A DNA stretch of 64,000 bases. It comes from Anaerofustis stercorihominis DSM 17244. Lineage in GTDB: Bacteria > Bacillota > Clostridia > Eubacteriales > Anaerofustaceae. Numbering within the stretch: position 1 is the first letter of the stretch; each line of letters opens with the position of its first letter. Shown here piece by piece: positions 1-64,000 of the stretch. The translations under genes were made by a program, and so were the position numbers. The DNA lies in NCBI RefSeq assembly GCF_000154825.1, contig NZ_DS560015.1, positions 149,052-213,051 on the forward strand, written 5' to 3'. The notes below the pieces were generated by a model. That model was not told where the DNA came from, did not search any database, and worked only from the letters and a program-made list of their open reading frames with translations.

Positions 1-1
1 A

Positions 2-661
2 GTAAAAAATCTTAGCTTTGATGTTAAAAGAGGCGAAGTATTTGGGCTGCTGGGTGCTAACGGAGCGGGAAAGAGTACTACAATAGAATGTATTTTAGGG
101 ACTCGTTCTATGGACAGTGGCAGTGCTTTTATTTTAGGTATGAGTCCTAAAAACGAGAGAAAAAATATATTTGAACAAGTCGGTGTTCAATTTCAGGAAA
201 CAAACTATCCTGATAAGATAAAAATATGGGAACTATGTGAAGAAACAGAAAGTCTTTACAATGATACAAAGGATTATAATATCCTTTTAAAAGAGTTCGG
301 ATTATATGAGAAGAGGAAAAATTATATTGCAGAACTTTCCGGAGGTCAGAAACAGAGATTATTTATAGTCTTAGCTTTGATACCAAATCCTAAAGTGGTA
401 TTTTTAGATGAGCTTACGACAGGTCTTGATACAAAGGCGAGAAGGGATGTTTGGAAATGTCTTCTTGATTTAAAGAAAAAAGGACTTACTATTTTACTTA
501 CATCTCATTTTATGGATGAAGTGGAAGAACTTTGTGATAATATTTTGATACTAAAAAAGGGAAATGAAGTATATAGAGGCAGTGTAGATAAAGCCATTAA
601 AAACAGTCCTTATGAAAATTTTGAAGATGCGTATTTATGGTATTCGGGGGAGGAAAACTGA
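2..661 (+). CDS. ABC transporter ATP-binding protein (5' end outside window)
   Basis: The reading frame is open from the first bases, so the start lies before the window. Visible in order are the Walker A motif GANGAGKST (codons 18-26 from base 2), signature LSGGQKQR and Walker B VVFLDE followed by a D-loop-like TTGLD and switch His in LTSHF. This is the ATPase of an ABC-2 type exporter, energising the permease that begins one base after its stop. The tail after the ATPase core is short, as in drug or lantibiotic exporters of the CcmA/DrrA group. The substrate cannot be told from sequence. Confidence 0.93.
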   Translation, partial: VKNLSFDVKRGEVFGLLGANGAGKSTTIECILGTRSMDSGSAFILGMSPKNERKNIFEQVGVQFQETNYPDKIKIWELCEETESLYNDTKDYNILLKEFGLYEKRKNYIAELSGGQKQRLFIVLALIPNPKVVFLDELTTGLDTKARRDVWKCLLDLKKKGLTILLTSHFMDEVEELCDNILILKKGNEVYRGSVDKAIKNSPYENFEDAYLWYSGEEN

Positions 662-662
662 T

Positions 663-1406
663 ATGAAAACATTTTGTAAAATGCTTAAGACAGAATTTAA
701 ATTATCATTGAGAGGAATGGATATGTTTATTTTTTCAATATGTATGCCTCTTGTTATATTGGTGGTTTTGGGATTGGTATTCAATGGTAAGCCCGCTTAT
801 GATGGTACTGAATATTCATTTTTATCACTGTCTTTCGGCTCCATATCCACTATAGGGATATGTGCGGGAGGATTGATGGGGCTTCCTTTGGTTATTTCTG
901 ATTACAGGAATAAAAAGATACTAAAGAGATTTAAAGTAACACCCGTAAATCAAGTCACGATTTTACTGGTGCAGGTAAGTATTTATGCAATATACTCTTT
1001 TGTATCATTGATACTGCTTTATATTTGTTCATTTTTGTTTTTTGACTTTGCCGTTAAAGGGTCAATATTTACTTTTATGGGAGGATTTATACTTGTAATG
1101 TTTACAATGTTCAGTATAGGGATAATGGTAGGAGGTATTGCTCCAAACACTCAGACTGCTTCGGTAATTGCCAGTATTTTATATTTTCCTATGCTTATTT
1201 TCTCGGGAGCAACTCTTCCTTATGAAATAATGCCTAAAGTCATGCAGGATATTGTAAATTTTCTGCCTTTGACACAGGGGATAAAAATATTAAAAGCGGC
1301 GGTGCTTGGTTTTGAATTTCAAAATATATTGCCCGCTTTTCTTGTTATGGTAGTTATAACAGCTGTATGCAGTATTATATCTATAAAGTATTTCAGGTGG
1401 GAATAA
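663..1406 (+). CDS. ABC-2 type transporter permease
   Basis: A 247-residue membrane protein with about six hydrophobic segments, typical in length for ABC-2 permeases of drug or bacteriocin exporters. The ATG at 663 is preferred over an in-frame ATG at 612 because GGGGGAGG lies just upstream and the start follows the ATPase stop by one base, so the pair is translationally linked. The last segments contain the usual ABC-2 stretch with LPYEIMP and NFLPLTQGI. It forms the channel half of the exporter. Substrate unknown. Confidence 0.9.
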   Translation: MKTFCKMLKTEFKLSLRGMDMFIFSICMPLVILVVLGLVFNGKPAYDGTEYSFLSLSFGSISTIGICAGGLMGLPLVISDYRNKKILKRFKVTPVNQVTILLVQVSIYAIYSFVSLILLYICSFLFFDFAVKGSIFTFMGGFILVMFTMFSIGIMVGGIAPNTQTASVIASILYFPMLIFSGATLPYEIMPKVMQDIVNFLPLTQGIKILKAAVLGFEFQNILPAFLVMVVITAVCSIISIKYFRWE

Positions 1407-1414
1407 TATTCATC

Positions 1415-1443
1415 TTGACATTATATAATTAAATGGATAATAT
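1415..1443 (+). promoter_or_regulatory. Sigma-A promoter for the yjdF leader
   Basis: TTGACA (1415-1420) is followed after 17 bases by TAATAT (1438-1443), with a GATAAT alternative two bases earlier. It would start transcription just before the riboswitch. Confidence 0.6.
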
Positions 1444-1449
1444 TTAAAT

Positions 1450-1553
1450 TGCAAAGATAAAAACACTGTTCGGTTGGTAGTCCGGACGTAACTATAGTTA
1501 TAAGTAACCTGCCTCCTTGGTTGTCCTTTCTTTGTTAATACTTAAAAGGAGGG
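1450..1553 (+). promoter_or_regulatory. yjdF (azaaromatic-sensing) riboswitch
   Basis: The leader between the promoter and a YjdF-family gene contains the short conserved blocks expected of the yjdF RNA motif, including GGTTGGTAGTCCGG, and ends at the ribosome binding site. CCTCCTT at 1512-1518 is fully complementary to AAGGAGG at 1546-1552, so the ligand could control access to the Shine-Dalgarno. Published work links this RNA class to azaaromatic compounds and translational control. Identification rests on the downstream gene and on remembered motif features, not on a covariance search. Confidence 0.75.
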
Positions 1554-1559
1554 ATTTCT

Positions 1560-1982
1560 TTGGATGAAGTCAAATCAAAGCTTACTGTTTTCTTCGAAGA
1601 TCCGTTTTATGTGGGGGTTATCGAAAGAGAATATGGGAAGAAGCTCGAAGTCACAAAAGTAACTTTCGGTAAAGAACCGACCGACGGAGAATTATTGGAA
1701 TTTTTAAACAATAATTATTTCAAGCTTAAATTTATAAGGGTCAATCAAAGTGATAGAAAAAAAGATATTACGGAAATAAACCCCAAAAGGATGAAACGCA
1801 TGGTCGGTAAGGAAATGAAAAAGAAAAGTATTTCTACAAAATCTCAGGATTTACTTAAAAAGCAGTATGAAGAAAGAAAACTTGAAGTAAAAAGTAAAAA
1901 CAGAGAAGAAAATAAAGAAAAAGAAGAAAGACTTTTTGAACTCAGACAGATGAAAAAGAAGAAAAAACACAAGGGTAGGTGA
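1560..1982 (+). CDS. yjdF: YjdF family protein (DUF2992)
   Basis: A 140-residue protein with the hallmarks of YjdF: an N-terminal beta-rich part with LTVFFEDPFYVGV and VTFGKEPTD, the block INPKRMKRMVGKE, and a highly basic C-terminal helix ending in KKKKHKGR. The start is TTG at 1560, supported by AAGGAGGG six to seven bases upstream; no in-frame ATG fits. Its biochemical function is unknown; its riboswitch suggests a role in response to azaaromatic compounds. The stop codon lies inside the following terminator hairpin. Confidence 0.92.
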   Translation: MDEVKSKLTVFFEDPFYVGVIEREYGKKLEVTKVTFGKEPTDGELLEFLNNNYFKLKFIRVNQSDRKKDITEINPKRMKRMVGKEMKKKSISTKSQDLLKKQYEERKLEVKSKNREENKEKEERLFELRQMKKKKKHKGR

Positions 1983-1997
1983 CCCTTGTGTTTTTTT
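1962..1997 (+). terminator. Intrinsic terminator of yjdF
   Basis: ACACAAGGG and CCCTTGTGT form a 9-bp stem around the yjdF stop codon and are followed by a run of eight T. The same stem core recurs at the terminator near 8145. Confidence 0.9.
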
Positions 1998-2018
1998 ATA
2001 AGATATAATTATTAAACA

Positions 2019-3290
2019 TTATTGTTTCTCGAATTTTTTAAATATATCTATTATCTCCATATAATCTTTTGCATTTACAAGTTCTTCAAAGGCTTCTTTC
2101 GAGCAAAGTGTATTCATTAATTTAAATATCATATCCAAATTATCTTTACCTTCGAGAACTGAAAGTGCAATGACAAATTTAACGGGATCGTTTTTCTTAT
2201 GTCCAAAGTGAACAGGTTCTTTTAATCTTAAAAAACTTCCTCCAAGCTCAATGACTCCGTACTTGGGGTTTGCATGTGCCAAAGCGATCCCCGGAGCAAA
2301 TACGAAGTACGGATCGTTGTCCAAAGCATTATTTACCATTGCTCTTAAATAATCCGCCGTTATTTTCTTTTCCCACAATAGAGGTTCTCCCGCTATTATT
2401 ATTGAAGATTTCCAATCCTCTACATTTTTATCAAGTAATATGTTTTCTTTTTTTAATAGTGTTGAGAAAAGTATTTTGCTATTTTCATTTGTTTTCTTTT
2501 CTTTTACTGAAGTTAAAGGCGTTTTGTTTTTTATGGTCGTTTCTTCTTTGATAGGTAAATTTCTCGATACTTCATTAAGCGTTTTATTTATTTTATCTAC
2601 ATCTTCATTTGTAAGGATAGGATTTACTTCTATCCATGGTATGGGAGCGCCCATTAAAGGTGTGGTCGTAATTATTAGGTCGTACTTTTGTGAAAATTCT
2701 TCGGGCTTTATAAATAATCTCGATTTTACATAATGAGATGAAACTACATCTTCTATTTTTATTTTAAATTGATTTTTTAGTTTTTCCGCTAAAAATTGTG
2801 AAGTTCCTATTCCCGCATGACACATTACAAGCACTCTTAATTCGTCAACGTTTTGTTTCATCCTTTCCAATGCCGCGACGATATGCATCAGTATATATGT
2901 CATTTCATTATCATCCAGCTTTATACCGAGGTCTTCTTCAAGTATGTAAATATTTTCCGATATTATTTCATAATCTTTTTTATAGTTTTTTAATAAGTCT
3001 TCTTTATATGGATTTATTATTTTTTCATTATTCTTTTGTCTGTTGTAAAGGCTTATTATATGTGCTGTAAGAAACTCCTGAAGTTTATAGTCGTTTAAAA
3101 AATTTATATCATATTCGCATGTAAGTCTATATAAGAAACTTTTTACTATGATATAAAAATTTATCTTCTGATTTGTATCTTTGCCTTCAGTTTTAAGAGA
3201 CGATTTTTTCATTAGGTAATCGGCGAGGAAACATACTTCTTCGTTTATATACTCCTCTTTTATCGTATCTCCGTATAATAGCAGAAGCAA
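2019..3290 (-). CDS. PRD-EIIB-EIIA part of BglG/MtlR-type regulator (3' portion of split gene)
   Basis: 423 residues in the second frame of a split regulator. In order it holds the end of PRD1, PRD2 (with LMHIVAALER near residue 140), an EIIB-like domain with the phosphocysteine motif CHAGIGTS near 156, and an EIIA type-2 domain with the likely phosphohistidine in GIALAHANP. There is no ribosome binding site at its first ATG, and the frame is open upstream back to the A8 tract at 3325-3332. It is therefore best read as the C-terminal two thirds of a protein of about 650 residues, the usual size of LicR/MtlR activators. It would sense phosphorylation by the PTS and control the divergent operon at 4214. 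Confidence 0.82.
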   Translation of the reverse strand: MLLLLYGDTIKEEYINEEVCFLADYLMKKSSLKTEGKDTNQKINFYIIVKSFLYRLTCEYDINFLNDYKLQEFLTAHIISLYNRQKNNEKIINPYKEDLLKNYKKDYEIISENIYILEEDLGIKLDDNEMTYILMHIVAALERMKQNVDELRVLVMCHAGIGTSQFLAEKLKNQFKIKIEDVVSSHYVKSRLFIKPEEFSQKYDLIITTTPLMGAPIPWIEVNPILTNEDVDKINKTLNEVSRNLPIKEETTIKNKTPLTSVKEKKTNENSKILFSTLLKKENILLDKNVEDWKSSIIIAGEPLLWEKKITADYLRAMVNNALDNDPYFVFAPGIALAHANPKYGVIELGGSFLRLKEPVHFGHKKNDPVKFVIALSVLEGKDNLDMIFKLMNTLCSKEAFEELVNAKDYMEIIDIFKKFEKQ

Positions 3291-3319
3291 ATGCTTTGAA
3301 ATTTGTATATATTTTTCAT

Positions 3320-3997
3320 TTATGTTTTTTTTCTTTGTTTTAACATAATGTTTATTATCTGTTCTGTAATGGATAATGCTGTTTTTACTTTATTTTTATA
3401 AATATTTAAATTTAATTTGTTATGTATAAACCAAATACATATGTTGTGGGTATCGTATTCCAAAAATTCTTTGCTGGATATATTTAATGTTTTTATCAAT
3501 TTATATATCTCATTCCTTTTTATATGTTCATCCATATCGAGAAGGAATCCAAATCTTTTATTTTCATTTAACTTGATATCATTCTTTTCGAGTTCGTCCG
3601 ATACTTTTTTTAAATCTTTATAAACCGTGACTTTGCTTGTAAATAATATTTTTTCAAAATCCGATAATGTCAAATGATCGTTATTAATAAATAAAAGAAG
3701 CTTGATAATAAACTGTCTTTCTTTGGATGTAAGCTTATATTCGTAAAAGCCTCCGTTTATTATTATGTTCAGAAGCTCTTCACCTTGTTCTTTCGTACCT
3801 GCAAAGCTGATTTTATCACCGTTTCTGTATAACAGGTCCTGCATATTGTTTTCAATCAAAAAATCTTCAATATATGAAAGATAATTTCTGACCATTCTGT
3901 CACTTACTTCAAATTTAAGCGATAAATCTTTAACTGTATATGATGTCAAATTATTATCGGATAAATATTTCAACACCTGATATGTACGCATATTCAT
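3320..3997 (-). CDS. DNA-binding and PRD1 start of BglG/MtlR-type regulator (5' portion of split gene)
   Basis: 225 residues carrying an N-terminal HTH_11-type winged helix (VKDLSLKFEVSDRMVRNYLS), a second Mga-like HTH (residues about 90-150) and the first half of PRD1. The frame stops just after an A8 run (coding strand ...AGAAAAAAAACATAA). Adding one A, or a -1 ribosomal slip at A AAA AAA, joins it to the ORF ending at 2019 and completes PRD1. It is divergently oriented to the PTS operon, as expected of its activator. If no frameshift occurs, the product lacks all regulatory PTS domains after PRD1. Confidence 0.82.
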   Translation of the reverse strand: MNMRTYQVLKYLSDNNLTSYTVKDLSLKFEVSDRMVRNYLSYIEDFLIENNMQDLLYRNGDKISFAGTKEQGEELLNIIINGGFYEYKLTSKERQFIIKLLLFINNDHLTLSDFEKILFTSKVTVYKDLKKVSDELEKNDIKLNENKRFGFLLDMDEHIKRNEIYKLIKTLNISSKEFLEYDTHNICIWFIHNKLNLNIYKNKVKTALSITEQIINIMLKQRKKT

Positions 3998-4213
3998 TAC
4001 AGTACACCTCTTTTACTCCTTTTTATTAAGTATAACATAAGATGATATCTCACTTCATTATAATATATTTCCATTTGATTTAGAAATAAAGTTATATAAT
4101 AATCCTTCCGCTTAAATTGGAAATACTATTATATTTTTATTTGTCTTTATCTCTGATAAGATATAATTGTAAAAAGGAAATGCGCATTAAAAAACGAATG
4201 AAAGGAGCAGGAT

Positions 4214-4660
4214 ATGCTTAAAAAAGAATATATTTTGCGGGATATGGATTGCAGTAACAGTGAAGAAGCGATAAGAATGCTTGCGGATGTACTTGAAAAA
4301 GACGGAGCGGTAAAGGATACTTTTTGTAAAGCAGTAGTAGACAGAGAAAAAGAATATCCTACGGGACTGCCTGCTGTTGCCTTTGATGTGGCTGTTCCTC
4401 ATACGACGGACAGTCATGTGAACAGACCGTCGATAGCGGTGGGATTTTTATCAAAACCCGTAATGTTCAGACAAATGGGTTCACCGGAAATAGAATTATA
4501 CCCTGAAGTGATATTGATGCTTGCAATAAGCGATCCCGAAAAGCAATTGGTACTGTTAAAAAAATTAATGGTATTTTTGCAGGATGAAAATGCTTTGAAA
4601 AGTTTAAAAGCTTCGAGTACAAAAGATGAAGTTTATGAAATTGTAAATTCTTATATATAA
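4214..4660 (+). CDS. PTS EIIA component, galactitol/fructose type
   Basis: A 148-residue EIIA domain (PTS_EIIA_2 fold). The phosphorylated His is in FDVAVPHTT near residue 62, preceded by the conserved REKEYPTGLP. It takes phosphate from HPr and passes it to the EIIB encoded 14 bases downstream. GGAGCAGG provides the ribosome binding site. A TATAAT box at 4162-4167 lacks a good -35, which fits dependence on the divergent PRD activator. First gene of a five-gene operon. Confidence 0.92.
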   Translation: MLKKEYILRDMDCSNSEEAIRMLADVLEKDGAVKDTFCKAVVDREKEYPTGLPAVAFDVAVPHTTDSHVNRPSIAVGFLSKPVMFRQMGSPEIELYPEVILMLAISDPEKQLVLLKKLMVFLQDENALKSLKASSTKDEVYEIVNSYI

Positions 4661-4674
4661 AAGGAGAAAGAATT

Positions 4675-4977
4675 ATGTCTAAAGAAATTAAAATATTGTC
4701 GGTTTGCGGTTCAGGTACGGTTACATCTTCAATGGTAGCAAATATGCTTATAGATATGTTTACCGATGAGGGATACAGTGTAAAAGCTGTCGAAACCATG
4801 CCATCGGAAATGGAAACCATATGTGCAAGAGAAAAATTTGATTTGATCGCACATGCAAGTCCGATATCAGATAATTACGGTATACCTGCTTTGAGTTCTA
4901 TCGGACTTATTACGGGTATGGGAGTTGATGAATTTAAAGAAAAAGCATTGAATATATTTCATGATGCAGGAAAATAA
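4675..4977 (+). CDS. PTS EIIB component, galactitol type
   Basis: 100 residues, the normal length of GatB-like EIIB. The phosphocysteine lies in the N-terminal loop ILSVCGSGTVTSSM at residue 11. It relays phosphate from EIIA to the sugar carried by EIIC. A strong AAAGGAGAAAG site precedes the ATG. Placed between EIIA and EIIC genes in the same operon. Confidence 0.93.
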   Translation: MSKEIKILSVCGSGTVTSSMVANMLIDMFTDEGYSVKAVETMPSEMETICAREKFDLIAHASPISDNYGIPALSSIGLITGMGVDEFKEKALNIFHDAGK

Positions 4978-4991
4978 AAGGAGGTAATGAA

Positions 4992-6410
4992 ATGGCTTTT
5001 CTAGAAGTATTAAAAAATATTTTAGATACATTGGGGTCGGTTGTTATCGTTCCCGTTATGATATTTATTATTGCATTGTTTATGAGAGTACCTGTTAAAA
5101 AAGCATTTATTTCGGGACTATCTATAGGGATAGGTTTGGAAGGATTTAACTTGCTCATAGGTTCTTTCAGCGGAGTAATAGCTCCTGTAGTTCAAAGGAT
5201 GGTAGATGTAAGCGGAATCAATCTGCCGATATTCGATATAGGCTGGCAGGCTGGTGCTATGATAGCTTATTCGACTAATATAGGTCTGTTGTTTATGGGA
5301 CTTTGTATTGCGTTGCAGCTATTGATGTTTGCCACAAAATTTACTAATGTCTTTCAGGCGACCGATTTATGGAACAATTATTCTTATATGATTTACGGTT
5401 CCATGTGTTATTTGGTAACTAAAAATTTCTGGTTAAGTTTCGGATGTATGTTAGTACTTTTATTATTCACTACTGTATGTGCAGAGTTTATTTCCAGAAG
5501 GTTTGCAAATTATTACGGTTATGAAGGCTGTACAGTATCCATGTTACATATTGCGGGCGATGCTCCTTATGCTTTCTTTATGAACTGGCTGCTTAACAAG
5601 TTTGGTTTATATAAAATTAAAGCAGATCCAACCACATTAAAGAAAAGATTGGGATTTATAGGTGACCCGATGGTCCTAGGTGCAATAGTTGGTTTGATAC
5701 TTGGGATTTCCGGAAACTTTGACAGGATGTTAACTCTTGAAGGTCTGGGTTCTATTCTAACTTGTACTATAGCTACATCAGCTGTTATGACAATATTCCC
5801 AAAAATCGCAATTATTTTTGCAGGTGCTTTCACTTCTATTACAAGTGCGGCGAGAAAAAATGCAAAAGGAAAAGATATGATTATTTCTGTAAATGACGCT
5901 ACGGTTTACGGAGAAACAGCAGGACTCACAACAGGTTTGATTTGTATGCCTATAATATTGTTATTAGCATTCATCCTTCCGGGAAACAAAGTTTTACCTG
6001 TTCTGAATTTAGTGGCTATACCTTACGGAATGCTTACGTTTATTTCTATGTCCAACGGTAATATCGTTAAAAGTGTTATTTCCGCTTTAGGTAAATTGAT
6101 TTTAACTTTATATATAAGTACATTGATAGCTCCTATGTTTACTCAAATAGCATTAAGTGTCGGAATAGAAATAGCTGCGGGACTTACTCTTGTTACAGCT
6201 TGGGGATCTGTTGACCATCCTATCGGGATTGCTGTTATGTATGCTTTCATTTCAGGAAATCCTCTTATTATAGGCGGGGTCATAGTTGCTGATATTTTAT
6301 TCTATGTATTATTTAAAAAGAATAAAAATAAAATCTTGGATTTTGTTGAAAAAGAAGCATATAGAGGCATGGAAGATGTTACCGATAATGTTTCGGTCGA
6401 CGCTGCTTAG
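4992..6410 (+). CDS. PTS EIIC component, galactitol (GatC) family
   Basis: 472 residues, strongly hydrophobic with about ten or more membrane segments, length typical of GatC permeases. Family-type features are the N-terminal PVKKAFISGLSIGIGLEG region, the DIGWQAGAMIAYST loop and the repeated NDATVYGETAGLTTG segment. It transports and phosphorylates a polyol or sugar acid across the membrane with the EIIA and EIIB above. GGAGGTAATGAA gives a clear ribosome binding site. The exact substrate is not determined; the dehydrogenase and aldolase downstream suggest something other than galactitol itself. Confidence 0.92.
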   Translation: MAFLEVLKNILDTLGSVVIVPVMIFIIALFMRVPVKKAFISGLSIGIGLEGFNLLIGSFSGVIAPVVQRMVDVSGINLPIFDIGWQAGAMIAYSTNIGLLFMGLCIALQLLMFATKFTNVFQATDLWNNYSYMIYGSMCYLVTKNFWLSFGCMLVLLLFTTVCAEFISRRFANYYGYEGCTVSMLHIAGDAPYAFFMNWLLNKFGLYKIKADPTTLKKRLGFIGDPMVLGAIVGLILGISGNFDRMLTLEGLGSILTCTIATSAVMTIFPKIAIIFAGAFTSITSAARKNAKGKDMIISVNDATVYGETAGLTTGLICMPIILLLAFILPGNKVLPVLNLVAIPYGMLTFISMSNGNIVKSVISALGKLILTLYISTLIAPMFTQIALSVGIEIAAGLTLVTAWGSVDHPIGIAVMYAFISGNPLIIGGVIVADILFYVLFKKNKNKILDFVEKEAYRGMEDVTDNVSVDAA

Positions 6411-6432
6411 CGGTTTATAGGAGGTTTATGGA

Positions 6433-7471
6433 ATGAAGAAAAAATTGGGAATATGTATCCCTCTGAGCGATGAGGAATACAAAAAAGTTGAAGAGTATTG
6501 TGATATAACATATATTGAAACTAACGATATGAGTGAAGAAGACTTATGTGATAAGCTAAGCGGAAATGAAATCATTGTTACTATGGGTGAATATGCAGGG
6601 AAGACTACGATAGATAAATGGGCGGATAACGGGCTTGGATTCCTTATAAACGCGAGAGGGACCCCTACTATGGTAGATTGGCAGGCACTGCATGACAGAG
6701 GTATTCCTTTGGGTCACTGTCCGGGGAGGAATGCGGTTGCTGTAGTGGAATTTACGGTTGGTCTTATGATAATGCTTTTAAAGAAGATAAATCAAGCCAT
6801 GATAGGTATGCATGACGGATATTATCTCGGAGAAGAAAAGGATAATGTATTTGACTATATAGAAAAGAAAGATGTAAATTGGAATTACGATGAAGGCAGT
6901 CCATATATGACTATGGGATTTGGGGGAGAACTTTACGGCAGAACCGTAGGTATAGTAGGTTATGGTGCAATAGGCAGAAAAGTTGCGAAAATATGCAAGG
7001 CTTTCAATATGACGGTTATGGCATATGACCCATACTTTCCAAAAGAAAAGATGGAAGAAGACGGTGCCATACCTTCAACTGTAGAAGATTTACTTAAAAA
7101 CAGCGATATAGTTTCCATTCATCTTCCCGTTACGGAAGAAACGAGAGGGAGCATAGATGATGAATGGTTCAACATGATGAAACCTTCTGCTTTGTTCATC
7201 AATACTGCCAGAGCAGCTGTGGTAAAACAAGAGGCACTTGTTAAAGCCCTTGAAGAAGAAAAAATCGCGGGAGCCGCTTTAGATGTATTTTGGGAAGAAC
7301 CTATAAAAAAATCATCCTCTTCTAAAGATGAAAAACGTTATTACGACCCCTCATATGGCATCGTTGACTTATGAAGTATATAATGTATGGACAAATAAGT
7401 TGGTTATAGACCATATTATAAGATACTGTGAGGGAAAACCTATGGAAAATATATGGAAGAAATTAAAATAA
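6433..7471 (+). CDS. D-2-hydroxyacid dehydrogenase, frameshifted near 3' end
   Basis: The uninterrupted frame runs 6433-7374 (313 residues) and holds the substrate domain, the NAD-binding GYGAIG motif near residue 177 and the catalytic Arg in NTARAAVV. At an A7 run (7305-7311) the frame shifts: removing one A gives a continuation with the expected PLLKMKNVITTPHMASLTYE, carrying the catalytic His of the TPH motif, and a stop at 7471 (about 345 residues, the family size). As printed the protein lacks that His. NAD-dependent oxidation or reduction of a sugar-acid intermediate in the PTS operon is inferred. GGAGGTTT precedes the ATG. Confidence 0.8.
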
Positions 7472-7485
7472 ACAGGAGTTAAAGT

Positions 7486-8106
7486 ATGAATTATAAAGAA
7501 GAGGTATTAAAATTTTCTCATATACTTGAGAATAAAGGTTATGTCAATGCTATGGAAGGTAATATTTCCATCGTTGACAGAAACAAAAACGAACTGTATA
7601 TAACGCCGTCGGGAAAGAGAAAATTATTCCTCGATGAAGATATGATTTCAGTAATCGACTTAGACAGCGAAGAACAAATAGGAGGCTCATTGAAGGCTTC
7701 CAGCGAGTACAGACTTCATAAAGCGGCTTTACTCGCAAGACCCGATTGTAATGCTGTCATTCACTGTCACTGTACTTACTTGACTGCTTATGCTCTTCAG
7801 TGCGAAAGTGTGAAGATAGACTGCTGTACCGCATTTTTAGCTGTCAAGGGCGAGATACCATGTATACCTTTCGGAATGCCGGGAACTACGGAAATAGCAA
7901 ACGGACTTGAGGATGCATTAAAGGATAAAAATATTTGTCTGCTGGGTAATCACGGGGTAATATGTGTAGCTAAAGATTTGGAAGATTGTTCAAAGCTCAT
8001 TGAAGCAATGGAAGAAACTACAAAGACATTTGTCATCGCTAACCAAATCGGTAAAACAAAATCCATACCGAACTATGATGAAGTTTTATCCCGTTTTGGT
8101 TCATAA
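7486..8106 (+). CDS. Class II aldolase/adducin family protein
   Basis: 206 residues, typical of L-fuculose-1-phosphate aldolase and ribulose-phosphate epimerase relatives. Seen are the phosphate-binding EGNISIVD and ITPSG segments, the zinc-binding pair in AVIHCHCTYL (residues about 91-95) and the later His in LLGNHGVIC. It probably cleaves or epimerises the phosphorylated product of the upstream PTS after the dehydrogenase step. Last gene of the operon, 14 bases after the restored dehydrogenase stop and followed by a strong terminator. The exact sugar phosphate is unknown. Confidence 0.88.
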   Translation: MNYKEEVLKFSHILENKGYVNAMEGNISIVDRNKNELYITPSGKRKLFLDEDMISVIDLDSEEQIGGSLKASSEYRLHKAALLARPDCNAVIHCHCTYLTAYALQCESVKIDCCTAFLAVKGEIPCIPFGMPGTTEIANGLEDALKDKNICLLGNHGVICVAKDLEDCSKLIEAMEETTKTFVIANQIGKTKSIPNYDEVLSRFGS

Positions 8107-8131
8107 TAAATTATTTAAAACCGAATAAAAG

Positions 8132-8166
8132 AAAAAACACAAGGTTTTATACCTTGTGTTTTTTTG
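8132..8166 (+). terminator. Intrinsic terminator of the PTS operon
   Basis: AACACAAGGT and ACCTTGTGTT form a stem around a TTTAT-type loop, followed by TTTTTTT. The A-run on the left could let it act in both directions. Confidence 0.9.
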
Positions 8167-8236
8167 TTATAAAGTTTTACTTTTTGTGTCTTATAATGTA
8201 AAATATATAAAGTAAATCGAATTAAATGAGGTAAAT

Positions 8237-9589
8237 ATGAAGAAGAAAGATATTATTGAACTTGATATAAAAGAAAGGATTTCCATGGATAAATCCATGG
8301 GGTTTTACGACGATAAGAAAGTAATAGTAAAAGGAGGACTTCCCGGACAAACCGCGGAAGTGTTCGTAAAGAAAGTAAGAAAGAACAGAGCGGAAGGAAA
8401 TATAAACAGCATAATAAAAAAAGCGGATTATGAAATAGAGCCTATTTGCGATAAATTCAACATTTGCGGAGGCTGTTCTTTTCAAAATATCACTTACGAA
8501 AAACAGCTTGAGTTTAAGGAAGAATATATAAAGGGGCTGTTTGATAAAGCGGGGATAGAATACAAAGAATTTCTGCCTATCCTTTCGTCTCCTAAGGATA
8601 CGGAGTATCGTAACAAGATGGAGTTTTCTTTCGGGGATATGGAAAAGGACGGACCTTTGTGTCTCGGTATGCATGAAAAAGGCAAGCACCATAATATAGT
8701 TTCAACAGATAACTGTCATATTGTAGACGGAGATTACAGAAGCATATTAAGCAAAACTTTGGAGTATTTTACCCATAAGAAAATAAAACATTATAATAAA
8801 TTTTCCAAAGAAGGAACTCTTCGCCATTTGGTAATAAGAAAAGCGATGTACACAGGACAGATACTCGTGAATTTAGTAACCACATCTCAGGAAAAAATAA
8901 ACATAGAAGAGTATAAAGATTTGCTTCTTGAATTAAATTTAGACGGAGAAATAGTCGGTATACTCCACACTATCAATGACTCGTTTTCGGACGCCGTAAT
9001 AGCAGATGAAGTAAAAATCATCTATGGAAGAGATTATATAATGGAAAAATGTTTGGGACTTGATTTTAAGATTTCCGCCTTTTCATTTTTCCAGACGAAT
9101 ACTCTCGGAAGTGAAGTGTTATATTCCGTAGTCAAAGATTTTATCGGGGAAGAAAAGAGTGATGTGATACTGGATTTATACTGCGGTACAGGAACTATCA
9201 CTCAAATACTAAGTGATAAAGCAAATGAAGTGTATGGAATAGAAATAGTTGAAGAAGCTATCGAAGCGGCAAAAATCAATGCGGAACTTAACAATATAGA
9301 TAACTGCAGGTTTATCTGCGGAGATGTCCTCGAAGAAGTGGATAAAATAGATGTGAAATCCGACCTTATAATCTTGGATCCTCCTCGTGCGGGTATTCAT
9401 CCAAAGGCAATAGATAAAATCATTTCGTTTAAGCCGAAGAAATTCGTATATGTAAGCTGCAAAGCTACGTCATTAATAAGAGATTTACCTTTCTTTATCG
9501 AAGCGGGGTATGAAGTGGATAAGGTAAGAGCCGTGGATATGTTCCCGCAGACGGGGCATGTGGAGACGGTAGTATTATTAACAAAATAA
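8237..9589 (+). CDS. rlmD: 23S rRNA (uracil-5-)-methyltransferase, RlmD/RlmCD family
   Basis: 450 residues. An N-terminal TRAM-like region is followed by the 4Fe-4S cysteines C71, C77, C80 and C160, a SAM-binding motif LDLYCGTGTITQ, the ILDPPRAG motif and the catalytic Cys408 in YVSCKATSL. This matches the TrmA/RlmC/RlmD family that makes 5-methyluridine in 23S rRNA using SAM. In low-GC Gram-positives one enzyme (RlmCD) often makes both modifications, so the exact target base is uncertain. It is followed by the interrupted methyltransferase gene at 9625, with only 35 bases between. Confidence 0.92.
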   Translation: MKKKDIIELDIKERISMDKSMGFYDDKKVIVKGGLPGQTAEVFVKKVRKNRAEGNINSIIKKADYEIEPICDKFNICGGCSFQNITYEKQLEFKEEYIKGLFDKAGIEYKEFLPILSSPKDTEYRNKMEFSFGDMEKDGPLCLGMHEKGKHHNIVSTDNCHIVDGDYRSILSKTLEYFTHKKIKHYNKFSKEGTLRHLVIRKAMYTGQILVNLVTTSQEKINIEEYKDLLLELNLDGEIVGILHTINDSFSDAVIADEVKIIYGRDYIMEKCLGLDFKISAFSFFQTNTLGSEVLYSVVKDFIGEEKSDVILDLYCGTGTITQILSDKANEVYGIEIVEEAIEAAKINAELNNIDNCRFICGDVLEEVDKIDVKSDLIILDPPRAGIHPKAIDKIISFKPKKFVYVSCKATSLIRDLPFFIEAGYEVDKVRAVDMFPQTGHVETVVLLTK

Positions 9590-9624
9590 ATATAAAAATT
9601 AGGAAAGTTCCGAGGAACTCAAAT

Positions 9625-10067
9625 ATGAGTAGCACAAACAAAAAGCTAATAAATTATATAAAGAATAAACCTGATGTATATGAAAAGAGCACGTCCGCAT
9701 TTTGGGATGATGAAAATATATCTAAGTATATGTTAGAAGAGCATATAAATCCAGAGTCCGAGGGTGCGACCAGAAATCATAAATTTATAAAGAAGTCAGC
9801 TGATTGGATCAGCGGATTATTAGGTGACACGAAAAATAAAAAGTTATTGGATTTAGGATGTGGACCCGGGATATATGATGAACTTTTTTATAAAAACGGA
9901 TTTAATGTTACGGGGATAGATTTTTCTAAGCGTTCCATTGAATATGCAAAAAAGCATGCAAAAGAAAAAGGTATTAATATAAAATATCATTATAAAAATT
10001 ATTTGGATATAGATTATGAAGAAAAATTTGACATTGCGGTCTTGATTTACTGTGACTTTGGAGTCCT
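9625..10067 (+). pseudogene. SAM-dependent methyltransferase, 5' half, interrupted by transposon
   Basis: The first 147 codons encode a class I methyltransferase N-terminus with SAM-binding LLDLGCGPGIYDE (near residue 73) and the acidic GIDFSKRSI. The frame breaks at base 10067 where the GC-rich mobile element begins; reading on into the element gives an unrelated tail that stops at 10152. The remainder of the gene lies at 20464-20863. Joining the two sides at the shared GTCCT gives the continuous frame FGVLHPKDRE. A ribosome binding site within GTTCCGAGGAAC precedes the ATG. Confidence 0.9.
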
Positions 10068-10070
10068 GCC

Positions 10071-11963
10071 TCAGTCGGTCATTTTTTGCGGACAGTTCAA
10101 TACATACTGTCTTTTTCTTTCCCTGCTCCTGCGTTTCGTTTCTGTCCCTTGAACCTTTCTTATCTTTCCCCTGCACTCTGGACAATACTTCGATATTGCG
10201 GAGTGGGGGACGTATTCAACACCGCACACTGTACAATTCTTAGGCTTTAATGCTGTCCACCGCTTTGTGGGTGTGATATGTAATTCACCGACAAAGCCGA
10301 TGAATTTATAGTAAATCTTGATTTCCTGCTTCACTGTTCCGTCCACTGACTTCTCACGCTCTGAAACAAGTATCTTGTCTATCAGTGCATTTACCACTGT
10401 TGCGTCCAGTTCCTTTAAGCCTTGATAGTTGCGGATAAGGGAGAGGAAGTCACGGATTCCCTGCGATTTCTCGTAGCTTTCATTAAGAGTTTCCGTTACC
10501 TCTTTCAATCTCGCTTCGATTTCAAGCTGTTCTTTCTGGTATTTCCCCGACATCATTTCATAATTCCGCTCGGTAATACGCTCCATGACCTTATCCTCAT
10601 AGAGAGAGGAAAACAGCCTGTCAAGCTCCGCAAGACGTTTGTTTAGTTTCTTCCGTTCCTTTTCCAGTGCCTTTGCCCTGCTCTGGTCTGTTTCCGTGAG
10701 CCGCTTCTCAATCGCCCTCACCGCCCGCTCGTCATTCACCGCCATATCCGCAAAGCGGTTAATGTCGGCAAGGACGGCGTTGAACAAATCCCTTGCTTCA
10801 ATAGAGTGTGCGGTACACATGACGTTGCCGTACCTGCCATAATTATTGCAGGTATATTGTACGCAGTCGATAATGTCGGGGCGTTTCCTCCTGTTTGCGC
10901 TCATAGCCCGCAGAGCATAGCCGCAGTCCGCACACTTGATAATGCCTGCAAAAATATTCTCAAAGTCGCCCTTATTCTTTTCCCGTCTGCGGCTCGTCAT
11001 AAGCTGTTGGACAGTATCAAATTCTTCTTGTGTGACTATGCCCTCATGGGTGTCGGGGATCACTTCCCATTCTTCTGGCAGCTTGGACGGTCTTTTCTTG
11101 CTTTTCATATTGGCGGCAATCCGCTTGTAGCCTGCAAGGTTTCCCGCATAGATAGGGCTTCTTAAAATATTCCTCAAGCTGTTCTCACTCCATATATAGC
11201 GGTTTTCTTCGTTGTCCTCAAAGTATCTCTCATAGCCTGCCGCCCCCTGCTCCGCCGCATAAGCGGCAGGGCGTAAAACGTGCTGGCTGTTGATGTGCTT
11301 ACGGATTTTTCCAAGTCCGTTTCCTGCCAATGCAAGGTCAAATATCTCCCTTACAACGTGCGCTACTTTATCGTCAATCAGCAGATGGTTGTGGTCGGCA
11401 GGGTCTTTGATATATCCATAGGGTGCATATGTCCCCATGAATTTTCCCTGCTGAAACCTCGCACGGTACGCCGATTTTATCTTGACCGACACATCGGCTG
11501 AATACATTTCGTTTAGGATGTTGCGGAATGGGGTGATGTCCATCGCTGATTTATTTAGCGTGTCCACGCCGTCATTGACCGCTATATACCTCACATTATG
11601 CTCTGGGAAAAAGACTTCCAGATATAAGCCGCAGTCAAGGTAATTCCTCCCTAAACGTGATAAATCTTTCGTAATCACGCAGTTTATCAGCCCGTTTTCA
11701 ATGTCCTTAATCATGTTCTGGAAGCTCGGTCTTTGGAAATTCGTACCAGAGTAACCGTCGTCCACATACGTTTTTGCCAGATGCCAGCCCTGCTTTTTCA
11801 CATAATCCGTGAGGATGGATTTCTGTGTGGCAATGCTCGCACTCTCATTATCCGTCCCATCATCCTTTGACAAGCGGCAGTAAATGCCGACTAAATAGAT
11901 TTTCTTTTCTTCTTTGATTCCTGCCATACTGTTAAACTCCGTATCTGCCCTAACTGTTTTCAT
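10071..11963 (-). CDS. Large serine recombinase (TnpX/TndX-like transposase)
   Basis: 630 residues from the first ATG. The N-terminal resolvase domain has the catalytic Ser32 in YCRLSKDDG and the conserved ITKDLSRLGRNYLD. It is followed by a recombinase domain (about 190-300), a zinc-ribbon with CADCGYALRAM, a coiled coil of Lys/Glu-rich sequence and a C-terminal zinc-finger-like CxxC...CPEC pair. It excises and inserts the element by site-specific recombination. The stop codon is only about four bases from the left boundary. ATG 11927 (residue 13) has a better-placed GGAG and may be the real start. Confidence 0.93.
   Translation of the reverse strand: MKTVRADTEFNSMAGIKEEKKIYLVGIYCRLSKDDGTDNESASIATQKSILTDYVKKQGWHLAKTYVDDGYSGTNFQRPSFQNMIKDIENGLINCVITKDLSRLGRNYLDCGLYLEVFFPEHNVRYIAVNDGVDTLNKSAMDITPFRNILNEMYSADVSVKIKSAYRARFQQGKFMGTYAPYGYIKDPADHNHLLIDDKVAHVVREIFDLALAGNGLGKIRKHINSQHVLRPAAYAAEQGAAGYERYFEDNEENRYIWSENSLRNILRSPIYAGNLAGYKRIAANMKSKKRPSKLPEEWEVIPDTHEGIVTQEEFDTVQQLMTSRRREKNKGDFENIFAGIIKCADCGYALRAMSANRRKRPDIIDCVQYTCNNYGRYGNVMCTAHSIEARDLFNAVLADINRFADMAVNDERAVRAIEKRLTETDQSRAKALEKERKKLNKRLAELDRLFSSLYEDKVMERITERNYEMMSGKYQKEQLEIEARLKEVTETLNESYEKSQGIRDFLSLIRNYQGLKELDATVVNALIDKILVSEREKSVDGTVKQEIKIYYKFIGFVGELHITPTKRWTALKPKNCTVCGVEYVPHSAISKYCPECRGKIRKVQGTETKRRSRERKRQYVLNCPQKMTD
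10082..10100 (+). repeat. Left terminal inverted repeat of the transposon
   Basis: TTTTTTGCGGACAGTTCAA here matches the reverse complement of the right end near 20440-20455 (TTTTGCGGACATTCAA) with one gap. It lies inside the last codons of the recombinase gene. Confidence 0.75.
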
Positions 11964-11980
11964 GTTCCATTGCGTACATT

Positions 11981-12172
11981 CTAAGCGGATATACCCTCAT
12001 TGTCGAAGGTGTCATCTTTGGCAATCTCCCTCCGTATATCCTCGGAGATAATCGGGATAAATGCCTCTGCAACGGTCTGTGTGCCGACATATTCACGGCT
12101 GACAATCATCTGCACTGGCTGTCTTGCCACAATGCGCTTTCTCTTTTTGTTCGCTTTCTTATCCTCGCCCAT
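11981..12172 (-). CDS. Small basic transposon protein of unknown function
   Basis: 63 residues from the ATG at 12172 (an upstream in-frame start at 12247 would add 25). The N-terminus is a run of Lys and Arg (KKANKKRKRIVARQP) and the C-terminus is acidic. It lies 17 bases before the recombinase and just after YdbC, all in one leftward operon, so a role in recombination or its regulation is plausible but not shown. I do not recognise a domain. Confidence 0.6.
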   Translation of the reverse strand: MGEDKKANKKRKRIVARQPVQMIVSREYVGTQTVAEAFIPIISEDIRREIAKDDTFDNEGISA

Positions 12173-12243
12173 ACTCAAATCTTCCTTTCCAGACAGGGCA
12201 GGGGAACGTCTGGAAACATCCCCACCCTGCCTATCAGACACAA

Positions 12244-12474
12244 TCAATCCCCTCTGTTCAATTCTTCCTGCAATGCTTTAAGGAGAGCCGCCGCTTCATC
12301 AGCGGTCAACGTGATTCCCTTTCCGCACTTCTCACGGTTGGGGGAAAAGCTGCGGATGTCATACTTCGGCTCTTTCCCGTTCCATGAGATTAAATTGATT
12401 TCCTTTGTATAGCCGCTTCCGCTTGCCGACAACACGGCGATTTCCTTTACAAATTCATATTGTATTCCTTTCAT
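12244..12474 (-). CDS. YdbC-like PC4-fold ssDNA-binding protein
   Basis: 76 residues. The pattern VKEIAVLS...KEINLISWNG and PKYDIRSF...KGITLT is that of the YdbC/PC4 family, whose Lactococcus member binds single-stranded DNA as a dimer. It may protect DNA strands exposed during mobilisation or replication of the element. Overlaps the start region of the next small gene by a few bases, consistent with one operon. Confidence 0.82.
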   Translation of the reverse strand: MKGIQYEFVKEIAVLSASGSGYTKEINLISWNGKEPKYDIRSFSPNREKCGKGITLTADEAAALLKALQEELNRGD

Positions 12475-12541
12475 TTCCTACCTCGATTCTACTTTTTCTT
12501 TGCTTGGATACTCTGTGCATTTACTACCCGAAAAGAGAAGA

Positions 12542-13396
12542 TTAGCGGCTGTCCCTGCCCCGTTTCCTCTGCAATTCACGCTCCAAAAGCTTGATGATGG
12601 TGTCCTCCATCTGCTTCGGCGTTGTGCCTTTCGGGAAATATTTTTTTAACCGCTCCATGCCGATTTTCACGGTTTCTTTCTGGTTTCCCTTTTCCTCCGT
12701 CATAATGGAAAATATCATATCCATGTCAAGCCGCCCGCTCTGGCTCAAGGTTTTCATCCGCTGTGCCTGTGAGAGTGAGGGCGTTGCTTCCTCGCTTTCC
12801 ATCGTGGCGAATAAATTTTCCTGTTCCTCTTTCTTCAAAAAGGACAGCTCCACCGCAGGCGTGAGGGCGATTTTCCCCTCGTCCACCATCAGCAAAATCG
12901 GCGGTATCAGTTCCGTCAATCGGATAAATCTCTGCACGGTCATCCTGCCCACGCCGAAGCCCTGTGCCACTTTATCGTCCGTCCGCAACTTCGTCCCAAC
13001 TTGTGACGAGGTTAAATCTGTGCGGAAACCCTGCCGTTTCATGGCTTCAGATTTCATCTTGTAGGCAAACGCCCGCTCGCTCGGCAGGATATTTTCACGC
13101 TGTAAGTTGCTGTCTACAAGAGTGATAATGGCTCGGTCACGGTCTAAGGGCAGGACAAAAGCGGGGATTGTGTTTATCCCTGCAAGCTCCGAAGCACGGA
13201 CACGCCGCTGTCCCGCAATGATTTCATATCCGTCCCCGTCCTCTTTCGGGCGTGTAATTATCGGCGTTACGATTCCAAATTCCTTAATGCTTTCCGCTAA
13301 CTCTGACAGCATTTCATTCTCCACCACATGAAAAGGGTTGTCTGGAAATGGGTACAAATCTGAGGTCTTTAATACCTTAAAATCCTGTTTCTTCAT
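12542..13396 (-). CDS. ParB/RepB/Spo0J family partition-like protein
   Basis: 284 residues. The N-terminal ParB domain is clear: LYPFPDNPFH, LAESIKEFGIVTPI, IIAGQRRVRASELAG and ILPSERAFAYKMK, followed by a KorB-type HTH with KVAQGFGVGRMTVQRFIRLTEL and a C-terminal helical region. In transposons of this type such a protein may regulate element genes or help maintain the circular form. It lies eight bases downstream of the relaxase gene in the same direction. Confidence 0.9.
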   Translation of the reverse strand: MKKQDFKVLKTSDLYPFPDNPFHVVENEMLSELAESIKEFGIVTPIITRPKEDGDGYEIIAGQRRVRASELAGINTIPAFVLPLDRDRAIITLVDSNLQRENILPSERAFAYKMKSEAMKRQGFRTDLTSSQVGTKLRTDDKVAQGFGVGRMTVQRFIRLTELIPPILLMVDEGKIALTPAVELSFLKKEEQENLFATMESEEATPSLSQAQRMKTLSQSGRLDMDMIFSIMTEEKGNQKETVKIGMERLKKYFPKGTTPKQMEDTIIKLLERELQRKRGRDSR

Positions 13397-13404
13397 TCAC
13401 ATTC

Positions 13405-14370
13405 CTACCTTTCTTTCGCTCTGTTCCAATTACTTTTCTGCAATTCTTCCAATACCTCTGGCGGGATTTTGGAGAGCAGCCGCCCCATCTGCTCGTTGGT
13501 TTTCTGCAACTCAAATATCCTCTGGTTTGCTTTCTGTACCTTTAGTTCCTGCTCGTACTTTTCATCACGCATACGCCCCGCATAATCGGATTCCTGCCCG
13601 ATTCTCTCTTTCAAGCTGTCGATATACGCCTGCTGTCTCCCGATTTCCTTAGAAAATTTCTCCACGTCTGGAAGCCATGCGGAGAGCAGTTCTAACGCCT
13701 TATCTCTTTTCTTGCCTGCATTAAAGGCGTTGATGTCGGAGAGGGCAGACACGATTTCCGCATACTGTTTATCCAGCCTGCTGCCCAACTTATAGAGCCA
13801 TGTGGGGATGTGTTTCCGCTTCGTTTCCATTGAGGACTGCCCCCGTTCAAGCTGATTCCACCGTGCGGACATCCGCTCATGGTAGGCGGTCTGCCACTCG
13901 GATAAGGATTTCTGGTTGCCTAAAATGGACTTTGCTGATAGCTTGTTGTCGGGCGTAAGCGGCACAAAGCATAGGTGCATATGGGGCGTTTTCTCGTCCA
14001 TATGGATGACTGCGGAGAGGATATTCCTCTTTCCCACACGCTCCGAAATGAAGTCAAGAGCCGTCTGGAAATAGGCTTTTTGTTCTTCGGGCGGTAAGCT
14101 GTTCATAAATTCTGGCGAAGCGGTGATGAGCGTTTCCACCATCATCACGCTGTCTTTCCTCACTTTACATCCCGCCTCGGCTACCATTCGGTTTATCTCT
14201 TTTTTGTAGGTGTAACGGGGCGGATTCACAAGATGATAGTTATCTTTGGAGCGTTCCATATCAATATCAGGGTTGCTTTTATAGGCTTCTTTCTTCCGCT
14301 CGTTGTGGCGTTCGCAAGACGCAACGCCGCCTGCTTTACGTTTCTGGAAACGCAGGATTGCATAGGGCAT
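13405..14370 (-). CDS. MobV-type relaxase (plasmid recombination/mobilisation protein, TnpZ-like)
   Basis: 321 residues. The N-terminal Pre/Mob domain has the metal-binding HMDEKTPHMHLCFVP motif near residue 122 and typical YTYKKEINRMV and SAKSILGNQKSLSEWQ blocks. The C-terminal third (about 210-310) is a charged coiled coil. MobV relaxases nick an oriT and lead the strand into a recipient with help from a co-resident conjugative element. The noncoding DNA immediately upstream, 14371-14707, is the natural place for its oriT. Confidence 0.92.
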   Translation of the reverse strand: MPYAILRFQKRKAGGVASCERHNERKKEAYKSNPDIDMERSKDNYHLVNPPRYTYKKEINRMVAEAGCKVRKDSVMMVETLITASPEFMNSLPPEEQKAYFQTALDFISERVGKRNILSAVIHMDEKTPHMHLCFVPLTPDNKLSAKSILGNQKSLSEWQTAYHERMSARWNQLERGQSSMETKRKHIPTWLYKLGSRLDKQYAEIVSALSDINAFNAGKKRDKALELLSAWLPDVEKFSKEIGRQQAYIDSLKERIGQESDYAGRMRDEKYEQELKVQKANQRIFELQKTNEQMGRLLSKIPPEVLEELQKSNWNRAKER

Positions 14371-14707
14371 AATTCATCTTCCTTTCTTTCGGCGGGTAAC
14401 TGTCGCTTCCTGTCTTTGGTGCGTGACGGTCATGACGGTGATGACGGTGTTTTTGGTATACCCCCTCATAAGAGCCGTAACCGTCACGCCGACATTCTTT
14501 TATCCGAAGCGGAAAGCGTAGGATAAGCAGGGCAAAGCCCTGCCATAAGGGAGTCCAGAGGGAACGTCTGGCACACGACTTTGCAGGGCAAAGTGTAGTG
14601 TGTTACACCCTGTAAACGCAGTCGGAAAAATCAGAAGATTTTTCTGACCGCAGGGGTGGCATTACGAGCCGAAAAGGGCGAGTAATGCCCACGCCTGCAT
14701 GTTGCGT
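14371..14707. other. Noncoding region upstream of relaxase, candidate oriT
   Basis: 337 bases with no gene. It contains one arm of a 42-bp inverted repeat and several short palindromes, for example GCAGGGCAAAGCCCTGC near 14528 and GTGTAGTGTGTTACAC near 14600. Position before a MobV relaxase makes it the likely transfer origin, but the nick site cannot be read directly. Confidence 0.5.
14424..14465 (+). repeat. 42-bp inverted repeat, left arm
   Basis: Begins TGACGGTCATGACGG and ends TTTGGTATACCCCC. The reverse complement of 14742-14783 matches it at 40 of 42 positions. Confidence 0.85.
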
Positions 14708-15760
14708 TTACGGGGTGTTCTCCCGTAGGGATGACAGCGGCGGGGGTATCCCAAAAACACCGTCATCATCGTCATGACCGTCATCCTCCACATCTTCCTG
14801 CCTTGCAAGGGAAATCATCCGCCCGCTGCTCCTGCGGCTGAAATCATAGCGGATATGGTTTTCAAGCAGGAAATCAAGGCGGTACTCGTTCATCCACTTC
14901 GTCAATACATTCGCCGCTGTCCCTGTTTCCCCCAGAGCGTCCAATAATTCCGTTGCCGTTCCAGTCCATTCCTCCCTGCCTTGCATGAAATCCACTAACC
15001 GAAAGAGAATATCTGGTATCGCTTCTTTGGCAAGCTGTTCCTGTTCTTTCCTCTCCACCAGTTCCCAACTGCAATCACGGAAACGGAGCGTAAACTCCTG
15101 ATAAGGCGTGTCCCTGCCCGTCACATACAGCTTGGCGGCATTGGATGCACGGCTTTCCTGTTCCAGAACAAAGGTTGCGTCTGCACTCCCTGTCAATCCC
15201 GTCGTGCCAGACACTTTGTTGAACACGTCGCTGTCATTCTGCTTTCGGATGTGGTGTACGACAATGACCGCCAATGAGTGCCTATCGGCAAAGTCTTTGA
15301 TAAGGGAGATGTCCCCGTAATCGCTTGCATAGGCATTGTCTTTGGATGCGGTGCGGATTTTCTGCAAGGTGTCAATGACAATGAGCCTGCTGTCGGGGCA
15401 TTCTTTCAGATAATCCTCCAACTGCACGATAAGACCGTCTGACAGCTTATCGCTTGCCACGGCAAAGTGAAGCCGCCCGCTTGCTTCGTCCGTCAAGCGG
15501 AACAGCCTGTCCTGTATGCGGCAGAAGGTATCCTCCAAACAGAGGTAAAACACGTCGCCCTCCTGTGTCGGCATATCCCACAAGGGGATTCCCTGCGACA
15601 CGCATAGGCAGAGCTTTAACATGAGCCAGCTCTTGCCGATTTTCTGTGAGCCGCAGAACAGGGTTAAGCCCGTGGGTATCAGACCGTCCACCACAAAGGA
15701 CGGCTTCTCAAGTGGCTCATAGAGGAGCGTGTCGGCGCTGACTGTCTGAAGCTTCTGCAT
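14708..15760 (-). CDS. RepA-like AAA/RecA-fold ATPase
   Basis: 350 residues from the ATG at 15760, chosen because AAAGGAGG precedes it; an upstream ATG at 15991 is unsupported. The RecA-like core has Walker A FCGSQKIGKSW near residue 36, Walker B RLIVIDTLQKI and IVVHHIRK, as in hexameric RepA/primase-associated helicases (AAA_25). The C-terminal part (about 250-320) looks like a winged helix (TGTATELLDALGE). It may unwind or help replicate the circular form of the element. Its acidic last residues are encoded in an inverted repeat arm. Confidence 0.86.
   Translation of the reverse strand: MQKLQTVSADTLLYEPLEKPSFVVDGLIPTGLTLFCGSQKIGKSWLMLKLCLCVSQGIPLWDMPTQEGDVFYLCLEDTFCRIQDRLFRLTDEASGRLHFAVASDKLSDGLIVQLEDYLKECPDSRLIVIDTLQKIRTASKDNAYASDYGDISLIKDFADRHSLAVIVVHHIRKQNDSDVFNKVSGTTGLTGSADATFVLEQESRASNAAKLYVTGRDTPYQEFTLRFRDCSWELVERKEQEQLAKEAIPDILFRLVDFMQGREEWTGTATELLDALGETGTAANVLTKWMNEYRLDFLLENHIRYDFSRRSSGRMISLARQEDVEDDGHDDDDGVFGIPPPLSSLRENTP
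14742..14783 (-). repeat. 42-bp inverted repeat, right arm
   Basis: Partner of 14424-14465, separated by 276 bases. This arm lies within the 3' end of the ATPase gene, where it encodes the acidic stretch DDGHDDDDGVFGIPP. Confidence 0.85.
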
Positions 15761-15912
15761 GGGATTCCTCCTTTCGGGCGGTGTCTTTGGTTTTGTTACG
15801 CATAGGCGTGACCTCCTTAAAATAGATTTACTCCCACAAAAAGAAGTGAGAGTATGTAATACCGCCAGTCCCACGCAAAACGGATTTCTTTTTCGGGCAG
15901 TAGTCGTCAAGG

Positions 15913-16380
15913 TTAAAGATACTTCCTCATTTCTGCCTTGACCTTTCCCCTTGCAACTGAAACAGACTTTTGAATTGCGGAAGCGGTGCAATGCTCCATC
16001 TCTGCTATCTGATAAAAGTTGAGGTCATACTCGTAGTAGAGCAGGAAACGCCGCTTTTGTATCTCTGGCAGTCGGGCAACCGCCTTATAGAACATTTCAT
16101 TTCTTTCTTTTTCAATCATTCTTTCATCAAGCGTTTTAGGCACTCTTAATGCACGTCTGTAAAGCGTTTCGTCCCATACCTCGTTAAACTCCCTGTGCCG
16201 CTGGTTCCATTGCTGAAGATTTCTGTTCCTGCGCTCCATCTGCCGAAATTCAAAGAATAGCTGTTCTGATACTTCCAGTTCGTGGTGTTCCCCCTGCCCG
16301 TCCTTAAAGCTGATGGAATACCTTGTGCCGCTTTCGGTGGATTCCTCCCGAAGCGTGTATGTCTTTGCCCCGTATGCCAT
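15913..16380 (-). CDS. Sigma-70 region 4-like DNA-binding protein (first of three)
   Basis: 155 residues. The N-terminus is unique (TYTLREES), while residues about 100-150 resemble a sigma region 4 helix-turn-helix: RLPEIQKRRFLLYYEYDLNFYQIAEMEHCTASAIQKSV. Such sigma-like proteins are common in clostridial mobile elements and probably regulate element genes or copy number; a true sigma role is not shown. Oriented with the other element genes. Confidence 0.75.
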   Translation of the reverse strand: MAYGAKTYTLREESTESGTRYSISFKDGQGEHHELEVSEQLFFEFRQMERRNRNLQQWNQRHREFNEVWDETLYRRALRVPKTLDERMIEKERNEMFYKAVARLPEIQKRRFLLYYEYDLNFYQIAEMEHCTASAIQKSVSVARGKVKAEMRKYL

Positions 16381-16463
16381 TTTCTTTCCTCCTGCTAAAA
16401 AGTAGGGGAGAGTTTTTCCCTCCCCACCAGATAGCCCATAGGAAAGCGGGATATATTAGCCGC

Positions 16464-16889
16464 TCATAAAATTTTCCGTAGCTTCTTCCGCAGATGGTTG
16501 AGCCTTGCATAGATAGCCCCTGCCGTTAAATGCACAAGCGGGGCAATCTCCTTTGTGGAATAGCCCTGCATTTTCAGCAGGACGATTTGTAACGTGCGCC
16601 TGTCCACCGTGATTAAGGCAAGGTACAGAGTTTCGTTCTCAATCTCGTCCAGTAATTCAGCAACAGACTTTACCTCCGTCTGCTTCTCCCTGTCTGCCAT
16701 GCCCTCAAGGTATTCGCCGAAGTCGCTCGCCCATCGGTAAAACCGCCTGTTGGAATTAAAATCTGCCCTATCGTCTGTGCGGATTTGCTCAATGACCGCT
16801 TCGTCAACGCCGCACTCACGCAAAATCTTTTCTTCCGCTTCTTTCCAGATACGCCATTTCCTGTCCTCCCGTCCGTGGTTGTATGCCAT
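16464..16889 (-). CDS. Sigma-70 region 4-like DNA-binding protein (second of three)
   Basis: 141 residues from ATG 16889 (a GGAGG precedes it). The C-terminal helix-turn-helix reads LQIVLLKMQGYSTKEIAPLV followed by HLTAGAIYARLNHLRKKL. The N-terminal half is charged and helical. Part of the leftward block of regulators; function inferred only from the fold. Confidence 0.72.
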   Translation of the reverse strand: MAYNHGREDRKWRIWKEAEEKILRECGVDEAVIEQIRTDDRADFNSNRRFYRWASDFGEYLEGMADREKQTEVKSVAELLDEIENETLYLALITVDRRTLQIVLLKMQGYSTKEIAPLVHLTAGAIYARLNHLRKKLRKIL

Positions 16890-16974
16890 CTTATTTCCTC
16901 CAATCGAAATTGATTGAGAGGGCAGAAAAAGCCCCCTCATTTTCCCAAAGGAAAAAACAAGGGGGCTGAACGCC

Positions 16975-17493
16975 TTAAATTTTGTTTTCGATTATCTTTC
17001 TCAGCTTCGCAAGGATTTTGGCTTTGCGCTTGTTCACAACGCTCTGTGTCACGCCCAACCGCAGCCCGACTTCCCTCTCGGAAAGTCCCTCAAAGAAGAT
17101 TGCGTTTATCAATGCCTGCTCACTGCCTGACAATAAAGGCAGGGCGGCTTTCAGCCTGTCCACCATCACTGCATGGACAACGGTTTCCGCAACATCCACC
17201 GCTTCATCAACAACGAAGTCAAGTACATTCCCCTCGCTGTCTGTAAATCCCTCCAATGAGAGCAGCTTGTGGTTCGTGTCCAGTTTTTTCAGATAACGCC
17301 ACCGCTCTTTCTCCTTGTAGAAATCTGCGTACTGTTCCCGCACGACTTCAATCAGACAGCCCTGCACGGGGATAAACAGCTTGTCCATGTAACTCTGGTC
17401 GGCTTGCCTGCGGCGGCAGAAATCCCGATAGGACAGCTCCACATAGCCGCTATTCTCTTTGATATATACTTTTCTTGGTGCATACTTCACCAT
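16975..17493 (-). CDS. Sigma-70 family-like protein (third of three)
   Basis: 172 residues from ATG 17493, with GGGAGGT upstream. The C-terminus has a clear region-4 HTH: QALINAIFFEGLSEREVGL followed by RLGVTQSVVNKRKAKILAKL. The N-terminal half (VKYAPRKVYIKENSGYVELS) matches small sigma-like proteins of transposons. It probably regulates element transcription; no region 2 is obvious. Confidence 0.75.
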   Translation of the reverse strand: MVKYAPRKVYIKENSGYVELSYRDFCRRRQADQSYMDKLFIPVQGCLIEVVREQYADFYKEKERWRYLKKLDTNHKLLSLEGFTDSEGNVLDFVVDEAVDVAETVVHAVMVDRLKAALPLLSGSEQALINAIFFEGLSEREVGLRLGVTQSVVNKRKAKILAKLRKIIENKI

Positions 17494-17990
17494 AAGTACC
17501 TCCCATCTGAATTTTTGAAATGCTAAAATCCAGATGGAGGGGGCGGGGAGCGGCAATGAATACCAGATACAGCCCTGCGGCATAATTTGATAAAAAACGA
17601 CAAAAGAAAAACCGCAAAGGTTCTGTGACCTCTACGGTTATAGGAAATACATATTCTGTTAAGTGGAGATTCTACTTCTGGTTTCATGGCAAGAAGTAGC
17701 GTTGCATAGGCAGGGATTTTTTTAACTGGCTTTCTGCCATTCCTCGATATGCTATGTATGGATTAACTCTGCATTGCATGAGCAGATGAATTACTGCCCG
17801 AAAAAAGGACATAAAAAATCCCTCCAAACTTTAAAACAGGTCTGGAGAGTGTCTGTTAAGTCTTTTCGGGCATAGCAATACCGCCCACCACACGCCGTTT
17901 TTTTATATGGTGGGCGTTCGCCTTAAAACCTTATAGACAGAAACAGAGCCGATAAACTGTGATTGCTCACTTGTTCATCGGCTCTGCGTC
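17494..17990. other. Noncoding transposon segment with hairpins
   Basis: About 500 bases with no convincing gene. It holds a hairpin AACCGT...ACGGTT-type around 17610-17640, a strong stem CGCCCACCA/TGGTGGGCG at 17882-17916, an AGAGCCGAT/ATCGGCTCT stem around 17945-17986 just after the KTR gene, and two copies of a GCCCGAAAA motif. Confidence 0.5.
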
Positions 17991-18161
17991 TTATGCGTCT
18001 GGCTCTGTGATGACTGTTATCTGCAAATTCTTTACTTCAATCAATGTTTCCTGCTTGCATTTTGGACAGTAGAGAGGATAATTTTTTAAAACCGTATCCT
18101 CTCTAATTCTGTCACGGGTTTTGTTACCACAAACAGGACAGTGTATCCACTTTTCTTTCAT
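17991..18161 (-). CDS. Cysteine-rich KTR domain protein
   Basis: 56 residues, too short for most gene finders. It starts MKEKWIHCPVCGNKTRDRI and later has LYCPKCKQETLIEVK, giving two CPxC knuckles that should bind one zinc. The KTR (NKTR) motif defines a family that recurs in Gram-positive conjugative and mobilisable elements. Function unknown. A stem-loop lies just past its stop on the same strand. Confidence 0.88.
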   Translation of the reverse strand: MKEKWIHCPVCGNKTRDRIREDTVLKNYPLYCPKCKQETLIEVKNLQITVITEPDA

Positions 18162-18227
18162 ATGCACTCCTATAATTGCTATTTATAATCCTTTAAATTA
18201 CGGCAAACCTCTACTTTCCCGCCATTG

Positions 18228-19133
18228 TTAGTACATGGCAGATATTCTTTTAGCCTTTTCCTTTAGAATATTTCTTGCTTCAATAGGTTCAATAATTTCA
18301 ACATATTCCCCAAAAGAAAGCAGATATAGGAAAGTCCAATCACTAAACTGGTATCTAAAAGTCACTTCCAATGTTCCATCGTCTAATTTTTTAATATATT
18401 TCTCTTGAAATTCATCATAAACTTTATACGCTATCTTTTCCGAAAAATGTAATACGAATATGGGTGTATTGTATTCTTCCTTGTAGGCAGGGGTAATAGA
18501 AAAATCCTTTGGTAATTCACGGTCAAATAATTGGTCTGTTATTTGAAGCTCCCTTATGCGGGACATCTTAAAAGTGCGAATATCATTTTTGTGCTTTGAA
18601 TAGGCAACAAGATACCATGCATGAGATTTGAAAACTAATTTCAACGGCTCGACAATCTGATTGGTGATTGTCAATTCTGCATTAAAATAAGTGAACGTAA
18701 TCACATACTTATTGATTATCGCACGTTCTAAAACCGTAATATTGTTCCGTTCCTTTTCTGGACTGCCCCAATAGGAAAAATCAATCTCCAACCATTCGGA
18801 CTGTAAATTATGGCTAAACAATCCAGCAATCTTGTTTAATGATTTATCAGCGTTAGGATAATTTGACGACTTTAGAATCTGCAACGCCTGTATAATATTC
18901 TTTTGTTCTTCCTGCGTAAAATAAGATTTATCCAGCGAAAAGCCTTGTAATAACGACAATCCTCCGCCATATCCCTTTTGTGATGTAATCGGTATGCCCG
19001 CAATCGAAAGTATATTGATGTCCCTATATATCGTGCGGGCGGAAACACAAAGTTCCTTTGCCAGTTGCTTCGCAGTTATATTCTCATGCCTTAACAAGAG
19101 AAACACAATTTGAATAAGTCTGTCTATCTGCAT
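18228..19133 (-). CDS. WYL domain-containing transcriptional regulator (YafY/DeoR type)
   Basis: 301 residues from the ATG at 19133, five bases after the DUF3795 stop; an earlier in-frame ATG at 19166 would overlap that gene. The N-terminal HTH_11 reads ENITAKQLAKELCVSARTIY with RDINILSIAGIP; the WYL domain includes SHAWYLVAYSKHKNDIRTFK and a C-terminal WCX part. WYL proteins bind small ligands or nucleic acid. Base composition is AT-rich, unlike the flanking transposon genes, so it belongs to a separately acquired cargo operon. Confidence 0.9.
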   Translation of the reverse strand: MQIDRLIQIVFLLLRHENITAKQLAKELCVSARTIYRDINILSIAGIPITSQKGYGGGLSLLQGFSLDKSYFTQEEQKNIIQALQILKSSNYPNADKSLNKIAGLFSHNLQSEWLEIDFSYWGSPEKERNNITVLERAIINKYVITFTYFNAELTITNQIVEPLKLVFKSHAWYLVAYSKHKNDIRTFKMSRIRELQITDQLFDRELPKDFSITPAYKEEYNTPIFVLHFSEKIAYKVYDEFQEKYIKKLDDGTLEVTFRYQFSDWTFLYLLSFGEYVEIIEPIEARNILKEKAKRISAMY

Positions 19134-19137
19134 ATTA

Positions 19138-19482
19138 TCACTCTGCCTTTTTGTGTTTAATGGCAAGCTGTTTTAAATGATTCAAATTTTCTGAATTATC
19201 ACCTAAATTTTCTTTCAGTATAGAACATGGAAATTTGTCACACTCGGCACAACTTCCATAAGGTTTCTTAACGCCGCATAGCCTTATATCACAATCACCG
19301 CACATCTTTTGTGACACCGTATCAGAATGGCATCCCAAACAATACATATCTTCTTTTGAGAATTTTACAGTATCGGTTGAATATTCATTTGCCAATTTGG
19401 TTTGTTCATCTGTATTTTTGCTGATAGTAGCCAAATAAACAGGACATTCATTACAATTTAATCCACAATATGCGAAATCCAT
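19138..19482 (-). CDS. DUF3795 cysteine-rich protein (cargo)
   Basis: 114 residues from the ATG at 19482, which overlaps the stop of the upstream gene as TAATG, a sign of coupled translation. It starts MDFAYCGLNCNECPVYLA and holds further cysteine pairs CLGCH, CGDCDIRLCG and CAECDKFPC, typical of DUF3795 proteins, which probably bind metal. Function is unknown. A second, damaged DUF3795 gene lies at 50564 in the host backbone. Confidence 0.88.
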   Translation of the reverse strand: MDFAYCGLNCNECPVYLATISKNTDEQTKLANEYSTDTVKFSKEDMYCLGCHSDTVSQKMCGDCDIRLCGVKKPYGSCAECDKFPCSILKENLGDNSENLNHLKQLAIKHKKAE

Positions 19483-19829
19483 TAAAACACTCCCTCTCCT
19501 AAATATTTGTCGTGCGGAACTATTAAACATTTTTCAATAGACTTCCAATAGCTGTCATAAAGATTTTTTTGTGCTGCTCCATAGCTTTCTTTCGTATCAA
19601 ATTCCCAGTAAAGCATATACTTAACACTTTTTACAATACGGTTGATTTTAAGAGGTGGAAGTCCCTCCTTAATTTGCTCCATGTCTATGCGATACCCTCT
19701 TTTGGCGAACCGAAGCAGAAGCAATCCCTCCTGTTTTTCCAAAAGGCTTTTGGCTTCATGCATTAGAGCTTCAAATTCCTCTACCTTTTGCGGTTTGACT
19801 TGATAAATACATATTTCAGTAAATGGCAT
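19482..19829 (-). CDS. Dimeric alpha-beta barrel (ABM/NIPSNAP-like) protein
   Basis: 115 residues, first gene of the cargo operon, with GGAGGA before the ATG. The start MPFTEICIYQVKPQKVEEFE and the later YMLYWEFDTKESYGAAQ give the beta-alpha-beta pattern of small dimeric ferredoxin-like barrel proteins such as antibiotic biosynthesis monooxygenases and NIPSNAP domains. The enzymatic activity, if any, is not known. Confidence 0.7.
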   Translation of the reverse strand: MPFTEICIYQVKPQKVEEFEALMHEAKSLLEKQEGLLLLRFAKRGYRIDMEQIKEGLPPLKINRIVKSVKYMLYWEFDTKESYGAAQKNLYDSYWKSIEKCLIVPHDKYLGEGVF

Positions 19830-20035
19830 ATTTCATTCCTCCTTCATTTTAGTTATAACATTAGGAATGTGACAACAAGCATGTCGCATTCCTCTATTTA
19901 TTTTCATGTGAACTATAATGATATAGCTATTCACATTTTATCATGTCAAAACTCCTTCTGGCAAATACGAACTTTAATCGAAACTTCCCGAAAAGAAAAG
20001 CGACAGAGTTTTTACACTCTGCCACTTTACCTGCC

Positions 20036-20410
20036 CTATGCAAAGATAATTTCCTTGTTCACAATCTCCCTCGCACACGCCCTTATGTTATTCATTCTTC
20101 CTGTCCATTCTAAGGCGTTTTCTGCCTTTAGCTGTTCTGTGATACCCTGTGTCTGTTTCATGCCCTTTATGAGCCTTTCAAAGTGTTCCTGCGCCTGCCT
20201 GTCAATGTCGGCAAGATAAGCGTTGAGCCTGCCGCTTGTAAGAAGATTGATGTATGTAACCTTTCGGTACTTCTTCAGATAGTCCAGATGCCGCTGTCCC
20301 CATGTGCCTATCGGCTGTTCTTCTCCGGCGGGTACGGTTAAGCACGGGATTAAGTAATCTCCTTGCCGCTCGTATTTGCCGCCCAGTTCCTCAAATAATG
20401 ATTTTGCCAT
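20036..20410 (-). CDS. tnpV: TnpV family transposon protein
   Basis: 124 residues. MAKSLFEELGGKYERQGDYL and the block GTWGQRHLDYLKKYRKVTYI are characteristic of TnpV, found in Tn4451/Tn4453-type transposons, where it has been considered a possible excision accessory protein. It lies next to the right end of the element, opposite the recombinase at the left end, so the two genes are adjacent in the circular form. Confidence 0.9.
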   Translation of the reverse strand: MAKSLFEELGGKYERQGDYLIPCLTVPAGEEQPIGTWGQRHLDYLKKYRKVTYINLLTSGRLNAYLADIDRQAQEHFERLIKGMKQTQGITEQLKAENALEWTGRMNNIRACAREIVNKEIIFA

Positions 20411-20439
20411 TGTCTGTTACCTCCACATTCTTTTTTATT

Positions 20440-20455
20440 TTGAATGTCCGCAAAA
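20440..20455 (-). repeat. Right terminal inverted repeat of the transposon
   Basis: TTGAATGTCCGCAAAA, whose reverse complement resembles the left end. It is followed by GTCCT at the junction with host DNA. Coordinates could be off by one. Confidence 0.7.
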
Positions 20456-20463
20456 TCCGTCCT

Positions 20464-20863
20464 ACATCCTAAAGACAGAGAGGTTATTTTAACAAAGGCA
20501 AGAAAAGCTTTAAAACAAGGCGGACTTTTGATTTTAGATGGTTTCACAATGAAATTTATTGATGATTTTGAAGAGAAAGAGATCATTGAATACAATAAAT
20601 ACGGCTTTTGGTCAGAGAAAGAACATGCATGTATTCAGCGCAACCACATATATCAAGACACCTTAAATACTTTGGAGCAGTATTTGGTTATAACCGAAGA
20701 AGATATTGAATGTTATAATATTTGGAATCAGGTATTTACAAAAGAGTCTATCGTGTCTGAAATTAAAAATGCTGGTTTTGAAAATATTGATTTATATGAT
20801 GATGTGGCAGGCAAATCTTATTCCGGTAAAGATAAAACAATTTGTGTTGTCGCTGGGAAATAA
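20464..20863 (+). pseudogene. SAM-dependent methyltransferase, 3' half
   Basis: Continues the gene begun at 9625: LHPKDREVILTKARKALKQG then GLLILDGFT, the usual motif IV-VI region of class I methyltransferases, to the stop at 20863. An apparent ATG at 20444 lies in the transposon end and is not a native start. The AT-rich composition matches the 5' half. Precise excision using one GTCCT copy would restore an intact protein of about 280 residues. Confidence 0.9.
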
Positions 20864-21025
20864 TATAGTTATTTTTATGAATTTATATATATTTTTTAAT
20901 AATTAATATTTTAATTAATAATACATTCTTTGTATTAATTATTAACTAAAATTTAAATTTGAAATATAAATATATATCTCTATATTTAATGTAGAATATA
21001 TATATGACAAATGTATGATTAAAAC

Positions 21026-21061
21026 AAAAAAGGATAATCCCTAAAACTTATCCTTTTTTTA
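21026..21061. terminator. Bidirectional terminator
   Basis: AAAAAGGATAA and TTATCCTTTTT form a stem with A-runs and T-runs on both sides. It lies between the methyltransferase remnant and the convergent tspO, whose stop codon is within it. Confidence 0.85.
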
Positions 21062-21523
21062 ATTCAAAATAAACACCATAAAATTCAAATATCCCGCAAA
21101 TGTGACCCAAAGTAAATATGGTATTTGCAGATAGCCTGCTATAGGTTTTATATTTTTGAATGTTATTATCATCTTTATTATTAAAGCCCATAAAGCAATA
21201 AGTATCATAAAAGCCAAAAGGAAGTTTCTCATATTGAAGAATACTATGGTCCAAAGAAAGTTAAGCACCAGCTGAAGGGCATACGTTCTAAGTGCTTCGG
21301 TCCTTATGCTTGAATTTGATATTATTATGAAATATGCTCCAATTCCCATTAAAATATAAAGAATTGTCCATACTATGGGAAAAATAAATTCAGGCGGCGA
21401 TAGAGGAGGAAGATTTAAGTGTTTATATATTACCATGCTTTTGCTTGTTAATAATCCTGCAAGTCCTCCCGTCAAAAGGGGTATAAGTACGGATATGATA
21501 AAAGTTTTGATATTGTTCTTCAT
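21059..21523 (-). CDS. tspO: TspO/MBR family membrane protein
   Basis: 154 residues with five hydrophobic segments, normal for the family. The signature NLPPLSPPEFIFPIVWTILY and the following ILMGIGAYF are diagnostic, along with the later Trp and Asn-rich ligand-pocket positions (LNFLWTIVFF). TspO proteins bind porphyrins and related ligands in the membrane. Single gene, convergent with the interrupted methyltransferase and ending in a terminator. Confidence 0.94.
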   Translation of the reverse strand: MKNNIKTFIISVLIPLLTGGLAGLLTSKSMVIYKHLNLPPLSPPEFIFPIVWTILYILMGIGAYFIIISNSSIRTEALRTYALQLVLNFLWTIVFFNMRNFLLAFMILIALWALIIKMIITFKNIKPIAGYLQIPYLLWVTFAGYLNFMVFILN

Positions 21524-21686
21524 TTGTAACTCCTATATTAAAATTCTCATTATTATAATTTATGTAATTAATTCCAAAATATAATAACTTTAAAATCTAA
21601 ATAAGATTTAAGATTTGAAAAGTTCGAATTTGTAAGGGAATAAATGTGTTATGATATAAAAAATATAAGAAAGTGAGTGTATAAAA

Positions 21687-22622
21687 ATGATTATAAGTGC
21701 CAGCAGGAGAACGGATATACCCAATTACTACTCCGATTGGTTTATAAATAGGATCAAAGACGGATATGTGTATATCAGAAATCCGTTTAATAAAAAGCAA
21801 ATAAGTAAAGTTGATATAACTAAAGATGTGGTGGATTGTATAGTTTTTTGGACTAAAAATCCTAAAAATATGATAGACAAGCTTGATGAACTCAAAGGTT
21901 ATGATTATTATTTTCAGTTTACCTTAACATCTTACGGTAAAGATATAGAACCTAATTTACCTAATAAGAGTGAAGATCTGATTACAGTATTTAAAAGGCT
22001 ATCCGATAAGATAGGGAAAGATAATGTCATTTGGAGATATGACCCTATTTTGCTTAGCGATAAATATAACAAGAACTATCATTTAAAAGCTTTTGAAAAA
22101 ATAGCAAATAATTTAAAGGGGTATACGAATAAGGTAATAATAAGCTTTATTGATTTATATGATAAAACTCTAAAAAATACTAAAGGGTTGAATTTGAAAA
22201 AGTTAAATAAGGAAGAAATGATTTTCTTAGCTAAAAATTTATCAATCATTGCAGAAAAAAACGATATGAGTATTGAAACATGTGCGGAAGAAATTGATTT
22301 AAGTGAATATGGAGTTAGGCAGGGGCACTGTATAGATAAAACATTGATTGAAAATATTATAGGCTGTAAAATAAAAGCAAATAAAGATAAAAATCAAAGA
22401 GCCATATGCGGATGTATAGAAAGTATTGATATAGGTGCGTATAATACATGTCTTAACGGATGTAGATATTGTTATGCTAATTTTAATGAAAAAACAGTAG
22501 AGGATAATCTTAAGTTATACGATATCAACTCTCCAATACTTTGTGATAATATTAGAGAAGGTGACAAAATATATGAAAGAAGAGTTGAATCTTTTAAAGA
22601 AAATCAAATGAGCTTGCTGTAA
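21687..22622 (+). CDS. DUF1848 family protein
   Basis: 311 residues. It starts MIISASRRTDIPNYYSDWF and has YVYIRNPFN, VFWTKNPKNM and WRYDPILL, all typical of DUF1848. The C-terminus carries a cysteine cluster CGCIESIDIG then CLNGCRYCYANF, resembling the radical-SAM/iron-sulfur style cysteines reported for the family. Substrate and reaction are unknown. AAGTGAG precedes the ATG. Confidence 0.9.
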   Translation: MIISASRRTDIPNYYSDWFINRIKDGYVYIRNPFNKKQISKVDITKDVVDCIVFWTKNPKNMIDKLDELKGYDYYFQFTLTSYGKDIEPNLPNKSEDLITVFKRLSDKIGKDNVIWRYDPILLSDKYNKNYHLKAFEKIANNLKGYTNKVIISFIDLYDKTLKNTKGLNLKKLNKEEMIFLAKNLSIIAEKNDMSIETCAEEIDLSEYGVRQGHCIDKTLIENIIGCKIKANKDKNQRAICGCIESIDIGAYNTCLNGCRYCYANFNEKTVEDNLKLYDINSPILCDNIREGDKIYERRVESFKENQMSLL

Positions 22623-22632
22623 TACTTATATA

Positions 22633-22824
22633 TTATCTTAAATCGGGTTTTGAAATGTATTCCGATTTTGATATATATTCCGCATTTGAGTGTAGATCGT
22701 ACAAGCTATGAATATAATCGTTTTGGTCATGAAGCTCCAATTGTACCGACGTAGGTAATGACAAGAAGTATTTTCTGGAACCGGAGCTCGATGCTATCAA
22801 GTCATTTAAATTTTTATATCTCAT
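22633..22824 (-). CDS. Small conserved hypothetical protein
   Basis: 63 residues: MRYKNLNDLIASSSGSRKYF, then SLPTSVQLELHDQNDYIHSL. I recall similar short proteins in Clostridia but no function. It is soluble, without a signal or membrane segment. An AGGTGAT ribosome binding site lies upstream of its ATG. Convergent with the DUF1848 gene, ten bases apart. Confidence 0.7.
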   Translation of the reverse strand: MRYKNLNDLIASSSGSRKYFLSLPTSVQLELHDQNDYIHSLYDLHSNAEYISKSEYISKPDLR

Positions 22825-23374
22825 TTTTTTATCACCTCATAAATATTTTTAGCCGATTTAAAAGTGATATTCTTAAGTTTTGTACTTGTTATAAATTACT
22901 ATTTTTAAGCAATAGATAATGAATTAAAAGAAGATTGATATCTTCTTTTTTTTGTTTTTTTAAGGGAAAAGTACTTTTAAAATTTGAAAAATAATTTAGT
23001 ACTATATATTTCAAATAATAATATAGAGGTAACATTTATACTTTTATATTTCTTTATATTTTTATTAAGTATTGTCTATAAATTTATTAAAAAAAATTGT
23101 ATTTTAATTACCGGAAAATTTTAAAAGACAGAAGTAAAATTGACTTAACAATTATGTTAATCTTTTTATATATTATTAATATTTTTCATATAAAGAATAA
23201 GTTATAAAGCTTATATCGTATTATTTATTATATTGTCAATGATAATGTCGTTAAGTAATATATTAAATATGAAAATGTATTTCTTGTTATGAAATACAGT
23301 GCTTTAGTAAAATGATAATAAATAAAAAGGATATAGGATTAATCTTATATCCTTTAGGGGAAAATGAAATATAT
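22825..23374. other. AT-rich intergenic region
   Basis: No gene seen. A hairpin AAGAAGAT/ATCTTCTT followed by eight T lies at 22927-22953 and could end a short transcript on the + strand; no promoter or ORF for such a transcript is obvious. Confidence 0.4.
23322..23360 (-). terminator. Terminator of the small membrane protein gene
   Basis: AAAGGATATA and TATATCCTTT pair, and on the minus strand the stem is followed by TTTTATT. It lies 15 bases past the stop of the gene at 23375. Confidence 0.75.
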
Positions 23375-23548
23375 TTATACCCATCCAAGTATTATGGATA
23401 ATGGATACATAACTAATGTTACGCTTATTATGACACCTGCAATAATAACGCTAGGTATGCATATTGCGGCGAGTATGTATGATATATAAGGATGTATAAT
23501 AATATTTTTTTCTTTCATGTTTTTTAAAGTAAAATTTAAATGTTTCAT
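23375..23548 (-). CDS. Small membrane protein, divergent from NSS transporter
   Basis: 57 residues, not found by length-based calling. The start is MKHLNFTLKNMKEKNIIIHP and the rest (PYISYILAAICIPSVIIAG and on to ILGWV) is hydrophobic with one long or two short membrane segments. AGGAAGTG precedes the ATG and a terminator follows the stop, so it looks like a complete gene. Its place next to a sodium symporter recalls the small subunits (such as MetS) of some NSS transporters, but similarity is not evident and the gene is divergent. Confidence 0.65.
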   Translation of the reverse strand: MKHLNFTLKNMKEKNIIIHPYISYILAAICIPSVIIAGVIISVTLVMYPLSIILGWV

Positions 23549-23793
23549 TTTTATTCACTTCCTTTTTATACTCACTATTATATCCGTTCATGTATTAAGA
23601 TAGTGTTCAGCTGTTTATAAATCCTATTAAGATTGTATAAAAATTTTGTGTTTTATATTTTGTATTTTGAATTAATCGTATACTTATAGAAATACTAAAT
23701 ATCATATAAAAATGTATATATTTATAATGTTTTACTGTCATTTTTTGCAGGTTTATGTATAATATATGTTAGTGTAAAAATCGGAGGACGAAA

Positions 23794-25125
23794 ATGAAGA
23801 ATAATAACAATCAATGGGCAAGCAAGATAGGTTTTCTGCTGGCGACCGCAGGGGCTGCGATCGGGCTTGGAAACCTATGGAAATTCCCATATTTAATGGG
23901 TAAAAACGGAGGGTTTCCCTTTCTTCTAGCATATTTATTTTTTATATTGATACTGGGTATACCGGTTATGATAACGGAAATGTCTATAGGGCGTATGAGC
24001 AGACATAATCCGGTCAAGGCATACGAAATCATCAATCCGCGTGCAAAGATAGTAGGGATACTTGGCGTTCTGTCCGCTTTTTTGATACTTTCTTATTATA
24101 GTGTTATCGGCGGCTGGATGCTTAAATATTTCTTTAGCTATCTTACGACCTTTAATGCTCCAGAGAGTTTTGAAGCGTTTATTTCAAGTCCCGTTGAACC
24201 TATAGTTTGGCATTTTATATTTATGCTTCTTACGGGAGTGATTTGTTTTTTCGGTGTGAGCGGTATAGAAAAAGCCAGCAAAATAATGATGCCTACGTTA
24301 TTTGTTTTGATCATAATAATCATAATCAGAGGGCTTACTCTTCCCGAAGCAGGAGAGGGGCTTAAATTTATATTCAAACCAAACTTCGGTAATTTTACCT
24401 TTGATTCTATAAATACAGCTTTGAGTCAGGTTTTTTATTCTCTTAGTTTATGTATGGGTATAACAATTACTTACGGAAGTTATCTATCGAAAAAGGAGAA
24501 CATAGAAAAGAGCTGTCTTAATGTTGCTTTGCTTGACACCTGCATGGCGATCCTTGCGGGGATTGCGATTTTCCCTGCTGTGTTTTCATTCGGACTTGAA
24601 CCCGGACAGGGACCGAGCCTTATATTCGGGACTCTTCCCAAAGTATTCGCTTCGATGAGCGGAGGAAGTATATTCGCGCTTTTATTCTTCCTTATTATGT
24701 TCTTCGCGGCTCTTACCAGTGCTATCGCACTTTTAGAAGTAAGCACGTCTTTTACCATAGACAGTCTAAAATGGGATAGAAAGAAATCAATAGGTATCTT
24801 GACTATAGTTATATTTTTCCTTGGGATATTTTCTTCCCTGTCTTTCGGTCCTTTGGCTGATGTAAGCATATTAGGATATACATTCTTTGATTTTATAGGT
24901 ATGATAACGGATAATATCCTTCTTCCGTTAGGGGGTATATTCATGTGCTATTATGTGGGATGGAAGTGGGATACGACTAAACTTATAGATGAAATGGAGT
25001 CTTCGGGACATCCTTTTAAGCTTAAGAAGATATGGCTTTTCTGTATTAAATATATAACCCCTGTGCTTGTATTGATAGTCACCGTTACGGGATTTATAAA
25101 TATATATACCAAAATCATAGGATAA
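23794..25125 (+). CDS. Neurotransmitter:sodium symporter (NSS/SNF) family transporter
   Basis: 443 residues with about 11 to 12 membrane segments. The N-terminus WASKIGFLLATAGAAIGLGN with LWKFPYLMGKNGG is the hallmark of the family and includes the unwound first helix that binds sodium and amino acid. SAIALLEVSTSFTID matches the later sodium site. It imports an amino acid using sodium. GGAGGACG precedes the ATG, and a TATAAT box is at 23758. Confidence 0.95.
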   Translation: MKNNNNQWASKIGFLLATAGAAIGLGNLWKFPYLMGKNGGFPFLLAYLFFILILGIPVMITEMSIGRMSRHNPVKAYEIINPRAKIVGILGVLSAFLILSYYSVIGGWMLKYFFSYLTTFNAPESFEAFISSPVEPIVWHFIFMLLTGVICFFGVSGIEKASKIMMPTLFVLIIIIIIRGLTLPEAGEGLKFIFKPNFGNFTFDSINTALSQVFYSLSLCMGITITYGSYLSKKENIEKSCLNVALLDTCMAILAGIAIFPAVFSFGLEPGQGPSLIFGTLPKVFASMSGGSIFALLFFLIMFFAALTSAIALLEVSTSFTIDSLKWDRKKSIGILTIVIFFLGIFSSLSFGPLADVSILGYTFFDFIGMITDNILLPLGGIFMCYYVGWKWDTTKLIDEMESSGHPFKLKKIWLFCIKYITPVLVLIVTVTGFINIYTKIIG

Positions 25126-25185
25126 ATAAAAATATATTATAAACATCATATTTGAAATATTTAATGGATTTTAAGGAATAATAAT

Positions 25186-25599
25186 ATGAAAAAATTAAAA
25201 CTTTTATTGATGGTGCTAAAGAGGACCAAAGCAGATAAGATACTCATAGGATTTGTTTTTTATATTGTTCTAAGTTCTATCCTGTTTGCTGTTTTTGAAC
25301 CCGGGATAACTTCTGTTATGTCCGGTCTGTGGTATTCTTACAGTGTCATTTCAACTGTAGGGTTTGGAGATATTGTTGCCGTTACCTTTATAGGTAAGAT
25401 ATTATCAATCCTTTTGACTATGTATTCTATTATTGTAATAGCAATAATCACGGGCGTAGTTGTAAACTTCTATACCGAAATAAATAAGTTTCAAAGAAAA
25501 GAAACTCTTGCAGTATTCATGGATAAATTGGAAAGACTTCCCGATCTTTCAGAGGAAGAACTGGAAGAGATATCTGGTAAAATCAAAGATTTGAGATAG
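25186..25599 (+). CDS. Two-transmembrane potassium channel
   Basis: 137 residues: helix 1 (ILIGFVFYIVLSSILFAVF), a pore loop with the selectivity filter STVGFGD at about residue 60, helix 2 (ILSILLTMYSIIVIAIITG) and a short cytoplasmic tail of charged helix. This is the minimal KcsA-like plan (Ion_trans_2); no RCK domain follows. It lies between the NSS transporter and the asparaginase, four bases before the latter. Confidence 0.9.
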   Translation: MKKLKLLLMVLKRTKADKILIGFVFYIVLSSILFAVFEPGITSVMSGLWYSYSVISTVGFGDIVAVTFIGKILSILLTMYSIIVIAIITGVVVNFYTEINKFQRKETLAVFMDKLERLPDLSEEELEEISGKIKDLR

Positions 25600-25603
25600 G
25601 TTT

Positions 25604-26605
25604 ATGAAAAAGATACTTCTTATTGCAACGGGAGGCACCATAGCCTCCATAAAAACAAATAGCGGAATGAAGCCAAATACATCCGCAGAGGAGCTTATAT
25701 CTTATATCCCTGAAATAAAAGGTATATGTGAGGTAGATTATATACAGCTTTTTAACGTGGATTCTACAAATATACAACCCGAACATTGGTTAAAAATCGT
25801 TAAATGTATCGAGGAAAAATATGAAAAGTATGACGGGTTTGTAATAACTCACGGAACGGATACTATGGCATATACGTCTTCGGTTGTTTCTTATTTGGTT
25901 CAAAATCCTAAAAAGCCCGTTATACTCACAGGTTCACAAAAACCAATCAATGCGGATATTACAGATGCAAAGAAAAACTTGATAGACAGTTTTACTTTTG
26001 CTTGTGATGATGATATTCATGGAGTTTATCTCGTACTTGGCGGAAAGGCAATAGTCGGCACTAGAGCAAGAAAGTTACGTTCAAAGAGTTATAATGCTTT
26101 TGAAAGTATAAATTATCCGGTGGCTGCTTTTATAGATGAAAATAGGATAATAAAATATGTTGAAAAAGAAAGAAAAGACAATGATACAGCATTTTATTCA
26201 ACCATTAATTCAAAAGTCTTTTTACTTAAGCTGATACCGGGAATGGAACCTGATGTCCTTGATTATATATCGGATAAATATGATGTGATTGTGATCGAGG
26301 GATATGGGGTCGGCGGACTTCCTTTTCATAATAAAAGAAACTTTTTTGATAAGCTGGAAATGATTACCAAAAAGGGAAAAATCGCAGTGCTTTCAACTCA
26401 GGTGATGCTTGAAGGCAGTGATGCGAAACTATACGAAGTAGGGCATAGAGCAGTGGCAAATTATAACGTACTGGAAGCATATGATATGACTACAGAGTCG
26501 GTAGTGGTAAAGCTCATGTGGATAACGAGCCTTACGAAAGAATTTAATGAAATCAAGAAATTATTTTACAAAAAAATAAATCATGACATTTTAAGGATAG
26601 ATTAA
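25604..26605 (+). CDS. ansA: L-asparaginase, type I (cytoplasmic)
   Basis: 333 residues with no signal peptide. The first catalytic motif ATGGTIAS is at residues 8-15 and the second, ITHGTDTMAYTSS, near 85; the LTGSQKP and EGYGVGGLP blocks follow. It hydrolyses asparagine to aspartate and ammonia. The ATG lies four bases past the channel stop, suggesting one transcript, and a terminator follows directly. Confidence 0.93.
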   Translation: MKKILLIATGGTIASIKTNSGMKPNTSAEELISYIPEIKGICEVDYIQLFNVDSTNIQPEHWLKIVKCIEEKYEKYDGFVITHGTDTMAYTSSVVSYLVQNPKKPVILTGSQKPINADITDAKKNLIDSFTFACDDDIHGVYLVLGGKAIVGTRARKLRSKSYNAFESINYPVAAFIDENRIIKYVEKERKDNDTAFYSTINSKVFLLKLIPGMEPDVLDYISDKYDVIVIEGYGVGGLPFHNKRNFFDKLEMITKKGKIAVLSTQVMLEGSDAKLYEVGHRAVANYNVLEAYDMTTESVVVKLMWITSLTKEFNEIKKLFYKKINHDILRID

Positions 26606-26640
26606 TTAAAAAGTAAGGAAATAAATCCTTACTTTTTATT
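26606..26640 (+). terminator. Terminator of asparaginase gene
   Basis: AAAAAGTAAGGA and TCCTTACTTTTT pair around AATAAA, followed by ATT-rich sequence. Confidence 0.85.
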
Positions 26641-26648
26641 AAATTTTT

Positions 26649-26677
26649 TTGTAATTTTATGTCATTTTGTGTATAAT
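26649..26677 (+). promoter_or_regulatory. Promoter of glycine riboswitch transcript
   Basis: TTGTAA (26649) and TATAAT (26672-26677) separated by 17 bases, about 35 bases before the riboswitch. Confidence 0.65.
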
Positions 26678-26711
26678 AAGACAGGTATATAAAAATCAAA
26701 TAATAATTAAG

Positions 26712-26886
26712 CAGAAGAAGTTTGTAGGAAAGTAGGTCAAACCTTACCGAAGGAGTAAAACTCTCAGGTGTCCGAAAGGATAAGGACTATGAACGGATGT
26801 GGCTCTGGAGAATCTCTAAGGAGTGCCGAAGGTGCAAGATGTAATATATAACATTACATTAATCTCTCAGGCAAAAGGACAGAGTA
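26712..26886 (+). promoter_or_regulatory. Tandem glycine riboswitch
   Basis: Two consecutive aptamers can be read: first ACCGAAGGAG, AACTCTCAGGT and AAAGGAT-GGAC; second CTCTGGAGAA, GCCGAAGG, AATCTCTCAGGC and AAAAGGACAGAG. This is the classic paired glycine riboswitch. It precedes a terminator and an AGCS symporter, whose members carry glycine or alanine, so glycine likely controls terminator formation and transporter expression. Confidence 0.93.
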
Positions 26887-26925
26887 TAATAAAGTTATTT
26901 TATGTTAAATAATGTTTATTATTCG

Positions 26926-26958
26926 GAGCTAAGTATGATGATATTTAGCTCTTTTTTT
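26926..26958 (+). terminator. Terminator in the riboswitch expression platform
   Basis: GAGCTAA and TTAGCTC form a 7-bp stem followed by seven T, between the second aptamer and the symporter start. It is the likely switch point. Confidence 0.85.
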
Positions 26959-26992
26959 ATCTTTTATTTTAAAAACAGAAAGGATCAAAATC

Positions 26993-28432
26993 ATGTGGGG
27001 AATTATCAATGCATTTTTAACAAAGGTGGATGACCTGGTATGGGGTACGCCTCTTATAATACTTATTTTGGCGGGAGGTATTTTACTTACCTTAAGGCTT
27101 GGGCTTTTACAGCTTCGTAAACTTCCGTTGGCTCTAAAATATATGGTCAAGAATGAAGAAGGGGGAGATGGTGAAGTCACTTCTTTTGCGGCTTTGTGTA
27201 CCGCCCTTTCCGCAACTATCGGGACAGGGAATATAGTAGGGGTCGCGACGGCTATTGCAGCGGGCGGTCCCGGAGCTTTATTCTGGATGGAAATAGCGGC
27301 GTTCTTCGGAATGGCTACTAAGTATGCGGAAGGTCTGCTTGCTGTTAAGTACAGAGTAATAGATAGGGATAATCATACATTGGGAGGACCTTTTTACTAT
27401 ATCGAGCATGGTATGGGAAAAAACTGGAAATGGCTTGCAAAGATATTTGCATTTTTTGGGGTGTGTGTAGGGCTTTTCGGGATAGGTACATTCTCTCAGG
27501 TGAATGGGATAACTTCTGCGGTAAAGAACTTCTTTGACCCTAACATGTCATGGAGCGTTACTATACCTCATATCGGTACATATTCATGGGCGGTAATCAT
27601 TGCTTCTTTTATACTCAGTATTTGCGTTGCACTTGTACTTATCGGAGGTATCAAGCGTATAGCCAATGTTTCTCAGATAATCGTTCCTTTTATGGCGGTT
27701 ATTTATATTACGATATGTTTGTTACTTATGATATGTAATTTTTCTGCAATCCCCGGAGCAATCAAAGTAATCGTACAGGGGGCATTCAATCCATCGGCGA
27801 TTACCGGAGGTGTGGTCGGAAGTATGATAATCGCTATGCAAAAGGGAGTTGCCAGAGGTATATTCTCAAATGAAGCGGGACTTGGTTCTGCTCCAATAGC
27901 AGCGGCTGCGGCTCAAACAAAAGAACCTGTCCGTCAGGGACTTGTTTCCATGACAGGTACATTCATAGACACGATACTGATATGTACAATGACCGGTCTT
28001 TCCATAGTAATAACGGGAGCATGGCAGGTAAGCGGCTTGGAAGGTGTGGGGGTTACGACTTACGCATTTAATCAGGGACTTCCTCTTCCGGCACAGGTAT
28101 CATCATTTATTTTGATGATGTGTTTGGTGTTCTTTGCTTTTACTACTATCTTAGGCTGGGATTACTACTCCGAAAGATGTCTTGAATACTTATCGGGAGG
28201 GAAAGTAAAATATATCAAAGCATTCAGATGGCTGTATATATTTGCTGTATTTATAGGACCTTATATGACGGTTAAAGCTGTATGGACCATAGCAGATATA
28301 TTCAACGGGCTTATGGCTCTTCCGAATATGATTGCTCTGTTTGCACTTAGCGGAGTCGTCGTATATGAAACCAAGAAGTATTTTATTAGAAGAAAGCACA
28401 GGGAAAACAGAAAGAAAAAGCAGGAAGCTTAA
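26993..28432 (+). CDS. AGCS family alanine/glycine:cation symporter
   Basis: 479 residues with about eleven membrane segments. Diagnostic blocks include FAALCTALSATIGTGNIVGV, KYAEGLLAVKYR, GGPFYYIEHGMG and ARGIFSNEAGLGSAPIAAA. It imports alanine or glycine with sodium or protons. The glycine riboswitch upstream argues for glycine as substrate or for use in glycine overload. AAAGGATC precedes the ATG; a bidirectional terminator follows. Confidence 0.95.
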   Translation: MWGIINAFLTKVDDLVWGTPLIILILAGGILLTLRLGLLQLRKLPLALKYMVKNEEGGDGEVTSFAALCTALSATIGTGNIVGVATAIAAGGPGALFWMEIAAFFGMATKYAEGLLAVKYRVIDRDNHTLGGPFYYIEHGMGKNWKWLAKIFAFFGVCVGLFGIGTFSQVNGITSAVKNFFDPNMSWSVTIPHIGTYSWAVIIASFILSICVALVLIGGIKRIANVSQIIVPFMAVIYITICLLLMICNFSAIPGAIKVIVQGAFNPSAITGGVVGSMIIAMQKGVARGIFSNEAGLGSAPIAAAAAQTKEPVRQGLVSMTGTFIDTILICTMTGLSIVITGAWQVSGLEGVGVTTYAFNQGLPLPAQVSSFILMMCLVFFAFTTILGWDYYSERCLEYLSGGKVKYIKAFRWLYIFAVFIGPYMTVKAVWTIADIFNGLMALPNMIALFALSGVVVYETKKYFIRRKHRENRKKKQEA

Positions 28433-28443
28433 AAATATAAAAT

Positions 28444-28475
28444 AAAAAGAGTTCCTTTATGGGAACTCTTTTTAA
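28444..28475. terminator. Bidirectional terminator
   Basis: AAAAAGAGTTCC and GGAACTCTTTTT pair around a short loop; it serves both the symporter and the convergent hydrolase gene. Confidence 0.9.
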
Positions 28476-29281
28476 CTTCTAAGATAATTTAACAGCTGTT
28501 GATTGAATTTTTTTAATTCATCGTAAAAAATACCATGTCCGCTGTTTTCAAAGGTAAATAATTTTGAACCTCTTATATATTCGTGCTGGATAACTCCGAG
28601 TTCATATGGTACTATATCATCTTTTTTACCATGGAATATTCCCGTTGGGACGCGTACACTGCATAAGTCTTTCATACCGCGTTCGTCTCTCAGTAAATAT
28701 CCGGTTTCTACCGTGCCGATGCCTGAAGCTGAGAGAGAAATATCATAGAACCAGTTTTTTATTTCTTCACTATGGGGGCTGTAAAATAGTTTTTCGCTGA
28801 AATTTTTTGAGAATTTTGCTCTGTCTGTTTTGGCTGAATTGATAAGTTCATCTACAGAGTCTCTGCTTACTCCGTAAGGAAATCCTTCATAACTTGTGAA
28901 GCTTGGTGCCGCAGCTGCGAGGAGTATCAATTTTTCGACTCCGTATCCGTCATAATTATTCATATATCTTAATACTATTGCACCTCCCATGGAAAATCCG
29001 ATAAGAGTGAAATAGCGTAAATTTAATTTACATACTACCTTATATATATCCCTTGCCAGTGTGTCGTAATCATATCCCCATGCCGGAGCGTCAGAATTTC
29101 CGAAACCTCTTAAATCCAGAGTTATTACTCTGTATCCGCATTCTGCGAGAAATCGCTTTTGATATTCGAATATTTTATTTGATAAAGGCCAGCCGTGTAT
29201 CATTACTACTGTCTTACAAGCATCAGAGTTTAAATCGTAAACTGCAATTTTTACATTGTTTTCTACTTTTACATAAAGCAT
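28472..29281 (-). CDS. Alpha/beta hydrolase
   Basis: 269 residues. The oxyanion region MIHGWPLSNKIFEYQ, strand LRGFGNSDAP, nucleophile elbow GFSMGG (Ser near residue 96), a late Asp in KKDDIVP and His in NSGHGIFYDE give the full catalytic triad. The sequence resembles haloperoxidase-like or esterase members of the fold. Substrate unknown. It lies downstream of a MarR gene on the same strand, 41 bases apart. Confidence 0.9.
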   Translation of the reverse strand: MLYVKVENNVKIAVYDLNSDACKTVVMIHGWPLSNKIFEYQKRFLAECGYRVITLDLRGFGNSDAPAWGYDYDTLARDIYKVVCKLNLRYFTLIGFSMGGAIVLRYMNNYDGYGVEKLILLAAAAPSFTSYEGFPYGVSRDSVDELINSAKTDRAKFSKNFSEKLFYSPHSEEIKNWFYDISLSASGIGTVETGYLLRDERGMKDLCSVRVPTGIFHGKKDDIVPYELGVIQHEYIRGSKLFTFENSGHGIFYDELKKFNQQLLNYLRS

Positions 29282-29322
29282 AAAAAACTCCTTTCACACT
29301 ATTGTATGAAAGGAGCATTGAT

Positions 29323-29772
29323 TTAGTTATCGCACCTGTCGAAAAAATATCCTGCGTTATAAGTTGCTTTTTTTATCAAATCAAAGAATATTAGTTTTTC
29401 AATATCACTAAAATCATTTGTGATTTCATTGAACCAGTTTTGTTCTATCCTCTTTAGTTTTGGATATATCTCATATGATTTTTTCGTCGGCTTTATATAT
29501 GTTGATCGATTGTCCGTTTTATTGTTTGTTTTTATAATATAGCCTTCGCTTTCAAGTTTAACCATCATCTTTGCCACAGTACTTTTATCCATATCCAAAA
29601 ATCTGCAGAATTCATTTTGTATTATTTCTCCGTTTTCGCAGAGTATTTTTATAAACGGGACCTGACCTCCCGTTATGTCCAAATTTTTCACTTGCTCATT
29701 TACATACATCTGAGATTTCCTATGCAGTTTCGAAGTGTATTTTATTATATTGAATTTTATTTTTTTATCCAT
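29323..29772 (-). CDS. MarR family transcriptional regulator
   Basis: 149 residues from the ATG at 29772, with TTTGGAG seven bases upstream; a TTG at 29784 is a less likely start. The winged helix has GGQVPFIKILCENGEIIQNE, then FLDMDKSTVAKMMVKLESEG and the wing KTDNRSTYIKPT. It is divergent from the cytidylate-kinase-like/MATE pair and probably controls that pair and itself. The about 190 bases between contain AT-rich possible operator DNA. Confidence 0.92.
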   Translation of the reverse strand: MDKKIKFNIIKYTSKLHRKSQMYVNEQVKNLDITGGQVPFIKILCENGEIIQNEFCRFLDMDKSTVAKMMVKLESEGYIIKTNNKTDNRSTYIKPTKKSYEIYPKLKRIEQNWFNEITNDFSDIEKLIFFDLIKKATYNAGYFFDRCDN

Positions 29773-29959
29773 GTCCGGCTCCAAATAATAGTTTCGTTTG
29801 CAACTTTTATATTATAATCATCACTTCAAAAAGTCAAGAAATATCATCTTAACTTGTTGACAAATACATCATATTAGCTTAAAATTAATCTAAAGCAGTA
29901 GGAATTGCTGTTTTTTTGTTTACGACATTAGTTGCAATACCAACATTAGGAGGTAGATT

Positions 29960-30559
29960 ATGAGAAGTTATGTTATTACCATAGGAAGAGAGTACGGTTC
30001 GGGAGGACGTATAATAGGCAAAAAGCTTGCTGAAATGCTGGGTATATCTTTCTATGATGAAGAACTTATAAATTTAATGGTAAAAGAAACGGGGCTTGCG
30101 TCGGATTTTATTAAAAACGTAGAAAACAGAAGACCTTTAAGTTTCTTTTATGATACTTCTTTCAGTTATGAAAATCTTCCCGTTGAAGATCAAGTGAGTG
30201 CGTCTGAAAGTGATATAGTACGAAAAGTAGCAGATAACGGACCTTGTGTAATCGTAGGGCTGTGTGCAGACTATGTCTTGAGGCATAAGGAAAACTGTAT
30301 AAGGGTATTTATTCATGCACCGAAAGAAGACAGAGTAAAAAGAGTAAAAGAAGTTTATAAGGTAAATGAAAAGAATATAGAAAAATATGTACATAAAACC
30401 GACAAATCAAGGGCTGTTTATTATAACTATCAAACGGACAGGAAATGGAGCAGAGCTCAAAATTACGATTTGGTAATCAACAGTAATCTCGGGCTTGATA
30501 CTGCCGTAAAAATCATTAAAGATTTGGTTGACATAAAGGAGAGTGAATATATTGGCTAG
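29960..30559 (+). CDS. Cytidylate kinase-like family protein
   Basis: 199 residues. The N-terminal P-loop ITIGREYGSGGRIIGKKLAE is that of the cytidylate kinase-like family, followed by LGISFYDEELI and the lid with RVKRVKEVYKVN and KTDKSRAVYY. These proteins are nucleotide kinase homologues of unclear role, often next to MATE pumps in clostridia. GGAGGTAG precedes the ATG. It overlaps the following MATE gene by eight bases. Confidence 0.88.
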   Translation: MRSYVITIGREYGSGGRIIGKKLAEMLGISFYDEELINLMVKETGLASDFIKNVENRRPLSFFYDTSFSYENLPVEDQVSASESDIVRKVADNGPCVIVGLCADYVLRHKENCIRVFIHAPKEDRVKRVKEVYKVNEKNIEKYVHKTDKSRAVYYNYQTDRKWSRAQNYDLVINSNLGLDTAVKIIKDLVDIKESEYIG

Positions 30560-31928
30560 AGAAAAAGAAATAAAATTAGAAGAAAGAAAAGAAAATAAAA
30601 TGGGTGTCATGCCCATTAACAAATTACTGATTTCGATGTCGCTTCCCATGATGATATCGATGCTTATACAGGCTTTATATAATATAGTAGACAGTATGTT
30701 TGTGGCACAGATAAGTGAAAACGCACTTACTGCGGTATCCCTCGCTTTTCCCATACAAAACCTAATGATTGCAGTCGCCGTAGGTACAGGGGTAGGCATT
30801 AATGCTTTTTTATCAAAATCTCTTGGAGAAAAAGAATATGATACCGCAAATAAAATTGCAAAGAATGCGATATTTCTCGCTTTAATGAGTTATTTGATTT
30901 TCTTGTTATTTGGTATTTTCGGAGCAAATATGTTCTTTAGGACTCAGACGGATATAGTTGATATAGTAAATCAGGGAACTACTTATCTTAGAGTATGCTG
31001 TATCCTGTCATTTGGGGTTTTCTTTCAAATAACCTTTGAAAGACTTCTTCAGTCTACGGGTAAAACAATATATAATATGTATACTCAGGGGCTGGGTGCT
31101 ATCATCAATATTATATTAGACCCGATAATGATATTCGGATTATTCGGATTTCCTAAAATGGGAGTGGGCGGAGCTGCCCTTGCTACCGTTACAGGACAGA
31201 TTGTTGCCGCTATTGCAGGTATATTCTTCAATCATTATAAAAATCATGAAATAGATATCGATTTAAAAGGTTTCAGACCTTCTCTAAATATAATAAAGAA
31301 GATTTATGCCGTAGGTGTTCCTTCAATTATAATGTCTTCCATAGCTTCGGTAATGACATTTGGAATGAATAAGATACTTATAACATTTTCATCTACCGCG
31401 ACAGCGGTGTTCGGAGTATACTTCAAGCTTCAAAGTTTTATATTCATGCCTGTGTTCGGGCTTAATAACGGTATGGTACCGATCGTATCATATAACTACG
31501 GAGCTAAGAAGAAAGACAGGATCACCAAGACCTTAAAGACAGGCATAGTATATGCTGTCATTATAATGTTTATAGGGTTTTTGATATTTGAATTCCTTCC
31601 CGACAAACTGTTTATGATATTCAATGCTTCCGATACTATGATGCAGATAGGTGTTCCCGCACTTAGGATAATAGGTATCCACTATCTTATTGCAGGGGTT
31701 TCGATTTGTATAATGTCTGTATGCCAGGCTTTGGGACACGGTATAGCAAGTCTTATAATTTCAGCTGTAAGACAGCTTGCGGTGCTTCTTCCCGCTGCAT
31801 TCATATTATCCAAACTTTGGGGGATTAATGCTACATGGTGGGCATTTCCTATAGCCGAAATAGTTGGTGTGAGCCTATGTATATACTTTATATATAGGAT
31901 ATATCACAGAGATTTGAAATATCTATAA
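30552..31928 (+). CDS. MATE family efflux transporter
   Basis: About 458 residues from a TTG at 30552, chosen because AAGGAG lies nine to ten bases upstream; GTG 30543 is too close and ATG 30600 is weakly supported. Twelve membrane segments in two related halves are visible, with INKLLISMSLPMMISMLIQA, LYNIVDSMFVAQIS and the NYGAKKKDRI loop of the family. It exports drugs or metabolites using sodium or protons. Translationally coupled to the kinase-like gene and ended by a terminator at 31940. Confidence 0.92.
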   Translation: MAREKEIKLEERKENKMGVMPINKLLISMSLPMMISMLIQALYNIVDSMFVAQISENALTAVSLAFPIQNLMIAVAVGTGVGINAFLSKSLGEKEYDTANKIAKNAIFLALMSYLIFLLFGIFGANMFFRTQTDIVDIVNQGTTYLRVCCILSFGVFFQITFERLLQSTGKTIYNMYTQGLGAIINIILDPIMIFGLFGFPKMGVGGAALATVTGQIVAAIAGIFFNHYKNHEIDIDLKGFRPSLNIIKKIYAVGVPSIIMSSIASVMTFGMNKILITFSSTATAVFGVYFKLQSFIFMPVFGLNNGMVPIVSYNYGAKKKDRITKTLKTGIVYAVIIMFIGFLIFEFLPDKLFMIFNASDTMMQIGVPALRIIGIHYLIAGVSICIMSVCQALGHGIASLIISAVRQLAVLLPAAFILSKLWGINATWWAFPIAEIVGVSLCIYFIYRIYHRDLKYL

Positions 31929-31938
31929 GTTTTAAAAT

Positions 31939-31968
31939 TAAAACACTCCTTTATTGGGGTGTTTTTTT
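31939..31968 (+). terminator. Terminator of MATE gene
   Basis: AAAACACTCC and GGGGTGTTTT pair with a TTTATT loop, followed by T-run. Confidence 0.88.
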
Positions 31969-32084
31969 ATTATTGTTTAATTATTTAATTTAAAACCAAC
32001 GGAATTTTCATTGATTTTTAAAGTAACAAAAATATTCTATTTTTCATATTATATATAAATTTGGTTAAAAACGAGGGGATAAGT

Positions 32085-33161
32085 GTGATTACAATAAGTT
32101 TATGTATGATAGTAAAAGACGAAGAAGATGTATTGGGCAGATGTTTGGACAGTGTGAAAAATATTGCCGATGAAATAATAATAGTAGATACAGGTTCAAA
32201 GGATAAGACAAAGGAAATAGCTTATAAATATACTAATAAAGTATATGATTTTAAGTGGGCGGATGATTTTTCCCTTGCAAGGAATTATTCATTTTCAAAA
32301 GCCGATAAAGATTTTATCCTATGGCTTGATGCGGATGATGTTATAGAGGAAAAAGACAGGAAAGACTTTATTAAATTAAAAGAAACATTAGATAAAAATA
32401 CCGATGTGGTAATGATGAAATATAACACTTCTTTTGACAGCGAAGGGAATGTTATATTTTCTTATTATAGAGAAAGACTTCTTAAAAACGTTCACAGAGA
32501 TTTATGGAAAGGTGCTGTTCATGAGGCTATAGCACCATACGGGATAACTATACATTCCAATATTGCGGTAACGCATAGAAAACTGAAAGTTTCTGACCCG
32601 GATAGGAATTTAAGGATATTCGAAAAGCTTATCAGCGACGGGGTGAAATTAAATCCCAGAGAACTTTTTTATTACTCCAGAGAGCTTTATTATCATCAAA
32701 AATATCATGAAGCGATAGGGATGTTTCAAAGGTTTTTATCTTTAAAAGATGGTTTTATTGAGAATAAAATAGATGCGGCAAGGCTTCTTTATAAATGCTA
32801 TGATATAGTCGGAGAAGATGAGCTTGCGATAGAAGCACTGTTTAAGAGCTTTAAATATGATATTCCCAGGGCAGAAGTATGCTGTGATTTAGGATATTAT
32901 TTTATGTCTAAATCAAAATATGATCAGGCTATATATTGGTATAACAGGGCTTTGTGCTGTGAAAAAAAAGACAGCCTCGGGGGATTTATTTTGGAAGAGT
33001 GCTACAATTATATCCCTTTGATACAGCTTTGTGTATGTTATGACAAAATCGGTAACATAAAACTTGCAAATGAATATAATGAATTAGCAGGCTTATTTAA
33101 ACCTGCTTCAAAGGAATACAAACTTAATAAAAAGTATTTTAAAGACAAACTTAATAAGTAA
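32085..33161 (+). CDS. Family 2 glycosyltransferase with TPR-like tail
   Basis: 358 residues from a GTG at 32085 (GAGGGG six bases upstream); TTG 32061 is possible. The GT-A domain has SLCMIVKDEEDVLGRCLDS, EIIIVDTGSKDKT and the metal-binding LWLDADD. From about residue 190 on there are TPR-like helices (KYHEAIGMFQRFL, KYDQAIYWYNRAL). The SunS-like arrangement suggests protein glycosylation. It lies directly before the collagen-like gene, an arrangement like that of clostridial BclA spore glycoproteins, so that protein is a plausible acceptor. Confidence 0.9.
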   Translation: MITISLCMIVKDEEDVLGRCLDSVKNIADEIIIVDTGSKDKTKEIAYKYTNKVYDFKWADDFSLARNYSFSKADKDFILWLDADDVIEEKDRKDFIKLKETLDKNTDVVMMKYNTSFDSEGNVIFSYYRERLLKNVHRDLWKGAVHEAIAPYGITIHSNIAVTHRKLKVSDPDRNLRIFEKLISDGVKLNPRELFYYSRELYYHQKYHEAIGMFQRFLSLKDGFIENKIDAARLLYKCYDIVGEDELAIEALFKSFKYDIPRAEVCCDLGYYFMSKSKYDQAIYWYNRALCCEKKDSLGGFILEECYNYIPLIQLCVCYDKIGNIKLANEYNELAGLFKPASKEYKLNKKYFKDKLNK

Positions 33162-33345
33162 GTTTACTTTCTTATATGAATGAATCAATGATTAATAAGT
33201 TCAATATATGTCTTTGTGATATTAATAATAAAATGATTTAAGTAATATTTGCAGCTTAATGTATATTGTAACTATTAGATTAAATGTATTTGTGATATTA
33301 ATATTAAATAAGTTTATGTTCTCATATAAGTAAATTAAGGAGTGA

Positions 33346-34953
<1,608 letters not shown>

Positions 34954-34974
34954 TTATAAAGATAAAAATATACT

Positions 34975-35004
34975 TTGGCCGCATTTATTTTTAAGTGCGG
35001 TCAA
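34975..35004 (+). terminator. Possible terminator of the collagen-like gene
   Basis: TTGGCCGCA and TGCGGTCAA form a 9-bp stem with one G-T pair; the following sequence has only weak T content. Confidence 0.5.
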
Positions 35005-35071
35005 ATAATGCTTTACTTTTGATTTCTTTTATGATATATTAAGTACATAGTAAATCACTAAACAGAATGAT

Positions 35072-35118
35072 ACATGATTTTGAGTCATTTTTTAGGTGGC
35101 TTGTAATCATGTTTTTTT
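35072..35118 (+). terminator. Hairpin with T-run in the region before csp
   Basis: ACATGATT and AATCATGT pair across a 25-base loop and are followed by seven T. It may end a short transcript or be an attenuator in the cold-shock leader. Confidence 0.45.
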
Positions 35119-35239
35119 ATTTTCTATAAGAGCAGTAAAAGAATTGTACCACATATGTATGTTCTTAAAATTACAATCTTAAGTTATATAAAAATTCGTG
35201 CAGTTTTGGATTTATAAATAATATTAAGGAGGTATCATT

Positions 35240-35452
35240 ATGAACAATGGTACAGTAAAATGGTTTAACCAAGAAAAAGGATATGGATTTATATCTAACG
35301 ATGAAACAGGAGAAGATGTATTTGTACATTACAGTGCAATCTCAGGCGAAGGTTTCAAAAGCTTAAATGAAGGACAAAAAGTTACTTATGACGTTGAAGC
35401 TGATACAAAAAATAAAAGCAGATTCAGAGCTGTTAACGTAATAGCTTGCTAA
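35240..35452 (+). CDS. Cold shock protein (CspA family)
   Basis: 70 residues, full length for the family. RNP1 KGYGFISN and RNP2 VFVHYSA are intact. It binds single-stranded RNA and DNA and acts as an RNA chaperone. AAGGAGGT precedes the ATG. The leader from the preceding gene is long (about 285 bases), in line with cis-regulated cold-shock mRNAs. A tight terminator follows. Confidence 0.96.
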
Positions 35453-35462
35453 TAAATTTGAT

Positions 35463-35495
35463 TTTAAAGCAGAACTTAATGTTCTGCTTTTTTTA
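35463..35495 (+). terminator. Terminator of csp gene
   Basis: AAAGCAGAAC and GTTCTGCTTT pair around TTAAT, followed by a T-run. Confidence 0.92.
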
Positions 35496-35843
35496 TTTGG
35501 TTTTTCATGTAAAGAATAGTTATTCTGATACTAAAATATCAAAATAATATAAAAATTTAAAAATTACAGTTATATATTATTGGGGACAAATTATTTTATA
35601 AAATATATAAATAATTTTTTATGTTAATTTTTTGTTTTAAATTTTTTAGTAAATATTATCTGTATTGTTATTATTAAACAGTGAATTTTATAATAAGTAT
35701 TTTTATAGTTTTATCAATGATATGTATGAAATCAAAGAATTTGTTTTAAATTTATTTCAAGCTGACAGTGTTTAATCTGCTTGTGATTTATTTATTATTA
35801 CAGTAAAATATAAGTAATATAAAATTTTTAAGTGAGGGAATAT
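35496..35843. other. AT-rich intergenic region
   Basis: About 350 bases of very AT-rich DNA. I see no gene and no clear regulatory element apart from the ribosome binding site GAGGGA at the end. Confidence 0.4.
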
Positions 35844-36596
35844 ATGAGTACTGATTTTATAAATATAACGGAAGATAATCTTTACGATGAACATTTATGC
35901 TGCATTATACGTACTAGAAAATTTCATCCCGGTATAGATGCAAAGAGGAAGTGGCTTGCTGACAGATTGAAAGAAGGACACGTTTTTAGAAAATTAAACG
36001 AGAGAGCTACTGTTTTTATAGAATACGCTCCTCTTGAAGTATCTTGGGTACCTATAGTAGGTGATAATTATTATTATATATACTGCTTATGGGTATTGGG
36101 TGAGTACAAGGGTAAAGGATATGGCAGGGAGCTTATGGAGTATTGTTTGAATGATGCAAAAGAAAATGGCAAATCCGGGATTTGTATGCTTGGCTCAAAA
36201 AGACAAAAGTCCTGGCTTTCCGATCAGTCATTTGCAAAGAAATACGGTTTTGAGGTCGTTGATGATACTGAAAACGGATATGAACTTCTGGCTCTTTCTT
36301 TTGACGGCACAGTTCCAAAATTCGCCGGAAATGCAAAAAAAGAGAAAATTGATAATAAAGATCTGACAATTTATTATGATATGCAGTGTCCGTATGTGGA
36401 TCAAAAAATAAATTATGTTAAAAAGTATTGTGAAGAAAATGATGTACCATTGTCTTTGATTCAAGTAAAAACACTAAAGCAGGCAAAAGGACTTCCTTGT
36501 GTATTCAATAACTGGGCTGTGTTTTATAATGGGAAGTTTGAGACAGTGAACTTACTTTCGGATATTAATACTTTAAAGAGGATACTTAAAAAATAG
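35844..36596 (+). CDS. GNAT N-acetyltransferase with YoaP-like C-terminal domain
   Basis: 250 residues from the ATG at 35844 (GAGGGA upstream; an in-frame GTG at 35832 is less likely). Residues about 30-160 hold an acetyltransferase fold with the acetyl-CoA loop LGEYKGKGYGRELMEYCL. The C-terminal part (about 170-250), with LTIYYDMQCPYVDQKINYVK and KGLPCVFNNWAVFYNG, matches the YoaP domain. Size and layout match Bacillus YoaP. Substrate unknown. Confidence 0.88.
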   Translation: MSTDFINITEDNLYDEHLCCIIRTRKFHPGIDAKRKWLADRLKEGHVFRKLNERATVFIEYAPLEVSWVPIVGDNYYYIYCLWVLGEYKGKGYGRELMEYCLNDAKENGKSGICMLGSKRQKSWLSDQSFAKKYGFEVVDDTENGYELLALSFDGTVPKFAGNAKKEKIDNKDLTIYYDMQCPYVDQKINYVKKYCEENDVPLSLIQVKTLKQAKGLPCVFNNWAVFYNGKFETVNLLSDINTLKRILKK

Positions 36597-36746
36597 AAGT
36601 AGTCTAATTTTATAAGTCAAATGTTATATAATAAAATTGACACCTTATATGAAGTAAAATAAACGATATTTTTTTAGTAATTAAATTAACTATTGTGATA
36701 TTAAATATAAAAAAATTGATAGTTAATATCAATAAATAAAAGTATA

Positions 36747-36775
36747 TTGACTAAATAAGTAAAAAATGTTATATT
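36747..36775 (+). promoter_or_regulatory. Promoter of the ZTP riboswitch transcript
   Basis: TTGACT (36747) and TATATT (36770-36775) with a 17-base spacer. Confidence 0.65.
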
Positions 36776-36782
36776 TTAATTA

Positions 36783-36881
36783 GTTATACGACTGACGGAA
36801 AAGTGGAGTTTACCACGTGAAGTATAATGATTATTATAAGCCGACCGTCTGGGCATGAGCCTGGATTGGTGGGCTTTTTTG
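36783..36881 (+). promoter_or_regulatory. ZTP/ZMP (pfl) riboswitch with terminator
   Basis: Conserved blocks of the pfl motif are present: ACGACTGACGG, GTGGAGTTTACCACGTGAAG and CCGACCGTCTGGGCA. Immediately after, AGCCTGGATTGGTGGGCT can fold into a terminator stem followed by TTTTTT, competing with the 3' part of the aptamer. Ligand (ZTP or ZMP, signals of low 10-formyl-THF) should allow read-through into the AICAR transformylase gene. Confidence 0.92.
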
Positions 36882-36903
36882 ATTATAAAGGAGTATATAA
36901 GTA

Positions 36904-38079
36904 ATGAAAGAGATCGAATTAAAGTATGGTTGTAACCCAAATCAAAAACCGGCAAGAGTATATACGAAAAAGGGAGATCTGCCTATAACGGTGTTAAACG
37001 GTACACCCGGGTATATAAATTTACTGGATGCATTTAACAGTTATCAGCTGGTAAAGGAATTGAAAGAAGCGACGGGTCTTGCTTCAGCCGCGTCCTTTAA
37101 GCATGTTTCTCCGGCAGGTGCCGCAGTTGGTATGCCTCTTGATGAAAAGCTTAAAAAAATGTATTTTGTAGATGACGATATCGACCTTACGGATATTTCC
37201 TCTGCTTACATAAGAGCCAGAGGAGCTGACAGGATGTCTTCTTACGGTGATTTTGCCGCATTATCCGACGAATGTGACAAAGCGACGGCAATGTATTTAT
37301 CTAAAGAAGTTTCCGATGGTATAATCGCACCTTCGTATTCAAGAGAAGCTCTTGAAATACTTAAAAAGAAGAAAAAAGGAAATTACCTCGTCATTCAGAT
37401 AGATGAAAATTACGAACCTCAGAAGATAGAAACTAAAGAAGTGTTCGGAGTTACATTTGAACAGGGCAGGAACGACATAAAAATAAACGAAGAAATGCTT
37501 AAAAATATAGTTACAAAAAATAAAGATATGAGTGAGAATGCAAAGAGAGATTTGATCATATCTCTGATTACTCTTAAGTATACTCAGTCAAATTCAGTAT
37601 GCTATGTCAAAGACGGACAGGCAATAGGTATAGGTGCGGGACAGCAGTCTAGGATACACTGTACCAGACTTGCGGGAAATAAAGCCGACACTTGGTTTTT
37701 AAGAAGTCATGACAAAGTTTTGAATCTCCCTTTTAAAGAGGGGATAAGAAGAGCTGACAGAGACAATGCAATAGATGTATATATTTCAGAAGAACACGAT
37801 GATGTTTTAAGAGACGGCAGCTGGGAAAATGTGTTTACGAAGAAGCCGGAAGTACTTACATCAGAAGAAAAGAAGGCTTACTTAAAAGAAATGAAAGATG
37901 TTTCACTCGGTTCAGACGCCTTCTTCCCGTTCGGAGACAACATTGAAAGGGCATTTAAGAGCGGTGTAAAATATATAGCCGAAGCAGGTGGTTCAATAAG
38001 GGACGATAATGTTATCGAAACTTGTGATAAATACGACTTGGTGATGTCGTTTATCGGTACCAGATTGTTCCACCATTAA
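36904..38079 (+). CDS. purH: AICAR transformylase (PurH C-terminal domain only)
   Basis: 391 residues: KYGCNPNQKPARVY, then AASFKHVSPAGAAVG (the KH of the catalytic site), SNSVCYVKDGQAIGIGAGQQ and the end DLVMSFIGTRLFHH. This is the formyltransferase half of PurH without the N-terminal IMP cyclohydrolase domain that bifunctional PurH has. It converts ZMP with 10-formyl-THF to FAICAR. The ZTP riboswitch upstream senses its substrate when folate is short. AAAGGAG precedes the ATG. Confidence 0.93.
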   Translation: MKEIELKYGCNPNQKPARVYTKKGDLPITVLNGTPGYINLLDAFNSYQLVKELKEATGLASAASFKHVSPAGAAVGMPLDEKLKKMYFVDDDIDLTDISSAYIRARGADRMSSYGDFAALSDECDKATAMYLSKEVSDGIIAPSYSREALEILKKKKKGNYLVIQIDENYEPQKIETKEVFGVTFEQGRNDIKINEEMLKNIVTKNKDMSENAKRDLIISLITLKYTQSNSVCYVKDGQAIGIGAGQQSRIHCTRLAGNKADTWFLRSHDKVLNLPFKEGIRRADRDNAIDVYISEEHDDVLRDGSWENVFTKKPEVLTSEEKKAYLKEMKDVSLGSDAFFPFGDNIERAFKSGVKYIAEAGGSIRDDNVIETCDKYDLVMSFIGTRLFHH

Positions 38080-38109
38080 TATAATATAATTTCCTAAAAA
38101 CTTCCAAGG

Positions 38110-38145
38110 GGCAGCCTGGCTTCGGCAGGCTGTTCTTTTATTTCT
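38110..38145 (+). terminator. Terminator of AICAR transformylase gene
   Basis: CAGCCTG and CAGGCTG pair around GCTTCGG, followed by TTCTTTTATTT. Confidence 0.85.
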
Positions 38146-38222
38146 TAATTATTATTTTTTATTGTTTTGCTAAAATAATATATTAGTTGTATAATATAAT
38201 CAACGATAAGGGGGAAATGGTT

Positions 38223-38546
38223 ATGAAGAAAATTTTGATACTTTGTTCATGTTTTTTGATGGGGCTTGTCGCATTTTCCGGCTGCGGCAGTAACAGCTCT
38301 TCAATGAGAGTTAACGGAGCTGATTTTTATGATAATGATATAAATTACAGTGATAATGATAAAGCGTATTATTCATATACGAATAATTATGATAATTATA
38401 AGAATCATCATGAAAACGATGAAAATCATAATGATAATAACATATATCATGATAAAGAATATCATGATGATTACAGCACTCATCGTAGTGAGTCTCATCA
38501 TAATAATGTTCATCACTACTTTGATAATGAACATCATAATTTATAA
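38223..38546 (+). CDS. Small lipoprotein with His/Asn/Asp-rich tail
   Basis: 107 residues from the ATG at 38223 (AAGGGGGA lies nine bases upstream; ATG 38217 is closer). A lipoprotein signal MKKILILCSCFLMGLVAFSG ends in a Cys lipobox. The remaining 85 residues have almost no hydrophobic content and are packed with His, Asn, Asp and Tyr (NDENHNDNNIYHDKEYHDD). Such low-complexity His tails can bind metal ions, but this is inference. The coding DNA is full of CATGAT-like repeats. A second lipoprotein gene follows. Confidence 0.75.
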   Translation: MKKILILCSCFLMGLVAFSGCGSNSSSMRVNGADFYDNDINYSDNDKAYYSYTNNYDNYKNHHENDENHNDNNIYHDKEYHDDYSTHRSESHHNNVHHYFDNEHHNL

Positions 38547-38625
38547 TGGATTTGAGTTTAAGAAGTATTTGTTTCATAACTATTATGTCTTTTGATATAT
38601 TAGCTTATTTTTAAAGGAGAGAATA

Positions 38626-39051
38626 ATGAAGAGAGCATCAATTTTATTTATGTGTATATTTATGTCTCTTGGTATCTTATCGGGATGCGAAGTTTACGAT
38701 AATTCACATCATTCCAATTCATCAAATGACAAAAATCATATGAATATCTTGGAAGACGATGACATTACGGCAGTGCAGGATGACAACGAACTGGAAATCA
38801 GCTTGAATGATTTTAAAGGAAAGAAAGAATATAAATTAAATTTAAATGATAATGCGGATATCACTGTGGATTATAAATTGGAAAAAGGTTCTTTAAGACT
38901 TACTTTAAAAGATGATGAAGGTATAGACACCTTTACTGCTGAAGCTTATAGAACGCATGGATATACCTTTGAGGTAGAGGATAAGGGAACTTATACTTTA
39001 ATCATTAAGGGTACTGATGTAAGCGGTAAAGTTGAAATAGAGGTTGATTAA
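38626..39051 (+). CDS. Hypothetical lipoprotein
   Basis: 141 residues. Signal peptide MKRASILFMCIFMSLGILSG followed by Cys gives a lipobox. After a polar linker (NSHHSNSSNDKNH) comes a beta-rich domain with ITVDYKLEKGSLRLTLKDD and TYTLIIKGTDVSGKVEIEV, resembling small Ig-like or jelly-roll folds seen in clostridial lipoproteins. Located at the outer membrane leaflet. AAAGGAGAG precedes the ATG; terminator at 39090. Confidence 0.82.
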   Translation: MKRASILFMCIFMSLGILSGCEVYDNSHHSNSSNDKNHMNILEDDDITAVQDDNELEISLNDFKGKKEYKLNLNDNADITVDYKLEKGSLRLTLKDDEGIDTFTAEAYRTHGYTFEVEDKGTYTLIIKGTDVSGKVEIEVD

Positions 39052-39088
39052 ATATTTTTAAAATGTAATAACTAACAAATATGATATA

Positions 39089-39119
39089 GAATAATCGGTT
39101 TTTGCCGATTATTTTTATT
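39089..39119 (+). terminator. Terminator of lipoprotein gene
   Basis: AATAATCGG and CCGATTATT pair around TTTTTG, followed by TTTATT. Confidence 0.85.
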
Positions 39120-39169
39120 GATTAAAAGAGTTTTAAGGATAAAATACCTATATAAATAATGAGGTTAAT

Positions 39170-39766
39170 ATGAAGTTAAAAAGAGATTTTTATTTGCAGG
39201 ACTGTGTCAAAGTAGCCAGGGATTTACTTGGGAAGGTCTTTGTTCATGAGACAAAAGAGGGAATTGCGAAAGGGATTATCGTCGAGACCGAAGCTTATAA
39301 CGGAGCTATAGATAAAGCAAGTCATTCTTATAAATATAAAAGAACGAAAAGGACAGAGATTCAATTTGGATTAGGCGGATATGCTTATGTCTATTTTATA
39401 TATGGAATGCACTTTAATATCAATATCGTGACCGGAATTGAGGGGGAACCTCAAGGAGTACTTATAAGAGGTATACAACCTACCTACGGAATAGATTTGA
39501 TGAAAGAGAGACGAAAGACCGATAATTTAATTAATCTTACTAACGGTCCGGCTAAACTTTGTCAGGCTATGGGAATAACAAAAGAGCAGTACGGAATGGA
39601 TCTGTGTAATTCAAATCTTTATATTGAAGAGGGGATATCTATCGAAGATAAAGATGTCGATATAACCAAAAGAATAAATATAGATTATGCCGCAGAAGAT
39701 AAAGACAGGCTTTGGAGGTTTTCCATAAAGGATAATCCCTTTGTTTCCATTAAAGTAAAGTCATAA
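39170..39766 (+). CDS. 3-methyladenine DNA glycosylase (AAG/Mpg family)
   Basis: 198 residues, full length. LARDLLGK-like VARDLLGKVFVHE, the catalytic Glu in IIVETEAYNG, YVYFIYGMHFNINIVTG, and LTNGPAKLCQAMGI identify the alkyladenine glycosylase fold. It removes alkylated purines in base excision repair. GAGGTTA precedes the ATG. Followed by a long repeat-bearing noncoding region. Confidence 0.94.
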   Translation: MKLKRDFYLQDCVKVARDLLGKVFVHETKEGIAKGIIVETEAYNGAIDKASHSYKYKRTKRTEIQFGLGGYAYVYFIYGMHFNINIVTGIEGEPQGVLIRGIQPTYGIDLMKERRKTDNLINLTNGPAKLCQAMGITKEQYGMDLCNSNLYIEEGISIEDKDVDITKRINIDYAAEDKDRLWRFSIKDNPFVSIKVKS

Positions 39767-40430
39767 GGGCTGTCGGTCTTTAAACTTACATTAGAGGTTC
39801 TCCCCCTAAAACCCCGGTACTTTTTGTCTAACTAAAAACTCTGAAAGAGTTTTAGATATTTTAACAATTGTTAAAATATCACTGTGCAAAGCACAGAAGT
39901 CAACATGAACAAATTCGCCTCAGCGATATTTGTGAATAAAAGTAACTTAAAACTCGCAAATTTTGCTAATGCAAATTCGCTCGTGCCCGTTAATGTGCCA
40001 AGACACATCTGGATTTTAATAAAATTCAAACCATTTTTCGAATGGGTAAGCAGTCAAAATCTCCGCTCAAGCCGCGGCGGCTTATAGCGACTGTTCCCAC
40101 CCCGTCAAATGTAATTAAGAAATAAAACTTTTATTATAGAGGTTTGGGGTAGCGATCGTTTCAAAAATCTATGATAGAGATTAAATAAAAAAACTCGCAA
40201 ATATTGCTAAAGCAAATCCGCTCGTGTAATTCATCAAGCTAAAGCTTGAATAAATTTAACATTTGTTAAATTTATCTGTTCTGACGAACAGCGAATAGTC
40301 AAATTCGACCGCATTAAAAGCCATCACGGCGACTGAGTGAAAGATTTTTATCCAATATTTTTATCTTTGGAAAAATATTGGCGGGTTGTAGGGTGGAACC
40401 CTACAGAGGAGGTTTAAGGGGAGAAACCCC
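39767..40430. repeat. Composite hairpin repeat region A
   Basis: About 660 bases without a credible gene. It is a chain of short stem-loops: AACTCTGAAAGAGTT, TTTTAACAATTGTTAAAA, CTGTGCAAAGCACAG, CAAATATTGCTAAAGCAAAT-like, AAGCTAAAGCTT, GTTCTGACGAAC, CCAATATT...AATATTGG, GTAGGGTGGAACCCTAC and AAGGGGAGAAACCCCTT. A core AATAGTCAAATTCGACCG with a nearby GACTGAGTGA recurs near 58190. The stop region of the carbonic anhydrase gene abuts its right end. Confidence 0.75.
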
Positions 40431-40973
40431 TTATATATAAACTTCTGAAAGTTCTCCCGTAACGGAATCCATTATAAAGCCTCTTATTACTATATCTTTT
40501 GGTATTAGGGGATGAGTTCTTAACATTTCAGTCGATTCTTTTACCGATTCTTCCACACAGTCAAATCCCGCGAGCCATGAATCGAAATCGATACCGCAGT
40601 GGCGGATAAAGTTGATTTTCTCTTCTTCTATACCTCTTTCTTTCATCTTTTTTATCATCATATCGCTGTTTATATTCTGTACCCCGCAGTCCGTATGTTC
40701 GATTACCATAATTTCTTCTATACCTAGTTCGTATATAGCAACCAAAATGCTCCTTACCACACTTCCGAACAAATGTGAAACCACTCCTCCCGCATTTTTG
40801 ATTATTTTTACATCTCCGTTTTTTATTCCGAGAGCTTCGGGAAGAAGAGTTGTAAGTCTCGTATCCATACAAGTAAGTATAGCGATTTTCTTATCTGGAT
40901 ATTTGCTTGTTATGTATTTTTCGTACATCTTGTCTTTTACAAATTTTTTATTATATTCAATCAATTCTTTCAT
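40431..40973 (-). CDS. Beta-class carbonic anhydrase
   Basis: 180 residues. Zinc ligands are seen in ILTCMDTRL (Cys35, with the Asp-Arg dyad two residues on) and IEHTDCGV (His and Cys near 93-96), and KNAGGVVS is also typical. It interconverts CO2 and bicarbonate. AAGAGGT precedes the ATG. It is convergent with the glycosylase gene across the repeat region. Confidence 0.93.
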   Translation of the reverse strand: MKELIEYNKKFVKDKMYEKYITSKYPDKKIAILTCMDTRLTTLLPEALGIKNGDVKIIKNAGGVVSHLFGSVVRSILVAIYELGIEEIMVIEHTDCGVQNINSDMMIKKMKERGIEEEKINFIRHCGIDFDSWLAGFDCVEESVKESTEMLRTHPLIPKDIVIRGFIMDSVTGELSEVYI

Positions 40974-41234
40974 TTTATACCTCTTAATATTTGTCGGATG
41001 TTTTATCCTCTTTTTATCTTTAAGTAATATTATATATCATTTATTGGTCTATTAAAATAACTTTGATGTTTATTTACTGTTTTTTATACATGTATTTTAA
41101 ACTAACCATATATTAATCTTTTAATATTTTAAATCAATGATTTTACTCTGTTTATAATAAGATTTAGATGTATTTTCTATAGAAACACCATATATATCAT
41201 ATATATAAATCCTATTTATTATTTACATGATTTA
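40974..41234. other. AT-rich divergent intergenic region
   Basis: No gene seen between carbonic anhydrase and the small RHH gene. It should contain the promoters of both. Confidence 0.4.
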
Positions 41235-41263
41235 TTGACATTCCAAATAAAATAGTATATAAT
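41235..41263 (+). promoter_or_regulatory. Consensus sigma-A promoter of RHH gene
   Basis: TTGACA (41235-41240) and TATAAT (41258-41263) with an exact 17-base spacer, both perfect consensus. Confidence 0.85.
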
Positions 41264-41297
41264 CGTATTATGAGATTCAAAAATGGAGGTGTATCAT

Positions 41298-41462
41298 ATG
41301 GCTCATAAGAAGTTAGGCAGACCTACCGATAACCCAAAACGTGTACAAGTAACGGTTAGACTGGACGAAGGAAGTTTAAAGATTTTAGATGAATACTGCG
41401 AAGAATCAGGTCTTTCAAGAGCAGAAGCAATAAGGGTAGGGATAGGAAAGCTTAAAAAATAA
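41298..41462 (+). CDS. Small ribbon-helix-helix DNA-binding protein (first of two)
   Basis: 54 residues. After KKLGRPTDNPK comes VQVTVRLDEGSLKILDEYC with EESGLSRAEAIRVGIGKL, the strand-helix-helix pattern of the CopG/Arc family. It likely dimerises and binds DNA, possibly its own promoter. Preceded by a perfect promoter and GGAGGT, it should be well expressed. A hairpin separates it from the second small gene. Confidence 0.88.
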   Translation: MAHKKLGRPTDNPKRVQVTVRLDEGSLKILDEYCEESGLSRAEAIRVGIGKLKK

Positions 41463-41465
41463 AAA

Positions 41466-41510
41466 AAGAACGCCCACCAATCCGGCAAAGATTTTCATGT
41501 GGACGTTCAA
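41466..41510 (+). terminator. Stem-loop between the two RHH genes
   Basis: GAACGCCCAC and GTGGACGTTC pair with one mismatch across a 21-base loop. No T-run follows, so it may be an attenuator or processing site rather than a terminator. Confidence 0.5.
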
Positions 41511-41583
41511 CCCCAAAAGGAGTATGTAAATATTATACACTGCATACTTTCTTTTGGCAAGGACAATAAAGGAGGTATTTTTT

Positions 41584-41739
41584 ATGAAAGACTATATTTA
41601 TTTGGATATTGATTTGGACGAAGAAACCATGCATATATTAAATGCTTACTGTATGCAATATGAAATAACAAAGGATGAAGCAATCAAGCAAATAATAAAT
41701 AATTCTTATAATGAAAAAAATAAAAAGGACTCTGAATAG
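41584..41739 (+). CDS. Small ribbon-helix-helix-like protein (second of two)
   Basis: 51 residues from the ATG at 41584, with AAAGGAGGT upstream. YIYLDIDLDEETMHILNAYC and EITKDEAIKQIINNS align with the first protein: DLDEETMHIL to RLDEGSLKIL, AYCMQYEITKDEAI to EYCEESGLSRAEAI. The N-terminal arm and basic residues of the first protein are missing and the sequence is acidic, so it may pair with the first protein rather than bind DNA alone. That is inference. Confidence 0.75.
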   Translation: MKDYIYLDIDLDEETMHILNAYCMQYEITKDEAIKQIINNSYNEKNKKDSE

Positions 41740-41888
41740 GGTCTTTTTTTATTAAATAAAAATATCTTACACGATATAACAAGAAAATATTTGTTTGCAA
41801 GGACTAACATGATATAATAAATAAGTAATAAATAGTATAATATAAATATATTAATAAAAATAATTAAAAGAGTATTTTTTATTTCCTA

Positions 41889-41916
41889 TTGACATAATGG
41901 GGAACTATGATATACT
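41889..41916 (+). promoter_or_regulatory. Promoter of copA
   Basis: TTGACA (41889) and TATACT (41911-41916) with a 16-base spacer, about 60 bases before the copA start. I see no clear CsoR or CopY box. Confidence 0.7.
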
Positions 41917-41976
41917 TTAGGTAAATAATAATTGGCATATGTTAAAAACTATATTTGTTTTTAAAAGGAGCAGAAA

Positions 41977-44547
41977 ATGAAAAAAGAAAAATATGATATA
42001 ACGGGTATGAGCTGCTCTGCCTGCTCGTCAAGGATAGAAAAGGATCTGTCAAAGCTTGAGGGTGTGGACAGCGTAAGCGTAAACCTTCTTACAAACAGCA
42101 TGAATGTATCTTACGACGAAAGTACTTTAACCAGCGGGGATATTATTTCTTCTGTTGAAAAGTCAGGTTACGGTGCAATGGTTCATGACGGGAATGATAC
42201 TGTTCAAAATAAAAAAGAAGACAGTGTCAAAAAGGACAGCGAAGACGAAATAAAATCAATGAAAAACAGATTTATAATTTCACTTATATTCCTAATCCCG
42301 CTTATGTATATAGCAATGTACCATATGTTCGACGGATTTTTGGGATTTAAAACTCCCGATTTCATTATGCATTTATTCCATGGAAATGAAAATGCGATTA
42401 TTTTTGCTTTTGTTCAGTTCCTGCTTGTACTTCCGATAATGTACGTTAACAGGAAGTACTATATAGTAGGGTTCAAGACTTTATTCAAATTAAGTCCCAA
42501 TATGGACTCTCTAATCGCCATAGGTTCTTCGGCGGCGGTTGTGTACGGAGTATTTGCCATATTCAGGATAGGGTTTGGTCTCGGACATGGAGATATGAGT
42601 ATCGTAGATAGGTACAGCATGGATTTATACTTCGAATCTGCGGGTATGATACTTACCCTTATTACCCTAGGTAAATACCTTGAAACCAGATCAAAGGGAA
42701 AAACCAGCGAAGCAATTACGAAACTTATGAATTTGGCTCCCAAAACAGCCTTAGTCGAAAAGGACGGAGAAGAAATCGAAGTCCTTGCGGAACAAGTAAT
42801 AAAAGGCGATATAGTAATAGTAAAGCCCGGGAGCAGTATTCCCGTTGACGGAGTCATAGTTTCCGGTTCTACAAGTATAGATGAGTCTATGATAACAGGG
42901 GAGAGTATCCCGGTTGAAAAGGCTGAGGGAGATAAAGTAATAGGCGCTACCATAAATAAGTCGGGGTACTTCAAGTTTGAGGCTACGAACGTAAACGAAG
43001 ATACTACGATAAATAAAATCATAAAACTTGTTGAAGAAGCCAGTTCTTCGAAAGCGCCAATAGCAAAGATAGCTGATAAGATTTCGGGGATATTCGTTCC
43101 CGTGGTGATTACCATTGCCGTAGTTGCCGCCGTCGTTTGGATTATCATGGGACAAAGCTTTGAATTTGCACTTTCCATAGGTATAGCTGTGCTTGTTATA
43201 TCCTGTCCTTGTGCACTCGGACTTGCAACGCCCGTTGCCATAATGGTCGGTACGGGAAAAGGAGCGGAGAACGGTATACTCATAAAATCCGGAGAAGCTC
43301 TTGAGATAGCTCACAGTATAGATACCGTGGTAATGGATAAAACGGGGACCATAACAAAAGGGGAACCGAGAGTAACCGACATAATCAATACCGATTTGGA
43401 TGAAACCGAACTGTTGAAAATAGCAAAGGGACTGGAGAAGTCAAGCGAACATCCTTTGGCGGAAGCTATAATAAAATATACTGATGAAAAAGGAATCGAA
43501 GATATAGATACTACTGATTTTGAAGCTGTTTTTGGTAAAGGTGTTAAAGCAAGAATAAATAATAAGACTTACTATGCCGGCAACAGAGCTTTAATGAATG
43601 AGCAGGATATAGATATAAGTAAATACGAAGAAACAATAAATACTTTGGCTGACGACGGAAAAACTCCTCTTATTTTCTCTGATGATACAAGCGTTATAGG
43701 GATTATCGCAGTTGCGGACGTGGAAAAGGAAACGAGCAAAGAAGCTATAGATCTATTTAAAGAAATGGATATAGACGTGGTAATGCTTACAGGAGATAAT
43801 AAAAGGACAGCAAAGGCAATACAAAGAAAACTCGGAATTCCTAAAGTTATTTCTGAAGTACTTCCCGATGATAAGGAAGCTAAGATATCGGAAATTCAAA
43901 GCGAAGGGAAAAAGGTCGCAATGGTCGGAGACGGGATAAACGACGCTCCCGCTTTAGCTAGAGCGGATGTCGGAATTGCAATAGGTGCGGGAACCGACGT
44001 TGCTATAGAAAGTGCAGATATCGTTCTTATGAAAAGTGATTTACTGGACGCCGTTACCGCTGTAAAACTAAGTAAAGCGGTCATCAAAAATATAAAGGAA
44101 AATCTGTTTTGGGCATTTTTCTATAACAGCGTAGGTATCCCTTTGGCGGCAGGTGTATTTTACACAGCTTTAGGCTGGAGCTTAAGACCTATGTTCGGTG
44201 CGGCGGCAATGAGTCTAAGCAGTGTATGCGTAGTAACCAATGCTTTAAGGCTTAAATTCTTTAAAGTGGAACATGGTAAGAAAACAGCTAAAGGCTATGA
44301 TACAAATAACGATCAAGTTATAAAAGATGAGGCAGATAACAAAAAGCAGATAGTGATAAAAGGTATGACTTGCTCACACTGTACGTCAGCGGTGGAAAAG
44401 GCACTTAAAGATGTAGATGGTGTAGAAGTGGAAAAGGTGGATTTGGACGCTAAATCCGCATATATAACTCTTGATAAGCCTGTAGAGGATAAGATATTAA
44501 AAGATGTTATAAAGAATGCCGGATATAAAGTTGTAAAAATAAAATAA
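41977..44547 (+). CDS. copA: Copper-translocating P1B-type ATPase
   Basis: 856 residues. An N-terminal HMA domain has GMSCSAC (Cys13, Cys16); then eight membrane helices with the CPC motif (Cys410, Cys412 in [12 protein letters not shown]), TGES, the phosphorylated Asp454 in [13 protein letters not shown], and [10 protein letters not shown] second HMA domain is at the very C-terminus with GMTCSHC (Cys799, Cys802), an unusual position, perhaps a fused CopZ-like chaperone. It exports Cu(I). AAAGGAGC precedes the ATG. Confidence 0.95.
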
Positions 44548-44561
44548 ATTTTATATATTCC

Positions 44562-44589
44562 AAAAAACGAGGGTATCCTCGTTTTTTTA
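44562..44589 (+). terminator. Terminator of copA
   Basis: AACGAGG and CCTCGTT pair around GTAT, with A-run before and T-run after. Confidence 0.9.
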
Positions 44590-44643
44590 ATGATTTATTA
44601 GGTATGGTGTTTGGATATTTTATTGAAATTTTAAATTATTTTA

Positions 44644-44695
44644 TTGACAAAAATATAAATATGTAATATATTACTTAATATAAGTAATATATTAC
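44644..44695 (+). promoter_or_regulatory. Promoter with paired palindromic operators (MarR-type)
   Basis: TTGACA (44644) and TATATT (44667-44672) are 17 bases apart. The perfect palindrome GTAATATATTAC occurs at 44663-44674, covering the -10, and again at 44684-44695, 21 bases on, near the transcription start. The whole block is itself almost palindromic. The operon encodes a MarR regulator, which is the likely binder. Confidence 0.8.
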
Positions 44696-44710
44696 ATAAA
44701 TGGAGGGGCA

Positions 44711-45100
44711 ATGAAAATTATAAAGAGTTTATTGATTTGGATACTTATTTTTATATTTGCATTTTTAAATGGAGGACTTAGAGAATTTCTTTTAATTCCT
44801 TATTTTGGAGAAAAAGTCGGACTTATATTGAGCGGGGCGATCCTTATTTTAACTATAATGATAATATCATTTATTTTTATTCCCGGTCTTAAATTAAAAT
44901 CTGGTAAAGAAGCTTTTATCATAGGTTTCATATGGTTTTTACTGACAAATTTATTTGATTTGTTCAGTATTTATTCTTCCGGAGGAAACTTTATGGATTT
45001 TGTTTCTTTATTTAATATAACCACCGGGAACTTATGGACTGTCGTAGTTATAACAACGCTATTAGCTCCGATAAGTATATATAAAATTAAAACAAATTAG
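44711..45100 (+). CDS. Four-helix membrane protein of unknown function
   Basis: 129 residues with four hydrophobic segments (LLIWILIFIFAFLNGG, LILSGAILILTIMIISFIF, FIIGFIWFLLTNLFDLF, LWTVVVITTLLAPISIY). GGLREFLLIPYFG near the start is a recognisable small-membrane-protein pattern but I cannot assign a function. GGAGGGGC precedes the ATG. First gene of an operon with a MarR regulator and a flavodoxin-like protein. Confidence 0.8.
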   Translation: MKIIKSLLIWILIFIFAFLNGGLREFLLIPYFGEKVGLILSGAILILTIMIISFIFIPGLKLKSGKEAFIIGFIWFLLTNLFDLFSIYSSGGNFMDFVSLFNITTGNLWTVVVITTLLAPISIYKIKTN

Positions 45101-45113
45101 AAAGGGAAGAATT

Positions 45114-45563
45114 ATGAAACTACCGAATTATGATAACGAACATTTGATTTTTGGCTTGTTTTTTATGTTATCAAATAAACTTCAGGTCTTAGGAGACAGT
45201 TTTTATGAGGAGATAACGGTAAAGCAGTGGTTCGTTTTAGTCGTTATAGATACATTTAAGGAAGAGTATCCCAGCCTTTCTGATGTGGCAGAGATGGTAG
45301 GAAGTTCTCATCAGAATGTTAAGCAGATAGTAAATAAGCTTACAGATAAAGGATATCTTCAAATAGTTAGAGATGAGAATGACAAAAGACGAAGTCTTAT
45401 AAAAATGACAGATAAGTGCGAAAAACTTCAAAGGGATTATAAAGAAAAGGAAAACGAGTTTATGACAAATCTTTTTAAAGGTACTAAAGACGAGGATTTA
45501 AAAAACGTCGTGGAAGTATTCCTTAGATTAAGTGATAATATAGAGGAGATGAAAAATGAATAA
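45114..45563 (+). CDS. MarR family transcriptional regulator
   Basis: 149 residues. The winged helix reads LSDVAEMVGSSHQNVKQIVN and KLTDKGYLQIVRDENDKRRS. It sits between the membrane protein and the flavodoxin-like gene and likely represses this operon through the twin GTAATATATTAC palindromes at its promoter. The next gene's ATG overlaps its 3' end by eight bases. Confidence 0.93.
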   Translation: MKLPNYDNEHLIFGLFFMLSNKLQVLGDSFYEEITVKQWFVLVVIDTFKEEYPSLSDVAEMVGSSHQNVKQIVNKLTDKGYLQIVRDENDKRRSLIKMTDKCEKLQRDYKEKENEFMTNLFKGTKDEDLKNVVEVFLRLSDNIEEMKNE

Positions 45564-46065
45564 GATAATGTTGATTTATGCTTCAAAGCATGGCAGTTCT
45601 AAGGAATATACCGATATGATAGGAAATGAACTTAATATCAAAGCAGTTGATATAGATGAGTTTGATTCCGTTAAAAAAGAAGATTTTGATACTATTATTT
45701 TTGTATCCGGTGTTTATGCTTCAAAGATAAACAAAATCGATAAAATAAAAAATGTATTTAATAATTTTAAAAATATAATAATTTGCCCCGTAGGGTTCAG
45801 TGAATATAATGAAAATACAAAGAAAAATATTGAAAGTAATTTTACAGAAGAGGAGCTGAACAAGATAAAAATATTCTATCTCAGAGGTGCTTTTGACTAT
45901 TCTAAACTATCGTTTATGGAAAAAATGATGATGAACATGATGAAAAAGATGTTAAAAAAAGACCCCGGCGAGCATAAGGAAATGCTGGATGCCTTTGATA
46001 AGCCCATTTCATTTGTAAGTAAAGATAATATAAAAGATTTGACAACATATGTGAAAGAAATATAA
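45556..46065 (+). CDS. Flavodoxin-like domain protein
   Basis: 169 residues. MLIYASKHGSSKEYTDMIG is the FMN phosphate-binding loop, followed by DTIIFVSGVYASKINKID. The length and the later LRGAFDYSKLSFMEKMMM segment recall HemG-type flavodoxin-domain proteins. It binds FMN and probably acts as a reductase; the partner is unknown. Overlaps the MarR gene and ends the operon. Confidence 0.87.
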   Translation: MNKIMLIYASKHGSSKEYTDMIGNELNIKAVDIDEFDSVKKEDFDTIIFVSGVYASKINKIDKIKNVFNNFKNIIICPVGFSEYNENTKKNIESNFTEEELNKIKIFYLRGAFDYSKLSFMEKMMMNMMKKMLKKDPGEHKEMLDAFDKPISFVSKDNIKDLTTYVKEI

Positions 46066-46282
46066 TAGTGTGATATATTATAGGATTTGTTGTTAATTAT
46101 CATTTAAGAGGGATTTATTATTAAATATAATAAGTCTTTTCTTTTTATCAATAAGAAAATAATGCATGTTTAAAATATATGTTAATCTTTGTAAATAACA
46201 ATATATTAAATTAATCTAAATTGATTTAAAGAAAGTTTTGCGGACAGAACTTGTGACAAAAATAGTATTAATATTATTTGAT

Positions 46283-46346
46283 TGACAATACAGAGTATTG
46301 AAAGTAGTATTATATTAAGTAAAATGTTGATAAAAGGGGAAATAAA
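46283..46346 (+). promoter_or_regulatory. Promoter of the SRPBCC gene
   Basis: TTGACA at about 46283 and TAGTAT 17 bases later; AATACAGAGTATT forms a small palindrome in the spacer that could bind a regulator. Confidence 0.5.
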
Positions 46347-46757
46347 ATGAGAAAATCGGAATTGACCGCTACATTTAAAAGTGATATAAATACAGTGTGG
46401 AACGTTGTGACAAATAACAAAGATTTTTCTTGGAGAAGTGATTTAGACAGGATAGAGGTGCTTGACGAAGTAAATTTTGTTGAATATACCAAAGACGGAT
46501 TTTCCACCTGTTTTAAAATAACGACAAAAGAAAAACCTTATTTATACAAGTTCGATATGGAAAATAAAAATTTTAATGGGGTATGGGTCGGAAAGTTCAG
46601 AGAAACGGAAGACGGCGGTACAGAAATAACATTTATCGAAGAGATTTATATAAAAAGTAAAGTCATGGAAGTATTATCTCATTTATTTATGAATTTAAAG
46701 AAAATGCAGAATACTTATGTTAAAGATTTGAAAGTTAAGCTTGGGGAAGATGAATAA
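46347..46757 (+). CDS. SRPBCC (START-like) family protein
   Basis: 136 residues. MRKSELTATFKSDINTVWNV, then WRSDLDRIEVLDE and GGTEITFIEEIYIKSK follow the polyketide cyclase/START pattern of a helix-grip fold with a hydrophobic pocket. It may bind a small hydrophobic ligand. GGGGAAA precedes the ATG. Single gene. Confidence 0.85.
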   Translation: MRKSELTATFKSDINTVWNVVTNNKDFSWRSDLDRIEVLDEVNFVEYTKDGFSTCFKITTKEKPYLYKFDMENKNFNGVWVGKFRETEDGGTEITFIEEIYIKSKVMEVLSHLFMNLKKMQNTYVKDLKVKLGEDE

Positions 46758-46845
46758 ATTACTTTTAAAAGGATAAAAAATAAGGGAACTTACAAATACT
46801 GCTTATACAAATCCTCTGTACAGAGAATTAAAAAATCCTGTTATT

Positions 46846-46922
46846 TGGGGCTAAAGCTTAAATAAATTTACTTTTGTTAAATTTATTTGTTCTAACGATC
46901 GATCAATAGTCAAAATATCTTA
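46846..46922. repeat. Composite hairpin repeat, copy B (short)
   Basis: GGGGCTAAAGCTTAAATAAA, then TTACTTTTGTTAAATTTATT, TGTTCTAACGATC and AATAGTCAAAATATCT match the right part of region A near 40245-40310. Confidence 0.7.
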
Positions 46923-47005
46923 TATGTTTAAATCAATATTTAGTTTTAATTTTAATGTTATTGTTTTCGTATTTTATAATTTAAAGTCTTATAAATAAAA
47001 TAATT

Positions 47006-47046
47006 CAAAAAAAGACATACGTTATAATAATGCATGTCTTTTTTAT
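47006..47046. terminator. Bidirectional terminator
   Basis: AAAGACATACGTTATAA pairs imperfectly with TTATAATGCATGTCTTT-type sequence; A-run and T-run flank it. It lies between the SRPBCC gene and the convergent XRE regulator. Confidence 0.75.
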
Positions 47047-47160
47047 TATTTACTAAATCTAATTACTATGAGTTATTTATTATTATCATAAAGTCAATTA
47101 TATTGCAGATTTATCTATTTGATTTATTTAATCTTTAAGTCATTTAAGATAAAGCAGATG

Positions 47161-48045
47161 TTATTTAGTGTATTTATTTATAATAAGCTCGCTTCCTATT
47201 CCAGACAGTTCAATCAAATTTTTGCTTTGTTGGATAAGTTCAATTTCTTCTGTTGGCTGGTTGTTTAAATTAAAACAGATATTATTACTTCTGCCTTTTT
47301 TATTTATATTAAATGTGCTATTTGTCGGGATATTTAATTTTGATGTTGCCTTGATTTGATTTATATCGATCCTTCCATTAAATTCATTATAAGTGATGTT
47401 CATATCATTTGAACAATTAAGTTCAAGGTGTCCGTAATAATCGTAAACGAATATGTCTTCGAATTTTCCGTCTGCTTCAATACCTTTGTCCTTCAAGTCT
47501 TGGATTTTTAATATATCACATATAGTATAGATTTCTATTTTATTGCACAGTTCATATGGAATATAAATCAATACAGAAAGCTCGTCTTTTGCTTCTGACA
47601 TTGTGATTTCTCCGATTTTTTTTATTTCAACATCTATACTTCTTTTATTTTCATCTATCTTTACTTTAAAGTGTTTCTCTATATCATCTATTGTATTTGA
47701 AGCAAGCTTTACAATAATTTTTTCTCCGCTTACACCTTTTAAAACGACTTCCGACACCTCGTTTATATTTATGTCGTAATCAATGATATTTTCAATATCA
47801 TACTTTGTTTCACTTGAATATAAAAAATCTTTTTTATTATTGATATTCTTTTCTTCTTTTAAAAGTTCGTCTATGGAAATATCAAATTCCTTTGGTATCC
47901 TAATTATATTATCTATATCGGCTATACCGCCTTCTGTTTCCCATTTTGTTATAGCCTGTCTTGATACTCCAATCTTTTCCGCAAATTGTTCCTGAGACAA
48001 GTTTAATTTTTTTCTTATTTGTTTTAGTTTTTGTGAAAATTTCAT
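47161..48045 (-). CDS. XRE family regulator with DUF4097-like C-terminal domain
   Basis: 294 residues. The HTH is LKQIRKKLNLSQEQFAEKIG with VSRQAITKWETEGG (residues 6-40). Residues about 85-294 form a beta-rich repeat domain (VVLKGVSGEKIIVKL, INYDYYGHLELNCSND-like strands) similar to the adhesin-like DUF4097 domain fused to HTHs in clostridia. AGGAGGAG precedes the ATG. It is divergent from the PadR operon; a 19-bp palindrome lies between. Confidence 0.87.
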   Translation of the reverse strand: MKFSQKLKQIRKKLNLSQEQFAEKIGVSRQAITKWETEGGIADIDNIIRIPKEFDISIDELLKEEKNINNKKDFLYSSETKYDIENIIDYDININEVSEVVLKGVSGEKIIVKLASNTIDDIEKHFKVKIDENKRSIDVEIKKIGEITMSEAKDELSVLIYIPYELCNKIEIYTICDILKIQDLKDKGIEADGKFEDIFVYDYYGHLELNCSNDMNITYNEFNGRIDINQIKATSKLNIPTNSTFNINKKGRSNNICFNLNNQPTEEIELIQQSKNLIELSGIGSELIINKYTK

Positions 48046-48128
48046 TTTATCTCCTCCTGTGTTATGACTTAAGTATAGATAATTATATTTTTATAACAAG
48101 CAAGCATAGTTTACATTCCTATAATTCT

Positions 48129-48147
48129 ATGCTACTTAACGTAGCAT
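48129..48147. promoter_or_regulatory. Palindrome between XRE and PadR genes
   Basis: ATGCTACTTAACGTAGCAT is a 7-bp inverted repeat around TTAAC, and an AGCATAG lies 26 bases to its left. It is a candidate operator for the divergent XRE regulator. Confidence 0.55.
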
Positions 48148-48203
48148 TTCTTTGTTTAAGTATAAGGAAATCACCGTTTATTATCAATAGGAAGAAAACG
48201 GTA

Positions 48204-48253
48204 TTGACTCTTACTATACTTTATAGTATTATTGCTACTATAAAGTATAGTAA
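48204..48253 (+). promoter_or_regulatory. Promoter with 18-bp perfect inverted repeat (PadR operator)
   Basis: TTGACT (48204) and TATTAT (48227-48232), 17 bases apart. TTACTATACTTTATAGTA (48211-48228) and TACTATAAAGTATAGTAA (48236-48253) are exact reverse complements separated by seven bases. The repeat covers the spacer, -10 and start site, so binding would block transcription of padR. Confidence 0.85.
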
Positions 48254-48263
48254 GGAGGGGGCT

Positions 48264-48797
48264 ATGTCGGCAATAGATTTAATAATACTCGGAATGATAA
48301 AAGAAAAACCGATGAGTGCTTATGACCTTCAAAAGAATGTTGAGTACAGACATATTTCAAAATGGGTAAAGATAAGTACTCCTTCCGTATATAAAAAGGT
48401 TATTACCCTGGAAGATAAAGGATATATAAATGGGAAGACCGATAATGAAAACAGTACACTGGGAAAAGTCATTTATTCCATTACTGATAAGGGAAATGAT
48501 TATTTTATTTCTTTGATGAAAAAGACGAGTGAAAAAATGGTAAATGTATTTCTTGATTTCAATGCGGTGATAGTTAATTTAAACAATATTGATAAAGAAT
48601 TGGGATTATCTTTAGCGGAAAATATAAGTAAAGAAATAGATAGATATTATTCTGTGGTAGATAAAAAGATTGAGGAGAGAGAACATATACCTTTTACCGG
48701 AAAGACGATATTAAAACAGCAGCTGATGGTTGGGGAAGCATTGAAGGAATGGAGCGATGAATTTATAAAAACTTATAGACAAGAGGGTGAGAAATAA
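48264..48797 (+). CDS. PadR family transcriptional regulator
   Basis: 177 residues from the ATG at 48264 with AAGGAGGGGG upstream; earlier in-frame starts are unsupported. AIDLIILGMIKEKPMSAYDL, then SPSVYKKVITLEDKGYI-type recognition helix and a C-terminal helical domain (Vir_act_alpha_C) ending in EALKEWSDEF. It should repress its own operon through the inverted repeat at 48211-48253. Its stop overlaps the next start as TAATG. Confidence 0.92.
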   Translation: MSAIDLIILGMIKEKPMSAYDLQKNVEYRHISKWVKISTPSVYKKVITLEDKGYINGKTDNENSTLGKVIYSITDKGNDYFISLMKKTSEKMVNVFLDFNAVIVNLNNIDKELGLSLAENISKEIDRYYSVVDKKIEEREHIPFTGKTILKQQLMVGEALKEWSDEFIKTYRQEGEK

Positions 48798-49261
48798 TGC
48801 CTCAGGTCACAAAAGAGGGAAAGTATATCTTTGGATGGTCTGTTATAAAAGAAGATTACACGTTAAATATCCCAAGTATGGCTATGGAAGAATATGAAAT
48901 GGTAAAAGAGGATAAGGTTTTTATATTTTCCGGAAGCAAGTCGACAGGCGGATTTTGTGTTACCAGAAAAGGACTTCTTAAAAATTCAAAGTTAAGAGGA
49001 ATTCTTTATGATAATCCTCGGTTAATGAATTATGAACTAAAAGAAGGGGAGCTTATCAAATATAAAGGGAGGAGTTATGCTTATTTGAATATCAATGACG
49101 GAGAAATCAAGATTTCAAAAGATATGATAGATAAGCTAGATTTAAAGTCAGGCGATAAACTTCTTTCAATAAGAAGCAGTGATATTGCATTTACGATGGG
49201 ACTTAAAGGTCAGCTTATCGAAAGGGCAAAAAATTATGAGGGATATATAGAAGTTTATTAA
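48797..49261 (+). CDS. Uncharacterised protein coupled to PadR
   Basis: 154 residues beginning MPQVTKEGKYIFGWSVI. No membrane segment or signal. The C-terminal part, IKISKDMIDKLDLKSGDKLL followed by SIRSSDIAFTMG, has the beta-hairpin pattern seen in AbrB-like swapped-hairpin proteins, but I cannot confirm it. It overlaps the PadR stop by one base, so both are made together and it is probably the regulated product. Confidence 0.75.
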   Translation: MPQVTKEGKYIFGWSVIKEDYTLNIPSMAMEEYEMVKEDKVFIFSGSKSTGGFCVTRKGLLKNSKLRGILYDNPRLMNYELKEGELIKYKGRSYAYLNINDGEIKISKDMIDKLDLKSGDKLLSIRSSDIAFTMGLKGQLIERAKNYEGYIEVY

Positions 49262-49295
49262 ATATTCGTAAGTAAGATATAAATATTATTATCTC

Positions 49296-49334
49296 GGGGC
49301 ACTACGCCTCGCTTCGCGAGATTCCGCGCCCCTT
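49296..49334. repeat. GC-rich hairpin
   Basis: GGGGC near 49296 pairs with GCCCC near 49327, enclosing CTCGCTTCGCGAG. It stands out by GC content and may terminate the PadR operon or belong to the small hairpin family near 60.1 and 63.95 kb. Confidence 0.5.
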
Positions 49335-49367
49335 AGTTAAACAAAATAAACTTATAAGGAGTAAAAA

Positions 49368-50107
49368 ATGAAAGATTTATATAACATGATTTTCAAGAGG
49401 AAATCTATAAGGAAGTTTGATAAAAAGATTAGTATATAGAATGAGGAAATAAATATAATAAAAGAACATTTCACACAAATCAAACCCTTGATAGAAGATA
49501 TAAAAGCAGAGTTTAAAATAGTGAGTAATGATGAAACCACTTCAAAAAGAGGAGAATACAGTATACTTTTCTACATCGAAAATAAGGATAATTATTTGCT
49601 TAATGCAGGTTACATGATGGAGCAGGTTGATTTATTACTGTCCGAAATGAATATAGGTGCTTGTTGGTATGGTATGGCAAAGGCTAAAGAGACTAAACAA
49701 AATGATATGGAATTTGTAATAATGCTTTCCGTCGGCAAATGCAGAGAAGATGATTTCAGAAAGAGTATAAATGAATTCAAACGTAAAGATTTAAGCGTTA
49801 TCTTAAAGGGAGATATGTATACACTAACGCAGTAAAAAATGCGGGACTTGCTCCCAGTGCATGCAATTCACAGCCTTGGAGGATAGTAACTAGGGAAGAC
49901 AATATTAAAGTATTTAAAAAAGATAAAATGAAGTCTTTTATTCCCGGAACAAACCTGCCATTTTACAACAACATAGATATGGGGATACTTCTTTATTTCT
50001 TGGAATTATCTTTGAAACATGAAGGTCTGGACTTTAGCAGAAATATATTTAAAGAGAGTGAATCGGAAGACGGACTTATAAAAATTTGCGATTATAAAGT
50101 AATATAA
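49368..50107 (+). pseudogene. Nitroreductase family protein, disrupted
   Basis: Starts MKDLYNMIFKRKSIRKFDKK with AAGGAG upstream, as in clostridial nitroreductases. A TAG stop interrupts at 49437, then the frame goes on (IDIGILLYFLE-like parts later). Near 49823 a frameshift is needed to reach AVKNAGLAPSACNSQPWRIV, the FMN-binding block, and the end at 50107. The order of parts is also odd: the GACWYGMAKAKE segment comes before the NSQPWR block, so a rearrangement may have happened. Almost certainly inactive. Confidence 0.8.
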
Positions 50108-50123
50108 TGACGGAGGTAACATT

Positions 50124-50378
50124 ATGGGTAAATTAAGCGAAATGCCGAACATAGGAAAAGTAGTGGAAGAACAGCTTATCAAAGCGGGGGTAGATACTCC
50201 CGAAAAGCTGATAGAAACGGGAAGCGAAGAAGCATGGATAAAGCTAAAGGCGATAGACCCTTCTTCATGTTTGATGAAGCTCTACGGACTTGAGGGCGCA
50301 GTAAGAGGAATAAAGAAAAAGGATTTACCTCAGGATGTAAAAGATAAATTAAAAGAATTTTATAGTAATTATAAATAA
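50124..50378 (+). CDS. TfoX C-terminal domain protein
   Basis: 84 residues: KLSEMPNIGKVVEEQLIKAG with GVDTPEKLIETGSEEAWIKL and LMKLYGLEGAVRGI, the helix-hairpin-helix-type TfoX_C domain as a stand-alone protein. Function in Firmicutes is unknown; in proteobacteria TfoX acts in competence. GGAGGTAAC precedes the ATG. Confidence 0.9.
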   Translation: MGKLSEMPNIGKVVEEQLIKAGVDTPEKLIETGSEEAWIKLKAIDPSSCLMKLYGLEGAVRGIKKKDLPQDVKDKLKEFYSNYK

Positions 50379-50563
50379 AAATAATTAAGGTAAGAGATTT
50401 TAATAGTTTGGAATGCAGATTATATTTTTATACTTCGTAAATTTTACCGAAATTTCAGTTAATTCTGAGGTTTATGTCAGAGTTTTAAAAGTCTTTTGCT
50501 GCAGCTATGAACAGAGTTTGTTAATAAATATTATATAAATAGTTATAAATAGGAGATAAAGAA

Positions 50564-50827
50564 ATATATGAATCGAGATGCGGAGTACCGTGCAGTGAAT
50601 GCGAAAGAAAAGAAGACGTAGACTGTATCGGGTGCTTAAATATGGAAAAGCCTTTTTGGGGCGGAGATTGTCACGTGAAGAAGTGTGCGGAGGATAAAGA
50701 TTATCATCACTGCGGGGAGTGCAAAGATTTTCCCTGCGAAGTCGTAAGCACTATGGGTACTGAAATGGGTTTTGATCCAAAGCCCAGATTGGATAATTTA
50801 AAAAAGTGGAGAGATGAAGAAAAGTAA
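50564..50827 (+). CDS. DUF3795 family protein lacking a normal start codon
   Basis: The frame from 50564 encodes about 87 residues: YESRCGVPCSECERKEDVDC, then CIGCLNMEKPFWGGDCHVKK and HHCGECKDFPCEVV, a complete DUF3795 cysteine pattern. The codon where homologues start is ATA here, correctly spaced after AGGAG at 50551; the first in-frame ATG is at 50642, after half of the cysteines. Either ATA is used or the start has mutated. A better-kept relative is at 19138 in the transposon. Confidence 0.7.
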   Translation: MYESRCGVPCSECERKEDVDCIGCLNMEKPFWGGDCHVKKCAEDKDYHHCGECKDFPCEVVSTMGTEMGFDPKPRLDNLKKWRDEEK

Positions 50828-50986
50828 AAATATATAATAATAAACGGATACTCTCAATATATACTTTTATATATTTAATTATTTATTACGAAGAATGTTA
50901 TGGTTATAGCAATACAGTAAATGATAATATTGAAACGGCTGAAAAAGAGATATGAATCATAGGGTTTTATCAATGATTATAGCTAG

Positions 50987-51255
50987 ATGAGTGATATTAA
51001 AAGTGTAAATTTTGAAACTCCTCAGCAAATAGAAAAAAGAGTTACAGCTACCAGACTTTTGGCTCTCGGTGTATTTGCATTCGCTTATAAATATTTATGC
51101 TAAATATAAAAAAACATCAGGATAATGATAGCAATGTCAGCGTAAATGCTGATGATAGTATAGCAAAAGTTAAAAAATTAAAAGAACTGTTGGATATTGG
51201 TGCTATAACTAAAGAAGAATTCGAAAATAAGAAAAAAGATATTTTAGGGTTATAA
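50987..51255 (+). pseudogene. SHOCT domain protein, frameshifted
   Basis: MSDIKSVNFETPQQIEKRVT with ATRLLALGVFAFAYK ends at a stop near 51102, while another frame continues with DSIAKVKKLKELLDIGAITK then EEFENKKKDILGL, a typical SHOCT (short C-terminal) domain, to 51255. A single indel near 51090 would restore one small membrane-linked protein of about 88 residues. Followed by a terminator. Confidence 0.7.
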
Positions 51256-51896
51256 TTAAAATGTAATATATTAGATATTAAGAGTATGTAAGTTATTGCA
51301 TACTCTTTTTTTAGTCCATTACTCGTTAATTACTTAAAATAGTTATTTGCTTTAAGTTAAGAAATAACTTTCTTTATAAATGAGGAGGAATAGCGTTTTT
51401 TTACAAAATGTGTGCTGCGGGTTAATATCCTGCACATGATTCCAAAGACTCAGTCTATTATAAATTGTGTAAGGACTTCAGTCTTTTTGAACTATATTTC
51501 TCTAAAAAAATATTCACCAAAAACTATCGATATAGATATTATATAGGTATAAATATCGGTCGGAATGCGGTAAAAATAAAAAAAATTTCGAAAAAAAATA
51601 TTTTACTTTGATTTTAAATGAAAAATGCATAGAAAAAGAAGTGCAAATTCAGTTGATATAAAATCAAAAATAGTTTTTATATCATAAAAAAACCGAATTA
51701 TTAAAATCTCCGAGATACTTTTAATAAAAGAAGTTCTGAGGGGTAATGAAATTTAAGAGATATTGATTTATTGATATTTATATTATTTGAAACATAAGAT
51801 TTAAGTAAAGAAAAAATCCTTTAAGAAAATAGTATAAAATCCGACAAAATTTTACAAGAAATACACCCTGATTTGACTCAAAACGGGGGGTAAAAT
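51256..51896. other. AT-rich noncoding region
   Basis: About 640 bases with no credible gene. A terminator for the SHOCT gene is at 51280-51312 and another AAAGACT...AGTCTTT hairpin with T-run is at about 51445-51489. Confidence 0.45.
51280..51312 (+). terminator. Terminator after SHOCT pseudogene
   Basis: AAGAGTATG and CATACTCTT pair around a ten-base loop, followed by T-run. Confidence 0.88.
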
Positions 51897-51925
51897 TTGA
51901 CAAGGGTATGAAAATTTTATATAAT
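51897..51925 (+). promoter_or_regulatory. Consensus promoter of the M23 peptidase gene
   Basis: TTGACA (51897) and TATAAT (51920-51925) with a 17-base spacer, both perfect; leader of about 100 bases to the ATG. Confidence 0.82.
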
Positions 51926-52031
51926 GGCAAAACATATATTTAAAAGATTAAGAAAAAATTAAGAATTCCATGCGGGATTTTAAGAATTTTAAGAGGGAAA
52001 TTTTTATTAAGCGAACTGAGGGGTTTTAATA

Positions 52032-53594
52032 ATGAGAATTGGAAATTTGAAAAAACAATGTATTTGCATTCTGATAACTATGACTTTATGCCTAAGCTTT
52101 ATTTGTAGTGCAAATAATATGATTTTTGCGTATGAGACGCAGGATGGGTCTGTTAAGCCCGTCGAGAACGGTAAAAACGAATTTAATACAAAAGAGAATA
52201 ATAGGGAAGCCAACACTGAAGCGACCGAAGAGAATAATAACTCTAAAGCCGATAAAAGCGCGCTTCCTATTTTAGTGTCTTCGATCAAGGTAGGTGATAC
52301 TTCAAAAAGCGTTTATGAAGGAGAAAGCTTTAAGATTGACCTAAGCGTAAGTCCGAAGAATGCACAGAGTATAGACTCCATAAAGTGGTCAAGTTCGGAT
52401 ACTTCTGTAGCTACCGTAGACCAAAACGGAAAAGTCAGTGCTAAAAATATCAACACAAAGGATATGATAAAAAAGGGTATCACTTACAGAGATGCCGTTA
52501 TAACCGCATACAGCGATAACGGAGTAAAGGCGAGCTGTAAAGTAAGAGTAAAAGTAAAGCTAAAGGATATAACACTCAAACCGAGTTCACAGCAGTACGG
52601 CAAAGACCATGTAGTGCTTCAGACCAACAAAAACAAGTCCACTACTTTAAAAGTGCAATTTACACCGAGCAATGCCTACAATAAAAGTTATAAATTAAAT
52701 TATTCAAATAAAAGTTTTTCTGTAAAGAAGACGAGTGCAGATACCTATAAAGTGACCGCAAAGAGTACAAAGAAACCATATGCAACATATTTCAGCGTTT
52801 CTTCCTCGCAGAGCGACAAAATAAGCGATAAAAAGAAGGTCAGTGCGTATAAAGTCGCAACTTCCATAAAAGTTTCAAATAAAAAGCGTATAAAAGCTTC
52901 TGTAAGGAAGCATAATATAAACGTTGGAAGGACGCTGACCCTTAAAGCGAGCTCTTATCCGAAAAGTGCAAACAACAAATCCGTAACGTGGAAGAGTTCA
53001 AATCCAAAAATTGCCACGGTAAATTCAAAAGGAGTGGTAAAGGGAAAGAAAAAGGGAACTGTCAAAATAACCGCTTACGCAAAATACAATAAGAGTGCAA
53101 AGAAGACTTTTACCGTGAAAGTCCACACTCCCGTTAAGATGTCTTGGCCCGTTGGGAAAAGTGCGGGTAAAAAGAGATATAACGTAGAGAGTCTTTACGG
53201 TGGAAGCAGAGGTCACAAAGGCGTGGATATAATCGTCGGAGTAAAGAGTATATATCCTGCGGCTAAGGGAAAGATAGTCAAGGTTGCAAATAACGGAGGC
53301 TGGGGAAAATATATAGTTATAAAACATCCCGGCGGCGGAAAGACTTTATATTCTCACATGAGTAAGTTTTCCAAAAATGCAAAGGTAGGAAAGACAGTTT
53401 CGACAAAGACTTATCTCGGTAAATCGGGAAGAACCGGAAGGGCTACATGTTCCCATCTTCATTTTGAGATAATGAATAAGAAAGGCAAAACTTTCAGTGC
53501 AATAAAGAAAGCCTCAGGTAAAGACAATCACAATGCACCTTTCAAGAAAAAAGGAAGTAAATATGTTTACGATCCGGATTTCATTTGGCAGTAA
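52032..53594 (+). CDS. Secreted M23 (LytM) endopeptidase with Ig-like BIG2 domains
   Basis: 520 residues. A signal peptide spans about 1-36 (CICILITMTLCLSFICS...). A polar linker is followed by BIG2-like Ig domains at about 80-175 and 275-365 (VTWKSSNPKIATVNSKGVVK). The C-terminal M23 domain (about 380-520) has H395 and D399 in GHKGVDI and H475, H477 in SHLHFE, the full zinc site. It should cut peptidoglycan cross-links outside the cell. The Lys-rich composition fits wall binding. Confidence 0.93.
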   Translation: MRIGNLKKQCICILITMTLCLSFICSANNMIFAYETQDGSVKPVENGKNEFNTKENNREANTEATEENNNSKADKSALPILVSSIKVGDTSKSVYEGESFKIDLSVSPKNAQSIDSIKWSSSDTSVATVDQNGKVSAKNINTKDMIKKGITYRDAVITAYSDNGVKASCKVRVKVKLKDITLKPSSQQYGKDHVVLQTNKNKSTTLKVQFTPSNAYNKSYKLNYSNKSFSVKKTSADTYKVTAKSTKKPYATYFSVSSSQSDKISDKKKVSAYKVATSIKVSNKKRIKASVRKHNINVGRTLTLKASSYPKSANNKSVTWKSSNPKIATVNSKGVVKGKKKGTVKITAYAKYNKSAKKTFTVKVHTPVKMSWPVGKSAGKKRYNVESLYGGSRGHKGVDIIVGVKSIYPAAKGKIVKVANNGGWGKYIVIKHPGGGKTLYSHMSKFSKNAKVGKTVSTKTYLGKSGRTGRATCSHLHFEIMNKKGKTFSAIKKASGKDNHNAPFKKKGSKYVYDPDFIWQ

Positions 53595-53635
53595 AAAATA
53601 GAGTGAAAAAAATTAAAAAAAATTGAAAAAAGGTA

Positions 53636-53664
53636 TTGACATAATTTGGTTGTTTTAGTATACT
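53636..53664 (+). promoter_or_regulatory. Promoter of tRNA-Lys
   Basis: TTGACA (53636) and TATACT (53659-53664), 17-base spacer, 26 bases before the tRNA. Confidence 0.85.
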
Positions 53665-53689
53665 AATTAAGCTGTCAGAGACAGTGAAT

Positions 53690-53765
53690 GACCCAGTAGC
53701 TCAGTTGGCAGAGCACTTGACTTTTAATCAAGGTGTCCGGAGTTCGAATCTCCGCTGGGTCACCA
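53690..53765 (+). tRNA. tRNA-Lys (anticodon TTT)
   Basis: Full cloverleaf: acceptor GACCCAG/CTGGGTC, D-loop TAGCTCAGTTGGCAGAGCA, anticodon arm CTTGACTTTTAATCAAG with TTT, T-arm with GGAGTTCGAATCTCC, and encoded CCA end. A promoter precedes and a terminator follows, so it is a single-gene transcript. Confidence 0.97.
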
Positions 53766-53779
53766 TTTTAAGAAAGCTC

Positions 53780-53816
53780 AAAGCCTTTGAAATAAAGCGT
53801 TTCAAGGCTTTTTTTA
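53780..53816 (+). terminator. Terminator of tRNA-Lys
   Basis: AAAGCCTTTGAAA pairs with TTTCAAGGCTTT (one bulge) and is followed by a T-run. Confidence 0.88.
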
Positions 53817-54099
53817 TTTTTATGATAATTACACATTTTGTGATATTTTCTAATTTGAGCCACTTCTGAGCCACTTATTTTTTAAACCGCTTTTTTATTT
53901 TCTTCTTTAAATTCAAAATAGTCATTTAATTTTCCTTTGGTGTTTTCCGATTTGTTTTTCATGTTAATAATCAATATTAATTTGAATTGATTTTATTTGC
54001 TTTTTATTTCATAATCAAATCATTTAGAACACAAACATCCCCATTTACACCTTATTAAAAACATGCTAATATATTTTAAACTGAAAAGAAGGAGAAACC

Positions 54100-54408
54100 A
54101 TGTACTACATATACATGCTAAGATGTGAAGACAATTCCATATATACCGGCATAACAACAGATATCAATAAGAGGATGAACGAACATTTCACAAGGAATGA
54201 AAAATGTGCAAAGTATACTATGACGCACCATGCGAAGAAGCTTGAGAGCTATTTTACATGCGAAAACAGGAAAAGTGCGTCTAAGCTTGAGTATCATATA
54301 AAAAGGCTTAAAAAGGCGGATAAGGAAGCGCTTATCCGTGAGCCCGAAAGGCTGGGAGAGATCGTCGGAGATAAGGTGAACGAAGGGGATTATAATGTAA
54401 TAATATAA
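54100..54408 (+). CDS. GIY-YIG nuclease superfamily protein (UPF0213/YhbQ type)
   Basis: 102 residues. YYIYMLRCEDNSIYTGITTD is the GIY-YIG core with the following Arg in INKRMNEH; the end KLEYHIKRLKKADKEALI is typical of the YhbQ/YazA group. This family is thought to act in DNA repair or is of unknown role. AAGGAGAAACC precedes the ATG. Single gene. Confidence 0.92.
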   Translation: MYYIYMLRCEDNSIYTGITTDINKRMNEHFTRNEKCAKYTMTHHAKKLESYFTCENRKSASKLEYHIKRLKKADKEALIREPERLGEIVGDKVNEGDYNVII

Positions 54409-54476
54409 ATTTTCTTTTTTAAAAAGAAATATTAACGAGTTAATGTTCATAAAAGCTTTTTAGTAAAGCAATTAAC

Positions 54477-54528
54477 GGAAATTTACAATTATATTTGATA
54501 TGAACTTGTAAATTTCCATTTGTTTTTA
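54477..54528 (+). terminator. Hairpin terminator
   Basis: GGAAATTTACAA and TTGTAAATTTCC form a perfect 12-bp stem with a 17-base loop, followed by ATTTGTTTTT. Confidence 0.7.
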
Positions 54529-54683
54529 AATTGAAAATTCTTTAAATTTAACGACAAGTCAAGAATTTCCAAGTTTTAGCAGAGAACTGCTTTCGTTTTC
54601 CTTTGTAAAAATAAAAAACAAATAATTGAATAATCTTTTTAAAAAGACAAAAAATAACACTAATTAAATACGGGAGTGTTATT

Positions 54684-55169
54684 TTGGAAGAAATATTTTT
54701 AAAATTAAAGGGAAAAGACATAAAGATTTATTCTTTTACGGACAGAAGTGTTTCTCTGGGAGATATACTTGAAAAATGCGGCGGAGAATTGACCGAGAAA
54801 AGCGGTAACGTTTATAAAAGCGTGGTGTTTCTGGATAAGATAAACAGAAAAGACAAGATTTTTAATCTTAAGAAGGCTCTTAATTCTTCCGACCTTATTT
54901 TGATAAATTCGTCGAGAAACATGGGTATAGACCAGATGAACATTGAATCCATAAGCTACGGCATAGACGAAAAGTCGACTATCACTCTTTCAAGTATAAG
55001 CGATATCGAAGACGAAGAGCCGATAATCTGTATACAAAGGAGCTTTAATTCCCTGTTCGGAAATGAATACGAGCCTATGGAAATCAAGGTGGATAACGTG
55101 TTCGGCATAAAGGACCTTGAAACTTATGTGGGGGTAATGTCGATTAAGATAATATTAGAACTTGATTAA
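54684..55169 (+). CDS. Hypothetical protein
   Basis: 161 residues from a TTG at 54684 (GGGAG nine bases upstream). Soluble, no membrane segment. It has an alternating beta-alpha pattern: DIKIYSFTDRSVSLGDILEK, SVVFLDKINRKDKIFNLKKA, LILINSSRNMGID, with a plausible Rossmann-like or Mur-ligase-like character (SSRNMGID, ITLSSISDIEDEEPIICIQR), but I do not recognise a family with confidence. A small membrane protein gene follows. Confidence 0.75.
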   Translation: MEEIFLKLKGKDIKIYSFTDRSVSLGDILEKCGGELTEKSGNVYKSVVFLDKINRKDKIFNLKKALNSSDLILINSSRNMGIDQMNIESISYGIDEKSTITLSSISDIEDEEPIICIQRSFNSLFGNEYEPMEIKVDNVFGIKDLETYVGVMSIKIILELD

Positions 55170-55235
55170 ATGTTTGAGTTTTTATTTTTCATGTTGTATA
55201 ATTAATAATATAAAGTTGTAAGAGAGGACGAACGT

Positions 55236-55406
55236 ATGGAAAATAACAATACAAGTAAAATTATTTTAGCATCTATAGTGGGTTCGGTGATGATAGTGGG
55301 AGCCCTTGGAACGTATTTATATGCGAAGGATAGAATAAACAAAAAGAAACTTGGCGGAAAACTTATAAAGGTGGATTATAACTATTCAAAGGAATTTGAT
55401 GATTAG
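55236..55406 (+). CDS. Small single-pass membrane protein
   Basis: 56 residues: MENNNTSKIILASIVGSVMI, a transmembrane helix to about residue 28, then a basic then acidic tail (KDRINKKKLGGKLIKV...FDD). GAGAGGACG precedes the ATG and a strong terminator follows 45 bases past its stop, so it is likely a real gene co-transcribed with the one before or on its own. Function unknown. Confidence 0.7.
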   Translation: MENNNTSKIILASIVGSVMIVGALGTYLYAKDRINKKKLGGKLIKVDYNYSKEFDD

Positions 55407-55448
55407 TATATCCTAAAATGAACATATAGGGAATTGTCCCTTAAACTC

Positions 55449-55486
55449 TAAAAGCCGGTCGGAGATTTCCGACCGGCTTTTTTTGT
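55449..55486 (+). terminator. Strong intrinsic terminator
   Basis: AAAGCCGGTCGG and CCGACCGGCTTT form a perfect 12-bp GC-rich stem with a six-base loop and T-run. Confidence 0.95.
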
Positions 55487-55782
55487 AAAGCTGAGTTTCA
55501 TTCATAATCAAAGAGCTTTTTTAACTGTTATTGATATTGCTTGTTAAATGATTTCTGTTAACTTTTTTAATTATGTGAATGAGTTATTGTTTGTTTTATA
55601 AAATATTATTAAAATGATATATGGTTGATTAAGATACTTGGATTTTTTGTAGTATTGTTTTTATATAAAATAGTCATAACTTTTATTAAAAAAATCTTTA
55701 TATAATTGTTTAAACAGCCTCTTTACTGATTTTCAAATACCTTTAAAGCAAATTGTGAGGAGAAAAACCCCGCAAGATAAAA
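55487..55782. other. AT-rich intergenic region
   Basis: About 300 bases; I see no gene. It separates the small membrane protein gene from the convergent exonuclease gene. Confidence 0.4.
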
Positions 55783-56388
55783 TCACAGATTAAATATCAT
55801 CTTATAAACACTTACATCTCCGTACTGAGCTATGATGGTTTCCCTGTACTTTTCAAAGCAGTGATGTGCGTCGATACAGTCCGAAACCGCTCTGTGCTGC
55901 TGGTCTACTTTTATACCGAGTTTCTTCAGTACTGTTTCCAGCTTGTGGTTTTCAAATTCCGGACTGAGTTTCCTTGATATTTTAAGTAAATCCACATAGT
56001 CGTTGCTTAGATAAAAATCACTGTAACGTTCGTAATTGTCGTATAAGAAGTTTATATCGAAGTTTACATTATGACCGAGGAGTATCTCCCCGTCGATAAA
56101 TTCGTTGAACCTCGGTATCACATCTTCTATTTGGTCAGCACCCTCTATCATCGCTTCGTCTATCCCCGTAAGTTTTCTGATTTCAGGGCTTATGATATCT
56201 TTCTTCGGACTTACGAAGGAAGAGAATTCGTCAACTATTTTTCTGTCTCTTACCTTTACGGCTCCGACTTCTATTATCTCGTTTTCGTCGGGATTCAGCC
56301 CTGTGGTTTCTATATCTATTACCGTATAGTCTTCGGGAAAATCGAACATATCTTTTCCCTTATATTTTCTATATTTAAAATCCATCAT
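55783..56388 (-). CDS. DnaQ-like 3'-5' exonuclease (PolC-type DEDDh)
   Basis: About 201 residues from the second or third ATG (56388), which is nine bases after AAGGAG; the ATG at 56397 is too close. Exo I is VIDIETTG with the catalytic Asp and Glu, Exo II LGHNVNFDINFLYD, and Exo III HRAVSDCIDA, giving the full DEDDh set. Similar to the proofreading domain of PolC and to stand-alone Firmicute exonucleases. Role in repair or RNA processing is likely. Confidence 0.9.
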   Translation of the reverse strand: MMDFKYRKYKGKDMFDFPEDYTVIDIETTGLNPDENEIIEVGAVKVRDRKIVDEFSSFVSPKKDIISPEIRKLTGIDEAMIEGADQIEDVIPRFNEFIDGEILLGHNVNFDINFLYDNYERYSDFYLSNDYVDLLKISRKLSPEFENHKLETVLKKLGIKVDQQHRAVSDCIDAHHCFEKYRETIIAQYGDVSVYKMIFNL

Positions 56389-56855
56389 GATATTCATCTC
56401 CTTATCTTTATATATCTTTAATTAAATTATAATCATTTTAATTTAAAAGTCGATAGTTTACGACAAAATACTACAAAATCGATCCTTGTTTTTATACTTT
56501 TTGATATATTTTTGATTTAGTATTTTCTTATATGATAAAGTTTTATAATTTATTCAAATACTTAGATTTATTTAAGTCAAATGGGATGATGTAAAGCTGG
56601 AATAATAGGCATAAAAAAGTATTATATTTTAAATGTCCATATATCCTTTTTATTTATTATCATACATACAAATAAATCCTTTGATTTTACTTCTTTGTGA
56701 CTATATCGTTTTTTGTTTTGATTTAATACCATTATCTTCAGACATATACTCAGACCTTTTTATAAATATGGAGCAAAGGTATTTTAGATTATTTTATTAT
56801 CCCTCATACACATAAAATATGTATTTCCCATAAGATAGTGTGGGAGGATAAATAA
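56389..56855. other. Divergent intergenic region
   Basis: About 470 AT-rich bases. A 60-codon open frame inside (56633-56815) has no ribosome binding site and looks accidental. GGGAGGAT before 56856 serves the next gene. Confidence 0.4.
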
Positions 56856-57929
56856 ATGGATAGTTTTTATATTGAAGGGATAATATCTTTCTTGGAAATT
56901 TTGGTGCTGGCTCTTATTTTTTCCGGCATAGTAATGTTCGCTACTGAATTTACCAAGAATATATTTAAAAAATTTAACATAAGTTCATGGATATTTGTGA
57001 TTATATCTCTTATAATCAGCACAGCAGTCTGTATGGGGCTTGTAAAGACCTTTATGGACGGGATACTTAGTACGGGAGACGGGATATGGCTTACATTCCT
57101 GACTTGGCTTGGGAGCAACGGGATGTTTCGTTACCTTGAAGACAGCAATACTTTTCTCGGAAAATTGGTAAAAAGCTTCAGCTCCTATTATTTGGACGAA
57201 ATAGAAAAACAGGCAGGAATATCACCAGGTTTGTCCGATAGGGATGATGAAGGCGTTGAAAACGGCGGAGCTGACGGTGAGGATGACATAACCGATGCTG
57301 AAGTAAGCGACGAAGACGACAGTGATACGGGTAATGATTCCAATGATGAAACCGACGGAGATGAGCCTTATATTAAGGGTGATGAAGAAATAGGAAGTGG
57401 TTCGGAAATAGGTGAAGATAATACTTCAGATATTAAAGATGACAGCAATGAAAATATCAGAGGTAATATTTATGATGAAATAAATGATAGTGAAAAAGAA
57501 GTCATAGAAGAAAATAAAGATTATATTTTGGAAAGAAATGAAGAAGAATATCCTTCGGACACATCGGATATATTTGTAAACGAAAATATCGATGAAGTTG
57601 GAAATGGGCTTGAAAGTGATAAAGCTGACAGTGACAGCATAGAAGATGTACAGTCTAGTGAGGGAGATGATACTTCATGGGAAGAAGACGAAAACGTCAT
57701 AAAAACTCCCGAGGATGAAATGATAGAACTCATAATGAAAGAAGTTTCTGAAAAAAGCGATTTGAATGATGGCACCGGCGAACCGAATGAAGAGATATTA
57801 TCTCAGTTCAGTGTGACCTGTGACGATGATATAATAAACGAAAATGCTCCCGTACAAAAGGGAGACCTTGTTTTTAATCCGACAACTCAGTCGGAGGCTA
57901 TGGAAAACAGGGATCTTCGATATGAATAG
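56856..57929 (+). CDS. Membrane protein with long acidic cytoplasmic or extracellular tail
   Basis: 357 residues. Residues about 5-105 contain two to three hydrophobic helices (ILVLALIFSGIVMFATEF, WIFVIISLIISTAVCMG, WLTFLTWLGS), a holin-like layout. From about 125 to the end the chain is extremely rich in Asp, Glu, Ser and Asn (EDDITDAEVSDEDDSDTG), apparently disordered. No family recognised. Its end abuts repeat region C. Confidence 0.75.
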   Translation: MDSFYIEGIISFLEILVLALIFSGIVMFATEFTKNIFKKFNISSWIFVIISLIISTAVCMGLVKTFMDGILSTGDGIWLTFLTWLGSNGMFRYLEDSNTFLGKLVKSFSSYYLDEIEKQAGISPGLSDRDDEGVENGGADGEDDITDAEVSDEDDSDTGNDSNDETDGDEPYIKGDEEIGSGSEIGEDNTSDIKDDSNENIRGNIYDEINDSEKEVIEENKDYILERNEEEYPSDTSDIFVNENIDEVGNGLESDKADSDSIEDVQSSEGDDTSWEEDENVIKTPEDEMIELIMKEVSEKSDLNDGTGEPNEEILSQFSVTCDDDIINENAPVQKGDLVFNPTTQSEAMENRDLRYE

Positions 57930-58290
57930 AGGTATTAAGAAAATCCTAAGACATTTTTTGTGCAAGGTTTTACCTTGCAATCTTTTAGGTTTTGCCCTAA
58001 AGGGCAACCATCTTTTTCCTAAAGTCAAAAAAGATGGAAAAAGTCTTCCATTAAAGTCACAGGGATTTTTATGCGGTTGGATAATTGAAGAAACTTGCAA
58101 ATATTGCTAACGTAAATTTTTTCACAATAAACTAAAGAAATCGTGTTATTTAAAAGTTCTAATGCTAACAGTAAATAGTCAAAATTCGACCGATTTATAA
58201 GACGTCATAGTGATTGAGTGATGTACTTTTACCTAAATATTCGGATAGGTAAATATTTTGAAGATCGAAGGTCACAACCAATAGAAATGT
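57930..58290. repeat. Composite hairpin repeat region C
   Basis: Hairpins follow one another: TGCAAGGTTTTACCTTGCA, GCCCTAAAGGGC, CCATCTTTTT...AAAAAGATGG, then AACTTGCAAATATTGCTAAC, CAGTAAATAGTCAAAATTCG and GATTGAGTGA, and ACCTAAATATT...GGTAAATATT. From about 58088 to 58260 it aligns in order with 40190-40390 of region A. No gene seen. Confidence 0.75.
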
Positions 58291-58376
58291 TGATTTTTAT
58301 TAAAAAAAATTTTCTCTTTAATAATTAATAAATTTGTATTATAATGGTAAAGATAAGTACAAAAAGGAGCGTTTAA

Positions 58377-60038
58377 ATGGGGGAGATCAAGTCCAACTTT
58401 ATAACAAATGAAATAGATAAAGATATAGAAAAGGGAGTATACGATAAGGATGAAATATACACTCGTTTCCCGCCCGAACCGAACGGATTTTTGCATATAG
58501 GACATGCTAAGGCTATTTGCATAAACTTCCTTACCGCAAAGAAGTACGGCGGTAAGACAAATCTTCGTTTCGACGATACAAATCCCGCAAAGGAAGATAC
58601 GATGTATGTAAAATCCATAAAGGAAGATATAAGCTGGCTGGGTTTTGATTGGGCAAAAGAGCTTCATGCTTCCAATTACTTCGATAAGATGTATGCTTAT
58701 GCGGTGGAACTTATAGAAAAGGGACTTGCATACGTAGATGACCAAAGCTATGAAGAAATGAAGAAAAACAGAGGGAATTTAGCGACTCCGGGAGTAAATT
58801 CTCCTTACAGATACAGAAGCGTGGAAGAAAACCTTAAGCTTTTCAAAGAAATGAAAGAGGGTAAATATGAAACGGGCTCAAAGGTGTTAAGAGCCAAGAT
58901 AGACATGGCAAGCCCTAATATGAACATGCGTGACCCCGCACTTTACAGAGTAGTACACGAGGAACATCACAACACTAAAGACGATTGGTGTATTTATCCT
59001 ATGTACGACTTTGCTCATCCTATAGAAGACGCTATCGAGGGGATAACTCATTCACTTTGTTCTCTTGAATTCGAAGACCACAGACCTTTATATGACTGGA
59101 TACTGGATAATCTTGATGATTATAAAGAAAAAAGACCGAGACAGATTGAATTTGCAAGGCTCAACCTTACAAATCAGGTAATGAGCAAGAGGTATTTAAG
59201 ACAGCTTGTTGACGAAGGATACGTCGATGGATGGGATGACCCTAGAATGCCTACGATTTCGGGTTTTCGAAGAAGAGGGGTCACACCCGAAGCTATCGTA
59301 AATTTCTGCGAAGAAATCGGAGTAAGCAAATCCAACAGTCTTGTGGACAGCGGAATGCTGGATCACTTTATAAGAGACGATTTAAAACTCAAAGCAGACA
59401 GAGTAAATGCAGTTTTAAATCCGTTAAAACTTACCATTACAAATTATCCCGAAGGCAAAATCGAAATGCTTGAAATGGAAAACAATCAGGATATAGAAGG
59501 CGGAGAAAAGAGAGAAGTTCCTTTCGGCAGAGAGCTTTACGTTGAAAGAGAAGACTTCATGGAAGTTCCCGTTAAGAAGTATTTCAGACTGTTCCCGGGT
59601 AACGAAGTAAGGCTCAGAGGAGCATATTTTGTTACATGCAATGAAGTGATAAAAGACGAAAATGGAGAAGTGGTGGAACTTAAATGCACATATGACCCGG
59701 AAACAAAATCGGGAAGCGGATTTACCGGAAGAAAGGTAAAAGGAACGATACACTGGGTCGAAAGGACAACTGCCATAAAAGCAAAGGCAAGGCTTTTGGA
59801 ACCTTTATTCAATACCGAAGTATCAAGCGAAAACTTCCTCGATACGGTAAACACCGATTCTCTTAATGAAAGAGAAATATATTTAGAGCCGTTCATGAAA
59901 AAAGCTAAAGCGGGAGAGAGGTTCCAGTTCGTTAGGAACGGATACTTCAGCGTTGACCCTAAGCTTACCAAAGAAGATGAACTAGTGTTCAACAGGATAG
60001 TCTCCCTTAAATCAAGCTGGAGACCGCCTAAAAAATAG
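58377..60038 (+). CDS. glnS: Glutaminyl-tRNA synthetase
   Basis: 553 residues, full size. The class I HIGH motif lies in [17 protein letters not shown] and the KMSKS-like motif in [21 protein letters not shown] and [10 protein letters not shown] are specific to GlnRS/GluRS. The anticodon-binding beta barrels follow from about residue 340. It charges tRNA-Gln. In Firmicutes many species instead use GatCAB, so GlnRS here is notable, though known in several clostridia. AAAGGAGC precedes the ATG; no T-box is visible upstream. Confidence 0.95.
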
Positions 60039-60063
60039 ACATTAAGGTGCGCCGGCCCAAAAA

Positions 60064-60098
60064 TAAAAAGGTCTTAGGATTTTCCTAAGACCTTTTTA
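60064..60098. terminator. Strong bidirectional terminator of glnS
   Basis: AAAAAGGTCTTAGGA and TCCTAAGACCTTTTT form a long perfect stem. Confidence 0.93.
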
Positions 60099-60150
60099 TG
60101 CAATATCTTTTAGGGCTCGCCCTACGCCCCATTGTAAGGGACTCCGTCCT
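60099..60150. repeat. Short hairpin repeat copy D
   Basis: AGGGCTCGCCCT and AAGGGACTCCGTCCTT hairpins flank CCCATTGTAAGGG; the reverse complement of the latter occurs at the right end of the window (CCTTACAATGGG near 63967). Confidence 0.6.
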
Positions 60151-60969
60151 TTAATTACTGGTATCAAACCAAATCGGCGTATCTATATTATTAGAGTCCA
60201 TTTTGGGGTTCGGTCCGATATGTATAAGTTCATCGGAAGAGTTTATGTGGCTTATTGCATGTTTTGAATAGAAGTTTATTCTGGAAAAGTATTTGAATGT
60301 GACTTCACAGCCTGTGAATAATCCGCTTACACCGACTTTCTTTGAAAATCCGTCTGAGTTTTCTTCTTTTATTTCCCTAAGCCCTCCCGAGGCTTCCGTT
60401 CTGAACAAGGCGTCGTTCACTATCGCTTCAACGGCATTTGATCCGAGTTTATAACCGCTTTTCCCCTGAAGGGTAAATATATAATATCCGTCGGTATCTA
60501 TGGTGGAAGTATGGACTTCGCCTTCTTTATCTTTATATTTAAATCCGCCGTCGATTATATCCGTAACTTCAAATACTTCACAGCTCATGGTATTGTTTGA
60601 AGCCCCGAAGTAAGACAGTATCTCGTCCTTTGTATATACGTTTAGAACGGAAGGTGACACTCCGTGAGGATTACTCTTATCCTTTAAATGAGTTATCAAA
60701 TCTTTGAGACTTTTTTCTACCTCGCCATCCAAAGTATTTGTTCCTAAGATTTCATATATTTTATTTGTAAGCTTGTTTAGACTTTCCGTCAAGGTTTCTT
60801 TATCACTCGTGTTTACTCTGTCTGCTGACAGACTTTTTATGTTTTCGTCATCTAAGTTTGAAAGTGCTTCGATGATGTTATCGATGTCCGCAATAAGTGC
60901 GTCGGGTCCGGCTATCCCCGTAGATGCATCTCCTACACTTGCCATAAAATTTCTGTTTTTGATTTTCAT
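60151..60969 (-). CDS. Phage tail-fibre-like structural protein
   Basis: 272 residues. DLITHLKDKSNPHGVSPSVL near residue 90 is the H-x-KDK-x-NPH motif common in phage tail fibres and baseplate-linked proteins. The N-terminal half is helical, the C-terminal half is beta-rich (YYIFTLQGKSGYKLG, GCEVTFKYFSRINFY). No other tail genes are present. GGAGGCAG precedes the ATG. It follows the phage-like gene at 60979 by nine bases. Confidence 0.75.
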   Translation of the reverse strand: MKIKNRNFMASVGDASTGIAGPDALIADIDNIIEALSNLDDENIKSLSADRVNTSDKETLTESLNKLTNKIYEILGTNTLDGEVEKSLKDLITHLKDKSNPHGVSPSVLNVYTKDEILSYFGASNNTMSCEVFEVTDIIDGGFKYKDKEGEVHTSTIDTDGYYIFTLQGKSGYKLGSNAVEAIVNDALFRTEASGGLREIKEENSDGFSKKVGVSGLFTGCEVTFKYFSRINFYSKHAISHINSSDELIHIGPNPKMDSNNIDTPIWFDTSN

Positions 60970-60978
60970 ATCTGCCTC

Positions 60979-61485
60979 CTAATAGTAACCGCCGTCGGTA
61001 CTGAATATCCTTTGATTATAAAGTTCGTATAAAAGTTTTGTGCTGTCGTCATCGGCTCCGTAAAATCTCAGCCTTTCCCTGTATGCACAGTATGCGGAAA
61101 GTGCGTCGTGATAACATTCTTTCATCCCCGGTTCATCGTCCTCCGATTTGACTTTATTTGGAAGCAGTACATAAAACAATGTATATCTTCCCATAAGGTC
61201 GAACATCACTTCATCTCCCACTTTTATATACATCTTCGTTCTCTTGTTCTGTTCGTTTATTATGTATTTGAGTTTTAACAGAACTCTGTTTATCTCGTCT
61301 TTTGCCTTTATCGGATACCACTTGGTGTTAAATGCGAACAGCTCTCTTTTCTTTACTTCTCCCGCATTTATACCCTTTGAGATAATATCCCTTATCCCTT
61401 CGTTGATATAGTTTATGCACATCGATTTATCGATTGATTTGTTGCACATCAGCTGTGCGTTTATCCTTATTTCTTTTACGTTCAT
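60979..61485 (-). CDS. Phage-like small protein (possible head-tail or baseplate accessory)
   Basis: 168 residues: MNVKEIRINAQLMCNKSIDK, then YINEGIRDIISKGINAGEVK and HDALSAYCAYRERLRFYGAD. The helical pattern with a C-terminal YCAYRER helix resembles small phage connector-type proteins, but I cannot name a family. AGGAGGTATG precedes the ATG. In one operon with the tail-fibre-like gene, on the side of a terminase remnant. Confidence 0.6.
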   Translation of the reverse strand: MNVKEIRINAQLMCNKSIDKSMCINYINEGIRDIISKGINAGEVKKRELFAFNTKWYPIKAKDEINRVLLKLKYIINEQNKRTKMYIKVGDEVMFDLMGRYTLFYVLLPNKVKSEDDEPGMKECYHDALSAYCAYRERLRFYGADDDSTKLLYELYNQRIFSTDGGYY

Positions 61486-61967
61486 ACATACCTCCTGCTT
61501 TTATAAAATTTAAAATTACTTCTTTTTTCTACTGCCGTTTTTTATATTATTTTTAGGATGTCGCCGTAAAGGTCTGCTCATTTTGGCTGACCCAAAACCT
61601 TGAAAGGGGTTTTACTATCTCTTTTTGTTAAATCCTTTTGGTACCTCTCTTGACGGGGCGTTTTGTTCATTTAGTGACTGCCCTAAAACTCCTTCAGAGT
61701 TTTAGAACTCTTAACTTTGGTTAAGATTTCACTGAGCAAATCTAAGCAGTCAGCGAGATTATGAAATTATGAAGTGCATGGAATACCATTTATGGTCATT
61801 TCCCAAGGGTTTCTATGTGCATTTCGGGATCTTGACTACAAAAAATTTGCTATGTTATCGTATGTGTCACCGCCTTTGTTACACAAAAGTTAGTTAGCCT
61901 TTTTTCTAAATCTTACGATAGTCAAAAAATAACGGGAAATCAAAGGTACATAGCCCCCTTATATTTT
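61486..61967. repeat. Composite hairpin repeat region E
   Basis: About 480 bases without a gene. Hairpins AACCTTGAAAGGGGTT, AAACTCCTTCAGAGTTT and CTTAACTTTGGTTAAG precede TTTCACTGAGCAAATC; this string resembles 39840-39900 of region A (AACTCTGAAAGAGTT, then a TTAAC hairpin, then CACTGTGCAAAGCAC). It separates two phage-derived genes. Confidence 0.65.
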
Positions 61968-62285
61968 TTAGGTATAATCGCTGATATTTTTGAAATTTAC
62001 TATCACACTTTCTTCCTCTTCGTCTTTTGCAATTTCTGCAGTATCTTTTTCGAGTATCTTGCTTAGAAGGTCAAGAGCTCTTAACTTGTCGTAAAATTGA
62101 AGCTTTAGTTTTCCATTGGTAAATTCCACGGATTTGATGGCTTTGTCTTCAAAATCGAAATCCTTTAGTTCTAGCCCCTCACTCTCCAAAATGACCACGT
62201 CAGAAAGATTATGAAAAGCAATTTTCTTAACTTCATCTATAACGTCACTTAATTTCAAGTCTTCTTTTGTCTTATCTTTTTTCAA
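61968..62285 (-). CDS. Stand-alone C-terminal domain of phage terminase small subunit
   Basis: About 105 residues from a TTG at 62285, with GGGAGGGA upstream. VIDEVKKIAFHNLSDVVILE and LKLQFYDKLRALDLLSKIL match the C-terminal part of XtmA-type terminase small subunits, where the FYDK-x-ALDLL helix is typical. The N-terminal DNA-binding HTH of a real small subunit is absent. It could be a degraded prophage gene or a domesticated one; its good ribosome binding site argues against simple decay. Confidence 0.72.
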   Translation of the reverse strand: MKKDKTKEDLKLSDVIDEVKKIAFHNLSDVVILESEGLELKDFDFEDKAIKSVEFTNGKLKLQFYDKLRALDLLSKILEKDTAEIAKDEEEESVIVNFKNISDYT

Positions 62286-62488
62286 ATAATCCCTCCCTAT
62301 ATAGCAGTACAAAAAAATAAGCACGGCCGTGCTTATTTAATCTAAATGTTATCATCACTATAGAGAAAAAATTCATCAAGTATTTTTACATATTTAAACA
62401 TTAAAATACAATTAATTTAATATATACTTATTAGATACGCCAAGATATTATGATAAAATATAAATATAAACATTAAGGGGTAACTAAA

Positions 62489-63802
62489 ATGAAATTTGAC
62501 AGGAATAAGACTTATGCTCTCGCCCTCGGAGGAGGAGGCGTCAGAGGCGCCTATGAAATAGGAGTATGGAGAGCTTTGATAGAAGAAAATATAAATATAA
62601 AATCGGTATGCGGTACAAGTATCGGAGCGGTAAACGGAGCTTTGGTAGCTCAAAAAGATTTTAAAAAGGCGATAAAGCTTTGGACAGAGATAACTCCCGA
62701 AACCATATATAACAAAGACAGCAACATGGTAGACAGGATAAGGGACATATCCAAGCTGGAAGAAATATTAAGGGCTAATCTGGACGAAGAGAAGATAAGA
62801 AAAAGCGATATAGATTTCGGAGTCGTTACTTTTAACCTTACGACTTTGGAGCCTATAATCATATTCAAGGAGGATATGCCAAAGGGCAAGATGATAGATT
62901 ATATCCTTGCAAGTGCAAATTATCCCATATTTTACAGGCAGGAAATAGACGAAGAGGTCTTCGTTGACGGAGGAGTGTATGATAACCTTCCAAGAGGTCC
63001 TTTGGCAGACAGAGGCTACAAGGATATAATCGAAGTAGATATAAATCCTCCTCTAAGCAATATAACAAAGAAAAAAGTCGCAGACGATGTTACCGTTCAT
63101 ACCATAATAAGCAAGCATACTCTCTACGGTCAGTTTTTATTCAACAGCAAACAGCTGAAAGAAAATATAAATAAGGGATATTTGGATACGAAACTATATA
63201 ATGACGAATATCTCTCAAGTCATTATTATGTCAAAAGACCTATGAACGGTTACGATATATCCCTCAAACCAAGGGATATATCAAGGCTTATAATGGATGA
63301 CAGATTTTCTAATTTCTTTATAAGCGACAAGAGGATAAAAAGTTATATAGAGTTTATCAACGATTACTATAAAGATAAGAACGGATACGACTATGGTGAT
63401 ATACCCATAAGAGATGAAAGATTTTTTATGGCGGCACTTGAAATAACCGCGGACGTTGTTGGTCTTGAGCCTATAAAAGAGTATTCATACGAAGAATTCA
63501 GACTTGAAATAATAAGAGAAGTAAATGAACTTATATTAAACGAAGAGAAGATATCTTCACTTCTCGACGGGGGGATATTCAACCTCGCAATGAGTGCGGA
63601 TATGAATTTCGAAAAGAAAACACTTCTTTCTCTGCTCATCTTTGCAAGCAACAGGAGTTCTCTTATCGAATCTATTTTATATACGACTTCACCTAAAATA
63701 ACCATAGCATTCATTACATCTTTTATAATAATGAACAGACTGAATTATGATGATTTTTCTCTCATGCCGAAGATTATCAACAAAGAAAAAGCCGATTTTT
63801 AA
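62489..63802 (+). CDS. Patatin-like phospholipase
   Basis: 437 residues. The oxyanion loop GGGGVRGAYEIGVWRAL is at 14-30, the nucleophile Ser44 in GTSIGAVNGAL, and the catalytic Asp160 in FVDGGVYDNLP, giving the Ser-Asp dyad of the family. The C-terminal 200 residues are helical and specific to this subgroup. It likely hydrolyses lipid acyl esters in the cytoplasm or at the membrane. AGGGGTAAC precedes the ATG. Confidence 0.93.
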   Translation: MKFDRNKTYALALGGGGVRGAYEIGVWRALIEENINIKSVCGTSIGAVNGALVAQKDFKKAIKLWTEITPETIYNKDSNMVDRIRDISKLEEILRANLDEEKIRKSDIDFGVVTFNLTTLEPIIIFKEDMPKGKMIDYILASANYPIFYRQEIDEEVFVDGGVYDNLPRGPLADRGYKDIIEVDINPPLSNITKKKVADDVTVHTIISKHTLYGQFLFNSKQLKENINKGYLDTKLYNDEYLSSHYYVKRPMNGYDISLKPRDISRLIMDDRFSNFFISDKRIKSYIEFINDYYKDKNGYDYGDIPIRDERFFMAALEITADVVGLEPIKEYSYEEFRLEIIREVNELILNEEKISSLLDGGIFNLAMSADMNFEKKTLLSLLIFASNRSSLIESILYTTSPKITIAFITSFIIMNRLNYDDFSLMPKIINKEKADF

Positions 63803-63828
63803 GGCTAAAACCCGAAATATCCCGAAAG

Positions 63829-63866
63829 TTATCAACATACTAACAGGTTATCCACAGTTTTCCACA
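63829..63866 (+). promoter_or_regulatory. Cluster of three DnaA-box motifs
   Basis: TTATCAACA (63829), TTATCCACA (63848, perfect consensus) and TTTTCCACA (63858) lie on the same strand within 38 bases. No gene follows in the window. They may belong to a DnaA-regulated promoter, a datA/DARS-like site or an origin beyond the right edge. Confidence 0.6.
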
Positions 63867-63929
63867 ATAAAACATGGATATTTCGCATTTTGAACGTTTT
63901 TTGTTATTTATTACATTTTTGATGATATT

Positions 63930-64000
63930 TGTAGGGGGGGTATATGATATTTATAAGGGGCAGAGCCCCTTACAATGGGTCATACCTCTAATATATTTTG
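63930..64000. repeat. Short hairpin repeat copy F at window end
   Basis: ATAAGGGGCAGAGCCCCTTA is a hairpin followed by CAATGGG, matching the reverse complement of copy D near 60125. It is cut by the window edge. Confidence 0.55.

Follow-up and report, generated by a model that had tools for sequence, protein, structure and literature searches.

The window, the whole stretch of 64,000 nucleotides (64 kb) analyzed here, contains an element with genes for a large serine recombinase (10071..11963), a ParB-like protein (12542..13396), a MobV relaxase (Mob_Pre; 13405..14370), an ATPase of the AAA_25 family (14708..15763) and TnpV (20036..20410), all on the minus strand. The element also encodes three sigma-region-4-like proteins, one of which falls under the Pfam cut-off. 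The ATPase is RepA/DnaB-like, has a C-terminal winged-helix-like domain and is the proposed binder of the iterons described below. Its frame as used here starts one codon ahead of the likely ATG, and NCBIfam returned no family for it. A large serine recombinase, TnpV (a Tn4451-linked protein) and a MobV relaxase are the features by which a Tn4451-type element is recognized, and all three are present. In the available part of the account of the Tn4451/Tn4453 family (PMC5704250), a large serine recombinase and a MobV relaxase are found as they are here, a likeness of gene content. A SAM-methyltransferase frame (9625-10152 and 20444-20863) is apparently split by the element, and the words GCGGACA and TGTCCGC lie near its two ends.

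A preliminary description of this DNA had reported a 42-bp inverted repeat enclosing 276 bases beside the MobV gene, with smaller palindromes in the enclosed DNA and one arm coding for the Asp-rich end of the ATPase, and each of these observations is borne out. Between the arms, at 14424-14465 and 14742-14783, 40 of the 42 positions match; the longest perfect run is 18, and the match can be extended to 49 nt at 90%. Flanking the enclosed DNA are the 3' end of the ATPase gene and mob, both read on the minus strand, and the right arm codes for the tail of the ATPase in the window. Scored at +1/−2 with arms at most 420 bp apart, the repeat reaches 36, against a best score of 12 in 60 dinucleotide shuffles of 13800-15400. 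Nine inverted repeats with a perfect 14-mer and arms within 500 bp are present in the window; in this listing the repeat spans 33 nt with 1 internal mismatch, and the other eight span 14-19 nt. No second copy of the region was found at E 0.001 in a search of the 2.28-Mb genome. An Rfam search of 14000-15200 gave a chance snoRNA match alone (21 bits vs a gathering threshold of 48), and a terminator scan of 14300-14900 gave one weak site, at 14391-14407, outside the arms.

Facing iteron units in the window and its relatives

Each arm is a unit of three TGAC iterons at 9-bp steps, followed by a conserved box with the family consensus TTTTGGGATACCCC. In the window, the left array (arm 1) occupies 14424..14449 on the plus strand and is followed by the box TTTTGGTATACCCC at 14451..14464 on the same strand. 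The right array (arm 2) occupies 14758..14783 on the minus strand, with its box GGGGTATCCCAAAA at 14743..14756, also minus. The right array also codes for the Asp-rich ATPase tail, which is predicted to be disordered. On the inner side of each box a single inverted iteron is seen in the sequence, at 14480..14487 on the minus strand (ACCGTCAC on plus) and at 14732..14737 on the plus strand (TGACAG). Throughout the 64-kb window, the word TGAC-N5-TGAC is confined to 14424 and 14433 on the plus strand, and its reverse, GTCA-N5-GTCA, to 14762 and 14771.

The same arrangement is found in relatives. Across 72 distinct regions, the window included, every recognized unit faces inward, units flank both sides of the transfer origin (oriT) in 70, and their distances to the predicted nick are nearly fixed. 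One unit on each side is present in 39 regions, one on the left and two on the right in 21, and two on each side in 10. The two regions without a recognized left unit are L053, which a contig end truncates, and the first copy in L072. Elsewhere in these loci no recognized units were found, except in L072, which holds two copies. A comparison of 144 units drawn from 57 loci shows conservation of 95-100% in the TGAC cores of the second and third iterons and of 94-100% at 12 of the 14 box positions (the second at 75%, the fifth at 90%), with variation at other positions. Iteron 1 shows only 79-81% in-register conservation, owing to a 1-bp shift in a subset. The loci compared share ancestry, and since the unit search demanded the box (with at most 4 changes) and two iteron-like words, these percentages are partly built in. 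A search that did not require this motif, which addresses the presence of the repeats and not their conservation percentages, found a left TGAC pair and a right GTCA pair in 65 of 65 distinct regions. Wrong-way pairs were rarer, with a left GTCA pair in 10 of the 65 and a right TGAC pair in none. Poor conservation of the arms in sister elements, which the preliminary description had named among the things that would speak against its reading, is not what is observed, given the iteron pairs on both sides of all 65 regions.

Locus L072 carries two oriT cassettes, at 9034 (+) and 6309 (−), neither with a Mob match within 4 kb. Its second cassette has facing units, though the nearest ATPase match belongs to the neighboring copy.

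As judged from these comparisons, the evidence favors binding sites over a functional hairpin. If the arms acted as a hairpin or panhandle, they would pair in the single-stranded transferred DNA, joining its ends, or form a cruciform around oriT. The 360-nt region 14424-14783, folded as single-stranded DNA, does reach z = −16.6, with 0 of 100 shuffles equally low, and the arms match at 50 of 50 positions in L083 and 46 of 46 in L061. Over all 57 loci, multi-unit loci included, a locus's own arms differ at 7.3 positions, against 9.2 when permuted (0 of 2000 as low), so that some concerted change exists. Conversely, among the 32 loci that have a single unit on either side, the own arms differ at 8.8 of 46 positions and permuted arms at 9.5, which is not significant (190 of 2000 as low). 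The arms of L049, L059 and L066 have diverged at 12-13 of 46 positions, with the first iteron shifted by 1 bp, yet the TGAC cores are kept; overall, some arms differ at 12-15 positions, some of them with a shifted register, and again retain the cores. Transition mismatches between arms favor G.T on the transferred strand (104 vs 39, counts that are not independent), which is weak evidence for pairing and is reported here without being relied upon. Moreover, facing iterons are retained at distant helicase loci whose fetched sequence contains no TAGTGTGTTA oriT. We consider a functional hairpin unlikely, and the near-perfect complementarity of the arms appears to be mostly a by-product of two similar sites that face each other.

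We also considered whether the right arm is kept for the Asp-rich tail of the ATPase, and rejected this explanation, as the tail is unconserved as well as predicted to be disordered and the arm persists outside the frame. In 87 of 89 entries the ATPase stop codon falls at +104 to +313 relative to the nick. The frame ends short of the right arm in L061 and L083, where the arm is nonetheless perfect.

The enclosed transfer origin and its orientation

By its sequence motifs, the enclosed DNA is a MOBV-type oriT with a predicted nick site. An IR1 hairpin with a 7-bp stem (ACTTTGC AGG GCAAAGT; 14578..14594, plus strand), conserved in relatives and with the architecture of the pMV158 IR1, lies just upstream of the predicted nick region TAGTGTG/TTA (14596..14605, plus strand), in which the cut is expected between 14602 and 14603. 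The element itself encodes a Mob_Pre relaxase. The word TAGTGTGTTA, the pMV158-type nick motif, occurs once in the 64-kb window, at this site, and 13 of 100 shuffles also contained at least one. The oriT core, allowing at most 2 changes in 17 positions, is present in 85 of 91 helicase loci; it is missing from L038, L039, L040, L062, L074 and L094, and no fewer than three of these six loci are truncated or distant. L062 holds a close relative of the helicase (96%) in a 10.5-kb locus without a recognizable oriT core.

The available parts of the published accounts give GTGTG/TT as the cleavage sequence of MobM (PMC5090054) and place an IR1 hairpin before the nick motif in the oriT of pMV158 (PMC5863519). 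The MOBV1 oriT of pMV158 and that of IMESag-rpsI, as far as these parts describe them, share with the window the order of IR1 and a GTGTG/TT-type nick motif, as well as an adjoining MobV relaxase gene (PMC5863519, PMC5090054). Within the same limits, the window differs from both in the three-way junction after the nick, in an oriT that is reversed relative to mob, and in the flanking iteron arrays. An oriT structure was among the explanations first offered for the repeat, and it applies to the enclosed DNA, which contains TAGTGTGTTA and IR1. For the arms it is not supported as first stated; these are not the oriT hairpin but copies of an iteron unit, and such iterons are found near distant helicases without this oriT motif.

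The orientation of the oriT is uniform in this family. Nick-bearing entries number 103, of which 87 have both Mob and ATPase, 3 the ATPase only, 2 Mob only and 11 neither. In all 87 entries with both genes, not all of them independent, the oriT has one orientation and mob lies opposite to the transferred strand. This is not the MOBV1 arrangement of pMV158, in which the mob coding strand is the transferred strand according to the available part of PMC5863519. In other clusters, 5 of 15 loci examined hold both oriT and Mob, each from another cluster, and in 5 of these 5 the transferred strand has Mob 3' of the nick, although for three the distance is 2.7-4.3 kb and Mob is perhaps not the partner. 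Sequence comparison thus points to a likely old flip of the oriT relative to other MOBV families.

The long inverted arms, and an oriT that is reversed relative to mob when compared with those five loci and with pMV158 (PMC5863519, in its available part), might suggest an invertible segment, one of the possibilities named in the preliminary description, which would switch the direction of oriT relative to mob. None of the 87 entries is reversed, a count drawn from entries that are not all independent and from assemblies that would hide a minor orientation, and we regard such a switch as very improbable. With one orientation in these entries and the opposite one in other clusters, the flip of the oriT seems to be a fixed state.

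The predicted three-way junction after the nick site

Folding predicts a three-way DNA junction of 114 bases (14605..14718, plus strand), with which the putative transferred strand would begin at its 5' end. Its closing stem pairs 14605-14620 with 14703-14718, and its two hairpins occupy 14621-14648 and 14650-14698 on the same strand. The junction starts two bases past the predicted nick, and the fold of 14603-14725 has a z of −9.4. In many family members the 14650-14698 hairpin has facing GA steps (CGAG/CGAG) that resemble tandem G-A pairs.

Eighteen sequence clusters carry the motif, and IR1 is present in 14 of them. Judged on one representative per cluster, a two-branch junction is found in 9 of the 14 IR1 clusters, with a closing stem of 10-17 bp that begins 1-4 nt after the nick. 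It is absent from the representatives of the other five, L007, L018, L026, L173 (pMut2 type) and L176. Four pattern matches without IR1 served as controls and gave z values of 0 to −1.4 on the transferred strand, one of them (L138) with a weak 6-bp two-branch fold. The fold is stronger on the transferred strand than on its complement in 11 of the 11 clusters with z below −4, the difference being small in two (−7.4 vs −6.9 in the window, −4.1 vs −3.9 in L014). Several clusters look related, and therefore the 11 structured clusters are not independent cases. The asymmetry holds with mob on either side, and for this reason we attribute it to selection acting on the transferred strand in its single-stranded state.

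Within the family of the window, 96.2% of cells are paired, against 38-53% when the partners are slid. Covariation in the junction is weak at this level (28 of 54 distinct sequences): 15 of 500 shuffles reach the covariation score and 173 of 500 the pair types. The case for the junction is accordingly made by the unlike clusters and not by covariation within the family. We propose that the junction is possibly a new structural part of the MOBV oriT, and the predicted fold may act in priming, as a single-stranded DNA promoter or otherwise in early expression, or by blocking re-ligation. A single-strand origin, which the preliminary description had considered for the repeat, is not supported for the 42-bp arms; on the folding model, it is the three-way junction that may be one.

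In L169 (4036), L170 (4036) and L172 (3036), oriT cores of other types were seen at a distance of about 0.4 kb from where aadE resistance genes end (3'), and tblastn with the Mob queries found no match within these loci. L169 and L172 belong to cluster L009, whose representative has the three-way junction.

Helicase relatives and the proposed split origin

The structural model of the ATPase (pLDDT 86.5) has a RecA-like core, for which the top structural rows are DnaB, RadA and RSF1010 RepA. The core aligns with RSF1010 RepA (1g8y) with Z 21.7 and rmsd 2.6 over 210 residues, and phmmer relates the two sequences at E 0.009; helicase matches were also obtained against PHROGs. The modeled fold thus resembles that of the hexameric helicase RSF1010 RepA in its RecA/DnaB-like core, DnaB rows scoring equally high. 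Unlike RSF1010 RepA, the ATPase has an extra C-terminal domain of 87 residues that is predicted to be winged-helix-like. For this domain VIA-align ranks CtsR-DNA, a Rep-DUE complex and RepE-iteron highest (Z 7.3-7.5; 7.3 for the RepE-iteron complex, 1rep), and these matches, with Z below 8 and Foldseek E above 0.01, may represent a common arrangement only. In RSF1010 the iterons are bound by RepC. As in an iteron origin, short in-phase direct repeats adjoin a replication-type gene here, helicase-like by its modeled fold and with a proposed role in replication.

Distant homologs of the ATPase are 32-50% identical to it, and many have facing 9-bp iterons at the 3' end of the gene; a TAGTGTGTTA-type oriT is absent from their fetched loci. 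In the first 16 distant loci, the 7,922 bp near the 3' end contain 24 copies of TGAC-N5-TGAC, and the other 65,568 bp contain 3. A second set of 26 loci, collected afterwards in a search for intermediate relatives, served as a check in which the motif was unchanged and gave 50 occurrences in 12,541 bp near the 3' end and 2 in 85,690 bp elsewhere. Both halves are present in 6 loci of the first set and 11 of the second, and the order is TGAC and then GTCA in 17 of 17, some of the distant loci being near-copies. The motif is missing near the 3' end of the gene in 7 of the 16 and 11 of the 26 loci (18 of 42). A period of 9 that 0 of 200 shuffles reached was found in 9 of 18 loci (2 of the main family and 7 of the 16 distant ones), and one that 0 of 100 shuffles reached in 11 of 25 loci of the further set. 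Among the 7 distant loci are two relatives on viral contigs, L039 and L040, in which the helicase gene is followed downstream by 9-bp iterons that differ in sequence (CCTTACACT and CCGCAACAC).

The left arm, which is located beside mob, tracks the ATPase and not Mob in a partial Mantel analysis of 43 loci (0.37, 0 of 999, vs −0.04, 659 of 999). This result could alternatively arise if the right arm, at the ATPase gene, were copied onto the left. The arms might also be sites of another factor, such as the ParB-like protein, or MobV as an accessory factor or autoregulator, and would then form, for example, a partition site or a mob operator. The ParB and Mob genes are indeed adjacent, and the left arm is only 54 bp upstream of the mob start. 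However, in the comparison with the ATPase and Mob, the variation of the left arm follows the ATPase instead of Mob. In addition, L039 has 9-bp iterons beside its helicase gene, while a tblastn search of its 10,966 bp at E 1e-4 found nothing matching the Mob, ParB or recombinase of the window. Recognition by another factor therefore seems to us rather improbable.

Since the distant helicases have facing iterons without the oriT motif, the most likely reading of the arms is that of a split iteron origin recognized by the helicase. On balance, we consider it probable that they are the two halves of the origin of the neighboring RepA/DnaB-like helicase, with a reversed MOBV oriT nested inside. 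We infer a possible course of events from this arrangement. The serine recombinase would excise the element, and the helicase, using its C-terminal winged-helix-like domain, would bind both sets of iterons, open the DNA between the arrays and load there. Once loaded, it would replicate the circular form, unwind the strand nicked by MobV, or both.

A related arrangement is found in Salmonella Genomic Island 1 (SGI1), in which, according to the available part of PMC7433901, an iteron oriV lies immediately downstream of a replication gene and the excised form replicates. SGI1 and the present element are both integrative mobilizable elements with iterons just downstream of a replication-type gene, replication being only proposed here. 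They differ, within the scope of the same source, in that SGI1 combines four direct iterons of 17 bp with an initiator of the RepA_C type, whereas the window has facing 9-bp arrays, a RepA/DnaB-like helicase and an oriT between the arrays.

A broader reading, which we offer tentatively as a genuine possibility, is that of a nested origin, the oriT lying within a split iteron replication origin, with one element-encoded initiator-helicase on both sides of the nick that would serve vegetative replication and strand transfer from one site. To this would be added, in many MOBV elements, an undescribed three-way junction that begins 1-4 nt past the nick, is under selection on the transferred strand and acts in the single strand, for example in priming, in early expression or in stopping re-joining. 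In the literature searched, mostly papers free of subscription and some of them available in part, we found no report of TGAC iterons around a MOBV oriT or of a three-way junction after the nick. If the helicase does use the iterons, such mobilizable elements would gain a recognizable origin, and a single site would couple their copy number to their transfer. A strand-specific junction after the nick would be a new and testable part of MOBV transfer origins.

Relatives of the helicase region are common, with 277 in one genome collection, of which the best 80 were kept. In L029, an Enterococcus faecalis plasmid record (LR962153.1), a copy of 13300-15800 that is 85.7% identical lies about 2.4 kb from tet(O).
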